A stretch of DNA of 64,000 bases from Spiroplasma kunkelii CR2-3x. Its GTDB lineage: Bacteria; Bacillota_I; Bacilli_A; Mycoplasmatales; Mycoplasmataceae. Below the pieces are notes generated by a model. That model did no database searches. It worked only from the letters and a program-made list of their open reading frames with translations, and was not told where the DNA came from. Position 1 is the stretch's first letter. Every line of letters begins with the position of its first letter. The position numbers and the translations under genes were made by a program. Shown piece by piece: positions 1-64,000 of the stretch. Where the stretch lies: NCBI RefSeq assembly GCF_001274875.1, contig NZ_CP010899.1, positions 124,001-188,000 of the forward strand. The letters are read 5' to 3'.

Positions 1-1719
1 CCGCAATATCAAGCAGCTGATCATTTTGCAAAATCATTATCACGAGAGAATGATCTTGAAATTGATTTAGAAACAAAACAAGTTTATTTAACTCCAGAAG
101 GAATTACTAAAGCAGAAAAAATTTTTTCAATTAATTCTTTATTTGATATTAAAAATACTGAATTATACCATTTAATCCTAAATGCTTTAAAAGCTAATTT
201 TGTTTTTAAAAATAGTGTTGAATATGTTGTTCAAAATAATGAAATTATTTTAATTGATCAGTTTACTGGCCGTTTAATGCCGGGGCGTGCTTATAGTGAT
301 GGTTTGCAACAATCATTACAAGCAAAGGAACGTGTTGATATTGAAGAAGAAACAGTGACAATGGCAACAATTACTTACCAAAACTTTTTCCGATTATATA
401 ATAAATTAAGTGGGATGACTGGTACTGCAAAAACAGAGGAAGAAGAATTTATTAAAATTTATAATATGCGTGTAATTCAAGTTCCAACTAATCGCCCATT
501 AATTCGTCGTGATGAAGCTGATTATATGTTTTTAAATCGTGATGCAAAAATGCAAGCAATGATGAAAGAAATTATTGCATTGCATGAAAATGGACAACCA
601 ATTTTAATTGGAACAACTTCAGTTGATTCATCAGAAATTGTGTCGCATTATTTACGAAATGCTAACTTAAAATTTGAAATGTTAAATGCAAAAAATCATG
701 AGCGTGAAGCAGACATTATTGCAAAAGCTGGTGAAAAAGGAGCTATTACTTTAGCAACAAATATGGCTGGTCGGGGAACAGATATTAAGTTAGGTGATGG
801 TGTTAAAAAAATTGGAGGATTAGCTGTTTTTGGGGTTGAACGAAACGAAGCACGTCGAATTGATAACCAGTTACGAGGGCGAGCGGGACGACAAGGAGAT
901 CCTGGTTTTTCGCGGTTTTATGTTGCGATGGATGATGAATTAATGATGCGTTTTGGTGGGGATCGCCTACGTCGAATTTTTGCTCGGTTAGGTTCGGATT
1001 TTATTCAATCACGAATGTTAACAAGAGCAATTTCTAATGCACAAAAAAAAGTTGAGGGAATGAATTTTGATCAACGAAAACATATTTTAGATTATGATAA
1101 TGTTTTAGCACAACATCGTGAAGCAATGTATGCACGACGTGATCAAATTTTAACAGCAACTGATTTAAAACCAATTATTAAAAAAATGCAATATTCGGCA
1201 GCTTATGATTTAACCAAAATGTTTGGTAATGAATCGCATGGGGAATGATTTATTCATTATGATGACTTAATTAAGGGAATTAGTGATAAAGTTGTTGCAG
1301 CTAATGTGTTAGATAAAGCAGCCATGAAAAAAATGAAGCGAGAAGAAGTTGTTAAATATGTGGCAACAAAAATGAATGAATTTTATTTAGCGCTAACAAA
1401 AGATGTTCCTGTTGATGTTGTTAATCAAATTGAACGAAGTGCAATTATTACTTCGTTTGATGATTATTGAACAAAACATATTGATCAAGCAAGTAAATTA
1501 CGAAGTGGAATTTACTTACGAAGTTATGCTCAAACAAATCCATTACACGCTTATGTTGAAGAAGCTGCAAAATTATTTGAGCATATGCAATTATCAATTG
1601 CACATGAAGTTGTAATTAAATTAGCAAATGTTGTTATTCGCAAAATTGATGGTAATATTCAAGCTGAACCGTTTCATGATTCAGAACAAGAAATTCGAGA
1701 ATTTAAACAAAAAGGGTAA
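1..1719 (+). CDS. secA: Preprotein translocase ATPase SecA (5' end outside window)
   Basis: Motor ATPase that drives secretory preproteins through SecYEG at the membrane. The frame is open from the first base, so the N-terminal Walker A part lies upstream; about 572 residues are present. The second helicase half shows ATNMAGRGTDIKLGD and QLRGRAGRQGDPG, the SecA motif V/VI region, followed by the helical wing and scaffold domains. One TGA (1246-1248) is read as Trp in GEWFIHYDD. The protein ends FKQKG without the C-terminal cysteine zinc finger, as expected where SecB is absent. Its membrane partner SecE is encoded at 41002. Family assignment is secure. Confidence 0.96.
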
Positions 1720-1724
1720 TTAAT

Positions 1725-1754
1725 AAATCACTGTGCTAAAGTAGTGGTTTTTTT
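1725..1754 (+). terminator. Weak intrinsic terminator after secA
   Basis: AAATCACT (1725-1732) can pair with AGTGGTTT (1743-1750) using a G-T pair, followed by a T run. It lies in the short gap before whiA and would separate secA from the downstream gene. Short, imperfect stem. Confidence 0.5.
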
Positions 1755-1785
1755 CTGTATTATTAAATTAGAATGGGGGATAAAG

Positions 1786-2721
1786 ATGAGTTTTGCGTTG
1801 GAAGTAAAAGAGGAAATTTTTAGAAAAGAATTTGACCAAATGTGTCAGAAAGCTTTTTTAACTGGTTTTGTTAAATATAATATGACATTAAATATTAGTA
1901 ATCATTTTTTTAACTTTGAAGTAACCTCAATTAGTAACCTAATTATTCGAACAATTTATATGTTTTTAAAAAATTTATATAAAGTTAAAATTAACATCAT
2001 TATTGTTCAAGGCACAAAATTAAAAAATAGCAAAACCTTCAGTTTACGAATTAAAGAACGAGCTATTGAAATATTAAAAGACCTACAAATTTTTGATGCA
2101 GAAACTAATCAAAAAATTGTTGCCATCCCATCAGAATGAAATGAACGACAACAACGTGCTTATATTGCAGGCATTTTTGTTGCTTGTGGTAGTGTTAATT
2201 CACCAGAAACAAGTAATTATCATTTAGAAGTTCAGTTTAATGATGAAGTTTCAGCACAATATTTTCAAAAATTATTGCATAAATTTCATTTTCCATTTAA
2301 GATAATTGTCCGTCATGATCGTTATGTTTGTTATTTAAAAAAATCAATTTTAGTCTCAGATTTCTTAAAATTAATTGATGCAATTAATAGTGTCCTTGCT
2401 TTTGAAAATACTCGTATTTCAAGGGATATGGTTAATAGTATTAATCGTTTAAATAATATTGAAATTTCAAATCAACAAAAAGCAATTAAAGCCGGGGAAG
2501 AACAAGTTGCAATGATTAATTATTTATTTGAACATGATTTGTTTGATGAACTAAATGAAAATACCAAAAAAGTAGCTTTATTACGAATTGCTTACCCCGA
2601 TGCATCGTTGCAAGATTTGTCAGCATTATTAGAAAATGAAACTAGTATTGAAATTTCAAAATCGGGAGTAAACCACTTATTTCGTGAAATTAAGAAAAAA
2701 TATTATGAAAATATAAAATAA
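1786..2721 (+). CDS. whiA: DNA-binding protein WhiA (DUF199 family)
   Basis: WhiA is a Gram-positive regulator tied to cell division and, in mollicutes, to ribosomal-protein gene control. The 311-residue product has the family architecture: an N-terminal LAGLIDADG-like domain (the AYIAGIFVACGS stretch near residue 125 resembles a LAGLIDADG helix) and a C-terminal helix-turn-helix part, visible as YPDASLQDLSALLE followed by SGVNHLFREIKK. Start chosen at 1786 because GGGGGATAAAG precedes it; an ATG at 1744 lacks such a site. One TGA (SEWNERQQ) is Trp. The cysteine-free active region fits a binding protein rather than a homing endonuclease. Confidence 0.93.
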
Positions 2722-2734
2722 TTTATGTTATAAT
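2706..2734 (+). promoter_or_regulatory. Extended -10 promoter for the permease gene
   Basis: TGTTATAAT (2726-2734) is a perfect extended -10 (TGnTATAAT). A weak -35-like TGAAAA (2706-2711) lies 17 bases upstream. It begins inside the end of whiA and points at the permease gene, suggesting independent transcription. Confidence 0.55.
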
Positions 2735-2785
2735 TTAGCTATTATTTTTTATTAAAATAGGTCATTAAAAATGGAGGAAAAACTA

Positions 2786-4204
2786 ATGGGAAAGCCTAAA
2801 AAGCACGTTAAATTTTTTGAATTTTTAACTGTTTTTTCAACAGCGGTTGGAATTACAATTGGAATTGGAATTTATTTAAAAAATGATACTTCAGAAGGAC
2901 ATCTTTTATATTTTACTAAAAATCCTTATTTATCAATTGGATTATGGATTTTAGTTGGAATTTTAGGAATGGCAATGATTATGGTTTTTATTGAAGTTAC
3001 ATCAGTAAAAACTAAAAGTGGACATGGGACATTACCATCATGGGCTAATATTTTAATTGGTCGGCGAGTTGGTAGTTTAATAGCATTATTTTATATCTTT
3101 TTTTATTTTCCAATTTTATTAGGTCTTTTTCCAATTTTTAGTATTAATGCAATGTTTGATTCACTAGAAGTGCAAAGCATTAGTAAGGAAACACAACATA
3201 TAATTGCGATTGCTGTTGGCCTTGTTATTTTAATTTTATTTTACTTAATAAATATTTTTTTCCGAAATATTGGTAAATGAGTTCAAACAATTGGAACATT
3301 TATTAAATTTATTCCTTTACTAGTTAGTCTAGTTATAGGCTTTGTTGTTCCAATTGAAAATAATGTTTTTGATAAATTTAGGGAATTAAAGTTTGATAAA
3401 TTCTTTATGGGGATTTTACCAGTATTATTTTCATTTGATGGTTTTATTTATGCTGCAGGATTACAAAAAGAAGTTTCTAACAAAAATGTTGTTCCAAAAG
3501 CATTATTTGTTGCAATGTTATTTATTACTATTTTTTATATTTTAGAAGTTATTTCTTTGTTTTTAGGAACAAATAATGGTAGTGTTTTTACTTTATTTAA
3601 AAATCTCCTTGGTGGCCCAATTGTAAAAGTCTTAATGTGTTTTATTATGTTAACAGCATTAATGAGTATTAATGGTTTAACCTTTGTAGCTCCTTCATTT
3701 GGACATACAGTGCAAGAAGAAAATCTTGTTTATATTGGAAAGAAAGAATTACGTTATCAACAAATTGGCTTGATTCAAATGGCAATTACTGTTTGTTTTA
3801 ATTTAATATTAATGGGAGTTAGTCTTGGCGTTATAGGTGATCCAATGTATTTATTAGATCTTTCTTCTAATGCCGTTAGTTTTACTGCTTTTCTATGTTA
3901 TATTAGTTTAATTATTGCTGTTTGTGTTAATAGTTATACAAAGCGAGTAGAAGTAGCAAAAGTAAAAGGAATGTATTATTATGCTGGTTTTTCTCTTTTC
4001 TTGTTAATAGGTTCAATAGGTTATATTATGTATAATTTCTTTGCTTATAGTAGTAATCATAAAACTTTATATAGTTTATTAATTATTATTGGGGGAACAT
4101 TAGTAATATGAAGTATTAATGAATTATTATTATGGCATAAAGCAACACCACCTGCTGGTGAAATAAAAATAAAAACCCCATTGATTAATAATGTTAATCA
4201 ATAA
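2786..4204 (+). CDS. APC-family amino-acid permease
   Basis: Integral membrane protein of about 472 residues with roughly twelve hydrophobic segments, beginning with a helix carrying the glycine-rich AVGITIGIGIYLK stretch. That is where APC transporters bind substrate in the unwound first helix. Start placed at 2786: GGAGG (2773-2777) sits just upstream, making the ATG at 2771 part of the ribosome-binding region. TGA codons in GKWVQTIG and VIWSINE are Trp. The substrate is not readable from sequence; an amino acid is expected, since the genus depends on import. Its 3' end overlaps the convergent rhodanese gene by 11 bases. Confidence 0.85.
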
Positions 4205-4550
4205 GATTATAAGTAAGAATTTTGTCAAGTTCATCAGTTTGATGAACTTTTTTTCATCCACCAAGAAGAATAAAAACTTTAAAATTATGTTTTTTTAATA
4301 AACGGTATAAATCTAAATGAGAATGGCCAGCACTTGAAACAAAAAGAATTTTTTTATTTTTAGTTACTTTTTTCGAATAAATTAAACGAAAAAGATGATG
4401 AGGAATATTAATGCTATTAATAATATGACTTTCAATTCATTCTTCTTTTGGACGAATATCAATAATTAACCATTTATCTGAATTATTAATTTTTGGTAGT
4501 CTTTTAATTGATTTAGTATTGTATTTCATTTCAAATGCTGATAAAAACAT
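4194..4550 (-). CDS. Rhodanese-like domain protein lacking the catalytic cysteine
   Basis: Single-domain protein of 118 residues. It has the rhodanese landmarks WLIIDIRPKEEW, then HIINSINIPHH, then a strand ILFVSSAGHSH where active enzymes carry Cys in the loop, and a final FILLGGWKKV. The loop residue that should be cysteine is Ser/Ala, so sulfurtransferase activity is not expected; a binding or regulatory role is inferred. TGA encodes Trp in EEWIESH and GGWKK. Convergent with the permease gene, whose terminator hairpin lies inside this coding sequence. Too short and unsupported by other signals to name a partner. Confidence 0.8.
4227..4255 (+). terminator. Strong terminator of the permease gene, inside the convergent gene
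   Basis: Perfect 10-bp stem AAGTTCATCA/TGATGAACTT with a GTT loop followed by seven T. It lies 22 bases after the permease stop but within codons of the oppositely oriented rhodanese gene. Confidence 0.8.
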
Positions 4551-4623
4551 TTTTTCACCTCTATAAAACATTATAACATTAAGAAAGTTAATATTTTATT
4601 AAGAAATTATTAAAATTTAAGTA

Positions 4624-4629
4624 TATAAT
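4624..4629 (+). promoter_or_regulatory. Candidate -10 box for tpiA
   Basis: TATAAT at 4624-4629, about 30 bases before the tpiA start; the -35 candidate TTAAGA (4599-4604) is weak and 19 bases away. The site lies in the divergent gap between the rhodanese gene and tpiA. Confidence 0.45.
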
Positions 4630-4659
4630 TAAAATGTTAGATAGAAACGAGGGAGAAGA

Positions 4660-5397
4660 ATGCGAAAACCAATTATTATTGGAAATTGAAAAATGCATAA
4701 AACAACGGATGAAACAATTGACTTTTTAAAACAAGTTGATAATGTATGCCATGATTTAAAACTTGAAGCTGGTATTGCAGTACCATTTGTTAATTTAGTA
4801 GTGGCAAAACAACATGCGCATCATTTAATTATTGCGGCTCAAAATTGTCATTATGAAGATTTTGGGTCTTTTACTGGTGAAATTTCAGTTGAAATGTTGC
4901 AAACTTTAAAGATTACACATGTTATTATTGGACACTCAGAACGTCGTGAAATGTTTAATGAGACAAATGAAACAGTAAACTTAAAAGCAAAAAAAAATTT
5001 AGCAAAAGGAATGGTGCCAATTATTTGCTGTGGTGAAACATTACAACAATATGAAAACAATGAAACACAGCAAATTGTTGAAACACAAATTGAAAAAGCA
5101 TTACAAGGTATTGATTTTGAAGATGCAAAAAAAATTGTTATTGCTTATGAACCAATTTGAGCAATTGGGACAGGGAAAACAGCAACAGCTGAGATTGCAC
5201 AAAATGTTTGTGCAATAATCCGAGCAAAAATTGCTAATCTTTATGATGAAGTAGTAGCAAATATGATACGGATTCAATATGGAGGAAGTGTTAAACCGGA
5301 AAATATTCAAGAATTATTAGCTCAGCCAGATATTGACGGTGCTTTGGTTGGCGGTGCTAGTTTAGAACCGAAAAATTTTTTAGGGTTAGTAAAATAA
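4660..5397 (+). CDS. tpiA: Triosephosphate isomerase
   Basis: Interconverts dihydroxyacetone phosphate and glyceraldehyde 3-phosphate in cytosolic glycolysis. 245 residues, the usual size. Catalytic landmarks are present in order: NWKMH (Lys12), GHSERRE (His near 94), AYEPIWAIGTG (Glu and the flexible loop) and GGSVKPEN plus GGASL phosphate loops. Both Trp residues in NWKMH and EPIWAIG are TGA, so the standard code would split this gene. Start supported by GGGAGAAG directly upstream. Works with gapA at 21955; both are monocistronic-looking here. Confidence 0.97.
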
Positions 5398-5484
5398 TTA
5401 ATAATAAAAAATAATAAATAAGATTTTATTTTCAGAAGTTAACCTTGAGTAATTTAATCTTTTTTTATTTTTATTAAAATAAGA

Positions 5485-5490
5485 TATAAT
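5485..5490 (+). promoter_or_regulatory. -10 box before the ABC-F pseudogene
   Basis: TATAAT about 30 bases upstream of the ATG at 5521; no clear -35. Suggests the broken gene may still be transcribed. Confidence 0.4.
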
Positions 5491-5520
5491 TATATTTTGG
5501 AATACAGGATTGAGGTTAAA

Positions 5521-6702
5521 ATGAGTTTAATTAATATTGAAAATTTAAGTCATGCTAACGGTTGGAAAGTTTTATATAAAAATTCAGCAATTCGAATTAA
5601 TAAAGGTGAACATTTAGCTTTAATTGGAGCAAATGGAACAGGGAAAACAACATTATAGGTATTATTTATGGAAAACTTACTCCTGATGAAGCAAACATTG
5701 AGTTGAATCCAATAGTAAAAATTGGTTATTTAGACCAACACCAAGAGTTAGATGAAACATTAATAGTTGATCAATTTTTAAAATTAACATATCAACATTT
5801 ATTTGAAATTGAGGAAAAAATTCATGCAATTTATGAAAAAATTAGTTTTAATTATGATGAGGATGAACTTGTCAAAGCAATAAAATTACAATAACACTTA
5901 GATTAAAATGGTTTTGAAACAATTGATAAAGAAATTCGTAGTTTAGTTGATGGTTTAGGAATTGATCCAGAAAAATTGAATGTTAAATTATCCGAATTAT
6001 CGGGTGGTCAACGAGGAAAAGTTATACTAGCAAAGTTATTAAGCAAAGTTATTATTAGAAAGTGATTTTTTGTTATTAGATGAACCAACTAACTTTTTAG
6101 ATTTATAACAAGTTGAATGATTAGCCAAATTTTTACAAAATTATGAAAAAGCGTTTCTAGTTGTTTCGCATGATATTGATTTTATTAATAAAGTAGCAAA
6201 AGTGATTTATGCTATTGAAAACTTAAGCATTAATCGCTATGTTGGTAATTATCAACAATATTTAGTATTAAGTGAATTAAAAAATGAACAATATGATAAA
6301 GTACAAAAAGGGCAAGAACGTTTAATTAAAAAATTGGAAACTTATGTCGCAAAAAATAAGGCGCGTGCTTAAACAACAAGAAGTGCCCAGTCACGGCAAA
6401 AACAAATTAATAAAATTGAGGTAATTTATAAAAGGCATGATTTAAAAACACCAAAATTTGTTTTTAAATATAAGAGACTAGCTAGTACGACTATTATTAG
6501 TGCAAAGCAATTAGCAATAGGATATCAGTTTCCTTTAATTAATCCATTAACATTTGTGTTTCAAAATCGTAGTTCGTTTATTGAAAATGGTTATATTGAT
6601 AATTTGCAATATGATACTGTTTTAGTTAACTTTTTTGCTTTGAAATTACAAAATTTTAATAATATTTTATTGAGTGAAAATATTAATGATAAATTGCAAT
6701 AA
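5521..6702 (+). pseudogene. ABC-F ATPase, N-terminal two-thirds, broken
   Basis: Remnant of a duplicated-NBD ABC-F protein, a ribosome-acting family without membrane domains. NBD1 is visible: Walker A GANGTGKTT, signature LSGGQRGKV, Walker B LLLDEPTNFLDL. Damage: a one-base loss just after Walker A (near 5655), TAA at 5892 and 5904, a 13-bp tandem duplication (GCAAAGTTATTA at 6030 and 6043) that shifts frame before Walker B, TAA in LDL-stop-QVEW, and TAA in ARA-stop-TTR. The frame then runs to about 6550 (NPLTFVF), after which homology to the second NBD stops. That NBD is found inverted at 6703-7175. Confidence 0.85.
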
Positions 6703-7175
6703 AATTAATATCATGCGTTGTAATTAGAACTGTTCCATCAAAAGCTTGAATTGTTTCTAACAATACTTTTTTGGCCAAAACATAAATATGGTTCGTCGTT
6801 GGTTCATCTAAAATTAGTAAACTACATGGTTATAAAGATAATGCCGATAACCTAACCCTTGTTTGTTCACCACCCGACAATTTTGTCATCTGATTTTGCA
6901 TTAAAATACTTTTAACGCCAAAGTTGGCTAAAATACTTCGAATTTGCCCTTGTTTCAAGCCTGGATGTAAGTTTTTTAAATATTCAATTGGTGTCATATC
7001 AATTAATTGTTCAATTTGATGAAAATACGCAATAACTACTCCATTACCAATTTTTAATGTTCCACCTAACTTAGGAATATTTCCTGCTAAAGTATTTAGA
7101 AAGGTTGTTTTTCCAATTCCATTATATCCTCCCACAATACATTTTTCACCATAACGAATATCAAACACCAAAGCA
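6703..7175 (-). pseudogene. ABC-F second nucleotide-binding domain, inverted fragment
   Basis: On the minus strand, reading from about 7175: VFDIRYGEK, Walker A GGYNGIGKTT, GKT-spaced PKLGGTLKIG, signature KLSGGEQTRV, a TAA, then LILDEPTTN (Walker B) and VLITTHDINFI (switch His). This is what should follow the plus-strand fragment ending near 6550, so the same gene appears cut with its 3' half inverted. Upstream of VFDIRY the minus-strand frame continues without a stop into the phage-type pseudogene at 7176-8427, marking a recombination junction near 7170. Confidence 0.75.
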
Positions 7176-8427
7176 CTCGCAAAAAACGACTGTAAAAAAT
7201 TATATAAATCAAATTGACCGTTAAACTGTTGATAATATCTTAAATCTTTATTATTTAATGATGAATAAATTTAACCATTAAAATTAAAAACTTCACCCGT
7301 TATTGTTCGCATAAAACTAAAATTAAAACTTAAATCATCACTATTAACATTATTTAACTCTAAACTACCGGAAATAATTGTATTTGCTTCTTCAACAGTC
7401 AAAATCATCCGATAAATTGCTTTTTTAATATTTTTAACATCTAATTCATCAACTGTCTCAAAATCAAAAATTATCCGTTTTGTTCCAACCTTATTCGGAT
7501 TTTTATAATCCGCACTACCACCTTATTGAACTCTAATATTTTCTTGCAAAACAGCAATTAAAGAAAAATTAATAAACTCTTTTACAAAATTTTGTTGATA
7601 AGTATTTCAATCAGTAATTTCACCGGTGTTTTCGTTGATTGTTGGTAATTGTGGTTCACCAACGCCATCTCAATAATAAATTATTGCTTTGGAACTTCAT
7701 GCTAAGGTATTATTAATATTTTTTGTATCTGTTTTAATTATGTTTCATTGTTGGATTAGATATGGATAAATTACAATATATTTCCTATCATCTTCTTTTA
7801 CATATTTATTTTTATCAGTAGAATCAATTACTTTGGGTGGTACTAAAACATCATTATCCCTAGGAATTAATTTTCAATTATCTTGTTTTAACTTAACTCT
7901 TGGATAACGATTTTCTTTATAACGACCAACATTGTCGACAATTTTTTTAGACACATCATACATATTATATTTTACGGCAAAAGCATAAATAAAATCAGTT
8001 AAATCATTTAAAAAATTTTCCTTTTTAACATCATAAAATTTTTTAACCATATATGTATTTTTTCAACTATCTCACATTTGATAAAAACTAAAAAAAGATG
8101 AACTTGGTTTATCATAAACAACTCCTGTTGAATAACTATCTTGTAAAAAATCCAAATACCATTTATCATTAAACAATAATTTTTTTGATGTTTTTAAAGT
8201 TGGATTAATAAAATAATTTGTTTCAGACCAATTTTCAAAAAACTGCTGCGTAAAAACATTGTATTAATAAAATCAGTTTCATTAATACCTTTACCAGTAC
8301 TATTCTCTTGTTTAAGCGTATAATACTTCTCATTTAACGGTCTAAACGCCGTTAAAGTAATAAATGGAATAACCAAACCTAAAAAAATTAAAATAAATAT
8401 GGCAAATAAAGATAACGATTTTTTCAT
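7176..8427 (-). pseudogene. Plectrovirus-type membrane-anchored protein (DUF3688-like), broken
   Basis: Begins MKKSLSLFAIFILIF, a single N-terminal membrane anchor or signal, preceded by AGGAG. A large polar domain follows, rich in Tyr/Trp/Asn (YYWDGVGEPQLPTINE, DWNTYQQNF). I recall this architecture from spiroplasma phage surface proteins of the DUF3688 type; that assignment is from memory, not a search. Damage: one-base frameshift near 8265 and TAA stops in RVQ-stop-GGS (near 7525) and NFNG-stop-IYS (near 7272). The C terminus is replaced by ABC-F sequence at about 7170. Function in the phage would be at the virion end or host envelope, by inference only. Confidence 0.6.
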
Positions 8428-8446
8428 AAACTTAACTCCTAACTAT

Positions 8447-8586
8447 ACAATGTTTTTGAAACAATAAAAGGTTATGGAAATTATTATATTACAATTTTTA
8501 CAGAAAAAGAGAAAATTAATATTAATAATTTACAATTATTTAATAAAAATAATGAAAAACTATCATTAATTACATTAGAAATATAA
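8447..8586 (+). pseudogene. Possible 3' tail of the ABC-F gene
   Basis: Short plus-strand open stretch reading FETIKGYGNYYITIFTE and ending at a TAA, followed by a terminator. It has no start, is on the same strand as the 5521 fragment, and its GNYYIT resembles the tail segment after the switch region in ABC-F proteins. The proposal that it is the original 3' end, displaced by the inserted phage piece, is inference. Confidence 0.35.
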
Positions 8587-8612
8587 AAAGTCATTTTAAT
8601 AAATGACTTTTT
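8586..8612. terminator. Bidirectional terminator
   Basis: AAAAGTCATTT/AAATGACTTTT hairpin with a short TAA-type loop; A-rich on the left and T-rich on the right so it can act on both strands. It ends the plus-strand remnant and the minus-strand lipoprotein gene (stop 8614-8616). Confidence 0.65.
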
Positions 8613-8613
8613 A

Positions 8614-9135
8614 TTATTCAATAACTTTTAAATTACCATCTTTGTCAACCATTAAATTAAGTTCTGATGTATCGCTATTTCATCGATAAACTGATTTAAA
8701 ATAATCATCATTTCTATTTCATCAGTGAGAAAATGAAGCAATACCAGATTTAAATATATTTAAATTAATATCCTTAATACCTGAATTAGTTAAATTTAAA
8801 TCATAACCACTCAAATTATCAAGTGTTCTTTTTCCTGCTGGAATGTTTAAATCTATATCATTTTTAAATTTAACAATTCTTCAATCATTAGTTTTTTTAC
8901 CACGCCACACAACAAAATAATATTTATTATCAACATTATTTTTAAATGGTTTTTCTTGTGGTGCTATTCATTCTAAGTTGTCTTTAATTTGTTGATTAGT
9001 AGTATCTATTTTATTTTCTGCTTTAAGTTTTGTTAATTCATCTTTGCTATATTGTGATGTATTACAAGCAACTAAACTGGTTGTACTTGTTCCAATTAAA
9101 GTGATTGTACCTAAAAGACTTAATATCTTTTTCAT
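8614..9135 (-). CDS. Lipoprotein, paralogue of the one at 13278-13862
   Basis: 173-residue lipoprotein. Lys-rich start, hydrophobic core LSLLGTITLIG and lipobox SLVAC with the lipidated Cys at residue 24, so it is anchored on the outer face of the membrane. The mature part is polar; the region PFKNNVDNKYYFVVWRG matches PFKKVDNKYYATIWRT in the broken paralogue. Start at 9135 because AAAGGAAAT precedes it; an upstream ATG at 9156 has none. TGA is Trp in LEWIAPQ. Function unknown; its position beside a phage terminase suggests phage cargo or envelope modification, unproven. Confidence 0.8.
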
Positions 9136-9475
9136 TATTATTTTATTTCCTTTCATTAAATCTCTTTATACGTTATTTTTAACATACTTATATATATGCA
9201 AGCATTATTTAAGATTTTGAAAGAAATTTTGTTAATTATAAATGGGTCAATCTGGCCTCGCGGAGATTTTCGATAATTTTGTGAAAAATAACTTAAAGTT
9301 TAAAAAAAATTTTTCGTGTTTTTCAAAGTATTTGGGAAAAATTCTAAGCGTTAAGCGAAGAATTTTATAAAGGTTCCCAATTTTTTTTGAAAAGTGGCAA
9401 AAAACTTTTTTTAACTTGTAAGTCATTTTATCACAACAATTTATGAAAATCAACCGCTCGGCCAAAATATATTAC
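9136..9475. other. Non-coding stretch with nested hairpin next to terminase gene
   Basis: 340 bases without a convincing gene. Locally GC-richer than its surroundings (GGCCTCGCGGAG, CCGCTCGGCC). TTGGGAA (9332-9338) pairs perfectly with TTCCCAA (9374-9380), and inside it AATTCT (9340-9345) pairs with AGAATT (9359-9364). A 72-codon open frame on the minus strand would start with TTG and lacks a ribosome-binding site. May be a phage control or packaging region; function unproven. Confidence 0.45.
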
Positions 9476-11212
9476 CTATAATCCCATTTTAAAGCGATAC
9501 GGATAAGAACCATAAAACAAAGCATCATATGGGTCGTGGTACATTTTACTATCAGGTGTGTTTGTTTTGGTATCGCTAAACCTTAATTCACTAATGCACT
9601 TATCTAAAAATGGGAAGTTGTCTAAAATACCATATATTTTGCCTTGAACAAACTTTTTTCTTATTCATGTTACACGATTAATTATTCCTGCTTCTTTATT
9701 AAGGGATGTTTGATGTTTTTTAGCTTTAAACATTTTAATTTTATAACCTAAATAAGGGTAAATATCTTCTTGTAATTTTTGCATAAAATCATGTGCATTA
9801 ATATCATAATGAAATGTAGCATATTCAAAACCATCAAATTTGTCAAATGTATTAATTATTCATTGTCCATAATGTTCAACTAAATCATTTAAGTTCATTG
9901 CATTTTTAGGTGTAATAACATTTTCTTCAATTAAATATTTATCATATTCATTATTTTCATTAATTTTATATCCACTAAATAAAAATACTGTATGGTCTTC
10001 ACTACCATTAGCATAATCAACCCCAATTGAATAACTGTCAAATTGATACTGTTTTGTATTTGCATTATAAAAATCTTGTAAATTATATTCTTTAATATAT
10101 TTACGATAATTTCGTAAAACATAAATACTAGGGTCATTGTCGTTATATTCAAATCCGTAATATTCAAGTTCAAATAAATCGGGTCGTTCTTCTTTATTTG
10201 TTAAAACAAGTTTTTTGGTAATATTAGGTATTTTATTTCAAACAGCCCCCATTGTTAATCGTAAATTAAAAACACCTAAACCATTAAATGCTTGTTTATT
10301 TTCTGAATATATTTGGTTATGTTCTTTTAAAATAGTTTTAATTCTTTCATTTAAAGGTAAATATGGTGTTACAAACTTTTCATAAAATACGTGGTATTTA
10401 TCAAAAGGATTAAAAGTAAATTGATTAGAATATATTTTATGAAAATATGTTGTTACTGTTATATATTGTTTTGTTATATTATCTCATTCTTTAAATATTC
10501 AAGATAATTCTTTTATAGGAATAGGATTGTCTAAATTATACTGTTCATTATTATTTTCATCGGTATATTTTTCATAAGATACTTTTAAACTTTTAGAACG
10601 AAACATTGAAATTCTTAAATTATTATATCTTTTATCTAATTCTTTATCAGTTAATATTTCTTTTTCTTCAGCATGTATCATTTCATCAGTTCATGCTGTT
10701 ATAATACCGCTTCCTTTCCCAACTTTACCCATAATTTTATTACCATTAGCATAACCAGCAAAAGCAATACGAACACCACTAGGAAAAACAATTTATCCAC
10801 CTTCTTTAACATTTTTAGGTCAAATAATTCCATTTTCATTGTCAGGCCCCAAATCAACTCCATATTTATCATATAAATAATTACATACGTTAATTGTATC
10901 TCCAAAAGTAGTGTCTTCGTGGGTGTTAGCATATCTTCGTAAAATGTTGGATGAAGCATCGCTAAAATTACAAGCATAAAATAACTTTTCTGCTATATGA
11001 TTTCATGTTTTATTAGTACCACGACCAGCAGACACAAACTTAAAAAAACTTGGCGAAGTAAAATAACGGGCATAACTATCACCAACAAAGTCTTTAAATA
11101 CTTCTCAGTCAAAACCAAAATTATAGTCACTAAAATTTAAATCATATTTTTTATTTAAATGTTCATAACTAGTAATCCGTTTTTTGTTATTAATTTTAGT
11201 AAAATCTTGCAT
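9476..11212 (-). pseudogene. Phage terminase large subunit with one in-frame TAA
   Basis: Terminase large subunits pack phage DNA using an N-terminal ATPase and a C-terminal RuvC-fold nuclease. The 578-codon frame shows Walker A-like SAGRGTNKTW (near residue 65), Walker B/acid TDEMIHAEE, nuclease Asp in GVDYANGSEDHT and a later acid in DPYDALFYGS. Many TGA codons are Trp. A single TAA at 10793-10795 (codon 140, EGG-stop-IVFP) interrupts an otherwise intact gene; CAA to TAA is the likely change. No portal or capsid gene adjoins it, so it is an orphan remnant. GGAG-type site precedes the ATG at 11212. Confidence 0.82.
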
Positions 11213-11327
11213 TTTTAAATCTCCTTGCTTTTAAATTTATGATAAGATAAATAAACTTATCAAATATCAAATTAAATATTAATAATGTTATATTAAAAAT
11301 GTTTTTTAAAGATAGGGAATAATTAAG

Positions 11328-12644
11328 ATGGAGTTAAAACAGAATTTGTTAGAAAATTATAAAGAAAATAAAACAATCGATACACAAAATGAAGTTAAAA
11401 ATTTATTAATTAATAGAGATAATGAGATATTTAAATTATATCAACAAGGACAAATATTACAAGGATATAAGGTTGTATCAAAATTACCAAAAACAATTCA
11501 AACAGAGTATGGAAATATTCCTATAAAAAGACGAAGATATGTTAAATATGAAGAAGAAAATAAAAAATATATAAATCGTTATCCTTTAGATGAGGAATTA
11601 GGTTTAAAAAAATATAAAAGAGTTGAAAAGAATTTAAGAGATAAATATATCTCTTTTTTAGGTGATGGAAAAAGATATAAAGATATTTTGCATACAACAG
11701 AAAATGCTAACATTAGTGAAAAAACAATATCTAATATTTTTAAGAATGCCAATTTAGAAAAAATTGACTATATTAGCAATAAAAATAACAATAAAATTAA
11801 AATTCCAAATAATGTTTTATATATTCAAATTGACGGAGCTTTTGTTCCTATGCGAGAAAATAAAAAAAGAGTTGAAAAGAAAATATTTTTTTCAACTATG
11901 CATATTGGAATTGATGAAGAAAAATCAACTAAAACAAGAAAAGTAATTAAAAATAAAAAGGGTGTTTTTCAAATGATGGATAAAACTTCTAAAAATGAAA
12001 AATCTAGTTTTAATAATTTTATTGACAAAATTTTTAAACTAATGAATACTTATGATATTAATGAAAATACTAAAATATTAGTATTAAGTGATGGTGAAAA
12101 ACAAATTAAAAAAATTTACAACGCAATAAAAATAAAATATAAAAATAACACCGTATCATATAGTTTGGATAAATTCCATTTAGTAAAAAGATTTAAGGAT
12201 TTATTTTCATATCGAAATAAAAACAAAATTAATAGACTAAAATATAAATTAGCAAAAATATATTTTTTTACTGGAAATTATGTAGTCTTATTAGATTTTT
12301 TAATTTGTCATTTACCCTATGTTATTGACAACAAAAAGAAATTTTTATTAGAAACTATTGAATTAATTAAAAATAATAAAGATGGCATTGAAAATCAAGC
12401 ATTAGAATATAATATTGGTTGTCATATGGAGGGTGATGTTTCACATTATATTAAGGCTGTTAAAGGACGAGGGGCAAAAATATATTGTAAAGAAATATTT
12501 AATAATATGTTAATTTCTTCAATGTTAAGACTTAATAGCAGAATTAACGAAGTTAAAATTGAAAAAACTAATAAAATTAAAGAAAAAATTAAATTTAATA
12601 TTTTTAATTTAAATCAAAGACAAAACCAATTTTTATTTTTATAA
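11328..12644 (+). CDS. UPF0236 / ISLre2-type transposase-like protein (Mbov_0401-like)
   Basis: Full-length 438-residue protein of the UPF0236/ISLre2 type, in mollicutes often found as an ICE-associated transposase-like protein. Residues consistent with a DDE core: Asp in YIQIDGAFV (near 166), Asp in LVLSDGEKQI (near 258), the SLDKFHLVKRF helix, and Glu/His in CHMEGDVSHYIKAVKGRG (near 370). N-terminal EYGNIPIKRRRYV is the usual entry. No TGA codons occur in this gene although neighbours use them heavily, and it is very Lys/Asn/Ile rich. I saw no clear terminal inverted repeats, so the ends of the element are undefined. Confidence 0.82.
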   Translation: MELKQNLLENYKENKTIDTQNEVKNLLINRDNEIFKLYQQGQILQGYKVVSKLPKTIQTEYGNIPIKRRRYVKYEEENKKYINRYPLDEELGLKKYKRVEKNLRDKYISFLGDGKRYKDILHTTENANISEKTISNIFKNANLEKIDYISNKNNNKIKIPNNVLYIQIDGAFVPMRENKKRVEKKIFFSTMHIGIDEEKSTKTRKVIKNKKGVFQMMDKTSKNEKSSFNNFIDKIFKLMNTYDINENTKILVLSDGEKQIKKIYNAIKIKYKNNTVSYSLDKFHLVKRFKDLFSYRNKNKINRLKYKLAKIYFFTGNYVVLLDFLICHLPYVIDNKKKFLLETIELIKNNKDGIENQALEYNIGCHMEGDVSHYIKAVKGRGAKIYCKEIFNNMLISSMLRLNSRINEVKIEKTNKIKEKIKFNIFNLNQRQNQFLFL

Positions 12645-12649
12645 AAAAA

Positions 12650-12690
12650 ACTTTTTAAAATTAGTAATAACTTTAAAAAGTAATTTTTAG
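12650..12690 (+). terminator. Terminator after the transposase gene
   Basis: Perfect 10-bp stem ACTTTTTAAA (12650-12659) / TTTAAAAAGT (12672-12681), 12-base loop, then AATTTTT. It starts 6 bases after the transposase stop. Confidence 0.7.
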
Positions 12691-12749
12691 TGTGGAAAAA
12701 TCATAATTAAAAATTATATTTTTTAAAAAGGTTGAATTTTTTATAAACT

Positions 12750-13371
12750 TTGTTATCATTTAACCATAAGCGAAACTTAATTTGTTTCTAATTACTTAAT
12801 TTTATTAAAAACCTCAAAATAATATATACTACCAGATTACTTTAACTGATAAAATAACATCATCACACTGATCTAAAAAACAAAAAAAGAATATGGTAAA
12901 AATTATAAAATTAGTAGTGTAATGATACCAGAAGCATTTAATATTGAGGATAATATTTATTTAATTAATGAAGAAACTACATCATTATGAACTATGGAAA
13001 GTGAAAATATTTTAACTGATATCATTGGTAGTGGGTGATTAGTGCTTGGGATGGATGATCATCTACTCCTGATAATAAATATTATAGTCAAGATATTTTA
13101 TTATTTGATTTTGGAACATTTGGTGCAACTAATTGAAAGCAAGTACAAGATAATTATGATAGTTTTGAATTTAGTAATACTGGTCACATTCATGTATAAA
13201 ACACAAATTGTATTTTACAATGATGATGTTAAACTAAAAATGCGTGTTAATTATGAATTGTATGTTAAAGGTGGTGATTACCAATTTTCAGGATATTGAG
13301 AAAGAGGAAGATTTAAAATTAAAACAAGTACAACAACATATTTTAATTTAAAAAAAATAGAGTTTTTATAA
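12750..13371 (+). pseudogene. Unrecognised secreted or surface protein, heavily broken
   Basis: A plus-strand reading frame can be followed through SSVMIPEAFNIEDNIYLIN, ENILTDIIGSGW, SAWDGWSSTPDNKYY, FEFSNTGHIHV, KLKMRVNYELYVKGG and QFSGYWERGRFKI. It needs at least two frameshifts (near 13040 and 13195). Upstream, four TAA codons sit where Gln would fit (SET-stop-F, TSK-stop-YI, NW-stop-NN, LI-stop-KT). I do not recognise the family; alternating polar and Tyr/Trp-rich strands suggest a beta-rich extracellular domain. The 5' end is lost next to the transposase gene, which may have truncated it. Confidence 0.55.
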
Positions 13372-13862
13372 CCTCTATTTTTAATTGAAAAAATTAAATT
13401 AACATTATCATCTATTTTTGGCAAAGATGGAATAGATGTATTATCTTCTCATTTATATAAAGATTTAAAAAACTCTTGTTGTTTTGAATCATCTTCTCAT
13501 CTTTTAATTAACACAATTCCGCCATCATCTTTTAATTCACCTAACAATAAACCTGAATTATATCCTTGTTTAATACTATATTGAATAATATATTTACCAT
13601 ACTTATCAAAATTTTAAATTTCTTTATTTGAAAATTTAAACAAACTAATTTTTCATTTATCTTCTTTTGGTGTTCTTCAAATTGTAGCATAATACTTATT
13701 GTCAACTTTTTTAAATGGTTGGTCTTTTGTACACATTTGTTTTCAATTACCAATATCTTTTCTTTCACAATCATCTAAATTATAAACTTTACAACTTACT
13801 ATTTCTGTTGCATTTAATCCAATTAATGTAATTGTACCAAATAAACTTAATCATTTCTTCAT
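13278..13862 (-). pseudogene. Lipoprotein pseudogene, paralogue of 8614-9135
   Basis: Starts MKKWLSLFGTITLIG with lipobox Cys at residue 24 (EIVSC) after a strong GGGAGG site, so the signal region is intact. TAA at codon 83 (NKEI-stop-NFD) truncates it. Beyond this the frame continues with DSKQQEFFKSLYKWE, matching the 8614 lipoprotein's SGYDL to YFKSVYRW region in layout. The frame then runs through a terminator and into antisense of the upstream pseudogene until 13278, so its true end is lost (probably near 13383). Confidence 0.75.
13353..13382. terminator. Bidirectional terminator between convergent pseudogenes
   Basis: Perfect 10-bp stem AAAAATAGAG (13353-13362) / CTCTATTTTT (13373-13382) with flanking A and T runs. 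Confidence 0.65.
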
Positions 13863-13964
13863 TGTAGAATTATCCTCCCTCTTTTATTTATTATCCTATT
13901 GAAAATATAAATATTCCTTGTGATATATAGTACAATATAAGTAGTTTAAACAAGGGAGGAAGTT

Positions 13965-14288
13965 ATGAAACCAGAATTAAAGGAATTATTATTAGAAATT
14001 AAAACTAAAATTAATTATGATAAACTTTTTCGTGATTTTATTGGCGAAGTTCTAAATGAAGCTAATTACAATAATTATTATGAACAATCAGTTGTTGATG
14101 AAGAAATTGCAGAGCAATTAGTTGAAATCTATTTTATTGAAAATTATAGTAGTGATGAAGAAGTTTCAGATCTAAAAGAAAAAATCATGAAAATTTTATT
14201 CTTTTTAGAAGGACAAGAAGAATTAATTAAAGAATATGCTTATTTTGTTGAAACCAAAGTAAGTCAAATTGTGACAGAACTTAACTAA
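13965..14288 (+). CDS. Small acidic protein of unknown function
   Basis: 107 residues, strongly acidic and predicted helical (ELKELLLEIKTK, EEIAEQLVEIY, EEVSDLKEKIMKILFFL). No signal peptide or membrane segment, so cytosolic. I do not recognise a family. It has an excellent start: AAGGGAGGAAG (13952-13962) precedes the ATG at 13965. Followed by a hairpin terminator (14299-14322), so it is probably its own transcription unit between the lipoprotein pseudogene and uvrA. Composition and intactness suggest a maintained chromosomal gene. Confidence 0.7.
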   Translation: MKPELKELLLEIKTKINYDKLFRDFIGEVLNEANYNNYYEQSVVDEEIAEQLVEIYFIENYSSDEEVSDLKEKIMKILFFLEGQEELIKEYAYFVETKVSQIVTELN

Positions 14289-14298
14289 TTTTATTAAT

Positions 14299-14322
14299 CT
14301 GACAGTTAATGTTAGTTTTTTT
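14299..14322 (+). terminator. Terminator after the acidic-protein gene
   Basis: CTGACA (14299-14304) pairs with TGTTAG (14310-14315, one G-T pair) across a GTTAA loop, followed by seven T. Confidence 0.6.
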
Positions 14323-14433
14323 AAACTTAGATTTAATCATTTGTATATATTAAAAATTTATAATTTTCTTTTTTAAAAATAAGATTATTTTATGATGCTA
14401 ATTTACAAAAAAACTAATTAAGAGGGTGAGAAA

Positions 14434-17286
14434 ATGGGAAAAGATTGAATCGTTGTTAAAGGAGCTCGAGAGAATAATTTAAAGAATATTGATGTTAAGG
14501 TACCTAAAGATAAATTAGTTGTTTTTACTGGTTTATCAGGAAGCGGAAAATCATCATTAGCTTTTAATACCATTTATGCAGAAGGAAGACGCCGTTATAT
14601 CGAAAGTCTATCAAGTTATGCTCGCCAATTTTTAGGTGGAAATGAAAAACCTGATGTTGATGCAATTGAAGGTTTGTCACCAGCGATTTCTATTGATCAA
14701 AAAACAACTAGTCATAATCCTCGCAGTACTGTTGGAACAGTTACTGAAATTTATGATTATTTACGTTTATTATATGCTCGCGTTGGGACACCATATTGTA
14801 TTAATGGTCATGGGGTTATTAAATCAGTAACAGTTAAAGAAATAATAAATAATTTAAAACAACTTTTAACAGAAGGTGAAAAATTTATGATTTTGTCGCC
14901 AGTAGTTCGTTATAAGAAAGGTAGTTTTAAAGATTTATTTGCACGTTTAAAACAAGAAAGTTTTATTCGTGTTAAGGTTAATGATGAAATCAAAACTTTA
15001 GATGAAGAAATTGAATTAGATAAAAATAAACAACAAAATATTGATATTATTATTGACCGCTTGGTTTATAAAGAATCAGCAGATTTATTAAGTCGAATTC
15101 ATGATGCAATTGAAGTAGCGTTAAAATATGGTAATGCATTAGTAAAAATTGATTTTGCTGATCAAAAAAAGGAAATGCTTTTTTCAACTAATTATTCATG
15201 TAGTATTTGCGGTTTTGTTATTCCGGAATTAGAACCACGATTATTTTCATTTAATTCACCCTCAGGAGCTTGTAGTGAATGTAAAGGATTGGGAGTAAAA
15301 TTAGAAGTTGATGAAGATTTATTGATACCTAATCGGTCATTATCAATTTTACAAGGGGCAATTATTTATTTAAAAAATATTGTTAATACAACAAATATTG
15401 AATGGCAAAAGTTTAAAGTTTTAGCTAATTATTATCATATTGTGTTAGAACAACCCGTCAGTGATTTGACAAAAGAGCAACTAGAATATTTGATTCGTGG
15501 TAGTGATGAACCAATTGAATATAATTTAAAAACAGCTAGCGGGAACATTATGCGGGGATACGATTATATTGAAGGAATTGGGCAGTTAATTGAACGTCGC
15601 TATACGGAAACATCAAGTGAATCACAACGTGAATATTATAAACAATTTATGACAGATAAAAAATGTGGAACTTGCTTAGGAAAGCGATTAAATGAAATTC
15701 CTTTATCAGTTAAGATTAATAATATTAGTATTTCTGAATTTACTGATTTATCTGTTGAAGATGAATTAAAAGAAGTTTTGAATTTAAAATTAACAGAATC
15801 ACAACAAGAAATTGCACGATTAATTATTAATGAATTAGTTAATCGTTTGGATTTTTTAAGTCGTGTTGGATTAGGTTATTTAACGTTATCACGTAATGCT
15901 TCAACATTATCAGGTGGAGAAGCTCAACGAATTCGATTAGCAACGCAAATTGGTAGTCAATTAACGGGGGTTTTGTATGTTCTTGATGAACCTTCAATTG
16001 GATTACACCAACGAGATAATGATAAATTAATTGAAACATTAAAAAATTTACGTGATTTAGGAAATACTTTAATTGTTGTTGAGCACGATGAAGATACGAT
16101 TCGTGCTAGTGATTATATTATTGACATTGGTCCACGTGCAGGAATTAATGGGGGGCAAGTTGTTGCTGCGGGAAGTATTGATGATATTCAACAAAACCCA
16201 AATTCAATTACTGCTAAATATTTAACTGGTGAATTAGCAATTGATGTGCCAAAAAAACGGCGTGGTGGTAATGGCTTAGTATTAGAAATTAAAGGAGCAC
16301 GAGAAAACAATTTAAAAAATATTAATGTTACAATTCCTTTAAATAAATTTGTTTGTTTAACAGGTGTTTCAGGAAGTGGTAAATCAACTTTAATGAATGA
16401 AATTTTATGAAAGGGTATTAAGAAAAATTTAGGGTTAGCAACTGAACGACCAGGGGCACATGATAAAATACTTGGGATTGATAACATTGATAAAGTAATT
16501 AATATTTCCCAAGATCCAATTGGGAAAACACCACGGAGTAATCCAGCAACTTATACATCAGTTTTTGATGATATTCGTGATTTATTTGCCGATACAAATG
16601 AAGCTAAAGCACGAGGATATTTGAAGGGTCGTTTTTCGTTTAATGTGCCAGGTGGACGTTGTGAACATTGTCAAGGTGATGGAATTATTAAGATTTCAAT
16701 GCACTTTCTACCAACGGTTTATGTTTCTTGCGAAGTTTGTGAAGGTAAACGTTATAATGATGAAACATTATTAGTTAAATTCAAAGATAAAAATATTTAT
16801 GATGTTTTAGAAATGACAGTTGATCAAGCTTGTGATTTTTTTGCGACACAACCAAAAATTAGTCAGAAGTTAGGAACAATGCAAGAGGTTGGGTTAGGTT
16901 ATATTAAATTAGGCCAATCAGCAACAGAATTGTCTGGTGGAGAAGCCCAACGGGTTAAGTTATCAACCTTTTTGTTAAAACGGACAACGGGAAAAACTTT
17001 ATTTTTATTAGATGAACCAACAACGGGATTACATGTTGATGATGTTAACAGATTGTTAGTAGTTTTGAATAAAATTGTTGATAATGGTGATACTGTTATT
17101 ACGATTGAACATAATTTAGATGTTATTAAAATGGCTGATTATATTATTGATTTAGGACCAGAAGGTGGCGTTGGTGGTGGCATGATTGTTGCAACAGGAA
17201 CACCAGAACAACTTGTTTTAAAAAGTGGCACTAGTTATACAGCGCAATATTTAAAACCTTTATTAAAAAGTAAAAGGTTAGAATAA
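14434..17286 (+). CDS. uvrA: Excinuclease ABC subunit A
   Basis: Damage-recognition ATPase of nucleotide excision repair. 950 residues, typical length. Two ABC modules: Walker [12 protein letters not shown] (near residue 30) with signature [12 protein letters not shown] and [13 protein letters not shown], then second Walker [11 protein letters not shown] (near 640) with [12 protein letters not shown] and [13 protein letters not shown]. Zinc motifs are CSICG and CSECKG in the first half, CEHCQG and CEVCEG in the second. TGA is Trp in KDWIVV and ILWKGI. Start has AGAGGGTGAG upstream. Stop overlaps the folC start by one base (TAATG), so translation is coupled to folC. Confidence 0.97.
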
Positions 17287-18410
17287 TGGATGTTAAAAAA
17301 CAACTTTTTAAGACAACGTTTTTTCAAAAAAAATATAATTTGGCAAAATTATTAACAGAAAAATATGCGGATGCACAAAATAAAATTAAAGTAATTAATG
17401 TTGTTGGTACAAACGGAAAGGGATCAGTTGCAAATTACTTACACCGCCAGTTAATGTTAAATTATCAACGGGTAGGTCTTTTTACATCACCAGCATTTTC
17501 AAAACATAATGAACGAATTAAAATTAATAGAAAGATGATTAGTGATAGTGATTTAAAACGAATTATAAAAGAAATTAAAGAAGAAATTAAAACTTATCAA
17601 TTAACTTTTTTTGAAATTTGAGTTTTAATTTGTATTAAATATTTTTTAGAGCAAAAAATTGATATTGCAATTATTGAAGCTGGAATTGGTGGTTGTTTAG
17701 ATGCAACGAATGTTTTTAATAATCAATTAGCTGTTTTATTAACTTCAATTGATTATGAACATACTGAGATATTAGGGAATACTTTGGATAGTATTATTCA
17801 AAATAAAGTTGGAATTGCAAAAAACAATTGTCAACTTTTTATTAGTGCTAGTTGTAAAAAACATTTTAATTTAATTGCAAAATATTATAATTCGGATAAT
17901 ATTATTACAAGCGAAGTTTACTCACAAGCAATTAATTATTACCAAGAATTTAATGTTGGCTTAGTTATTAAGTTTTTAAAAATTTTTAAGTTTAAAATTA
18001 ATTATGAGCTTTTTAAAGTGAACCCAGTCTTAGGGCGCTTTACCCAACTAAGTAAAAATCCGTATTTTATTATTGATGGAGCACATAATCCAGAAGGAAT
18101 TCGTGCCTGTATTAATACTTTTGAAATGTTACATAATTTGAATCGAAATGAAGTATTAGTATTATATGCTTCTTCACAAAAAAAAGATTATATGCAAAAT
18201 TTAATTTTATTGAAGGAACATTTTGGCAATAATTTATATATTACGGAATTTCAGCATCCAATGTCATGAGACATTAATAATATTAAGATGCAGAACAAAG
18301 TTAAAAATTGAAAAAAATTATTATTACAAAATAAAACAAAAAATATTTTAGTTTGTGGGTCGCTATATTTTATTCCGTTGGTTTATCAGTTTTATTTAGA
18401 GAGGGTATAA
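17286..18410 (+). CDS. folC: Folylpolyglutamate synthase / dihydrofolate synthase
   Basis: Adds glutamate residues to folates, retaining them in the cytosol. 374 residues, slightly short for the family. Shows the Mur-ligase P-loop VVGTNGKGSVANYL (near residue 40), the TSPAFSKHNERIKIN stretch, IEAGIGGCLDATNVF, TSIDYEHTEILG and the C-terminal FIIDGAHNPEGI. Start overlaps uvrA's stop by one base. TGA is Trp in EIWVLIC and SWDINN. A folate-type ECF substrate-binding gene follows after 3 bases, so import and retention are made from one message. Confidence 0.93.
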
Positions 18411-18413
18411 AAT

Positions 18414-19118
18414 ATGCTATATATATTAACAAATATTGGTGCTTGTTTAGGGATTGCTATTTTATTTTATCTTGGGATATTATTAGATTATAAAAATTGA
18501 AAAAAAATTAGTATTTTAACAATTACAATTATAAGTTTATTAATTGCATTATCTGTTATTTTAACAAATATTATTAGTTATACTATTCCGTTCCCATTTA
18601 TGGGAGGAAGATTAATTCAATTAGCATTAGGTAACTTTTTAATTTTTGTGCTTGGAATGTTATTTGGACCATTTTTGGGTGTATTGAGTGGTCTTGTTAC
18701 TGATGCTTTAGGGGCTTTGATAAATATTGGTGGAACATATCATACTGGTTTTTCCTTTAATCTTGCTTTATATGGTTTTTTAGGAAGTATGGTTTTTTTA
18801 TTTAAAACTGATAAATTTTGAATATTAAAAACAATTATCTTATATGCAATAGGGTTTGCTTTAATTTCATTTGCATTTAATGTTTTATGATTATATACAA
18901 TCGGTCTAAAACAAGTTCTTTTCCCAATGACTTTTGTTATTAAAGCAATTAAGTTTCCAATTCAATTGGCAATTTATTTACCAATGGTTATTTCAAGTTT
19001 TACTATTTTATATAAATTAATTACTTCACGTCATAATCTTGCTTTATGATGCACCCAAAAAGGATTATTAGTTTTAACACCAATTAAATTTAAAAAACAG
19101 AAAAGATATAATAGTTAA
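18414..19118 (+). CDS. folT: ECF transporter S component, folate type
   Basis: Substrate-capturing membrane subunit of an energy-coupling-factor vitamin importer; the shared ATPase and T subunits are elsewhere. 234 residues with about six hydrophobic helices. The segment FMGGRLIQLALGNF, then GMLFGPFLGVLSGLVTDALG, is typical of the folate-family S subunits (small residues that contact the T subunit). Position 3 bases after folC supports folate as substrate; this is inference from context plus family look. TGA Trp codons are frequent. The C terminus is basic (KFKKQKRY). Confidence 0.85.
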
Positions 19119-19130
19119 AAGTTGTTTATA

Positions 19131-19192
19131 TGTGGAAAAGTTTTAAAAACTTAATAATTATAACTTTTTTATTTAAAAAAGATTGTGGATAA
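19131..19192 (+). promoter_or_regulatory. DnaA-box-like sites upstream of dnaB-dnaI
   Basis: TGTGGATAA (19184-19192) is a perfect match to the inverse of the TTATCCACA DnaA box; TGTGGAAAA (19131-19139) is one mismatch away. Both sit in the 165-base gap before the helicase-loader genes, suggesting DnaA control of this operon. Confidence 0.5.
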
Positions 19193-19283
19193 GTCAGCTA
19201 ATAGCATTATTTTAACAAATTATATTTACTTATTAATTGTTCATTGTAATATTATTAATAATTAAACAAAGAGGAACGGAAAA

Positions 19284-20531
19284 ATGATGGAAAAAGAAAC
19301 TACTTATTTAATTAAACAAGAGTATCAATTGTCAGACAATGAACGTATGTTACTTTTATGTTTATATAGGCCAATTATTGGCGATAAAGCACATATGTTA
19401 TATATTGCCTTAACAGCACAAGATTTCATCTTAGAATTAAATACTAAATATCATTTAGAAAATCTTTTAACATTATTACAAATATCATATGATGAATTTT
19501 TAGTAGCAAAAAGTAAATTAGAAACAATTGGTTTATTAAAGATTTTAAAACGTGAAAAAGGAAAGCACTATATTTTAAAACCACAATTACCAATTTCCGC
19601 AATTGATTTTTTTGAAAATCAAATTTTAATAAATTATTTATTGAATATTGTAGGAGAAAAATCTTTTGCAATTATTAAAGCTAAATTTATTGTTAATCAG
19701 CAAGATCGTAAACAGAAGCATAATGATTTATCTGGTCAATTAAGTGATGAAACAATGACATTTGATTTTGTTTATATTGATAAATACTTAGAATCAAAAA
19801 ATGCAAATCATAAATTATATTTACCATATCGTGAAAAAATTATCCAGTTAGCAAATTATTACAATGTTTTAACAAATAATCTTGCTATTTTTATTTATAA
19901 AAGTATTGAGTTAACTGCCAAAGAACGAATTTTTAATTATGAAACATTTCAACATTTACTATCTGATTTTCATCAAAAAACAATATTAAAAAAACAACTT
20001 AATCTAGAACAATTAAATTTAATTGTTAATAATGAAAATGTTATTAAGCCAACTAACATGTTAGAAGCAAAAATTAATGAAATGGTTTCAATTGATCCAA
20101 TTCAATATTTAACTTTACTACGAGAAAATAAGAAGCCAACACCAATTGAAATTGAATTAATTCGCGATTTAATTATTAATTATTCATTAACACCAGGGGT
20201 AGTTAATTGTTTAATTGAATATGTTTGATTTAAAAATGCTCATCGAATTGAAAGAAAGTATTGTGAAAAAATTGCAAACACTTTTCATCAATTACAAATT
20301 AATACTGTTGATAAAGCGATGGAGCATTTACGTGGTGCTTATGCAAAAACACAAAAAAGTAAAGTTACAAAAGATGATATTAAAACAAAAACATATCAAT
20401 GGAAAGAAAAAATAGTTAAACATAATATGGCTGAATTAGAATATAATAAAATTTATGAACAAAAACGACAAGAACAAGGAATTAAAAAAGTTGATCTTAC
20501 ACAATTATTAGATGATTTAAAAAATTTATAA
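19284..20531 (+). CDS. dnaB: Replication initiation / helicase-loading protein DnaB (DnaD-domain)
   Basis: Gram-positive DnaB homologue that helps bring the replicative helicase to the origin; not the helicase itself. 415 residues. N-terminal winged-helix-like region (YQLSDNERMLLLCLYRPI), then a DnaD-type C-terminal region including PIQYLTLLRENKKPTPIEIELIRDL, then YSLTPGVVNCLIEYVWF (Trp from TGA), followed by a basic, helical tail. A second ATG at 19287 is equally usable after GAGGAACGGAAAA. Followed 28 bases later by the loader ATPase gene, the same pairing as dnaB-dnaI in Bacillus. Confidence 0.87.
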
Positions 20532-20559
20532 TAGTAAAAATGAAAGAGAGATGGGGGCA

Positions 20560-21471
20560 ATGTCAAAACTAAATTTATTAAAACAACTTCAAAACAATGT
20601 AGAGTTAATACTTAATTTACAAGAAATTACGTTTGATATTAATAATTATCAACAGTTTGAGAGACTCTTTCAAGAATATTTAAAAAATTATCATCAATGT
20701 GAAAAAACATCATCTTTATCTTTATGCCAACAATCATTTAAAGGTTACAAATATTATATTAAAAAAGAAAATAATAATTTGTTTTTAACACGAGTTGAAT
20801 GTAATCATACAATAGCTATTAAAGAAAAAAATAAAGTTAGAAATAATTATCTTTATTATGACTTTAGTGATGAATTATTAAAATTACGATTAAATGATAT
20901 TAAAAAAGATGAAAATTTTAATAATATGCATCTTATTATTGGTGAAATGATTAATTTTGTTAAATGTCAACGAAAAAAAGGTTTATATATTCATGGTCAG
21001 CCAGGAGTTGGCAAAACTTATTTATTAATTCGCTTAGCTAATGTTTTAGCAAATAATAATCGTAAAGTTGCTTTTATTTCAGTAATTAATTTAATTAATC
21101 GAGTAAAGGAATCATTTAATCTTTTTAATAGTGAATCATCATTAGTAGAAATTTTATTAGGAGCGGATGTTTTATTTTTAGATGATATTGGCGGAGAAAC
21201 AGTTTCTCCATGAGTTCGTGATGATTTATTATTTCGTATTCTAAATGACCGTATTAGTCGTCGACTGCCAACTTTTTTTTCATCAAATTTTACAACAACA
21301 TCTTTAACAACGATTTATGCAAATGTTAAAACTGAAATTAATGATAAAGAAATTAATAAAGTAAAAGCATTAAGAATTGTTGATAGGATTCGTGGGTTAG
21401 CAACCGAATTAGAATTGTTGGGAAATAGCAGGAGAACTGATGAGTATTATGTGGAAAAGTTAACAGGATAG
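20560..21471 (+). CDS. dnaI: Primosomal protein DnaI (helicase loader ATPase)
   Basis: AAA+ loader of the replicative helicase. 303 residues. N-terminal helical adaptor, then Walker A HGQPGVGKTYLL (near residue 145), Walker B VLFLDDIGGE, and the FFSSNFTTTSL sensor region with arginines in VDRIRGLA. TGA is Trp in SPWVRDD, directly after Walker B. Start chosen at 20560, since the ATG at 20551 has no spacing from the purine-rich AGAGAG and would add only three residues; this is uncertain. Downstream lies a phosphate-transporter gene scrap. Confidence 0.9.
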
Positions 21472-21489
21472 GAATGTTGTCTGTTTGGG

Positions 21490-21783
21490 GTGCTTGCTAA
21501 AAATCGTACAATTGCGTTAAAACCAGAAATTTTGTTAATGGATGAACCAACAAGTGCATTAGATCTAATTGCAACTGCTAAAGTTGAAGAGTTAATTTTC
21601 GATTTAAAAAAGAATTTTACAATTATTATTGTAACGCACTCTTTATAAAAAGCGTTACGAATTTTTGATTATACTGCATTTTTTTGAATGGGACAGTTAA
21701 TATAATATAATAAAACAGCATTATTGTTTTCTCATTATCGTGAATCAAAAATAGAAGATTATATTATAGGTCGTTTTGGTTAA
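21490..21783 (+). pseudogene. pstB: pstB fragment (phosphate ABC transporter ATPase, 3' end)
   Basis: Open without a start from about 21490: [11 protein letters not shown] (Walker B), [24 protein letters not shown] (switch), then TAA, KALRIFDYTAFF, TAA, and the family's characteristic end EDYIIGRFG before the final TAA. These are PstB C-terminal landmarks. Two in-frame TAA replace expected Gln and Glu. The 5' two-thirds including Walker A are absent; the scrap abuts dnaI's stop, implying a deletion brought it here. No other pst gene is in the window. Confidence 0.8.
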
Positions 21784-21855
21784 AAAGATTAAATTTATTA
21801 TTTGGTTTTATTTTTCTGATAAAGTAACTTTTAATTTGGATATTTTCTAATTTTC

Positions 21856-21884
21856 TTGCAAATTGACTCTATAGGTTATAGAAT
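21856..21884 (+). promoter_or_regulatory. Promoter of gapA
   Basis: TTGCAA (21856-21861), 17-base spacer, TAGAAT (21879-21884), about 70 bases before the gapA start. Consensus-like in both boxes. Confidence 0.5.
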
Positions 21885-21954
21885 GTATGTAAGTATGCAA
21901 TATTTTTATTGCAGACTAAGAAGGTATTAAATATATGTAGAGGAGAAAAAGTAG

Positions 21955-22953
<999 letters not shown>

Positions 22954-22966
22954 TTAAAATATACAA

Positions 22967-22994
22967 AACACTAAAAAATATTTTAGTGTTTTTT
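22967..22994 (+). terminator. Terminator of gapA
   Basis: Perfect 10-bp stem AACACTAAAA (22967-22976) / TTTTAGTGTT (22981-22990), AATA loop, followed by TTTT. It starts 14 bases after the gapA stop. Confidence 0.85.
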
Positions 22995-23141
22995 ATTTTT
23001 ATAAAAAAAGATATTTCTTATGCTATAATATTTTTATAAGAATTACTATTATAAAAATAATCTAACAAACTATAGTTAATATCAGTTTGTTTATTTACTA
23101 TTCATAATGGAGACAATTAAAGCAATTAAGGAGAGCAAAAA

Positions 23142-23453
23142 ATGAAAAATCCTATTTTAGAAAAGCATTTTAGTAATATTTGTGATCAACTAAAATTATT
23201 TTTAAATACAGAAAAAATTAATGACTCAACAAACCCAATCCAATTATTATATGATAATGTTATTTTAATTCATAACAATGGATGCGTTATTACCGATGAG
23301 TATTTTACATATCGTTTAGAATTAGCCTTGGCAGATACTTATAAAACACTGTTATTACGAATTGATTAATTATTACAAAATGATAAAAAATTAGATTTTA
23401 GTTATTTTGAAACGTGTAAAATGAAGTGCAACGAATCTTTATTAATTAAATAA
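23142..23453 (+). pseudogene. Unrecognised small protein, probably truncated by TAA
   Basis: A good site (AAGGAGAG) precedes MKNPILEKHF; 75 codons lead to TAA at 23367-23369. The same frame then continues LLQNDKKLDFSYFETCKMKC to a second TAA at 23451-23453. Since Gln would fit at the first stop, an original protein of about 103 residues broken by CAA to TAA is likely, as in nearby pseudogenes; a genuine 75-residue product cannot be excluded. Polar, helical, no signal peptide. Family not recognised. Confidence 0.5.
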
Positions 23454-23578
23454 TATAATAAAAATTAAAAAAATCAACCATAAATTTAAAAAAAATCAAA
23501 AATATTTTTAATTTTTATTTATATTTTAAATATATTTACACACTAAAAATAATTTATTAAGTTTTTTTATTAATAAAT

Positions 23579-23749
23579 TTATTTAATATTCTGTAAAAAT
23601 ACTTCTTTTGCAATTATTCAATTTAAACACGGTCGGAGTTTTTCATTAATTACATCATTAACTACCCAATCTAATCGTTTCTGAGTAACATTACTAAAAT
23701 CAGTTCCCTTAGAAAATAATTTTCTTAATTCACTTGTAGTATCCAACAT
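23579..23749 (-). CDS. Small open frame of unknown function (possible remnant)
   Basis: 56 codons on the minus strand, MLDTTSELRKLFSKGTD at the start and IAKEVFLQNIK at the end, one TGA Trp. No convincing ribosome-binding site. It lies in an AT-rich stretch (23454-23880) with no other gene; the rest of that stretch shows nothing I can assign. Probably the tail of a lost gene. Confidence 0.3.
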
Positions 23750-23879
23750 ACATTTTAAATATTACAAGAAAATAACAAAAATAATAAAAATATTTATTTT
23801 ATAATATAAAAATATCATAAAATAAATAAATAAAAAATATAAAATTAAACAAACTAAAAATTAGTTTAAATACAAAAAA

Positions 23880-24982
23880 TTAATAATTTAAAATTATCTT
23901 AATTAAACTATTCAAAAAATTAAATGGTGTCTGAAAATTTAAAGACTTATGAACTCTTTCAAAATTATAAAAATAATAATAATCATTTAATTTATTCTGT
24001 AAACTAACGACATTTAATATTTTTTCTTCAAATACAAATAATTTAGTATAATTTTGATGAAATCTTTCAATCTTACCGTTCGACTGTGGAGAACGAACGG
24101 GTGTTGTCTGATGAAAAATATTTTTATTTTTTAAAAATTGAGTAAAATTAGTTTCTTTAACATTATTTTTTTGATTATTCCGATAATTATTAATAAATTC
24201 AGAACTGTTATCAGTTCTAATCCGTGTTATTTTAACACCAAATATATTTTAAAATCACTAATTGCTTTTTTAACAGAATCAATAGCATTATCAATACTTA
24301 ATTTATCATAAACATATCCTAATGCTAATCTTGTTTTTTCATTAATAAAATCATAAACATAATACTTTTTATCAACTGGAAATTTACTTGGTACAAAATA
24401 TTTATCGTCCATCTGTAATAAACCTATTTCTTTAACTTCATATCTTAGATGTTGTTTTTTAATTTCTTTAATTTTATTTTTTATTTTTGATCATCTTTCA
24501 TCTTTTTTAAGTCAACGAAAAAATGTTTTTAAATTTTTTGGTGCTTTATTTTTTAATTCTTCTCCATGAATTCTTTTTTTTAAATTATAAAACAAAGATA
24601 AAACACCACCAGCACACTTATTACAATATTCAAAATATAAATCACAAATATTTTGACGAACATCATTACTGTATTGATAATTAATATTATTAGTAATTGC
24701 TGACTTTAATAACAATTTATTAAAATCATTATTTTTATATGCAATTAAAATTCTATTCGCTCAATAATAAAAAGTTGAAAACTTATTTTTAAAATATTTT
24801 TTAATTAAATCTTTCAACAAAAATTTATCATTATTAATATAATAATCATTACACAAATTAATATATGAAAATATTTTTTGTTTTATTTTTTTATAATATT
24901 TATTTTTATAATTTTTACTTAAAAAATTTTTTAATTTTGCTTGTAAATCAAACAAATTAAAATTATTAATAATATATTTCAT
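23880..24982 (-). pseudogene. DDE integrase-core transposase with one frameshift
   Basis: IS3/IS481-type integrase (rve) transposase. Start at 24982 after GGTGGGTG (an upstream ATG at 25048 lies beyond a terminator). N-terminal half is helical and Lys/Asn/Tyr rich; the core carries Asp in LLQMDDKYF, then after a frameshift Asp in RIRTDNSSEF and Glu in SPQSNGKIERFHQ, giving the DDE triad. The shift is at about 24236, where AAAATATATTTGG seems one T short of restoring KIYFGVK. All other sequence is clean, so the loss is recent or, less likely, a recoding site. C-terminal NFERVHKSLNFQTP is typical. No clear terminal repeats found. Confidence 0.75.
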
Positions 24983-25037
24983 TAATTTACACCCACCATC
25001 AATGTAGAATGTAGAATAAAGGATGAAGTATGACAAA

Positions 25038-25067
25038 AAACCGACCATTATTGGGTTGGTTTTTTTA
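25038..25067. terminator. Bidirectional terminator beside the transposase gene
   Basis: AAACCGACC (25038-25046) / GGTTGGTTT (25054-25062) with one G-T pair and an ATTATTG loop, A run on the left and T run on the right. It insulates the transposase gene from the phage-type control region. Confidence 0.65.
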
Positions 25068-25069
25068 TT

Positions 25070-25378
25070 TGAAAATTAACTCTAAAAATTAAATAATTGG
25101 CTCTACAAGTGTTTAATTTATAATTACATATTTTTAGGGAAGGTTCTCCAACAAGGCATTTCCGCCGGCATGAAACCATTAGAGCTGTTAACTTGTTTTT
25201 TTGCGATTTTGTAAATTAATGACTTTGATTAAGATAGACGCGTAGCGGTGCATTCATAACTATTAATTGCAAGGATAAAAATAAAATCTTGTGCGTAGAG
25301 GTTAAATAACTTTTAAGAACTGGGCAAGGATTTCTTAATTAATCTACTAGTGGGGACTTGATGAGGAGGTACTTAATA
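25070..25378 (+). other. Non-coding leader of the phage-type small-gene block
   Basis: About 300 bases with no gene. It contains islands of unusually high GC for this genome: CATTTCCGCCGGCATG (near 25160) and AGACGCGTAGCGGTGC (near 25240), and ends with GATGAGGAGGTAC. An ATG at 25361 opens only 16 codons. Could be a replication or control region or a structured RNA; I cannot fold it convincingly. Confidence 0.4.
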
Positions 25379-25431
25379 CTACAAGTAACTACAAAATGTA
25401 GAACATTGTAGTACTTTGTAGTTAATTGTAA
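25379..25431 (+). promoter_or_regulatory. Helically phased TTGTAG/CTACAA array
   Basis: Six hexamers: CTACAA at 25379 and 25389 (10 apart), then ATGTAG 25396, TTGTAG 25406, TTGTAG 25416 and TTGTAA 25426 (each exactly 10 apart). The two orientations make nested perfect inverted repeats: AACTACAAA/TTTGTAGTT and TACTACAA/TTGTAGTA. The array ends 2 bases before AAAGGAG of the first small gene, so bound protein or RNA folding would control that operon. Operator or iteron use is inference. Confidence 0.6.
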
Positions 25432-25447
25432 AAAGGAGAATTTAAAA

Positions 25448-25609
25448 ATGATTATGAAAAAGAAACTTTGTTTTAAAAAAAGATATTGAGGATATTGCTT
25501 TAAATGTAATCAAGAAAATAAAGAAGAAATTGAAAATAGATTGATTAAATACACACTTTCACACGATGAAATTACTAATGAACATTGAGCATTAGGTAAA
25601 CAAAATTAG
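25448..25609 (+). CDS. Small cysteine-containing protein, first of the phage-type block
   Basis: 53 residues, basic N-terminus MIMKKKLCFKKR, then YCFKCNQEN (a CxxC pair, possibly half a zinc site). Strong AAAGGAG at 25433 with ideal spacing; a second ATG at 25454 is less well spaced. Two TGA Trp codons. Family not recognised. It opens a run of very small, closely packed genes (25448-27287) that looks like a phage early operon. Confidence 0.6.
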
Positions 25610-25622
25610 GATGAATTAAATT

Positions 25623-25781
25623 ATGAAAAAATATAAATACTTGTTATTATCAAAAGATAAATTTGGATTTAATACTCAGTTTTTTTATACATATATTGAA
25701 GCAGAGCTTACTGCTAAAAATATATTTTACAGTGAAAAAACTATTATTAATTTAGAAAAAATTGAATGACAAGGAGAATAA
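25623..25781 (+). CDS. Small protein of unknown function
   Basis: 52 residues, MKKYKYLLLSKDKFGF at the start and KIEWQGE at the end with TGA as Trp. Its last codons contain GGAG, which serves as the ribosome-binding site of the next gene. No signal peptide or known motif; not recognised. The packing with neighbours supports a real gene. Confidence 0.55.
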
Positions 25782-25786
25782 ATAAT

Positions 25787-26080
25787 ATGAAAGAAATTAG
25801 AAAATTAAAATTATCAGAATTTCAAAAAGAAATTATTAATAAATTAGATGATGAATACTGCTATGAATTTGGCGGTTATGAAAATAGTATTTTTATTTTT
25901 AATAAAAAACAGGAATTTTTAATCACAATAGATAAAAAAGATGACACTGCATCAATAAATGAAAGTTTAGAATTTTGTAAAAGCAGAATTGAAAAAAGTT
26001 TAGATAACCATAACAAATTTGTTAAAGGTGAAGAAAAAAGAATTAAATTATTAGAACTTATATTAAAGGAGAATAAATAA
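25787..26080 (+). CDS. Small acidic/basic helical protein of unknown function
   Basis: 97 residues; starts MKEIRKLKLSEFQKEI at 25787 after GGAGAATAAATAAT (an in-frame ATG at 25766 falls inside the preceding gene and is rejected). Middle YEFGGYENSIFIFNKKQEFLITID looks like a small beta sheet, the rest is helical and charged. No family recognised. Part of the small-gene train. Confidence 0.6.
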   Translation: MKEIRKLKLSEFQKEIINKLDDEYCYEFGGYENSIFIFNKKQEFLITIDKKDDTASINESLEFCKSRIEKSLDNHNKFVKGEEKRIKLLELILKENK

Positions 26081-26081
26081 T

Positions 26082-26219
26082 ATGTATAAAGATGAAAATG
26101 GAAATATTTATACTGAAGAAGTTTTATTTAATGAAGCATTAGAAGAATGTTATTCAGAAGAGAATGCTTATGACTATATTGAGACATTAATTGACGAAAA
26201 TAATTTGGAGGAAATTTAA
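26082..26219 (+). CDS. Very small acidic protein
   Basis: 45 residues, strongly acidic (EEVLFNEALEECYSEEN, DENNLEEI). AAAGGAG lies in the end of the previous gene; one base separates stop and start. Its own final codons carry GGAGG for the next gene. Acidic micro-proteins of phages often act as inhibitors or DNA mimics, but nothing here shows that. Confidence 0.5.
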   Translation: MYKDENGNIYTEEVLFNEALEECYSEENAYDYIETLIDENNLEEI

Positions 26220-26221
26220 TA

Positions 26222-26395
26222 ATGAGTAAGTTTATTTCACATTGTAATTATTGTGCTGGTTATTTTGATTTCTCAGATTATGATATCGAAAATAAACCAT
26301 TAGAAACAATTAATAAATTTAAAATTAGAAATAATAAATATTGCTTTAATAGTTATCAAGGAATTAAAAATATTAAAAATAAGGAGGAATTATAA
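26222..26395 (+). CDS. Small cysteine-containing protein
   Basis: 57 residues beginning [15 protein letters not shown], with a CxxC pair and a third Cys in YCFNSYQG, so a small metal site is possible. GGAGG upstream inside the previous gene; AAGGAGG near its own end feeds the pentapeptide gene. Not recognised. Confidence 0.5.
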
Positions 26396-26396
26396 T

Positions 26397-26753
26397 ATGA
26401 AAACATTAAAAGATATGATTGCGGACTTAACTAGTATTGAAGTTGAACAAGAAAAATTAAATAAATATTTAGAAAGTGAAAAATTAGATTTAAAAGATGC
26501 TGATTTATATGGTGCTGATTTACGCTGTGCTTATTTAGAAGATGCTAATTTAAAAGGTGCTTATTTAACTGGTGCTGATTTAGAAGGTGCTGATTTAAAA
26601 GGTGCTGATTTAAAAGATGCTAATTTAGAAGATGCTAATTTATGTGGTGCTAATTTAACTGGTGCTTGTTTAGAAGATGCTAATTTATGTGGTGCTAATT
26701 TATATGGTATCGAAATCACAGAAGAACAATTAGACCAATTAGATATTATTTAG
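26397..26753 (+). CDS. Pentapeptide-repeat protein
   Basis: 118 residues. After a helical, charged N-terminus ([18 protein letters not shown]-like region, residues 10-30) come about 14 tandem A(D/N)LxX-type pentapeptides ([25 protein letters not shown] and so on), forming a short right-handed quadrilateral beta-helix. The tail [14 protein letters not shown] is acidic. At DNA level the units are near-identical 15-mers, so copy number could vary by slippage. Family members can mimic DNA and protect gyrase, but many have unknown roles. In a phage-type early block an anti-host or DNA-mimic role is a reasonable guess, no more. Confidence 0.85.
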
Positions 26754-26764
26754 GAGGATTAATA

Positions 26765-27121
26765 ATGACTATAACAGAATCAATTAAATTTGATAAATTA
26801 CAAGAAGAAAATGAAGCACTTAAAAAAGAACTTACTGAAAAAGATCAAGAAATTAAAAAATTAGAAGAACAGTGGGAAAGTCTTGTATATAATAATTATA
26901 AATTACAACAACAACAATTATATAAAGAAGATTTTAAAACATTTGATTATTGTATTAATTGTGGAGATGAATTATTTATCATAGATAATATGAAAAAAAG
27001 AAAAAAAGAAATAAAAAAAGTAAATATAAATGAAAAATGTAATACTTGTGGGTGAAAAAGGATAATTGATTTAAAAGATAATTCATTATATGACAAATTA
27101 CCTAGTAAGGATTTGAAATAA
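26765..27121 (+). CDS. Coiled-coil zinc-ribbon-like small protein
   Basis: 118 residues. Residues 5-40 form a charged coiled coil (LQEENEALKKELTEKDQEI). The C-terminal half has YCINCGDE and later KCNTCGWKR (Trp from TGA), two CxxC knuckles that would make one zinc ribbon. AGGAGG precedes it; its stop overlaps the next ATG (TAATG at 27119-27123). Likely nucleic-acid binding by inference. Not matched to a named family. Confidence 0.6.
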
Positions 27122-27287
27122 TGAAATGTAAACATTGTTTAAAAATATTTGGAGTGCTTGCAATTATTAAAAAAATATCAATAGTAGTGATTATTTAAAA
27201 TTGTGTTTTCTTTGTTCTGAAATATGAATAAATATATATTTTGATGAATCATATAATATTGCATATGAAAAAATGGAGGTGGAATAA
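27121..27287 (+). pseudogene. Small CxxC protein gene with a frameshift
   Basis: Starts MKCKHCLKIFGVL, then the frame must change (near 27165-27175) to give SSDYLKLCFLCSEIW, ending KMEVE. Restored, it is about 55 residues with two CxxC pairs. It begins and ends with TAATG overlaps to its neighbours, so translation coupling was probably intact before the damage. Confidence 0.55.
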
Positions 27288-28063
27288 TGAATAATATAGT
27301 TCAAAATGTTTCTTTTCCTTTTCTTATTAAAGGTAATGATTTTAAAGAATTAAGTTTAAAAGCATTAAAAATTAAAAAATGAATTGATGAAAATGGGCCA
27401 GAATTAGCAGAATTTATTTATCGTCATCGTAATTATTATGCTACAACTGCTTATAAAGATGTGAATTTAAAAGATATTCCTAGTCTTGTAAGTAAAGTAA
27501 ATATTTTTTTTAAAGAACTATCAGAAATAATTAAACCATTTAAAGATGATTTAAATCGGATTTGTACTAATACTATTAATTTAGAAAAATGTATTGAAAA
27601 TAATAAAATTGAAATTAAAAATAATATTAATCAAGTACGCATTAAAAAACAAAATGAATTATTTAAAGAACAAGAATTAAAAAAACAAGAATTACTTGAA
27701 AAAGCAAATAGTTTAACACCAGATATGGGTCTTGATATAGACCAAATTCAATATGAACAAGTTCGTGTAATGGAACAAATTGAGCAAATTGATAAATCAT
27801 TAGAACCAAAAGAATTAAAAAAAGTTGGTATTAATTTAATAAAAGAAAAAATATTAATAAAAGATATTGAAATACTGGGAATTGATAATGATTTTTTAGA
27901 AAATGCAAATAAATTAGAACTAATTAATTTAATTAAGACTTATTTAGTTATTGATGAAAAAATTGTTAAAAATGAAATTAAAGCACAATGAGATAGTAAT
28001 GTAAATACTAATACTATTGGTATTAAAGGTATTAAATTCAAAATAAATAAAGGAGTAAAATAA
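27287..28063 (+). CDS. Coiled-coil protein upstream of recT (possibly DUF1351-like)
   Basis: 258 residues, cytosolic and almost entirely helical, with a Lys/Glu/Gln-rich coiled coil at residues 90-185. The layout (LSLKALKIKKWIDENGPEL, then FKELSEIIKPFKDDLNRIC) and its place immediately before recT recall the DUF1351 protein that precedes recT in many Firmicutes phages; the match is by position and general look only. GGAGGTGG site upstream. TGA Trp in KKWIDE and AQWDSN. The recT start follows after one base. Confidence 0.6.
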
Positions 28064-28064
28064 A

Positions 28065-28923
28065 ATGACAAATGAATTACAACAATATATTAAAGGTGCA
28101 ATTATTAAATATGAATTAAAAGTTAATGATAAATATTTAAAAGAAAATATTTTAGCACTTGAAGAATTAAAAGTGAAAAATGTACAAAGTTATATGCAAT
28201 TAGTTAATACTACTGATAATACTAAAATTACAGCATTAGGTATTATTAAATTAAGTAATAAAGGGTTAATTTTTGGAAAAGATTTTAATATTATTCCATT
28301 TAAAAATAAATTAACTACTGTTATTGATAGTAAAGTTTATTGTAAAAGAATTGAAGAAGCAGGATATAGCCCAAGAAAAGCAATTATTTTTAAATGTGAG
28401 AAATTTGAATGAGATAGTTTAAATTAATGTCCTAAAATAAATGAAATTAATTTTAATGCAAATACGAGTGATTATAATGAAATAATTGGTGCTTATGCTT
28501 TTGCAAAAGATAAAAATGGAAATTATCAAGGTATTTTATTAAGAAAAGCAGATATTGAACGATTAAAAAAAAGTAGTCCAAGTGGAAATAGTGAATATTC
28601 ACCTTGAAATAAATGACCAAAAAAAATGGTTGAAGCAAAATTATATCGTAAATTATCATTAGAAATGGGAATTGATATTTCTGATATTGATTTAGATGAA
28701 AAAGAAATTAAAAAAGATGCTAATTTTGAATATATTTCATTTAAAGATATTAATGTCGCCAAAAATAAAGGGCAAATTAGCGATGAACCATTATCAAATA
28801 ATATAAATTACCCCATCTTATACAGAAATAGCAGACACAAATGATAATGTCGTTAAAGAAGATGATATCTCAAATTTAACACCAGTAATTAATAATAATG
28901 ATGAGGATTGAGCAACTTGATAA
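28065..28923 (+). pseudogene. recT: RecT-family single-strand annealing protein, broken
   Basis: Phage recombinase that anneals single strands. N-terminal helices, then LTTVIDSKVYCKRIEEAG, GAYAFAKDKNG, LLRKADIERLKKSSPSG, SPWNKWPKKMVEAKLYRKL, the RecT core order. Damage: TAA at 28425-28427 (SLN-stop-CPK, Gln likely) and a frameshift near 28802, after which the tail TPSYTEIADTND and NNNDEDWATW reads in another frame to TAA at 28921. Restored length about 286 residues, normal. Sits directly before a RuvC-like gene, as in phage recombination modules. Confidence 0.8.
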
Positions 28924-29179
28924 TATGTATTGATCCATCAGGAACTGGTACTACTGCTATTGTTATATATAAAAATAATAAAGTTATTAGAAAAGAACAA
29001 TATTATAGTAAAGATTGAAAAAAAATTTTGAATTTGTAGATGAATACATAGATAAGTATTTATATTATTATTTTGTAAAAAATAAAGGTGAAATTTTTTC
29101 AGAAGTATTAAATATTGAAAATTGCTTATATACCTCTGCTAATAGTTCAAAAGACAGAGATGATTTATTACGATTAGTT
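28917..29179 (+). pseudogene. RuvC-like resolvase fragment fused to the methyltransferase
   Basis: From TTG 28917, overlapping recT's end: ICIDPSGTGTTAIVIYKNN, a RuvC-fold first strand with catalytic-type Asp, KDWKK, then after a one-base slip in AAAAAAAATTTT (near 29007) FEFVDEYIDKYLYYYF and SANSSKDRDDLLRLV. About 88 residues remain; phage RuvC-like enzymes are near 150. The frame then runs straight into the methyltransferase start, so an internal deletion probably joined the two genes. Alternative: an unrelated RNase H-fold protein. Confidence 0.5.
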
Positions 29180-29923
29180 ATGAAAACTAATTTAGGTAAA
29201 TTATATTTAGGTGATAGTTTAAAAATATTTAAAATAATACCTGATAAAAGTATTGATTTAATATTAATTGATCCACCTTACCTTTACCCCGATATTGCTA
29301 AAAAATTAGAAAATAAAGAAAAGTATATTGAATATAATTTAAAAAAAATGCAAGATCATAATTGTTCTAATATTCAATATCAAATTCGTAAAAGAGAACT
29401 TGAATTTTTACAAGGTGAATTTATTGATAGTTTTGATATACCATCATATTTTAAAGAATGAATGCGAATTATTAAAAAACCAAATTTTATAATTTATTTA
29501 TCAAAACAACAATTAAAAGAATATTTAATTGAAATTGAAAATTATAATTTACAAATGATGCACCTAGTAATAATGCATATTGTAAAGATAAAGAATTATG
29601 TTTATATATTTATAATAAACCAATTTCTTATAGTAATGTTTGAAATCAAGATATGCAGACTGTTTATCAAATAAGAAACAGTAATAATCAATTTATAGGA
29701 ACAATTAAACATCCTACTGTTAAAGATATTAATTTTATTAAATTACAAATTAATAAACATAATAAAGTTGGCGATACTGTATTAGATTTTTTTTAGGAAG
29801 TGGAACAACTGCTATTGCTTGTGAACAATTAAGTCGGCATTGAATTGGTATAGAAATTAATAAAAATATTATAAATTAGCAAAACAAAGATTAAATAGCA
29901 TTCAAACTACATTATTTTTTTAA
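29180..29923 (+). pseudogene. Beta-class adenine/cytosine-N4 DNA methyltransferase, broken
   Basis: Begins MKTNLGKLYLGDSL; motif IV LILIDPPYLYPD at residue ~33, KEWMRIIKKPNFIIYL (Trp from TGA), and motif I near the C-terminus, DTVLDFFLGSGTTAIACE, then HWIGIEIN. The order IV before I is the beta class. Frameshifts near 29550 (after ENYNLQ), at the T run 29787-29795 (one T short in DFFLGSG) and near 29870 (one base short in NKNYYKLAKQRL). Restored length about 247 residues. Orphan: no restriction gene beside it, so in the phage it probably protected the genome. Confidence 0.75.
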
Positions 29924-29935
29924 AGGGGATTATTT

Positions 29936-30094
29936 ATGAAAAGAAAATTAATTCGTAATATTAATGTTTACTTAAATGAAAAACAAGAAAAAGTTTGAAA
30001 TGAATTACCTGAATTATATACCAACTCACAACGAATAGAACATCTTATTAATTTTTATATAAAACACAATAAAGGAAATAATAAAAATGAATAA
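29936..30094 (+). CDS. Small ribbon-helix-helix-like protein
   Basis: 52 residues: MKRKLIRNINVYLNEKQEKVWNELPE. A basic beta-strand-like start followed by two helices fits an Arc/CopG-type DNA-binding fold, though too short to be sure. AAAGGGGAT site precedes it. TGA is Trp. Its end overlaps the next gene by 8 bases, indicating coupling. Confidence 0.55.
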
Positions 30095-30296
30095 ATTTAT
30101 TTTATGTTATCGTACAAAAAAAGGTAATCGTCCATGTAAAAACTGATTTGGTGAATATATAATTGGTATTGATGTTAAAGATGTAAATATTAATTCAACT
30201 TGAGACTGAGAATATTTAATTAATAAATATGGTGAAAAGAATTTAATTATTTGTAAAGATGATAATTTAGAATTAATGTTAAAAAATAAAAAATAA
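30087..30296 (+). CDS. Small protein of unknown function, last of the phage-type block
   Basis: 69 residues, MNKFILCYRTKKGNRPC at the start; three TGA Trp codons in a short stretch (NWFGEY, TWDWEY). AAAGGAAATAATAAA within the preceding gene serves as ribosome-binding region. A terminator follows at once (30292-30318), closing the block. Not recognised. Confidence 0.55.
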
Positions 30297-30318
30297 CCAA
30301 CTAGGGTTATTTTTTTTA
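30292..30318 (+). terminator. Terminator closing the phage-type block
   Basis: AATAACC (30292-30298) / GGTTATT (30305-30311), AACTAG loop, eight T. It overlaps the last stop codon. Confidence 0.75.
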
Positions 30319-30322
30319 AATG

Positions 30323-30760
30323 TTATTTATTTCATCTTTTTTTAAGACAATATTGATTTCAACTTGCTACTTGTTCTATTGTTTGTTTACAATTATGACA
30401 AATATTAACATTATGTTTTTTTAAATACTTACGAAATATTAATAAACCAAATAATATTAAATATAAGATATAACTTGGAATTTTATAAACTTTTTCTAAA
30501 CATTTACCAATAGGTAATTTAATTGCTGGTATTTTAGGTATTTTAGTTGTTAATCAAGCAGTACCATGTAATATTGGATAAGATATAACAATCCCAGCAT
30601 ATCCAAAAAATCCACCATCAGTTATTTCATGTTGACCAAACATAAATTCTTTAACTGGTTCTAAACTTTGAATTCAATTAAAATGTAAACTATTAAAAAA
30701 TAACCCATATAAACTTAAAAATGGAGTATGATATAAAATTGATAAAGAATTATATCGCAT
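30323..30760 (-). CDS. Plectrovirus-type membrane protein, probably 5'-truncated
   Basis: From ATG 30760, 145 residues; the frame is open further upstream to about 30860 (FIGWHLQFTSWKN) without another ATG, so the gene is likely cut at its 5' end. Hydrophobic segments near residues 10-25 and 100-115 (YILYLILFGLLIF), then a C-terminal NICHNCKQT with CxxC and a later Cys. It lies on the strand of the phage remnant to the right. Membrane location is clear; phage membership is inferred from neighbours. Confidence 0.5.
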
Positions 30761-30869
30761 AATATATGCTTTTTTAATATGAAATGGATATTTATCATAT
30801 TTTAAAAACTTACGATTTTTTCAAGATGTAAATTGTAAATGCCAACCGATAAAAAGTTAACTATTAATT

Positions 30870-30893
30870 TAATTAACTTTTTTAAGTTAATTA
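30870..30893. promoter_or_regulatory. Perfect 10-bp hairpin abutting a ribosome-binding site
   Basis: TAATTAACTT (30870-30879), TTTT loop, AAGTTAATTA (30884-30893), then TAGGAGG directly. In the plus-strand RNA the hairpin would end at the ribosome-binding site of the 34-residue gene at 30909, so it could control translation or be an operator. Confidence 0.45.
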
Positions 30894-30908
30894 TAGGAGG
30901 TTGAAATT

Positions 30909-31013
30909 ATGAAAACAAAGCAATATTTTATTTTGCAGTCGCTAGTGAAAAAGTATGGTAAAGATAATGTTATTAATACTGTTAATAAGATTGCAAAAAA
31001 ATATTGAAATTAA
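30909..31013 (+). CDS. 34-residue basic protein, plus strand of the plectrovirus remnant
   Basis: MKTKQYFILQSLVKKYG, then KIAKKYWN (TGA Trp). Very strong TAGGAGG site at correct spacing, preceded by a perfect hairpin, which argues for translation despite the size. Basic amphipathic helix. Opposite in strand to the phage structural genes. Function unknown. Confidence 0.5.
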
Positions 31014-31033
31014 AAAGTAAAGAATAAATTATT

Positions 31034-31052
31034 CCGCGTAATTTATTAGCGG
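31034..31052. other. GC-rich hairpin in phage intergenic region
   Basis: CCGC (31034-31037), bulged G, TAA, TTTA loop, TTA, GCGG (31049-31052). Followed by GAGCGGAGCGAG near 31100. GC-rich hairpins in filamentous-phage intergenic regions can be origins or packaging signals; that use is inferred. The rest of 31014-31378 holds one micro-gene and AT-rich repeats. Confidence 0.4.
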
Positions 31053-31149
31053 ATAATTTATTAAATAGTGTTTTTTAATGGAGCAAAGCAATAACGAGCG
31101 GAGCGAGTTTGTAAATTTCAATTTTTTAATTTATGAAAGGAGATGTATT

Positions 31150-31233
31150 ATGCCAACTTGATTAACTACAATTAGACCTTGTTTGGGAAATTTTACATCA
31201 AGACAATATTTTAAAAAAATTTTTTCAAATTAA
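31150..31233 (+). CDS. 27-residue micro-protein
   Basis: MPTWLTTIRPCLGNF and on to FKKIFSN; TGA Trp. Excellent GAAAGGAGATG site at good spacing is the only strong support. Could be a leader peptide or a remnant. Confidence 0.35.
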
Positions 31234-31303
31234 ATTAATATTTGTGTATGATTAATAAAATCTATTTTTTTGTTATATTTAATTTTAAAATATTAAAAAT
31301 ATT

Positions 31304-31356
31304 ATTTTTAATTTGTTATTTTTTATAATTATTGATTTTTATTTTTAATTTGTTAT
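31304..31356. repeat. 16-bp direct repeat
   Basis: ATTTTTAATTTGTTAT at 31304-31319 and again at 31341-31356, 37 bases apart, just beyond the 3' end of the minus-strand phage gene. Simple AT-rich sequence, so chance is possible. Confidence 0.35.
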
Positions 31357-31378
31357 AGTTTTATTAACTTTTTATCGT

Positions 31379-31792
31379 TTATTTTTCGTTTATTTTTATA
31401 GTATACACTCCTTTAAATTTAGTACTTCTAATATTTTTTGCTTGTTGTCTAATATTTTGACGTTTAATTTCTCGTTTAACTTGTTGCTTATTACTATTGT
31501 GATAAACTTTTTTACCTATTCCAATACCTTTTCGTACGGTTGATGAATATACTTGCGAAACACCATTATTAACTGTTGAACCTAAATTATTATATTGTGT
31601 TGATGTGCCGTGAATTTCGTAAATTGATAACTTAATAACCATAAAAAAGATTAAAAAATAAGTAATTGACGTATTTGTCATCGGTAATTTTGTATTTCAA
31701 ATTACATCAAAAATAAACAAAAATATATAAAAAACAAAACTAAAAATCTTGTCTCAATTACTATTATTATTTTCAACTAATAAATTAATCAT
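31379..31792 (-). CDS. Plectrovirus membrane protein, intact
   Basis: 137 residues. Two hydrophobic segments (FVFYIFLFIFDVIW and YFLIFFMVIKLSIY), then a long basic tail (KQQVKREIKRQNIRQQ, STKFKG). Starts at 31792 with AGGAAAG upstream; TGA Trp twice in the first helix region. Follows the Zot-type ATPase gene, whose end it overlaps, as in filamentous phage morphogenesis blocks. The basic tail would face the cytoplasm and could contact DNA; inference. Confidence 0.6.
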
Positions 31793-32640
31793 CTTTCCTA
31801 TTTCCTTTCTCTTTTTTAGGTTTTAAATTCTTTTTTAAAATATCAATATCAAATAACTCCAATCGTTCTTTAACACTTAATTTTGTAATTTCCGACCAAT
31901 AATATTCTTTTTTATTAACAATTTCATCATTTTTTAAATAACGAAAAAATTTTAATCATTGACTATCATATTTATTGGCAAATTAAAGTGGAATAATTAT
32001 TTTAAAAAACCGAATTCCTAATCCAACATCCGACTTATCTTTTACTCGTTTATCTTCTACTGCTCGTTCTACTGATTTTGTTTTTCAAGTTTCATAATCC
32101 GTTATATCTTGAAAAATTCCAATCCGCATAATAAAGAAAAGGTTAAAAAAATAAATCCTTTTTAGCAACAGGTTTTTTCAATGAAATTGGAATAATAATT
32201 CCACTTGCTAATTGCCGAATATTATTTCAAATCATACCCTCACGCTGAGCAGTAAACAATGCACGATTACCAAAATGTCTCGCTAAAACAATTCACGGTA
32301 TTTTACCACTATGAACTTTTTTCTCATCGTGAGAACTAGTTCCATCAATATACAAATAACTTTCATCAAATAAAATAACATTATCATCTGGGGGAACTAG
32401 TTTTGTTCGGTCAGTAAAATCTAAATTCTTAAATGTTAAAATTTTAACTTTATCATCTTCTAACGGATAATTACTATAAATTTCATCTGTCAATAATTTT
32501 ATAGTTTGCGATAAATAAGTTAAAAGTAATGTTTTACCAGTTCCTAATTTACCAATAATTACCGACAACGGATTATCTCAAATAAATTGAACTAACCGAA
32601 AAGCGTTTAACTGATAAAAAATATTTTTTTACAATCATCA
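31789..32640 (-). pseudogene. Zot-type (pI-like) phage assembly ATPase, broken
   Basis: Inner-membrane morphogenesis ATPase of filamentous phages. MIVKKN-type start at about 32640, frameshift in an A run, then FIWDNPLSVIIGKLGTGKTLLL (split here: Walker A GKLGTGKT), NVILFDESYLYID (Walker B), WIVLARHFGN, and FTAQREGMIWNNI. A frameshift near 32150 is followed by ITDYETWKTKSVERAVEDKR, TAA at about 31986 (PL-stop-FANKYD, Gln likely) and a basic tail ending KGNRKDD. Restored length about 280 residues. Confidence 0.7.
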
Positions 32641-32796
32641 CACAAAATAAACACACTGTAAAACAAACAACAATCAAAATACCAAACCAACACAATATAA
32701 AGAAATTATCCAAAATAATAAATCAATTAAACTAAATAAAAGCATTGAACCACTAATATAACAATAATTTTTAAAGAAAAATATAAATTTTTTCAT
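32629..32796 (-). CDS. Small phage membrane protein (55 residues)
   Basis: MKKFIFFFKNYCYIS, then two hydrophobic stretches (MLLFSLIDLLFWIISLY and FWLLFVLQCVYFVWW). Start overlaps the stop of the preceding 39-residue gene (TAATG) and its end overlaps the Zot-type start. Two-helix hairpin membrane protein, size of filamentous-phage minor coat proteins. Confidence 0.55.
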
Positions 32797-32915
32797 TATT
32801 TAAAATACCCGACTATTTTAAAAACTATTCATAAGAAAAACCAAGTTAATAACAAAATAACAATTCAAATACCAACCATTAAAGTTAAATATTTATTTTG
32901 TGTTAAATTCCACAT
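32796..32915 (-). CDS. Small phage membrane protein (39 residues)
   Basis: MWNLTQNKYLTLMVG, then one hydrophobic helix (IWIVILLLTWFFLWIVF) and a short basic end GYFK. TGA supplies two Trp. Stop and next start overlap (TAATG). Resembles a minor coat or assembly protein of filamentous phages; the gene upstream of it is missing, only a nine-codon frame remains near 32990. Confidence 0.5.
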
Positions 32916-33046
32916 TATAATACTTTCAACATTCGTTTTATCTATAAACAAAAATATATGAATAAAAAACTATTTTAATTTAATTCAATCATTTTGCATT
33001 TTTAAAAACTCCACATTTTTTGAATAAGTTGCACTTCGATTACACC

Positions 33047-33250
33047 ATGTCTTTTAAAGAAAAATTATATATTAAAAAATGACGTGATGATTTATATGCT
33101 GATGCTGTTGAAATATTAAATGAAAAATATGCTGATAAACTAATGCAAATAGATTTTATTTATATTCCTTATCAGATGACAGAAATGTTAAATGAATGTT
33201 TACACAATATTTCTTCACTAAAATTACATGAAGTAACAGCATCAAAATAA
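33047..33250 (+). CDS. Small protein of unknown function (possible gene tail)
   Basis: 67 residues, MSFKEKLYIKKWRDDLYADAV, TGA Trp, helical and polar, ending LHEVTASK. No good ribosome-binding site precedes the ATG and the left side abuts the phage remnant, so it may be the 3' end of a gene cut by phage insertion. A terminator follows. Confidence 0.45.
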
Positions 33251-33265
33251 TTTTTATTTATGAAT

Positions 33266-33295
33266 AAATAGTTATGGAAATAACTATTTTATTTT
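33266..33295 (+). terminator. Terminator before metG
   Basis: Perfect 10-bp stem AAATAGTTAT (33266-33275) / ATAACTATTT (33280-33289), GGAA tetraloop, T-rich tail. Confidence 0.75.
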
Positions 33296-33341
33296 AGTAA
33301 TTTTCAAAGACCTTAATTGTCTTTAAAAAACTCTTATTTTA

Positions 33342-33369
33342 TTGGCAAAAATGCGATATAATTTATAAT
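33342..33369 (+). promoter_or_regulatory. Promoter of the metG operon
   Basis: TTGGCA (33342-33347), 16-base spacer, TATAAT (33364-33369), about 32 bases before the metG start. A second TATAAT at 33357 is too close to the -35. Confidence 0.65.
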
Positions 33370-33401
33370 GTTAAAATGTATAACAATGAGAGGGATATAT
33401 T

Positions 33402-34982
33402 ATGAGTCAAAACAAGAAATTATTTTATGTTACAACCCCAATTTATTATCCAAGTGAGCAATTACATATTGGACATGCATATACTACTACATTAGCTGAT
33501 ATTATTAATCGTTATAAAAAAATGGCTGGTTATGAAACTTTCTTTTTAACAGGAAGCGATGAACATGGTGAAAAAATTGAAAAGAAAGCAAAAGCAGCAG
33601 GGGTAACACCATATCAATTTACAACAATGATTGTTGATAATTTTAAATTATTATGAAATAAATTAGGAATTGAATATTCAAAGTTTATTCGTACTACTGA
33701 TAAAGATCATGAAGTTGGAGTCCAAAAAATTTTTAGTAAATTATATAATAATGGAGATATTTACTTAGGAGAATATGAAGGTTTATATTGTGTTAGTTGT
33801 GAAGAATTTTTAACTGAAGCACAAATTGATAAAGTAACAAACCAGTGCTTAGTTTGTGGTAATAAACCACAAAAAGTAAATGAAGAAACATATTTCTTTA
33901 AAGTTTCAAAATATAGTCAATTTTTAATTAATTATTATAATAATCATCCTGGTTTTATTAAACCAGAACCAAGAAAAAATGAAATGTTAAATAATTTTAT
34001 TTTACCAGGCTTAACTGATTTATCTGTTACTAGAACAACTTTTTCCTGAGGAATTAAAACCTTAGAAAATGATAAACATATTATTTATGTTTGAATTGAT
34101 GCATTATCAAATTATTTAACAGCATTAGGTTATTTATCAAATGATGAAACATTATTTAATAAATTTTGAAGTAATGAGGATGTTGAAATTTTGCAACTAT
34201 TAGGAAAAGAAATCGCTCGTTTTCACACAATTTATTGGCCAAGTATGCTTGAAAGTTTAGGGTTACGTCAACCTAATAAACTTTTATCGCATGGTTGAAT
34301 TTTATTTAAAGATACTAAAATGAGTAAATCAATTGGAAATGTTGTTGATCCATTATATTTAATTGATAAATATGGTCGAGATACATTACGGTTTTATTTA
34401 GGATATGAAATTTCAACTGAAAATGATGGTAAATTTTCTTATGAAATGTTTTTAGAATCATATAATGCTCATTTAGTTAATAATATAGGGAACTTGGTAT
34501 CACGAGTAAGTAATATGATTAGTAAATATTTTAATGGTCAGTTAGTAAAACAACAACAATTGGATAATGTGCTAATTGAAAGTTGTATACAAGCGGTGCA
34601 GAATTATCAGCAGGCAATGGATGCTTATCAAATTTCAACAGGACTAAACATTATTTTGGAATTATGTAATAATGCGAATAAATATATTGAAGAAAATAAA
34701 CCTTGAAAGTTAGAAAAAAACGAAAAAATGGAGCAATTATATGAAAATTTAGCAAGTTTAGCTTATACTATTATTGTTAGTGCTTTTTTATTGCAGCCAT
34801 TTTTAGTTGATAATGCGCAAAAAATTGCTGATTATTTTAATGTTAATTTAACTGATTTAACATTTGAAACAATTTTAACGCAAGAAATCATTTATAATAA
34901 AACAATAGAAAAAAAAGAAAACTTATTTAATCGTGTTAATGTAGAACAAGAATTAAAACAAATTGAAGCAGAATTAAATTAA
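33402..34982 (+). CDS. metG: Methionyl-tRNA synthetase
   Basis: Charges tRNA-Met in the cytosol. 526 residues. HIGH motif in YYPSEQLHIGHAYT, the GSDEHGEK insertion, zinc-type knuckle CVSCEEF and CLVCGNKP, ISWG-equivalent FSWGIKTL, VWIDALSNYL, and KMSKSIGN near residue 307. At least seven Trp are TGA. No C-terminal tRNA-binding EMAP domain, common in compact mollicute forms. First gene of an operon metG-mnmG-cysS-trmFO(pseudo)-rlmB; GAGAGGGATAT site upstream. Confidence 0.96.
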
Positions 34983-35006
34983 TAAAACTAGTAAAGGAGG
35001 GGTTTA

Positions 35007-36887
35007 ATGAAAAAATATGATGTAATTGTAATTGGTGCTGGTCATGCTGGCGTCGAAGCAAGTTTAGCTGCAGCAAGAATGAAAAAAAAGACATTATTAG
35101 TTACTTTGCATAAAGATAAAATTGCATTAATGCCATGTAATCCCTCAATTGGTGGTCCAGCTAAAGGGATTGTTGTTCGTGAAATTGATGCCATTGGTGG
35201 TGAAATGGCAAAAGCAGCTGATGCAACAGTTTTACAAATGAAATTATTAAATTCTTCACGTGGTCCTGCTGTATGAGCATTACGCGCTCAATCAGATAAG
35301 AATGAATATGCAAAATATATGCAAAAAATAATTGAAAAGCAAGATAATTTAGATTTATATGAAGGAGCAGTTCAATCTTTAATGGTTGATGATAACAATA
35401 ATTGCTATGGAGTAATGTTAAAAGATCAAACACAATTTTTTGCAAAAAAAGTTATTTTAACAACAGGAACATATATGCAATCTTTAGTGTTACAAGGAAT
35501 GACAAAAAAAGCAGAAGGACCTGATGGTGACATTACAACAGCAGGATTATCAACACAGTTAAAACATTTAGGGTTTGAGTTATTTCGTTTAAAAACTGGT
35601 ACACCAGCACGTGTTCTTAATACTTCAATTGATTATAGTAAAGCACAACCAGAACCAGGGAGTGATTTGCAACTAGCTTTTTCTTATTCAACAAAAACCT
35701 TTACACCATTACAAGAGCAAGAATTATGTTGATTAATTCATTCAACACCAAAAACACATAATATTGTGCAAAAAAATTTAACAGCATCAGCAATATATTC
35801 TGGAAATGTAAAAGGAACAGGGCCACGTTATTGCCCAAGTTTTGAAGATAAAATTGTGCGGTTTGCTGATAAACCACGTCATCAAATTTTCTTAGAGCCA
35901 GAATCAAAGAGTTTAAATACAATTTATGTGCAAGGATTTTCAACTTCAATGCCAATTGATGTACAAGAAAAGATGCTACGTTCTTTGCCAGGATTTGAAA
36001 ATGTTGAAGTTTTAAAATGAGCTTATGCAATTGAATATGATGCAATTGTACCAACACAATTAAAACATACGTTAGAAACAAAAAAAATTAAAAATTTATA
36101 TACGGCGGGTCAAATTAATGGAACAAGTGGCTATGAAGAAGCTGCTTGTCAAGGTTTAATGGCTGGAATTAATGCTGTTTTAAGTATTGACCAAAAAGAA
36201 CCTTTCATTTTACGTCGTGACCAAGCTTATATTGGAGTGCTAATTGATGATCTAATTACAAAAGGGACAGAAGAGCCTTACCGTTTATTAACTTCTCGTG
36301 CTGAATATCGTTTATTATTGCGCAATGATAATGCTGAAGAACGATTAAAAAATTATGCTTATCAATTTGGTTTAATTGATCAAAAAAGTTGAATTGAATA
36401 TCAAAATAATGTGCAAAGTTATAATGAAATAATGCAATTGTTAAAAGAAACTTATTTTACGGCAAAATCACCATTAATTCAAAAACTAACTAAATTAGGT
36501 GTTGCTAACATTACAGAACGAATTTCTGGTTTTAATTTATTAAAACGACCAAATATTGAGTTAAAATATTTAGAGGAGGAGTTACCACCGTTAAATAATT
36601 TAAAATCATTTTTAAAACAAAATTTATTAATTAATATTCGTTTTGAAGGATATATTAAAAAAGAACAAGAAATTGCTTTAAAAACAATTAAGTTGGAAAA
36701 TAAATTAATCCCAGTTAATTTGAATTATGATTTGGTAGATAACTTGGCACTTGAAGCACGAGAAAAATTTAAAAAGATTAGACCAATTTCAATTGGTCAA
36801 GCGAATCGAATTTCAGGAATTAATCCAGCTGATATTCAAATGCTGTTATTTTATTTAAAAAAAATGGAATTGGATGCAAATAGATAA
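35007..36887 (+). CDS. mnmG: tRNA uridine 5-carboxymethylaminomethyl modification enzyme MnmG
   Basis: FAD protein that, with MnmE, modifies U34 of tRNAs reading split codon boxes. 626 residues, full length. FAD motif [33 protein letters not shown], and [13 protein letters not shown] before the helical C-terminal domain, which ends [13 protein letters not shown]. Strong AAAGGAGGGG site 8 bases before ATG. TGA Trp in AVWALRAQ, LCWLIHS, LKWAYAIE and KSWIEYQ. Interesting contrast: the related folate-dependent TrmFO gene in the same operon is dead. Confidence 0.96.
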
Positions 36888-36898
36888 GAGGGTGAAGT

Positions 36899-38236
36899 AT
36901 GAAATTATATAATACTTTGACTCGTAATTTTACAGATTATAGTCAAGCAAAAAAAATTAATATTTATGGTTGTGGATCAACTGTATATAATTACATTCAT
37001 ATCGGTAATGCCCGTGCAATTATTACTGTTGATTTATTAATTAGTTTTTTACAATTTCAACATATTGAGGTTAATTATATTCAAAATTATACGGATATTG
37101 ATGATAAGATTATTGCTAAAGCAGTAACAGAACATAAAACTGAACAAGAAATTGCAGAATTTTATATTAAAACTTTTGAAGAAGATGTTTTTAATTTAAA
37201 TGTTAGAACACAAGCAAAGCGAGTACGAGTAACAGATCATGTTAAAGATATTATTACTTTTATTCAAAAATTAGTTAAACTTAATGCTGCATATGAAGTT
37301 AATGGTAGTGTATATTTTGATATTGCAAAATATCAAGCACAATATGGACAATTAGCTAATAAAAAAATTTCAGAATTAGAAACTAATATTAGAATTGAAC
37401 ATGATGCTAATAAGCATAGTCAATATGATTTTGCTTTATGAAAGCAAACAACCGAAGGAGTTTCTTTTCCCTTTTATGATCAAACGGGTAAATTATATCA
37501 AGGTCGCCCAGGTTGACATACAGAATGTGCTGTTTTAATTGATAAATTTTTTCATAAAGAAACAATTGATATTCATGCGGGAGGAATTGATTTAGTTTTT
37601 CCTCATCATGAAAATGAACGAATTCAATTTTTAGCAAAAAATAATAAGGAAATTGCAAACATTTGAATGCATAATGGGCATTTAAATGTTGCTGATAAAA
37701 AAATGAGTAAATCATTAAATAATACTATTTTAGTTCGTGATTTTATTAAATTATACGGAGCAAATACATTACGTTATTTGTTATATGCGACTAATTATAC
37801 ACAACCATTAAATGTAACAGAAACTTTAATTATTAGTGCACAAGGTGAAACCGAAAAGATTTTTAAAGTCTTAAAAGCAGTAAATTTATATTTAGCTGAA
37901 TATAACTTAAATTATAATTTAGCACAACATGGTGACAATGTTAAGAAAGTTCTTTCTGAGTTAGCAAATAATTTAAATAGCCCAAATGTTTTAACTATTA
38001 TTAGTAAAATGATTAAAATTATTAATACTCAATTACGCGATAAAAAACTTAATTTGCAACTTGCTAGTGATTTTTATAATATTATTTTTAATATTATGAA
38101 TTTTAATTTTAAGTTACCAGTGATTAGTGGTGAAATTCGTAAATATTTATTAGAATGAATTAAGTCAAAAAATAATAAAGATTTTATCAAATCAGATGAG
38201 CTTCGTAAGGTTTTAGTAGAAAAAGATATTTTGTAA
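36899..38236 (+). CDS. cysS: Cysteinyl-tRNA synthetase
   Basis: Charges tRNA-Cys. 445 residues. [17 protein letters not shown] combines the zinc Cys and the HIGH motif; [19 protein letters not shown] (zinc Cys/His, Trp from TGA), [10 protein letters not shown] and KMSKSLNNT follow in order. GAGGGTGAAG site upstream, 11 bases after mnmG. The C-terminal DALR-like helical region is normal. The product reads WGS-type residues entirely through TGA. Confidence 0.96.
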
Positions 38237-38239
38237 CGA

Positions 38240-39553
38240 AATGAAAAAAAAGAAATTAATATTATTGGTGCTGGGTTAGCAGGTTGTAAAATTGCTTACC
38301 AATTATCAAAACGTGGTTTAAAAGTAAAATTATATGAAGAAAAAACATTATTTAAAAATCCAGTTCAAAAATTAGATACATTTGCACAATTATTTTGTTC
38401 TAATTCTTTTTGTAGTGTTTCAAGAGAAAATGCAATTGGAATTTTAAAAGAAGAATTAAAATTATTAAATTCTTTTATTTTAAAAATAGCTTATGATGTT
38501 TAAGTTCCTGATGATGATGCACTTAGTGTTGACCGGGAGTTATTTTCACAAAAAGTTACAGCAACTTTAATAAAACATCATAATATTACGATTATTTATG
38601 ATTAATTTATTAAAATAGATCCAAAACAAATTACTATTATTTCTGTTGGACCATTAGTGACAACAAATTTTGCTTTTTAACTTAAAAAGTTGGTTGGTAA
38701 GAAAGCATTGTATTATTATGATGGTTCAGCCCCAATTGTAACAAAATCTGGAATTTATTTTTCAAAAGCATATTATGGCGCACGGCATTCATAACAAAAA
38801 GATTATATTATTTGTCAATTAACAGAAGATTATTTTAATCAATTAGTTACAGAATTAGTAACGGCAAAACGAGTTCCTATTGCAGATTTTGAAAAATATT
38901 TTAGAGGTTGTTAACCAATTGAGATTATGGCACAAACATCACGAAAAATTCTTTTGAATGGAACAATGATTAGTAATAATTTACCAGACAAAAATGGTAA
39001 GCAGCCATTTGCGGTGGTTGAATTACGGCAAGATAATGTCATTGATAGTTTATATAATATTGTAGGTTGACAGACCAATTTAACATGGCCAGAACAAAAA
39101 CGAATTATTACACAATTTATCCCAGGTTTATAAAAAGTAGATATTGTTCGATATGGAGTTTTACATAAAAATAATTATATTAATTCACCAAAATTTTTAA
39201 ATCAATTTTTACAATATAAACAAAATAATAATATTTTTTTTGCTGGTCAAATTATTGGGGTAGAAGGTTATTTAGAATCAGCGGCAGCAGGTTTATTATG
39301 TGCTTTAAATGTCTATCAATATGTAATCGATTTACCATTAATTAAATTTGCTTAAGAAACTGTGTTAGGAGCATTAGTCAACTATGTTACAAATCCAAAA
39401 CAACTAGATTTAAAACCAATGAAAGCAAATCTTGGCATTATGCCAACTTTAACAACTAAGTTTAAAAATAAACCAGAGAAAAATTTAGCGCTTTATTCTC
39501 GGGCAATAAAAAAAATAAAAGAAACTATTAAAAAATATAAAATTAAATTATAA
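38240..39553 (+). pseudogene. trmFO: TrmFO, folate-dependent tRNA U54 methyltransferase, dead
   Basis: TrmFO makes ribothymidine 54 in tRNA using methylene-THF and FAD. Readable landmarks: [109 protein letters not shown]. Seven in-frame TAA at 38501, 38603, 38678, 38792, 38912, 39131 and 39353; one A lost in the start A-run puts the ATG at 38241 out of frame. No other frameshift in 1.3 kb. Position after cysS and before rlmB suggests it was a member of this operon. Confidence 0.9.
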
Positions 39554-39614
39554 TACTTATAAAGAAATTTATTAATATAGGTTATGAATAATAAAACAGG
39601 AAAAGGAAGAAAAT

Positions 39615-40349
39615 ATGCAAGAATATATATACATTTACGGAATTAATCCTGTTGTGGAGTCATTACTAAATCCAGCAGTGAAAATTAATAAACTTTATTT
39701 ATTACCACAAGGGAAAAATAATGAATATTATTTGAAACTAGCTAAAAGTCGTCAAATTAAAGTTGTCTTTTGTTTAACAGACAAAATGACAGCTCTTGTA
39801 CAAACTAGTAAGCATCAAAGTCTGGTATTGGAAATTTGTAAGCCAGAAAATTATTCATTAACTGCAATAACAACAAAAGCATTACAAAATAGGAATCCAT
39901 TTTTATTAGTTCTTGATAAAATTTCTGACCCACATAATTTTGGGGCAATTTTGCGTACTTGTGATTTGTTTAATATTGATGGGGTTATTATTCTAGAAAA
40001 ACGCCAAGTTGATATTAATGCTACTGTTGCCAAAACCTCTGCAGGTGCTTTTAATTATGTTCCAGTTTGTCGAGTAAATAATTTAACTAATGCAATTGAA
40101 TATTTAAAAAAACAAGGGTTTTGAATTTATGCAACAAATTTAACTACAACAGCCTACAATGTAAGTAAATTAAAATATGATACGCCAATTTGTCTAATGG
40201 TAGGGAATGAAGGAACAGGTATTAGCGCAAAATTATTAAAGCATTCTGATTTTAATATTTATATTCCAACAACAGGTCATCTTGATTCTTTAAATGTATC
40301 GGTTGCTAGTGCTATTTTAATTTATCAAATTAAAATGTTACAACAATAA
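39615..40349 (+). CDS. rlmB: 23S rRNA (guanosine-2'-O-)-methyltransferase RlmB-type (SPOUT)
   Basis: SpoU/TrmH-family enzyme, 244 residues. N-terminal substrate domain (IYGINPVVESLL, KINKLYLLPQGK), then SPOUT motif 1 DKISDPHNFGAILRTCD with the catalytic-type Arg/Asn, motif 2 LMVGNEGTGISAKLL, and motif 3 LDSLNVSVASAIL, forming the trefoil knot. AAAAGGAAG site. TGA Trp once (GFWIYATN). In Bacillus the equivalent gene also lies between cysS and the sigH-rpmG-secE-nusG cluster, matching the layout here. Confidence 0.9.
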
Positions 40350-40383
40350 AATTTAATTTAGAAAGGATTTGACTATTGTTACT

Positions 40384-40783
40384 ATGAATGAATATGAATT
40401 ACTTTATTTATTTCAAGAAGGTCATAATTAAATAGCATTATTTAGTTTATCGTCAAAAAATTAAAAGACTTTATTTTTCAACGTTACACATGAGATATTA
40501 ATAAACAAATTCGTTAATTTTTTAATTTAAAAAATAAAGTTTTAAATTATTACATTAAATTAACTAATGAAATTTTTTAAATAAAATTGCTTGTTTTGAT
40601 GAACAAAAACAAATTATTAAAATATTTTATCAACGATTATAACAATTAGAAAAATAAGTATTTCGGTTATGATTTGCTTGTGAAAATATTTATAATATTC
40701 ACCCCTTATTAGGGTTAAATTATTGGCAAGTTGATAATGCAATTCAACAAATTATGCAAAAAAAGAGATTTTTACAAAAATAG
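40384..40783 (+). pseudogene. Sigma-70-family-like gene remnant (SigH position)
   Basis: Starts MNEYELLYLFQEGHN, then at least one frameshift and several TAA: GHN-stop-IALF, QIR-stop-FFNLKN, EIF-stop, YQRL-stop-QLEK-stop-VFRLW, ending YWQVDNAIQQIMQKKRFLQK. Gln fits each TAA. The start (short acidic helix, 'LF..GH..AL') and the end (helix-turn-helix-like GLNYWQVDNAIQQI) resemble sigma region 2 entry and region 4. Gene order rlmB, this, rpmG, secE, nusG is that of Bacillus sigH. Family call is context-led. Confidence 0.55.
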
Positions 40784-40840
40784 TTAATTAAGTATATGAA
40801 TATTGTTATTAATATACTATAATTAATTATGGTGAATATT

Positions 40841-40990
40841 ATGCGCGAAAAGATTATATTAGTATGTTCAGAATGTTTAAATCGAAACTATACAACATTT
40901 AAAAACAAAATGACACAAAAAGAACGATTAGAAATAAATAAGTTTTGTAAAACATGTAATAAACATACTAAACATAAAGAAACAAGGTAG
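40841..40990 (+). CDS. rpmG: Ribosomal protein bL33
   Basis: 49 residues, [19 protein letters not shown] and [15 protein letters not shown]: the four-cysteine zinc form of L33 (CxxC...CxxC). Zinc-type L33 and no TGA codons. No strong ribosome-binding site (GGTGAATATT). Followed by secE after 11 bases. Confidence 0.93.
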
Positions 40991-41001
40991 AGGTGTTTGC
41001 A

Positions 41002-41439
41002 ATGAAAAAAATGAAAAATCAAAAAAAGAATGTTAAAACTGTTTTAACAAAAGAAGAAAAAAAAGCGTTAAAAATTCAAAAGAAAAATGAAAAAGCAGCG
41101 CTAATTTTTCAAAAAAAAGTAAGTAAAACAGCACCAATTCAAGTTGGAACAAAAAAAGCAAGCACAACACCAGAGGTTAATGAGAATGGTGAAGCAATTA
41201 AAAAAGGTCTTTTTAAGCGTAAAAATTCAAATAAAAGTAAAAAAACAAATTGAAAATTATCTTTTCGTGAATTTCCTGTCAAAATGGCAAAAGAAGTCAC
41301 AAGAATTCGATGAACAAGTAAGGGTAGTTTAGGACGCAAGTTTTTAATCACAATTTTATTTATTATTGTTTTTGCGGTGTTTTATTTAGTATTAGATTTA
41401 GTTTTACATAATTTACTAACTGTTACTCGCATTATATAA
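41002..41439 (+). CDS. secE: Preprotein translocase subunit SecE
   Basis: 145 residues: a long Lys-rich cytosolic extension (TKEEKKALKIQKKNEKAAL) and one C-terminal membrane helix. The conserved SecE hinge is visible as VKMAKEVTRIRWTSKG before FLITILFIIVFAVFYLVL. Start at 41002 after AGAGGTG; the GTG at 40993 would overlap that site. TGA supplies both Trp. Forms SecYEG for SecA. The extension is much longer than in Bacillus but usual in mollicutes. Confidence 0.9.
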
Positions 41440-41470
41440 TAGATAAGTTTAAAAGGAGTAAAGTAAGGTA

Positions 41471-42124
41471 ATGTTAGGAAAAAACACAATAACAGATGAA
41501 ATCATTGATAATGATAAAAGTGAAGACAGAGAAACTTTAGAAGATGTTACACAGTATCCTGGAAAATGATATGTAATTAATTGTTATTCTGGACATGAAG
41601 ACCGTGTTCGTGATGACTTAATTCAACGAGTAAAATCATTAAATATGAAGGATGTTGTTTTTGATATTAGAGTTGTAAAAGAGATAGTTTCAGCCAAAAA
41701 AGGTGGAAAACTAATAGAAAAAGAAAAAAATGTTTATCCAGGTTATATTTTTATTAATATGATTATGAACGATGAAGCTTGATATATTGTTCGGAACACA
41801 ACAGGGGTTACTGGATTTATTGGCTCATCAGGGCGAGGAACAAAACCTTTTCCTTTAACAGATCAAGAAGCAAGGACAATGATTTCAAAATCATTGGCAG
41901 CTAAAAAAAGAGCAACAGGGCAAGGAAAAAAAGTTAAAAAAGTATTTGTGGCAAACTTTGAAGTGAATGATTATGTTCGAATTTTATCAGGAACTTTTAC
42001 TGATATGGAAGGACAAGTAACAAAAATTGATACTTCAAAAGGGATTGCGATAGTAAATTTAGAAATGTTTGGTCGTTTGACGCCTACTGAAGTTGAATTT
42101 GACCAATGTAAAAAAATTGGTTAG
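41471..42124 (+). CDS. nusG: Transcription termination/antitermination factor NusG
   Basis: 217 residues. An acidic 30-residue N-terminal extension, then NGN domain (WYVINCYSGHEDRVRDDL, KNVYPGYIFINM, NTTGVTGFIGSSG) and C-terminal KOW domain (NDYVRILSGTFTDMEGQVT). Contacts RNA polymerase and couples it to ribosomes. Weak AAGTAAGGTA ribosome-binding region. TGA Trp at KWYVIN and AWYIVR. Order rpmG-secE-nusG is conserved across Firmicutes. Confidence 0.94.
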
Positions 42125-42170
42125 GTTAGCATAGCAAATTAATATTATTTTTTGTTATTCTTTTTTTAAA

Positions 42171-42764
42171 ATGATAAATGTAAACCGTTTAACTGAGAAT
42201 ACTTTTTTTATGCGAAATGCTGTTGTTGTTGCACGCGAACTATTAGGAAAATATTTAGTTCGAATTATTGATGGGAAAAAAATTATTTGTAAAATTATTG
42301 AAACTGAAGCTTATGATGGACCCGAAGATGATGCTAATCATGGTTTTAACAATAAACGTAGTTCTCGTAATGAAACACTTTTTTGAAAAGGTGGTTTTGT
42401 ACATGTTTTTCTCATTTATGGGATGTATCATTGTTTTAATATTGTTACTGACCAAGTTAATTTTCCAAGTGCAGTTTTATTACGCGCTGGTGAAATTATT
42501 ATTGATGAAACTGTTCATGACTTTGTTTCAACACCACGTTTAGCAAATGGTCCTGGGAAGTTATCACGCTATTTAAAAATTACTAAAGCTGATGATGGAC
42601 TTTCTCTGCTAGAAAGTTTAGTTTTATATCTTGCCGAAGATACAGCACCAACTGCAATTGAAATTACAACTACACCACGGGTCAACATTGAGTATGCAAC
42701 AAATTTTAAATTAAAACCATATCGATTTTATATTACAGATCATAAAGCAGTTTCGAAAAAATAA
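42171..42764 (+). CDS. mpg: 3-methyladenine DNA glycosylase (AAG/MPG family)
   Basis: Excises alkylated purines in base-excision repair. 197 residues, family size. Landmarks: ARELLGKYLVR, ETEAYDGPEDDANHGFNNK (catalytic Glu and substrate loop), FWKGGFVHVFLIYGMYHCFNIV, LLRAGEI, LANGPGKL. TGA Trp once. No ribosome-binding site is evident (T-rich just upstream), so initiation may be leaderless-like or coupled; a start further upstream is blocked by stops. Followed by the HNH gene after 9 bases. Confidence 0.92.
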
Positions 42765-42773
42765 GAGGTTAAA

Positions 42774-43352
42774 ATGAATAAAGCAAAAAAATCAGAAATT
42801 TGAAAGGTTCACCGGGAATTTCCTTATCTTGAGATTAGCAATATGGGGCGTGTTCGTAATATTGTAACAAAGAAAGTTAAGGAATTAAAGAAGCCAAAAA
42901 ATACTAATTATTATTTAATTCGTCGTCGTGAAGATAGAAAAACAAAAGCAAGGCCATTACATAAGTTGGTTGTTGAGTTATTTATTGGTTCAGTTCCGCC
43001 AAATATGACAATTGATCATATTAATGGTAATCCTTGTGATAATCGAGCAGAAAATTTAGAAATTGTTTCAAAACGAGAAAATACAATTCGGCAAATTAGG
43101 ATGTGATCACATCCGCATAGTTTTTATAATCGAGATTTAGTGGAAGCACATAGTGAGAAACGATGAATGTATCGTGGTGAACTATATAATTGAATTGAAA
43201 TCTTAAAGCTATTATATGCTCAAGGAATTATATACTATCAAGTTAAATGAAAAGGAAGTAGTAAAGGACGAATTGGTCAATTACCAAATGGTGAAACAAT
43301 TATGCGTGTCAAAAATATTGATTCTAATAATGGTGATGATGATGATTTTTAA
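42774..43352 (+). CDS. NUMOD4/HNH endonuclease (homing-type, free-standing)
   Basis: 192 residues. N-terminal NUMOD4-like IWKVHREFPYLEISNMGRVRN, then HNH core: LHKLVVELFIGSVPPN, TIDHINGNPCDNRAENLEIV, SKRENTIRQ. The C-terminal half (AHSEKRWMYRGELYNW, YYQVKWKGSSKGRIG) may be a DNA-binding tail. Seven TGA Trp, AT-rich, so adapted to this host. Such genes are usual in phages and introns; here it stands between mpg and pncA without an intron. Intact. AAGAGG site precedes it. Confidence 0.85.
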
Positions 43353-43359
43353 AAAAACT

Positions 43360-43392
43360 ACTATTATGAATAAACAACATAATAGTTTTTTT
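43360..43392. terminator. Terminator between convergent HNH and pncA genes
   Basis: ACTATTATG (43360-43368) / CATAATAGT (43378-43386), AATAAACAA loop, A run before and T run after, so usable in both directions. Confidence 0.75.
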
Positions 43393-43895
43393 TAAAAAAT
43401 GATTTGTGGTTTAAGTCCAGCACTAGCATTTAAGTCAATCATACCGTGATAGTTTAATTTAATAGCATCAAGAAGTGTTGCTGATATGCAAACATCGGTA
43501 GCAACACCAACAATGACTAAGTTAGTAACCTTGTGTTCTTGAAGAAATTCATGTAATCCATTTGAAGTATGATTATCACTAAAAAAACCACTATAGCTAT
43601 CAAAATCTTGTTGTGTTCCTTTTAAAATAATATGGTCAAATTGCGATGTAGTTAATTTATATAACTCACTGCCAAATGTATTTGTAATGCAATGTGGACT
43701 TCATTTATCAAACGAACAATGATTATTAGGATGAAAATCTTTTGTCGCAATAACTAAATCACCATTCTTATGAAATTCATCAATTAAAGCAACAATTTTT
43801 TCATATAATTTTTCTGCTCCTGGAACATATAATGCTCCTTTAGGATCAACAAAGTCATTTTGATAATCAACTACAATTAAGGCTTTTTTATTCAT
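43392..43895 (-). CDS. pncA: Nicotinamidase (isochorismatase family)
   Basis: Converts nicotinamide to nicotinate for NAD salvage. 167 residues. Catalytic Asp in LIVVDYQNDF (residue 10), metal-site region ATKDFHPNNHCSF with the catalytic Lys, and Cys in VGVATDVCI (near 130), completing the D-K-C triad. TGA Trp follows SFDK. GAGAGGATTATGAAA precedes the ATG. Only minus-strand housekeeping gene of this stretch; divergent from rsmG. Confidence 0.9.
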
Positions 43896-43949
43896 TTCAT
43901 AATCCTCTCAATTATTTTTTAAACACTTATATATTAACATATATATTGT

Positions 43950-43955
43950 TATAAT
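43950..43955 (+). promoter_or_regulatory. -10 box of rsmG
   Basis: TATAAT at 43950-43955. It contains the ATG at 43954, which would otherwise give rsmG twelve extra codons; a start inside the promoter is not credible. Confidence 0.55.
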
Positions 43956-43989
43956 GTTAAAAGAAATTAAAAATTATAGGGGGATATTG

Positions 43990-44688
43990 ATGATTAAATT
44001 AATTAAAACAGCGTTACCAGAATTAGAAATTACACCTGAGCAAGAAAAAAAGTTACAATTATATTATCAATATTTAGTTAAACAAAACCAAATTATGAAT
44101 TTAACTACAATTATTAATGAAGACGAGGTTTATATTAAACATTTTCTTGATTCAGGATTATTATTAAAGGAATTATCATTGTCAAAGGAGATGACAGTTA
44201 GTGATGTTGGCAGTGGGGCCGGTTTTCCAGGGTTGGTTTTGAAAATTTTTTGCCCAACAATTAAATTAACAATTATTGAAGCATTAGAAAAACGATGCTT
44301 ATTTTTACAACGATTAGTGATGAAGTTACAATTAAAAAATGTTGAAATTATTCATGCTCGAGCAGAGGAATATAGTCGAGAGCATGCTGAATCTTTTGAA
44401 CTTGTTGTTTCTCGTGCTGTTGCTAATTTAGGGGTGCTTTTAGAATTAGTAGTGCGAATGGTTAAAACATCGGGAAGGATTATTTGTTATAAAGGATCAA
44501 ATGTTAAGGCTGAATTACAAGCAGCGCAAAAAACTTTATCAGTTTTAAATTTAAAATTAGAAAAAATTCAACATGAAACGATTCCGCAACTTGGTGAACG
44601 GAACATTTGTTATTTTATTAAAACAGAGGCAACTTCAAAACCATATCCTCGTCGGTTTAATCAAATAAAAAAATTTCCAATTGGATAA
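43990..44688 (+). CDS. rsmG: 16S rRNA (guanine527-N7)-methyltransferase
   Basis: 232 residues. SAM-binding DVGSGAGFPGLVLKI, IIEALEKRCLFLQRL, HARAEEY and VVSRAVANLGVLLEL are the GidB landmarks. Start at 43990 after AGGGGGATATTG; the earlier in-frame ATG at 43954 overlaps a TATAAT box and is rejected. No TGA. In Firmicutes this gene sits beside parA-parB near the origin, as here. Confidence 0.93.
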   Translation: MIKLIKTALPELEITPEQEKKLQLYYQYLVKQNQIMNLTTIINEDEVYIKHFLDSGLLLKELSLSKEMTVSDVGSGAGFPGLVLKIFCPTIKLTIIEALEKRCLFLQRLVMKLQLKNVEIIHARAEEYSREHAESFELVVSRAVANLGVLLELVVRMVKTSGRIICYKGSNVKAELQAAQKTLSVLNLKLEKIQHETIPQLGERNICYFIKTEATSKPYPRRFNQIKKFPIG

Positions 44689-44695
44689 AGTGTTA

Positions 44696-44716
44696 TATAA
44701 TAATAATAATAATAAT
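44696..44716 (+). repeat. AAT trinucleotide run upstream of parA
   Basis: TATAAT (44696-44701) runs into AATAATAATAATAATG: about six AAT units just downstream of rsmG. It overlaps a likely -10 region of parA, so slippage could change promoter spacing. Confidence 0.55.
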
Positions 44717-44756
44717 GTATAAAATTATCATATGCAACGGAACAGAAAGGGCAATT

Positions 44757-45527
44757 ATGGGAAAAATTATTGCAATCACAAACCAAAAAGGTGGCGTTGG
44801 AAAAACAACAACTTCGATTAACTTAGCGGCCGGATTGGCACGTACTCGACAAAAGATTTTATTAGTGGATATTGATCCCCAAGGAAATGCAACAACTGGG
44901 ACAGGTGCTAATAAAGAAGAAATTCATGAAAGTATGTATGATGTTTTAGTTGGACAAATCCCATTAAAAAATATTATTATTTCAAATATTATGACTAATG
45001 TTGATTTAGCACCAGCAACTATTTCATTAGCGGGAGCAGATATTTATTTGATGGAAAGAACAGAAGATAACCAAAGCATTTTATTAGAGCGGATTAAACC
45101 GGTTCGTGATAAGTATGATTTTATTTTAATTGATTGTCCCCCCTCCTTAGGATTAATTAATCGAAACGCACTAGCTTGTGCTGATTCTGTTTTAATTCCA
45201 ATTCAAGCAGAGTATTATGCTTTAGAAGGTTTGGCACAGTTATTAACAACAATTCATTTTGTACAAAAAATGTTTAATGAAAGTTTAACAATTGAAGGAA
45301 TTGTTTTAACAATGTTTGATTCACGAACAAAATTATCATTTGAAGTGATGACAGAAGTTAAAAAATATTTTAATGAAAAAGTTTATCGAACACATATTCC
45401 AAGAAATGTTAAAATTAGTGAATCACCATCACATGGTTTGAGTATTTTTGAATATGATAAAGGTGGTGCAGGTGCAGTTGCTTATGAAGAATTAGTGAGA
45501 GAGGTGTTGGCAAACAATGGCAAGTAA
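44757..45527 (+). CDS. parA: Chromosome-partitioning ATPase ParA/Soj
   Basis: 256 residues. Deviant Walker A NQKGGVGKTTTSINLA, switch I VDIDPQGNATTG, and FILIDCPPSLGLINRNAL. Binds DNA non-specifically and is driven by ParB at parS. Start chosen at 44757 with AGAAAGGG upstream rather than 44715, which has no site. End overlaps parB by 11 bases. No parS sequence (TGTTTCACGTGAAACA) was seen in the window. Confidence 0.95.
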   Translation: MGKIIAITNQKGGVGKTTTSINLAAGLARTRQKILLVDIDPQGNATTGTGANKEEIHESMYDVLVGQIPLKNIIISNIMTNVDLAPATISLAGADIYLMERTEDNQSILLERIKPVRDKYDFILIDCPPSLGLINRNALACADSVLIPIQAEYYALEGLAQLLTTIHFVQKMFNESLTIEGIVLTMFDSRTKLSFEVMTEVKKYFNEKVYRTHIPRNVKISESPSHGLSIFEYDKGGAGAVAYEELVREVLANNGK

Positions 45528-46413
45528 TATTAAGAGTCGATTAAGTTCAAAAGGGCTAGATAAAATTTTTGGTGAAGGAATCAACGAAGTAATTAAAGGG
45601 ATTGAAAGCAATGATGCATTAAAAGAGACAGCGAATGAAATTGTATTAGCGGAAATTTTTCCTAATCCGCATCAACCCCGCAAAAATTTTAATGAAGAAG
45701 AATTAACAGAATTAGCACAGTCAATTAAAGAATATGGTTTAATTCAACCTATTATTGTAAAAAAAACGAATAATGGCTATTATTTAGTTGCCGGAGAGCG
45801 TCGTAGTCGGGCTGCTAAATTAGCAGGATTAACAACAATTCCAGCAATTGTTGTTGATTTTAATGATCAGCAGATGAAAGAAGTTGCTTTAATTGAAAAC
45901 ATTCAACGGGTTGATTTAAATTCAATTGAAGAAGCTAATGCTTATAAAGAATTAATTGAGTTACTAGGATTAACCCAAGAAGAATTAGCACAACGAATTG
46001 GAAAATCACGAAGTCATGTCACAAATACGATGCGATTATTAAATTTACCAACTGAAGTGCAAACCTTGTTATTAGAAAATAAAGTAACAATGGGGCAAGT
46101 TAAACCATTAATTAGTTTAAATGTTGATAAAAATGAATTAAAAAATATTATTAATAAGATTATTAATTTAAATTTAAATGCGCGTCAGGTTGAAGAATTG
46201 GTCAAAGAATATAATCCAAAAATAACGAAACCATTAATTGAAAATTCAGAGAAGAATTCATCAAAACGAGCTGTTAATGAATTTTTGGAAAATAAAATAA
46301 TGCGAAAATTAGGAACAAAAGTAGTTATTGATACTGACAAAATTGTTATCAAGTATACTGGAATTAAAGATTTAAACCGTATTTTAGAATTATTAGGTTT
46401 AATTGATGATTAA
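45517..46413 (+). CDS. parB: Chromosome-partitioning protein ParB/Spo0J
   Basis: 298 residues. CTPase/ParB box HQPRKNF, GLIQPIIV, AGERRSRAAKLAG and ALIENIQRVDLN, then helix-turn-helix QEELAQRIGKSRSHVTNTMRLL, and C-terminal dimer part. Translation coupled to parA (11-base overlap, GAGAGGTG site inside parA). No TGA codon. Followed by ychF after 21 bases. Confidence 0.95.
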   Translation: MASNIKSRLSSKGLDKIFGEGINEVIKGIESNDALKETANEIVLAEIFPNPHQPRKNFNEEELTELAQSIKEYGLIQPIIVKKTNNGYYLVAGERRSRAAKLAGLTTIPAIVVDFNDQQMKEVALIENIQRVDLNSIEEANAYKELIELLGLTQEELAQRIGKSRSHVTNTMRLLNLPTEVQTLLLENKVTMGQVKPLISLNVDKNELKNIINKIINLNLNARQVEELVKEYNPKITKPLIENSEKNSSKRAVNEFLENKIMRKLGTKVVIDTDKIVIKYTGIKDLNRILELLGLIDD

Positions 46414-46434
46414 TTAATAGTAAGTAAGAACATA

Positions 46435-47535
46435 ATGGCATTAAAAATGGGAATAGTTGGCTTACCAAACGTTGGTAAATCAACTCTATTTAACGCAATT
46501 ACAAATTCACAAGTTCAAGCAGCTAATTATCCATTTGCAACAATTAATCCAAATGTTGGAACGGTAGAAGTTCCTGATGAACGAATGGATACTTTAATTA
46601 CTCTTTGTGCTCCGCACAAAGCAATTCATAGTACCTTTGAATTTTATGATATTGCTGGATTAATTACTGGAGCTAGTAAAGGTGAAGGTTTAGGAAATAC
46701 TTTTTTGCAAAATATTCGCGAAACTGATGCAATTTGTATGGTTATCCGTTGTTTTAATAATAAAGATATTATCCACGTTGAAGGAACAATTGATCCAATT
46801 CGTGATATTGAAATTATTAATTTAGAATTAATTATTTCTGACCAGGAACAAATTAAAAAACGAATTGATAAAATTATTAAAAAAGTACAAACTTTAAAAC
46901 AAAAAGAAGATGTTTTTGAGTATGAATTATTATTAAAGTTAGCAACAGGATTAGAACAAAATAAATTATTAAAAGATTTAACATTATCAGATGATGAACT
47001 AAAAGTAGTAAAAAATTTTAATTTATTAACAATTAAACCTTTTATTTATGTTGCTAATGTTGCAGAAAGTGATTTAAACCAACCAGATAATTTTTATGTT
47101 AAAACAGTTAAAGAATATACTCAACAACAAGCAATTGAAGTCGTTGTTATTTGTGCTAAAATTGAAGAAGAATTATCAGCATTAGAACCAGATGATAGGA
47201 AATTATTAATGGCTGATTATGGTATAAAAGAAGCTGGTTTAAGTCAATTAATTAAAAAATCTTATGCTTTATTAGGTTTACAAACATTTTTTACTGCTGG
47301 CAAGCAAGAAGTACGAGCATGGACTTTTAAAAAAGGAGCAACAGCACCAATGTGTGCAGGAATCATTCATTCTGACTTTGAACGTGGTTTTATTCGAGCA
47401 GAAGTTTATTCGTATGATGATTTAGTGCAATATGGTAGTGAAAAAGCTGTAAAAGAAAATGGTCGGTTACGAAGCGAAGGAAAAAATTATGTTATGCAAG
47501 ACGGCGATATATGTTTTTTTAAATTTAATGTTTAG
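46435..47535 (+). CDS. ychF: Redox-regulated ATPase/GTPase YchF (Obg family)
   Basis: 366 residues, typical. P-loop GLPNVGKSTLFNAIT, switch YPFATINPNVG, DIAGLITGASKGEGLGN, coiled-coil insertion, YVANVAESD, and C-terminal TGS region with TFFTAGKQEVRAWT and MQDGDICFFKFNV. Binds ribosomes and prefers ATP in studied species. Weak ribosome-binding site (AAGTAAGAAC). Same order as Bacillus parA-parB-ychF. Confidence 0.95.
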   Translation: MALKMGIVGLPNVGKSTLFNAITNSQVQAANYPFATINPNVGTVEVPDERMDTLITLCAPHKAIHSTFEFYDIAGLITGASKGEGLGNTFLQNIRETDAICMVIRCFNNKDIIHVEGTIDPIRDIEIINLELIISDQEQIKKRIDKIIKKVQTLKQKEDVFEYELLLKLATGLEQNKLLKDLTLSDDELKVVKNFNLLTIKPFIYVANVAESDLNQPDNFYVKTVKEYTQQQAIEVVVICAKIEEELSALEPDDRKLLMADYGIKEAGLSQLIKKSYALLGLQTFFTAGKQEVRAWTFKKGATAPMCAGIIHSDFERGFIRAEVYSYDDLVQYGSEKAVKENGRLRSEGKNYVMQDGDICFFKFNV

Positions 47536-47547
47536 GGAGAAATAATA

Positions 47548-48006
47548 ATGCGAATTGGCAATAGTTATGATTTACATAATTTAAAAGTAGGAACTGGTTT
47601 TTATTTAGGGGGAATTTTTATTACATGTCAATACCAAATTGAAGCTGTTTCTGATGGTGATATTTTGTTACATACAATTAGTGAAGCAATTATTGGAGCC
47701 TTAGGATTAGGTGATTTAGGAGAATGGTTTGATGAAACAAATAAAAAACTTAATTCACAATTAATTTTAAAAAAAGCATTAACATTAATGACTGAACAGA
47801 ATTATCAAATTAGTAATATTGATGCAACAATTATTATTGATGAACCACACTTGCAAAAGCATAAAAAAGCAATTAAAACTAATTTACAAAAATTATTACA
47901 AATTACGGCTGAAAAAATTAACTTAAAAGCAACAACTACTGAACAAAATTTTCCAAATATTATCCAAAGTTATACAACATTATTACTTTTAAAGCAAAAT
48001 GATTAG
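47548..48006 (+). CDS. ispF: 2-C-methyl-D-erythritol 2,4-cyclodiphosphate synthase (IspF)
   Basis: MEP-pathway isoprenoid enzyme, a trimeric metal enzyme. 152 residues, family size. Metal ligands in NSYDLHNL (normally GYDVHRF: Asp and His kept), [26 protein letters not shown] (His kept; the usual DAL is SEAI), [13 protein letters not shown], and [10 protein letters not shown] where the family has ATTTEGLGF. The core ligands are kept but motif edges are altered. GGGAGAAAT site. No other isoprenoid gene is in the window. Confidence 0.82.
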
Positions 48007-48032
48007 GTAAAAAGTTAGAATGGGGGATTAAA

Positions 48033-49481
48033 ATGAAACAAAAAATCAGATTACGTTATGCACCAAGTCCAACGGGATTTTTACATATTGGTAATACAAG
48101 AACAGCATTATTTAATTATTTATTTGCAAAACATTATGATGGTGTTTTTGTTCTACGAATTGAAGATACAGATATTGAACGAAATGTTGAAAGAGCTATT
48201 GCGTCACAATTAGATAATTTACGTTGATTAGGAATTGAACCAGATGAAACAATTGATCGCCCAGGGGCTTATGGACCATATCGACAATTAGAACGGTTAG
48301 AACTTTATCAAAAATATGCGCAAAAATTATTAACAACAAAAAAAGCATATTATTGTTTTTGTACACCAGCTGAACTTGAAAAAGACCGTGAAACACAATT
48401 GGCAAAAGGATATCTTTCACCACGTTATAATCGCAAATGTTGACAATTAACTTCTGAACAAATTGCTGAAAAATTAGCAAAACAAACCCCATATAATTTA
48501 CGTTTTTTCGTTACTGATGAAGCAAGTTATGATTTTAATGATTTAGTCCGCGGTCCTGTTCATTTTGAAGGAAAAAATCTTGGCGATTGAGTTATTTTAA
48601 AATCAAATAAAATCCCAACTTATAATTTTGCGGTCGTAATTGATGATATGTTAATGGAAATTAGTCATGTTGTTCGAGGAGAAGAACATATTTCTAATAC
48701 ACCAAAACAATTAATGATTTACGAAGCATTTAATGCTAAGCCACCAATTTTTGCTCATTTAACCTTAATTGTTAATGAGCAACATAAAAAGTTGTCAAAA
48801 CGAGATAGTCATTTAATGCAATTTATTAGCCAATATCGAACATTAGGATATTTACCAACAGCAATTTTTAATTTTATTAGTTTATTAGGATGATCGCCTT
48901 TGGGCAATGTTGAAATTTTTAGTCATGATGAATTAATTAAAATTTTTGATGAAACGCGGTTTAGTAAATCGCCAAGTATGTTTGATGTTAAAAAATTAAC
49001 TTGAATAAATAATTATTATCTTAAAGCAATGAATGATGAGGATTATCTAACTTTTGTTCGACCTTTTTTAGCAGAAAGCTATGATTTAACAAAAAAAACA
49101 CCAGAATGAGTACATATGTTATTATTAATTTATAAAAAAGAACTTCAATATGGGGCAGAAATTGTGACCTTAACAAAACCATTTTTTGAACCACCAACAA
49201 AGTTATCAATGGCAACACAAACAGTGTTAACAGAATTGAGCGGTTATGAAGAAATGATAACATCTTTTAAAACAGCGTTAAGTCAATTGCCAGTTTGAGA
49301 TGAACCAAATATTAAGCAATTAATTAGTAAAATGGGGAAACAATATGCTATGAAAGGAAAGAATTTATTTATGCCAATTAGAATTTTTACTTCTCATCAA
49401 GAACATGGGCCAGAACTAGCCAAGGTTATTTATTTATTAGGGAAAGAACAAGTAATTAATAATATTACTAAATTACAATAA
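48033..49481 (+). CDS. gltX: Glutamyl-tRNA synthetase
   Basis: 482 residues. HIGH-type [67 protein letters not shown], and [12 protein letters not shown] (KMSKS equivalent). Ends in the bacterial anticodon-binding helical domain. Many TGA Trp. GGGGGATTAAA site. In bacteria without GlnRS it also charges tRNA-Gln; I cannot tell here which applies. HD hydrolase gene follows after 7 bases. Confidence 0.96.
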
Positions 49482-49488
49482 CTAAAAA

Positions 49489-50718
49489 ATGAAATTACCA
49501 CTAACAATCCGAGATAGTGTTCATGGCGATATTGAAATTAATGAAGAAATTACCGTAAAATTAATTAACACTCCAGAATTTCAACGCTTGCGTCGCATTA
49601 GTCAATTAGCAGGGGGACAATTTGTTTTTCCAAGTGCGTCGCATACGCGTTTTTCACATTGTATTGGTGTTTATCATTTAGTTAGTAAAATGTTAGAAAC
49701 AGAAAGTTTTCAAGAAATGTATAGTACGCATGAACAATTATTGGTTAAATTAGCAGGATTACTGCATGATATTGGTCATGGTCCATTTTCACATACATTT
49801 GAAATGACTAATCATGTCACAAAAAAGAATATTAGTCATGAAAATTATTCGTCTTTATTAATTAAAAATCCAACAACAAATATTAATAAAATCTTAGCGT
49901 TTGAATTTAGTCAAGAAGAAATTAATGAACTATGTATGATGATTGAAGGTAAACATCCGGACGGGGTTTTATCATCGTTAGTATCTTCACAATTAGATGC
50001 TGACCGAATGGATTATTTATTACGTGATGGACAAACAAGCGGTGTAGGTTATAGTCATGTTGATACACAGTGAATTATTCGGCATTTATTTATTAAAGAT
50101 AAAAAGATTGTTTTTCCGTTAAAAGTACAGTATGCAATTGAATCATTTTTAATTGGCCGTTATCATATGTATAAGCAAATTTTTTTACATCCACTAAGCA
50201 TCGGATTTGATTTAACTTTCCAAATGATGTTCAAACGATTGTATGATTTATACCATAGCAATTATCAATTTAAAAATAAAGTAATAATTACTTTATTAAT
50301 TCCAGTGTTGGAAGGAAAAATGATGAGTCCAGATCAATATTGTACATTAGATGATTATACATTATTTACATATTTAAAAATGTTAGAAAATGAAAATGAT
50401 GAAATTTTAGTTACATTAATTAAAATGTTCACAACAAGAAATTTTTTGCAAAAAATAAACCCAGCAAAAAGAAATTTCGAAGAAATTAAAAATAATTTGA
50501 TAAAAAAATATAAAAACCATTATAATTACTTTATGGTTGAATATAACCTAAAACCAGTTAAATTATATGATAGTGATACTAAAACAATTTATATTTATAC
50601 ACCAAAAGGAATTAAATGCATTATGGAAGTTTCAGAAGTCTTAGCATTTAAAAATAATAATAAAAATACAGCAACAACAATTTGGTTTTCAATTGGAGAA
50701 AAATATGAGAATGATTAA
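49489..50718 (+). CDS. HD-superfamily phosphohydrolase (dNTPase-like, YwfO type)
   Basis: 409 residues. RDSVHGDIEINEE, FQRLRRISQLAG, HTRFSHCIGVYHL (first His), LLHDIGHGPFSHTFE (HD pair) and SSQLDADRMDYLLRD (final Asp) give the full HD metal set of SAMHD1/YwfO-like triphosphohydrolases. Substrate likely dNTPs, by family. TGA Trp in TQWIIRHL. No ribosome-binding site, only 7 bases after gltX; coupling is likely. Precedes rpoE, as ywfO does relatives near rpoE in Bacillus. Confidence 0.88.
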
Positions 50719-50736
50719 TAAGAAAGGTTTAAATTA

Positions 50737-51303
50737 ATGAACGATAATGTAGAGTTATTAGACTTAGTGTATTTATATTTGAAAAAGAAAAAAAATAGCG
50801 ATACTTTTGAAAATATTTGAAATAATATAGCATCAAAAAGTGATGTAACAGTTCAAGGAGCCAGCAAAGAATATGTCATTGCAGAATTATATACTGATTT
50901 GGTGTTAGATAATCGTTTTGTGTTGACAAGTGAAGGTATGTGAGGGTTACGTGAATTCTTAAAATATGATGAAATTAAAAAACAATATGATTATACTGAC
51001 CAGTTTGAAACAACAGAAGAATTTGAAGATATTGATTTAGATGAAGAATATGATGAAGAATATGATGAAGAAGATGAAGAGGAAAATGATGAAGAAGAAT
51101 CATTAATTGATACTCTTGATTTTGTTAATACATTAGATGATGATAACGAGGAAGATGATTTTATTGAAATAGAAGTTGATGATGATTTAATTGAAAATGA
51201 TTATTCTATTGATGATGACGATGAAACAGTAGCAGCTAAATTGGGTATTACAGAAGAAATTGACTGAAAATCTCTTGAAAAAGAAATGGAAGAAAATAAT
51301 TAA
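50737..51303 (+). CDS. rpoE: RNA polymerase delta subunit
   Basis: 188 residues. N-terminal HARE-HTH domain (LLDLVYLYLKKKK, VIAELYTDLVLDNRFV, WGLREFLKYDE) and a disordered, extremely acidic C-terminal half with runs of Glu/Asp (DEEYDEEYDEEDEEEN). Increases polymerase recycling and iNTP sensitivity in Firmicutes. AGAAAGG site; TGA Trp in GMWGLR and IDWKSL. Followed by pyrG after a hairpin, the same neighbourhood as Bacillus. Confidence 0.92.
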
Positions 51304-51313
51304 TACCAAGATT

Positions 51314-51359
51314 AAAGAGTGTTAGAAGTGACAACCCTGTTAATTTCTAAACTCTTTTT
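51314..51359 (+). terminator. Hairpin in the rpoE-pyrG gap (terminator or attenuator)
   Basis: AAAGAG-TG-TTAGAA (51314-51327) pairs with TTCTAA-A-CTCTTT (51345-51357), followed by TTTTT, 30 bases before the pyrG start. pyrG leaders of Gram-positives often carry such an attenuator controlled by CTP; here the start-site signal for that was not recognised. Confidence 0.6.
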
Positions 51360-51387
51360 AATTTGAGGATGAAAGGATGATAAGACA

Positions 51388-52983
51388 ATGACAAAATATA
51401 TTTTTGTAACTGGTGGAGTTGTCAGTGGCCTAGGGAAAGGCATTACAGCTTCTTCAATTGGTGTTTTATTAAAAGCAAGTGGATTAAATGTTTTTATGCA
51501 AAAATTTGATCCATATTTAAATGTTGACCCTGGAACAATGAGTCCTTATCAACATGGTGAAGTTTTTGTAACAGCAGATGGTGCTGAAACAGATTTAGAT
51601 TTAGGACATTATGAACGTTTTATTGATGAAAATTTAACAAAAGAATCAAATATCACTTCAGGACGAATATATAAAAATGTAATTGAAAAAGAACGCCGTG
51701 GCGAATATGAAGGTGGGACAGTTCAAGTTGTTCCCCATGTTACTAATGAAATTAAAAAGAAAGTTTATCATGCGGCATCAACATCAAAAGCAGATATTAT
51801 TATTACTGAAATTGGGGGGACAGTTGGGGATATTGAATCGTTGCCTTTTATTGAAGCAATTCGTCAAGTTCGCATGGAACAAGGACGAGAAAATGTTATT
51901 TATATGCATGTTTCATTAGTTCCATATATTGCAACATCAAAAGAATCAAAAACAAAACCAACACAACATTCAGTGCGAGAACTATTATCACTAGGGATTC
52001 AACAAGATATTGTTGTTGTTAGAACTGAACAAGTTTTAGAAGATAATGTCCTTGAAAAAATTGCGCTATTTTGTAATATTGAAAAAAATAATGTTTTAGT
52101 AGCTACTGATGTTGCTAGTATTTATGAAGTACCATTAAAAATGTATGAACAAAATGCTCAAATAGTAATTAGCAAGTTATTAAACTTAAAAGTTACAAAA
52201 ACTGATATGTCAGGATGAAAACAATTTGTTGAAAAAATTAATCACTCAAAAGAAGTAATTGAGATTAAATTAGTTGGAAAATATATTGAACTTCCAGATG
52301 CTTATTTATCAGTTAGTGAATCGTTACGAATTGCTGGATATGAAAATAAGGTTAAAATTAAAATTGATTGAATTAAAGCCGAACATATTAATAAAAAAAA
52401 TTATCAACAATTATTAAAAAATGCAAAAGGGATTTTGGTTCCTGGTGGTTTTGGTAAACGTGGTTTTGAAGGGAAAATTTTAGCATGTCAATTTGCTCGT
52501 GAAAATAACGTTCCATTCTTTGGAATTTGTTTTGGGATGCAAGCAGCTGTAATTGAATTTGCCCGTAATGTTTGTTATATTCAGGATGCTAATTCTTCAG
52601 AATTAACAGAAACAAAAAATGCAATTATTGATATTATTCGTGGCAAAGAAAAAACTGATGCTTTAGGAGGAACATTACGCTTAGGTAATTATAAGACATT
52701 TTTAGTTCCAAACACATTAGCACATAAGTTATATGGGAAAGATGAGGTTTTGGAACGTCATCGCCATCGTTATGAAGTTAATAATGATTTTCGTGAACAA
52801 TTAACACAAGCTGGATTAGTATTTAGTGGTCTTTATGCTGAGAAAAACTTAGTGGAAGTTATTGAAATCCCGAGCCATCCTTTTTATCTTGCTGCACAAT
52901 ATCACCCGGAGTTTACTTCTCGACCAAATAAACCAAATCCATTATTTAATGGTTTTGTGCAAGCAGTAATTAACAATAAATAA
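51388..52983 (+). CDS. pyrG: CTP synthase
   Basis: Amidates UTP to CTP. 531 residues. Synthase domain: [15 protein letters not shown]-loop, [44 protein letters not shown]. Glutaminase: [29 protein letters not shown] (nucleophile Cys), [12 protein letters not shown]-type [19 protein letters not shown] (His/Glu). TGA Trp in SGWKQF and IDWIKA. AAAGGATGATAAG site. Leads the purine/pyrimidine run pyrG-purA-purB. Confidence 0.96.
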
Positions 52984-53051
52984 GATGAAAAATTTGAAAA
53001 AATAGGTAAATTTATATTAAAATTAAACCGTAGAAAGGTTGAAAATAAGTT

Positions 53052-54353
53052 ATGAGTGGTACAAATTATCGAACACTAGCGATTGTTGGGAGCCAGTGGG
53101 GTGATGAAGGAAAAGGTAAAATTACTGATTATTTTGCTCAACAAGCAGATGTTATTGCTCGTTGAGCTGGTGGTGATAATGCTGGACATACAATTGTCAT
53201 TAAAGGAACAAAATATAAGTTAAGTATTGTTCCCTCTGGTGTTTTTAATAAAAAATCAATTAATGTAATTGGGAATGGTTGTGTTGTTAATTTACGTAAA
53301 TTAGTTAGTGAAATTAATTATTTACAAGAACATGGTTTTGATTGCAAAAATTTACGAATTAGTGATCGTGCCCATTTAATTTTTCCATATCATATGAAAA
53401 TTGATGAATTGCAAGAAGAGTATCGCCAAAAAGATTCAATTGGAACAACAAAAAAAGGAATTGGTCCTTGTTATCAAGATAAAGCAGAACGAATTGGGAT
53501 TAGATTAGGTGATTTATTTGATGAAAAAGGATTTTTACAAAAATTAGAAAATAATTTAAAATTTAAAAATGAAGTTTTAACAAAAGTTTTTAATAGTGAA
53601 GGGTTTGACCCAAAATTAATTTGAAAAGAATATTTGGCATTATTTCAACAAATTAAAACACTAGTAACTGATACTTCAATTTTAGTTGATAATGCAATTG
53701 ATACGCATCAAAAAGTTTTGTTTGAAGGCGCACAAGGAGTAATGTTGGACTTAGATCATGGTACTTATCCTTTTGTTACGTCATCAAATCCAACAGCAGC
53801 TTCAATTCCGGTTGGTGTTGGGATTGCACCGCGTTATATTAACAATGTTTTAGGAATTGTTAAAGCATATAATACTCGTGTTGGAACGGGGCCATTTCCA
53901 TCAGAAATTTTTGGCGAAGTTGAAACATATATTCGTGAAACAGGACGTGAATATGGGACTGTATCGGGGCGTGCGCGTCGAATTGGATGATTTGATGGTA
54001 TTTTAATGAAATATTCGTTGCGAATTAGTGGTTATACTAGTATGGCAATTATGTTATTAGATGTTTTAACTACTATTAAGGAATTAAAAATTTGTATTGG
54101 CTATGAATATCAAGGACAACAAATTGATTATGTTCCCAGTACAATTAAAGAATATGAGATGTGTAAACCAATTTTAATAACAATGCCAGGCTGAAATGAG
54201 GACATTAGTAATGTTACAACATTTGAAGATTTACCACATAATGCTCAACAATATTTAATTAAGTTAGAAGAAATCGTTGGTGTTCCAATTAGTTTATTTT
54301 CTGTTGGTCCTGACCGTGAACAAACTATTTTAATGAATAAGGAGATTTTTTAA
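53052..54353 (+). CDS. purA: Adenylosuccinate synthase
   Basis: 433 residues. [14 protein letters not shown] (phosphate loop; catalytic Asp), [11 protein letters not shown] (His), [17 protein letters not shown]-equivalent, [47 protein letters not shown]. First step from IMP to AMP. AGAAAGGTTG site; TGA Trp in RWAGGD, IWKEY, GWFDGI. Stop overlaps purB start (TAATG), so the two enzymes are coupled. Confidence 0.96.
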
Positions 54354-55645
54354 TGATTGAACGTTATTTTGTTACAGAAATTGGAAAAATTTGAAGTGAT
54401 GAAAATAAATATAATACCTGAGCAAAAGTAGAATTATTGGTTTGTGAAGGATGGGCACAATTAGAATTAATTCCCACAACAGATATTAAGAAAATTAAAA
54501 CTAATTTAAGAGTAAACTTACCACGAATGTTAGAACTGGAAGCTGAAACAAAGCATGATGTTGTTGCTTTTACTCGAATGTTATCAGAAACATTGGGACC
54601 AGAAAAAAAATGAATTCATTATGGTTTAACATCAACTGATATTATTGATACTAGTCAAAATTATTTGATTAAAGAATCAAACTATATTGTTAAAAAATAT
54701 ATGCTTGAATTAAAAGAAGCGTTAAAAGAAAAAGCTCTTACTTATAAAAATCAATTAATTATGGGTCGTACCCATGGAATGTTCGCCGAACCAACTTCAT
54801 TAGGATTAAAATTTTTACTTTGATATGCTGAATTAGAGCGTAATATTATGCGGTTTGATGCTGCAGGTTCAGCAATTGCTGTTGCAAAAATATCAGGTTC
54901 AGTTGGTAATTTTGCTCATGTTGAAGTTCAAGTTGAAGAATATGTGGCAAAAAAATTAGGACTAAACCTTGACCCAATTACAACGCAAGTAACATCACGT
55001 GATTATCATATTGAATTATTTACAAGTTTTAGTCAAATTGCTAGTTTGTTAGAAAAAATGGCGCTTGAATTTCGCCATTTCCAACGTTCAGAAGTGGCTG
55101 AAATTGTGGAAGGATTTAGCAAAAGTCAAAAAGGTTCATCTTCAATGCCACATAAAAAAAATCCAATTAGTGCGGAAAATATTGCTGGCTTAGCTCGTTT
55201 AGTGCGTAGTAATATGAATGTTACATTTGAAAATAACTTATTATGACATGAACGTGATATTTCCCATAGCAGTAATGAACGAATTATTATTCCCGACACT
55301 TATCATTTAGTAGTTTATTTATTGAAACGAATGATCAGTGTTATTAATAATTTGGTTGTTAGTCCGGATAAAATTATTGAACATTTACAACAAGCCAATC
55401 AAATTTATTTTAGTCAAGTTGTTTTAACAAATATTTTGAAAGAAACTAATTATTCACGAGAAGAAGTTTATGATTTTATTCAAAAATGTACTTTAATCGT
55501 ACAACAACAACAACTTGATTTTAAAAATGTTTTAATTGATAATAATATAGAAAAATATTTAGCCTTACCAAAATTAGAAAAATTATTTGATAACAATTAT
55601 TTTTTACGAAATATTGAACAGATTTATCAACGAGTGCTAAATTAA
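54353..55645 (+). CDS. purB: Adenylosuccinate lyase
   Basis: 430 residues. [26 protein letters not shown] (His), [10 protein letters not shown], and the fumarase/aspartase signature [12 protein letters not shown] near residue 260, all in order. Converts SAMP to AMP plus fumarate. Overlaps purA's stop by one base, GGAG in purA's last codons acts as ribosome-binding site. Several TGA Trp. pth follows after 16 bases. Confidence 0.96.
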
Positions 55646-55661
55646 AAAAAGGAGTGAGATA

Positions 55662-56231
55662 ATGAAGTTAATTGTTGGTTTGGGGAATCCAGATAATGAA
55701 TATACTTATACAAGACATAATATTGGTTTTTTAGCTATTGCTAAGTTGGTAGATAAATTTAATTTAGCAAAGCCAAAAAATGCTTTTAATTCTTTAATAT
55801 GAGAAACAACAATTAACAACGAGAAAGTTATTTTTTGTCAACCACAGACTTTTATGAATCTAAGTGGATTTGCAGTTTATCAAATTAAACAATTTTATAA
55901 ATTAACATTAGAAGATATTATTGTCATTTATGATGATAAAAATATTTCTTTTAATGTTATTAAGTTAAAAAAGAATGGTTCAAGTGCTGGTCATAATGGA
56001 ATTAAAGATTTAATTCAAAAACTAGGTAGTGAAAATTTTTTACGGATTCGTTTAGGAATTGGTAAAGATGTCCAAATTCCAACCCGAAACTGAGTACTAG
56101 GAAAATTTTCTCCTAGTAACTTAGAACTTATTAATAATGATTTATTAGAAAGAGTTTATCAAATTATGGTGCAATATTTAGAAAAAGCAACTAGTTTTGA
56201 TAAATTAATGAGTATCTATAATGGCAAATAA
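55662..56231 (+). CDS. pth: Peptidyl-tRNA hydrolase
   Basis: 189 residues. [19 protein letters not shown] holds the catalytic His and Asn, [39 protein letters not shown] (family: DDLD...GGxxGHNGL), RIRLGIGK. The DDLD motif is DDKN here, a variation in a non-catalytic loop. AAAAGGAGTGAG site. Recycles peptidyl-tRNA. Overlaps rsmI by 11 bases. Confidence 0.93.
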
Positions 56232-57129
56232 AATTAAACAATATAGTTTTAAAAGTAATAATCCGAAAATTTACTTAATTGCAACTCCAATTGGTAATTT
56301 GCAAGAAATGACACCACGAGCAATTGAAGTTATTAAACATGATGTTCAAAAAATTTATTGTGAAGATACGCGGAACACAATTAGACTATTAAATTATTTT
56401 AATTGTAAAAAACAGTTAATTTATTTAAATAAAGAAAATGAAATGCAACGCTTAACAGAAATGTTAAATGATTTAGAACAAAACCTATCAATTGCAATTA
56501 TTAGTGATGCCGGTTATCCACTGATTAGTGATCCAGGTTATTATGCTGTTAACCATATTTTGGAACATTATCCTTATGATGTAATTCCTATTAGTGGTGC
56601 TAATGCTGCTTTAAACGCCATTGTTAGTTCGGGTCTTAATCCGAACCATTTTTTATTTTTTGGTTTTTTAAATAAAGCAAAAACAAAAAAAAATAATGAG
56701 TTAGAACAACTGCTATCATTTCCATATCCTATTATTTTTTATGAAGCACCGCATCGAATTTTAGAAACATTAAAAATAGTTAAATCAGTTTTTGGCGAGC
56801 GTAAAATTGCCATTGGTAAGGAAATTACAAAAATTCATGAGCAATGATATCGTGGATCGTTAAGTGAAGTGCTTTTGTTTTTACAACAAGAAGAAAATGC
56901 TGCTTTTGGTGAGTATGTCCTTGTTGTTGATGGAGCGGGGAATCTTCCAGTTCCTGTTATTGCAGTTGAAATTTTAGTTACTGAAATTGACCAATTAATT
57001 ACAAAGCAAAATTATCGCGTTAAACAAGCAATTGATTTTGTCGCAAATAAATATAAAATTAGTAAAAATGTTTTATATAATAAATATCATCATCAAAAGG
57101 AGAACAATGAAAAAAACAGAACGAATTAA
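56221..57129 (+). CDS. rsmI: 16S rRNA (cytidine1402-2'-O)-methyltransferase
   Basis: 302 residues. IYLIATPIGNLQEMTPRAIEV, CEDTRNTIRLL, ISDAGYPLISDPGY, PISGANAALNAIVSSGL, FFGFL, FYEAPHRILETL: the RsmI tetrapyrrole-methylase fold. C-terminal helical tail ends in KISKNVLYNKYHHQK. TGA Trp in EQWYRGS. Starts inside pth, so translation is coupled. The start of the next membrane gene overlaps its end by 23 bases. Confidence 0.93.
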
Positions 57130-57609
57130 ACACTTAGTGTTTTGTAGCATTCTTTTTAGATTAGAAATTATTGTTTTAATCTTAACTTATTTTTATAGTT
57201 TAATTTATTATCAATTAAATTGATTAAGTTATTTATGATATTTTGTTAGTTGATGAATTTTCCAAACTGATTTTTTAATTTTATTATTTGCCTTCGGAGG
57301 ATTAATTTAATTTACAAAATTACAAAGTTATATAAGTTTTATCTTCATCCAATTTTTTATACTATTTTTATTGCTGTTCGGGAGGGCGTTTTATTATTAA
57401 ATCCAAATTTTTGCTGGTTAGAATATTATATTTTATATTTAATTGTGTTAATTATCATTATTGCTTTATTAATAACGTTCGTTATTAATTTAAATAATTT
57501 ATTAGATAACCACCAGAAAATTAAAGAAAGTAAAGAAAAAAATAAATTAAGCTTAAATAATTCTTATTTTACGGTAAAATTGAAATACATAAAAATTATA
57601 GAAGAATAG
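57107..57609 (+). pseudogene. Membrane protein gene broken by TAA and a frameshift
   Basis: AAAGGAG (57096-57102) leads into MKKTERIKHLVFCSILFRL; hydrophobic, with five TGA Trp. TAA at 57308 (GGLI-stop-FTKL) leaves 67 residues. The frame continues with SYISFIFIQF, then after a one-base change IFIAVREGVLLLNPNF, a hydrophobic IVLIIIIALLITFVI, and a basic tail to TAG at 57607. Restored length about 167 residues with four helices. Family not recognised. Translation overlap with rsmI suggests it belonged to the pth-rsmI operon. Confidence 0.6.
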
Positions 57610-57618
57610 AGGGAAAAA

Positions 57619-58494
57619 ATGACAGAACAGAGTAATTTTTGAACAGATGTTGAAAAAGGAATGATGAGTTATTTAACAAAATATATTAATCTTTTTGAAA
57701 CAGACTATGCAAAAGACACAGCGGAAAAAAATCCAAAAATAGAAGCTTTTTTAGCAGGAGCAAAGTTTAAAACTAATTTTGAAGATTTATTTAATTTTGT
57801 TAAAACAGAAATCAAACCATTATTTGATGATATTAGAGCAGAATATTTAAAAGATAAAAAACCAGAAGAAATTGATCAGAAAAAATTTACAACATTAATT
57901 GAAGTAAGCAAATTATTTAACGCAATTATTCCATTACCGCGATTTTTAAATGATTTTATGACTAGTGCGAAAGAAGCTAGTCCGGTTGATTTAAATAAAC
58001 TTTTTGTAAATATGATGAAAGTAGAAATTGATGAGTTAACAAAAATTTATGATGATGAGATTAAAGATCTTGACCCAGCGCTTGATAAATGTTTAAAAGA
58101 GATTAATAATGCTAATGATGCCTTGGAAATTTGAAATTTAGTAAATCAATTAGGTTTATTTTTACAACGTGATATTATGTTAACTGATTTTTCTCCTGAA
58201 AAAGAAGAAGAAAAGTTAAAAGGACAATTAGCAAATATTGATCAAATTGAAAAAGATTATAATGATGGAAAAATTAAATTACCAGAATTTAATAAAGAAA
58301 AAATTATTGAAGAGGTACAAGTATATCATAATTTTGTCATTGCATTAAGTCCGGAAAAACGATTAGAAATTTCTGAAAAAACAACAGAATATCGCAATAA
58401 AGTCGTTCCTTTAGTTCAAATTATTCAATGCTTACACGATTTATTAATTAATATCTTAACTGCAACAAATATCATTAATACAGCAAAACAATAA
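57619..58494 (+). CDS. Acidic helical cytosolic protein of unknown function
   Basis: 291 residues, charged and predicted all-helical, no signal peptide or membrane segment. Recognisable only by composition: KKPEEIDQKKFTTLIEVSK, LNKLFVNMMKVEIDELTK, FSPEKEEEKLKGQLANIDQ. TGA Trp in NFWTDV and EIWNLV. GAGGGAAAAA site, own terminator overlapping the stop. Intact and free of nonsense changes, unlike its left neighbour, so probably functional. I do not recognise a family. Confidence 0.7.
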
Positions 58495-58511
58495 ATTTTT
58501 ATTGTTTTTTT
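58487..58511 (+). terminator. Terminator overlapping the stop codon
   Basis: AACAATA (58487-58493) / TATTGTT (58500-58506) with an AATTTT-type loop (can extend to 9 bp), then a T run. The TAA stop is inside the stem. Confidence 0.65.
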
Positions 58512-58633
58512 ATTTCTAGTGATAAAAAATAATAAAAAACTTTAAAGACTTGTTTTTAAAATTAAAAAGAATAATATAAAAGTATAAGGATAAAAAAAGT
58601 AAATAATGGCAATTTTTACTTATGCAATATCGA

Positions 58634-58679
58634 AAAGTGTATTGATTAAATATATTAAAGTGTATTGATTAAATATATT
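58634..58679. repeat. Perfect tandem 23-bp repeat upstream of the arc operon
   Basis: Two head-to-tail copies (58634-58656 and 58657-58679), each beginning AAAGTGTATTGATTAAAT and ending ATATT. It lies about 190 bases before arcA in a 372-base gap without genes. Candidate for a duplicated regulator site. Confidence 0.7.
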
Positions 58680-58808
58680 TGATAAAAGGATAGCATAATC
58701 AATTTTAAGTATATTTATTTAAATGGCATTAAAGGACATTACAATTTGATAGGTATTCTCTGTATTTAACAGCAATTTGCATTTTTTATTTTTGCATGTT
58801 TATCTTTA

Positions 58809-58836
58809 ATTTTTATTAAAAAATTTTAATAAAAAT
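58809..58836. promoter_or_regulatory. Perfect palindrome in the arcA leader
   Basis: ATTTTTATTAAAA, AA, TTTTAATAAAAAT: 13-bp arms with a 2-base centre, 30 bases before the arcA start. It could be an operator (ARG-box-like, AT-rich) or, being T-rich on one side only weakly, a poor terminator. GAAAGAGAAAGAGGAC just after it is the arcA ribosome-binding region. Confidence 0.5.
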
Positions 58837-58866
58837 AGACGTAGAAAGAGAAAGAGGACAAGTAAC

Positions 58867-60066
58867 ATGACAGAAAAATATGGTATTAATGTTTATTCAG
58901 AAATAGGTAATTTAAAAACAGTATTGTTACATCGCCCTGGTGATGAATTAGCTAACTTATCACCAGATTTATTGGAACGATTATTGTTTGATGATACACC
59001 AGATTTAGTAGTTGCGCAAAAAGAACATGACTTTTTTGCGCAAACTTTTAGGAACTTAGGTGTTGAGGTGTTGTATATTGAAAAATTAGTCTCTGAAGTT
59101 TTAGACACTGATTCAAAAATGCGGCAAGAATTACTAGAACAGTTTTTAAAAGAATCTGGTGCAAAAGAAGAATACATTAGTAAGTTACGTACTTATTTAG
59201 GAAAATTAGATAATCAAGCCCTTGTTAATAAAATGATAGCAGGGGTAACAAAATATGAGTTAAGAGTAGAAATTACAGATAATTATCCGCTAGCGGTTGA
59301 TCCAATGCCAAATATTCTATTCCAACGTGATCCATTTGTATCAATTGGAAATGGAGCAACTATTCATAAAATGTTTACGGTTACTAGAAATCGTGAAACA
59401 TTATTTTCTGATGTTGTTTTAAGACATCACTCCCGTTTTAAAGGAAAAATTAATTTTTGATATGATCGTAATGAAAAAGAAACTTTAGAAGGTGGAGACA
59501 TTTTAGTTTTAAATGCAAAAACATTAATTATTGGTGTTTCACAAAGAACATCAATGGAAGCTATTAAAATAGTAACAAAAAATCTAATTGAGAATGATTC
59601 AGTTAGTTATGAAAAAGTTATTGCATTAGATTTAAAAACAAAAAATCGTGCTTTTATGCATTTAGATACTGTTTTTACTAATATTGATTATGATAAATTT
59701 ATCGCACATCCATTAATTTTTGAAGCAATGGGTGAGTTTAAAATTTTTGAAATTACAAAAAATGGAGTTAAAGAAATTAAAGAAACAATTAAAGATTATT
59801 TATCAGAAGAAGTTGGTAAGCCAGTTCAAATTTTTAAATGTGGTGGAGAAGATCCAATTGCACAGGCAAGAGAACAATGAAATGATGGGACAAATGTTAT
59901 TACAATTCGTCCTGGTGAAGTGATTGCCTATTCAAGAAATCAAATTACAATTGAAATTTTAAAACAAGCTGGTGTTAAAGTGCACGTTATTGATTCAGCT
60001 GAATTATCACGTGGACGTGGAGGACCTCGTTGTATGTCAATGCCAATTTGAAGAGAGGATATATAA
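58867..60066 (+). CDS. arcA: Arginine deiminase
   Basis: Hydrolyses arginine to citrulline and ammonia, first step of an ATP-yielding pathway in the cytosol. 399 residues. Guanidino-modifying landmarks: [51 protein letters not shown] (His/Asp), [17 protein letters not shown], and [14 protein letters not shown] with the nucleophile Cys. TGA Trp in NFWYDR, EQWNDG and PIWRED. Heads arcA-arcB-carrier-arcC. GAGGAC site. Confidence 0.96.
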
Positions 60067-60105
60067 AATCTTAATATTATATTTTAAAAGGAGAGAAAAA
60101 ATAAT

Positions 60106-61110
60106 ATGGCTGTAAATTTAAAAGGAAGAAGTTTTTTAACTTTATTAGATTTCACGCAAAGAGAAATCTATTATTTATTAGATTTATCAAGACAATTGAA
60201 AGAAGCAAAATATGCTGGAACTGAGCAAAAACCATTAGCTGCAAAATCTGTTGCTTTATTATTTGCAAAAGATTCAACACGAACAAGATGTGCTTTTGAA
60301 GTCGGAGCATTTGATTTAGGAATGCACCCTGTTTATTTAGGACCAAGTGGTAGCCAAATGGGAAAAAAAGAATCAATTGAAGATACTGCAAAAGTATTAG
60401 GAAGAATGTTTGATGGAATTCAATTTCGTGGGTTTAAACAAACTGATGTTGAAGCATTAGCAAAATATTCAGGTGTTCCAGTATGAAATGGATTAACTGA
60501 TGAATTTCACCCAACACAAATGTTAGCTGATATTTTAACATTGCAAGAAGAAAAAGGACAACGCAATATGAAAGGACTAAAATTTGTTTATTTTGGTGAT
60601 TCTCGCTTTAATATGGCAAATAGTTATATGGTTGTTAGTGCTAAATTAGGAATGCATTTTGTTGCTTGTGCGCCAAAGGATTTATGACCAAATGCAGAAT
60701 TATTGAAAAAAGTACAAGCAATTGCAAAAGAACATGGTGGGTCAATTACGTTAACTGAAGACCATAAAACAGCGGCAAAAGATGCTGATGCAATTGCCAC
60801 TGATGTTTGAGTATCAATGGGAGAAGATCCTGCTGTTTGAGTAAAAAGAATTAAGGATTTAACACCATATCAAGTAACAATGGAAAAAATGAAACAAGCA
60901 AAAGAAGATGCAATCTTTTTACATTGTTTACCAAGTTTCCATGATGGAAATACGTATACTGCGCAACAAGTTATTAAACAATTTGGTGGAACTGGTGAAT
61001 TAGAAGTTACTGATGAAGTTTTCCAATCAAAATATTCACGTGTTTTTGAAGAAGCAGAAAATCGTTTACATACTATTAAAGCAGTAATGCTAGCAACAAT
61101 TCGTGGCTAG
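60106..61110 (+). CDS. arcB: Ornithine carbamoyltransferase (catabolic)
   Basis: 334 residues. Carbamoyl-phosphate motif [11 protein letters not shown], ornithine-side [10 protein letters not shown], and [10 protein letters not shown], all in order. In the deiminase pathway it splits citrulline by phosphate to ornithine and carbamoyl phosphate. AAAAGGAGAG site 39 bases after arcA. TGA Trp in PVWNGL, DLWPNA, DVWVSM, AVWVKR. Anabolic use is unlikely because no arginine-synthesis gene is nearby. Confidence 0.95.
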
Positions 61111-61146
61111 GTTATTAATTATAAAAGGTTAAAGGGAGTGCAAAAA

Positions 61147-62652
61147 ATGGATGTAAAAAAGAAAAAAAAGTTTAAATTTAAATTGCCAACAGCATTTACA
61201 ATTTTATTAGGAATTACGCTCTTAATTATTATTATCTCTTGAATTCCAGGAACAACTGGTTCATGAAAAGATGCTGATGATGAACTTCATAATGGTGGAC
61301 CTGCGGGAATTTTTGACTTATTTTTAGCTCCGATGCAAGGATTTAAAAGTAAAGTTGATGTTATTGTCTTTATTTTAGTTTTAGGAGGTTTCTTAGGCAT
61401 CGTTATTGAATCAAAAGCATTAGATGCTGGGATTGGGCGTTTAGTAGCAAAAATGAAAGGCCGTGAAATTTGAATTATTCCAATTGTAATGTTTTTATTT
61501 TCAGTTGGTGGCACAACTTATGGAATGGGGGAAGAAACAATCGCCTTATACCCAGTTATTATTCCTGTTTTATTATCTGCTGGTTTTGATGTGCTAACAG
61601 CAGTAATGGCAATTTTATTTGGTGCTGGAATTGGTTGTATTGGTTCAACATTAAATCCATTTGTTATCCAAGTTGCTGCTGATGCTGCTGGTGTGTCTGA
61701 TTTAACATCAACAACAGGAATTATTTGAAGAGCCGTGTCATGATTATTATTAACAGCAGGTGTAATTTCATTTGTTGTTTGATATGCGTTACGTGTTCGT
61801 CGTATACCAGGGAAATCACCATTATTTGATAAAAAAGATTTTTATGAAGCAGAATTTGCAATTATTGATGATTTACCAGCATACAATGGTAAACGTAAAG
61901 CAATTATGGCGATTTTTATGATTAGTTTTGTCTTAATGATTTTTTTATTAATTGGATGGGATAAATTTGGAATTCCTGTCTTTGTTAATTTTACAAAATT
62001 AGTTAGTGAGCATGCCCCATTTATTGCTAATTTCTTTGCTCCATTAGGGCAATGATCATTTATGGAAATTTCAGCATTATTCTTTATTGCATCAATTATT
62101 ATTGCATTAATTAATTGAAAAGGAGAAGAAAAATACGTTAATAGTTTTATTAGTGGTTCATCTGATATTCTATCTGTTTGCTTGGTTATTGCCTTTGCAG
62201 CTGGGATTGGGTTTATTATGACAAATACTGGAATGCAAAACAAATTAGTTAGTGGATTATCTACACCAATGTCAACATTAGGGAAAACAGGCTTTATTAT
62301 GGTAGCCTTCTTCTTCTTCCTAATTATCTCATTTGTAATTCCATCTAGTTCAGGATTTGCCCAAACTGTTTTCCCAATTTTGGGTCCTGTTGCTAATGGG
62401 GTAGCAACGGGTTTAACATCAGGAACAATTACTGCCTTTTCATTTGCAAATGGAATTATTAATTTAATTTCACCAACAAGTGCAATTTTAATGGCAGCGT
62501 TATCAATTTCAAAAGTTCCTTATGGTAGCTTTATAAAAGCATCATGACCATTAATTGTTGGAATTGTTGTTGCAACAATTATTTTGTTAGGAATTGGAAC
62601 TTTATTACCAATTTCAAACACTAGTCCTTTATTATCAATGCAAGTTGAGTAA
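61147..62652 (+). CDS. YfcC/ArcD2-type arginine-ornithine carrier
   Basis: 501 residues, about twelve membrane helices. Family look: basic N-terminus then LPTAFTILLGITLLI, FILVLGGFLGIVIESKALDAGI, FSVGGTTYGMGEET, GAGIGCIGSTLNPF, and FVIPSSSGFAQTVFPILGP. These are YfcC-family (short-chain/dicarboxylate-like) signatures; within an arc operon the expected job is arginine uptake in exchange for ornithine. Many TGA Trp. AAAGGGAGTG site. Confidence 0.82.
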
Positions 62653-62688
62653 GCAAGTTTTCATTTTAAAAGAAAGGATATGTAAATT

Positions 62689-63621
62689 ATGGCAAGAATA
62701 GTTGTTGCGTTAGGAGGAAACGCATTAGGAAATTCCCCCAGTGAACAACAAGAAATTGTAAAAGATACTGCGAAGGCAATGGTTGACATCATTGAAAATG
62801 GTGATGAATTAATTATTGCGCACGGGAATGGACCACAAGTTGGAATGATTAAGAATGTTTTTGATGAAGCAGCCCATGTTAATAATAAAATTCCAATTAT
62901 GCCATTTCCCGAATGTGGAGCAATGTCACAAGCCTATATTGGTTATCATTTGCAAAATGCAATTTTAAATGAATTAAATAAACGTAAAATTAAGAAAAAT
63001 GTTGTAACAATTGTAACACAAGTTGAAGTTGACCAGAAAGATCCTGCTTTTAATAATCCAACAAAGCCAATTGGTGCGTTTTATCGTGAAGCAGAGGCAA
63101 AAGCATTAGCTGAAAAAAATGGCTTTACTGTTAAGGAAGATGCTGGACGAGGATGACGCCGAGTAATTGCATCACCAGAACCAATTGATATTGTTGAAAA
63201 AGAAATTATCGAAGATTTAATTAAGCAAGGACATATTGTAATTACCGTTGGTGGTGGAGGTATTCCCGTTGTGAAAACAGGGGCTGCTTATCAAGGAGTT
63301 CCTGCTGTTATTGATAAAGATTTTGCTAGCGCAAAGTTAGCAGAATTAATTAAAGCTGATAAATTGATGATTTTAACAGCGGTAGAAAAAGTTGCAATCA
63401 ACTATGGAAAACCTAACCAACAATCATTAGATGTTTTAACTTTAACTGCAGCAGAAAAATATATTACAGAGAATCAATTTGCGCCAGGTAGTATGTTACC
63501 AAAAGTACAAGCTGCAATGAAGTTTGCTAGTTCTGGGTCGCAAAAAATAGCAATCATTGCTGAATTAGCACAAGTTAAAGCAGCATTAGCTGGTAAAGCT
63601 GGTACAAAAATTAGTAAGTAA
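62689..63621 (+). CDS. arcC: Carbamate kinase
   Basis: Makes ATP from carbamoyl phosphate and ADP, final deiminase-pathway step. 310 residues, full length. [76 protein letters not shown], and [10 protein letters not shown] near the end. AGAAAGGATA site. TGA Trp in RGWRRV. Last gene of the operon; the following 379 bases hold no clear gene. Confidence 0.96.
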
Positions 63622-64000
63622 ATTCATAGGAATTATTTAAACCTTTTTCTAAAAATTACATTTTGTAGGAAGTATAATTAAGAAAAAATTTTTTATTATT
63701 GTAAAATTAATAAAAGTAATGGTTAAATAGTAATTAGAATTTTTTTTTAAAAAAAAATATTTTTCAAAATTTGAGTAATAATTAAATTAAGAAAAATTAA
63801 TTAATCAAACTATTTATTAATAGCTTATAAAATAATAAAAGTTAATACAACCATCATTTCAAGAAAGAAAAAAGTGATATAATTAAGTCTAAAAAAATAG
63901 AAAATATTAACTACTTTAGGCAAAGAGGTAAAGAATTAAAGAGGATTTAAATAGTATTCAACATCAAATATTAACACAAGAAGATAATTTAGATAATTTT
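63622..64000 (+). other. AT-rich region after arcC, promoter and possible gene start at the edge
   Basis: No complete gene. An extended -10 TGATATAAT (63875-63883) has no good -35. From about 63937 a frame reading EDLNSIQHQILTQEDN is open to the window end, but no ATG is in it, so it is either a remnant or a gene with an unusual start. Confidence 0.3.

Follow-up and report, generated by a model that had tools for sequence, protein, structure and literature searches.

The repeat array at positions 25379–25431 of the analysed window (64,000 nucleotides of the Spiroplasma kunkelii CR2-3x genome) forms the 3′-terminal part of a noncoding leader some 340 nt long, designated type A, which lies ahead of the decayed early operon of a MaM-2019a-like phage. 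The same array is shared with a second leader, designated type B, which is a pseudoknotted RNA family with strong covariation. We propose that the array serves as an exchangeable hairpin module at the 3′ end of a phage leader RNA that acts in cis and tunes the expression of the early genes, an interpretation in which our belief and doubt are evenly balanced. What stands out is not the phasing of the repeats but the two phage leaders, type B being a new RNA family supported by covariation. The preliminary description of this DNA had singled out the array itself and overlooked that it merely closes a conserved and repeated leader.

Sequence and spacing of the repeat array

The array contains the hexamers CTACAA at 25379 and 25389, ATGTAG at 25396, TTGTAG at 25406 and 25416, and TTGTAA at 25426. 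All six had been listed in the preliminary description; they are present letter for letter and lie far beyond chance. With up to three mismatches allowed, the complete six-site pattern occurs once in the 64-kb window and in none of 100 dinucleotide shuffles of it. Single TTGTAG sites are slightly rarer in the window than expected (23 found, 31.6 expected), so the array is not explained by base composition. The hexamers had also been described as spaced exactly 10 bp apart, which would place all of them on one face of the helix. The 10-bp spacing holds inside each arm. The step from 25389 to 25396, which joins the two arms, is 7 bp, and the single-face reading was therefore rejected: with steps of 10, 7, 10, 10 and 10 bp, not every site stands at a whole number of helical turns, as the sites of a phased operator would. 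The nested inverted repeats were confirmed. CTACA-AAA-TGTAG lies inside TACTACAA...TTGTAGTA on a common dyad at 25395. The repeats allow pairing in two other registers as well, each shifted by 10, which brings the number of registers to three. The last position of the array, 25431, stands just ahead of AAAAGGAG, and the first open reading frame starts at 25448, in agreement with the preliminary description. Within the array, the minus strand bears a promoter-like site (TTTACA-16-TACAAT, 25405–25432, 10/12 match). It could give rise to an antisense RNA; such sites are frequent by chance in this DNA.

The type A leader and the left end of the prophage remnant

The type A leader is a repeated element. 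Thirteen nearly full copies, the window copy included, and several fragments are found in the 1.51-Mb genome that contains the window (G000). The nearly full copies match the window with 91–100% identity across 370 nt or more. In the relatives the identity to the window is 94% (G006), 91% (G002) and 86–87% (G007), and the Spiroplasma citri plasmid CP047444.1 is 90.5% identical. The long alignment between G000 and G007 (84% over 436 columns) comprises only the leader and the array and ends at both edges, and the long flanks of the leader do not align between the two genomes. The leader contains no plus-strand open reading frame of at least 40 amino acids. At gathering scores no Rfam family matched anywhere in the window, and under relaxed thresholds the type A leader gave only sub-gathering matches, none below an E value of 0.25. 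The type A sequences are too alike for a covariation test.

The features of the leader and of the adjoining operon are collected in Table 1. The terminator-like stem near the left end varies in sequence between the copies with its pairing kept, as read from the sequences; a simple scan did not return this hairpin. The promoter-like site is present in the copies that begin at the phage end and is missing from copies such as L004, which carry the tail of an upstream open reading frame. Judging from this site, transcription is likely to start near 25104, some 275 nt ahead of the array.

Several minor features of the type A loci were observed. The left end TGTAGAATAAAGGATGAAGTA followed by the terminator-like hairpin is seen at 25010–25068 of the window and in L001, L002, L003, L013, L021, L029, L030 and L031. 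Inside the leader, at 25150–25203, AACAAG can pair with CTTGTT right before a T-run and may form a weak attenuator; G-U changes in the relatives keep this pairing, as judged by eye. One type A leader is split (L014 and L018; G000:C1:1345195-1345768), its 3′ third being inverted and displaced by a few hundred bases. Two type A leaders with a shortened array (L044:6468-6778 and 12020-12330) lie on the S. citri plasmid pSciBLHMB-7. The minus-strand frame at 24227–25048, which adjoins the left end of the prophage, shows a weak match to an integrase core (Pfam E 0.075).

Table 1. Features of the leader, the repeat array and the early operon (window coordinates).
Feature	Position	Strand	Details
Probable left end of prophage remnant	25010..25037	+	TGTAGAATAAAGGATGAAGTATGAC...; start common to 8 type A copies, all outer flanks differ
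Intrinsic-terminator-like hairpin	25038..25068	+	ACCGACC..GGTTGGT, then T7
Likely leader promoter	25069..25097	+	TTGAAA-17-AATAAT, 10/12 consensus match
Type A noncoding leader	25078..25432	+	copies in own genome, relatives and plasmid; probably transcribed from ~25104
Candidate RNA hairpin, register 1	25377..25413	+	TACTACAA..TTGTAGTA with inner CTACA/TGTAG
Repeat array, six hexamers (two inverted, four direct)	25379..25431	+	steps 10/7/10/10/10 bp
Candidate RNA hairpin, register 3	25380..25430	+	TACAAGTAACTACAAA / TTTGTAGTTAATTGTA, 15/16 paired; register folded in type B arrays
Ribosome-binding site of first early gene	25433..25439	+	AAGGAGA
First early gene, 53 aa, CxxC motif	25448..25609	+	no Pfam family; weak PHROG matches
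Early-operon marker gene, MaM h1715 homologue	27287..28063	+	51% identical
Decayed RecT and RuvC genes	28482..29179	+	tblastn pieces with breaks between
Small basic protein, 52 aa (29936 product)	29936..30094	+	ribbon-helix-helix-like by eye only

The early operon

The view that the array heads a phage-type operon is borne out by the homology of the downstream genes to the early genes of the Spiroplasma phage MaM-2019a. The product of the first early gene matches no Pfam family, and its PHROG matches are weak. Across the genus, a leader of type A or type B lies within 6 kb upstream of 75 of the 86 early-operon markers, on the same strand. The RecT and RuvC genes are broken in the window, and the locus is thus a prophage remnant. 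For the 29936 product, homologues with 61–70% identity are encoded by MaM phages that have no array; a single-sequence structure prediction returned one long helix and was uninformative. Further downstream, the minus strand at 32143–32568 encodes a P-loop protein, presumably of plectrovirus origin. It has a strong PHROG match (E 1.7e-71) to a family listed there with unknown function.

The type B leader is a structured RNA family

Type B leaders occupy the same locus, and some copies carry the core of the array. No similarity is detectable between the two leader types, and HMMs connect them through the array alone. The possibility that type A is a divergent type B was not supported by the HMMs, and the best match of the covariance model R1 to a type A leader had an E value of 0.21. 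The type B covariance model matches 108 copies in 8 of the 14 genomes of the genus, with at least 20 copies in some genomes; a search of 148 genomes of the order, under stricter filters, found none outside the genus.

The structure of type B was derived from a core alignment of 20 distinct leaders. It consists of 31 base pairs in five helices, one of which crosses two others and thereby forms a pseudoknot. In the core, 97.9% of the cells are paired, a figure that is flattered because the structure was drawn after viewing the same sequences. The safer measure is the pairs changed on both sides in comparison with slid controls: 10 of the 31 pairs (31 cells) show such changes and the slid controls at most three; none of 500 shuffles matched this result. 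Two additional helices outside the core agree with the fold. RNAalifold gave a weak result on the full-length alignments because the pseudoknot is not representable in it. Five type B loci were searched against Rfam with relaxed thresholds and yielded only sub-gathering matches at chance level (best E value, type A leader included, 0.25). A tRNA-like fold was considered for type B, and ARAGORN found none in the five loci. No description of the leader RNA was found in a collection of 5.39 million open-access papers. The finding points to a structured RNA family, abundant and so far undescribed, that sits at the control point of the phages filling these Spiroplasma genomes.

As read from the sequences, a small open reading frame may end upstream of either leader type, with the same tail in both cases. 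In one phage genome this frame, of 79 amino acids (L045:454-693), lies directly upstream of the type B RNA. Its product appears zinc-ribbon-like by eye (C-x4-C ... C-x2-H) and matches no family; the tail of the frame is found ahead of some type A copies as well.

Distribution and variation of the array

The 25-nt core of the array has 35 matches in six Spiroplasma genomes at up to three mismatches, and the reversed control has none. Comparison with the leader coordinates places all 35 at leader 3′ ends, 21 in type A and 14 in type B. A 23-nt core was not found in the viral contigs of IMG/VR. A loose TTGTAG pattern, searched for in 85,000 genomes, returned mostly chance matches in unrelated bacteria. 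The spacers of the array are conserved as well as the hexamers. The spacing, whose conservation in related loci the preliminary description had put forward as a check, is kept in type A across species, though some relatives have lost whole 10-bp units. In many array copies of S. citri and S. phoeniceum one 10-bp unit is missing. A clean duplication of the unit is seen in type A of G007, where AACATTGTAG stands twice, and in four type B leaders of G000 the array is reduced around CTACAAAGTTGTAG. Many type B leaders have no array, and a different hairpin or an unpaired linker takes the same site. The array is therefore not essential, a point against the proposed hairpin module.

Pairing beyond the hexamers

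Ten array contexts were folded and compared with versions in which the hexamers were fixed and all other letters shuffled. Pairing beyond that of the hexamers was obtained for two near-identical type B contexts of G007 (p 0.030 and 0.013) and for a type B context of G011 (p 0.014), because the flanks lengthen the stem there. All three carry the full array, and in two of them, L081 and L110, the stem is closed by GGCG/CGCC. The window copy forms a hairpin no better than the hexamers alone would (p 0.57), and the contexts of G007b, S. citri, L123, L090 and L120 likewise show no excess pairing; that of G007a is borderline (0.052). With ten contexts tested and the p values uncorrected, the three low ones are suggestive rather than strong. 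They suggest that the array sits at the top of a longer RNA hairpin in some type B contexts. The window copy is neutral in this respect, and the RNA reading hence rests on the position of the array, the conserved spacers and type B.

Proposed role of the array and alternative explanations

We propose that in MaM-2019a-like Spiroplasma phages a transcribed noncoding leader precedes the early (recombination) operon and that the array would serve as the 3′-terminal stem-loop module of this leader. At the RNA level, the inverted and direct repeats of the window copy could fold into a long hairpin, with as many as three registers 10 nt apart. The array hairpin would be exchangeable, like the differing hairpins and linkers at the same site in other phages. 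The leader RNA would most likely tune the early genes by antitermination or attenuation, through transcript stability or by binding a phage or host protein. Spiroplasma phages shape the genomes of symbionts and plant pathogens, and the leader may bear on the silencing and induction of many sibling prophages. With a defined leader, a covariance model and a repeat hairpin available, the question of prophage control becomes directly testable.

The preliminary description had named a regulatory RNA hairpin, cooperative repressor binding and an iteron origin as possible roles. The hairpin is the best supported of the three, mainly by the relatives, in which the flanks of some type B contexts extend it. 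The main rival is an operator, with the array acting as DNA: a small repressor encoded by the phage, such as a ribbon-helix-helix protein, would bind the hexamers cooperatively and block transcription of the early operon, either as a roadblock or at an unrecognised promoter. We regard such an operator as doubtful, though worth weighing. It would agree with the regular 10-bp spacing inside each arm, which type A preserves from species to species, with the change of unit number by whole 10-bp steps, with a hairpin potential of the window copy that the hexamers account for wholly, and with the overlap of the array and the reverse-strand promoter-like site. The array lies inside leaders only (35/35) and some 275 bp past the likely start, which argues against an operator. 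So do the 7-bp step, which spoils single-face phasing, the spacers, as conserved as the hexamers themselves, and the RNA hairpin extended by flanks in some type B contexts. The 29936 product had been put forward as a candidate binder and looks ribbon-helix-helix-like by eye; the MaM phages that encode its homologues and have no such array speak against this role.

The array may also be a neutral relic with no function of its own, produced by recombination or slippage of a 10-bp unit and spread among mosaic phages along with the early operon's 5′ end. The variable number of units, the many type B leaders that lack the array and the clean duplication in G007 type A fit this origin; we still consider it unlikely, given a 25-mer core that is near-identical, spacers included, on two unrelated leader types in six genomes. 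An iteron-type replication origin or replication-control site appears very unlikely. The repeats do lie in a long noncoding region before recombination genes, and no replication initiator was recognised that would mark the origin. Set against this, the three leaders checked contained no DnaA box at up to one mismatch, no iteron-binding Rep was found among the recognised early genes, and the sequenced relatives MaM NSRO-P1 and P2 have no array. With neither a Rep gene nor a DnaA box found, the origin was rejected.

Comparison with known systems

GOLLD and ROOL are large pseudoknotted RNAs of phages and prophages, of unknown function (Nature 2025, PMC12286853). Type B resembles them in being large, pseudoknotted and located in phages and prophages; it differs in being shorter (about 450 nt) and in lying upstream of early genes, not near tRNA islands. 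The Rfam models of GOLLD and ROOL gave no match in the window, the type A leader or the five type B loci.

The layout of the array leader recalls other phage control regions. The immunity of phage P4 and the c4 immunity of phage P1 depend on an untranslated leader RNA of the early or replication operon, in which short complementary repeats could pair in alternative ways. The array leader is likewise untranslated, and its repeats could pair alternatively. In contrast to these phages, no separate antisense locus was found here, all 35 arrays lying inside leaders. It is conceivable, if decidedly improbable, that two unrelated large leader RNAs with a swappable repeat hairpin control the early operons of citri-clade phages, and that the repeats, by pairing alternatively within one leader transcript or between those of the many sibling prophages, set a P4-like RNA immunity in which the 3′ hairpins would be the immunity types. 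The put antitermination RNA of phage HK022, about 65 nt with two hairpins, also acts in cis ahead of phage early genes; the likeness to the structured leader proposed here is one of layout, and no sequence link is apparent. The ribbon-helix-helix repressors MetJ, omega and Arc bind operator arrays of short sites about one helical turn apart. The arms of the present array have short sites at a similar distance; unlike those operators, it lies inside a putative leader and has a 7-bp junction.

The closest relatives are the MaM-2019a genomes OL689226, OL689227 and OL689230, which carry the same early operon and the type B leader RNA at the same locus. The covariance model detects type B in all three, the copy in OL689230 being cut off by the end of the record. 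These genomes differ from the window in having type B and not type A, and the 10-bp array is missing. The type B RNA is unannotated in their records (L045:794-1279, L046:547-947 and L047:19542-19715), and in OL689226 hypothetical coding sequences (984-1163 and 1212-1328) are drawn over its 3′ part.
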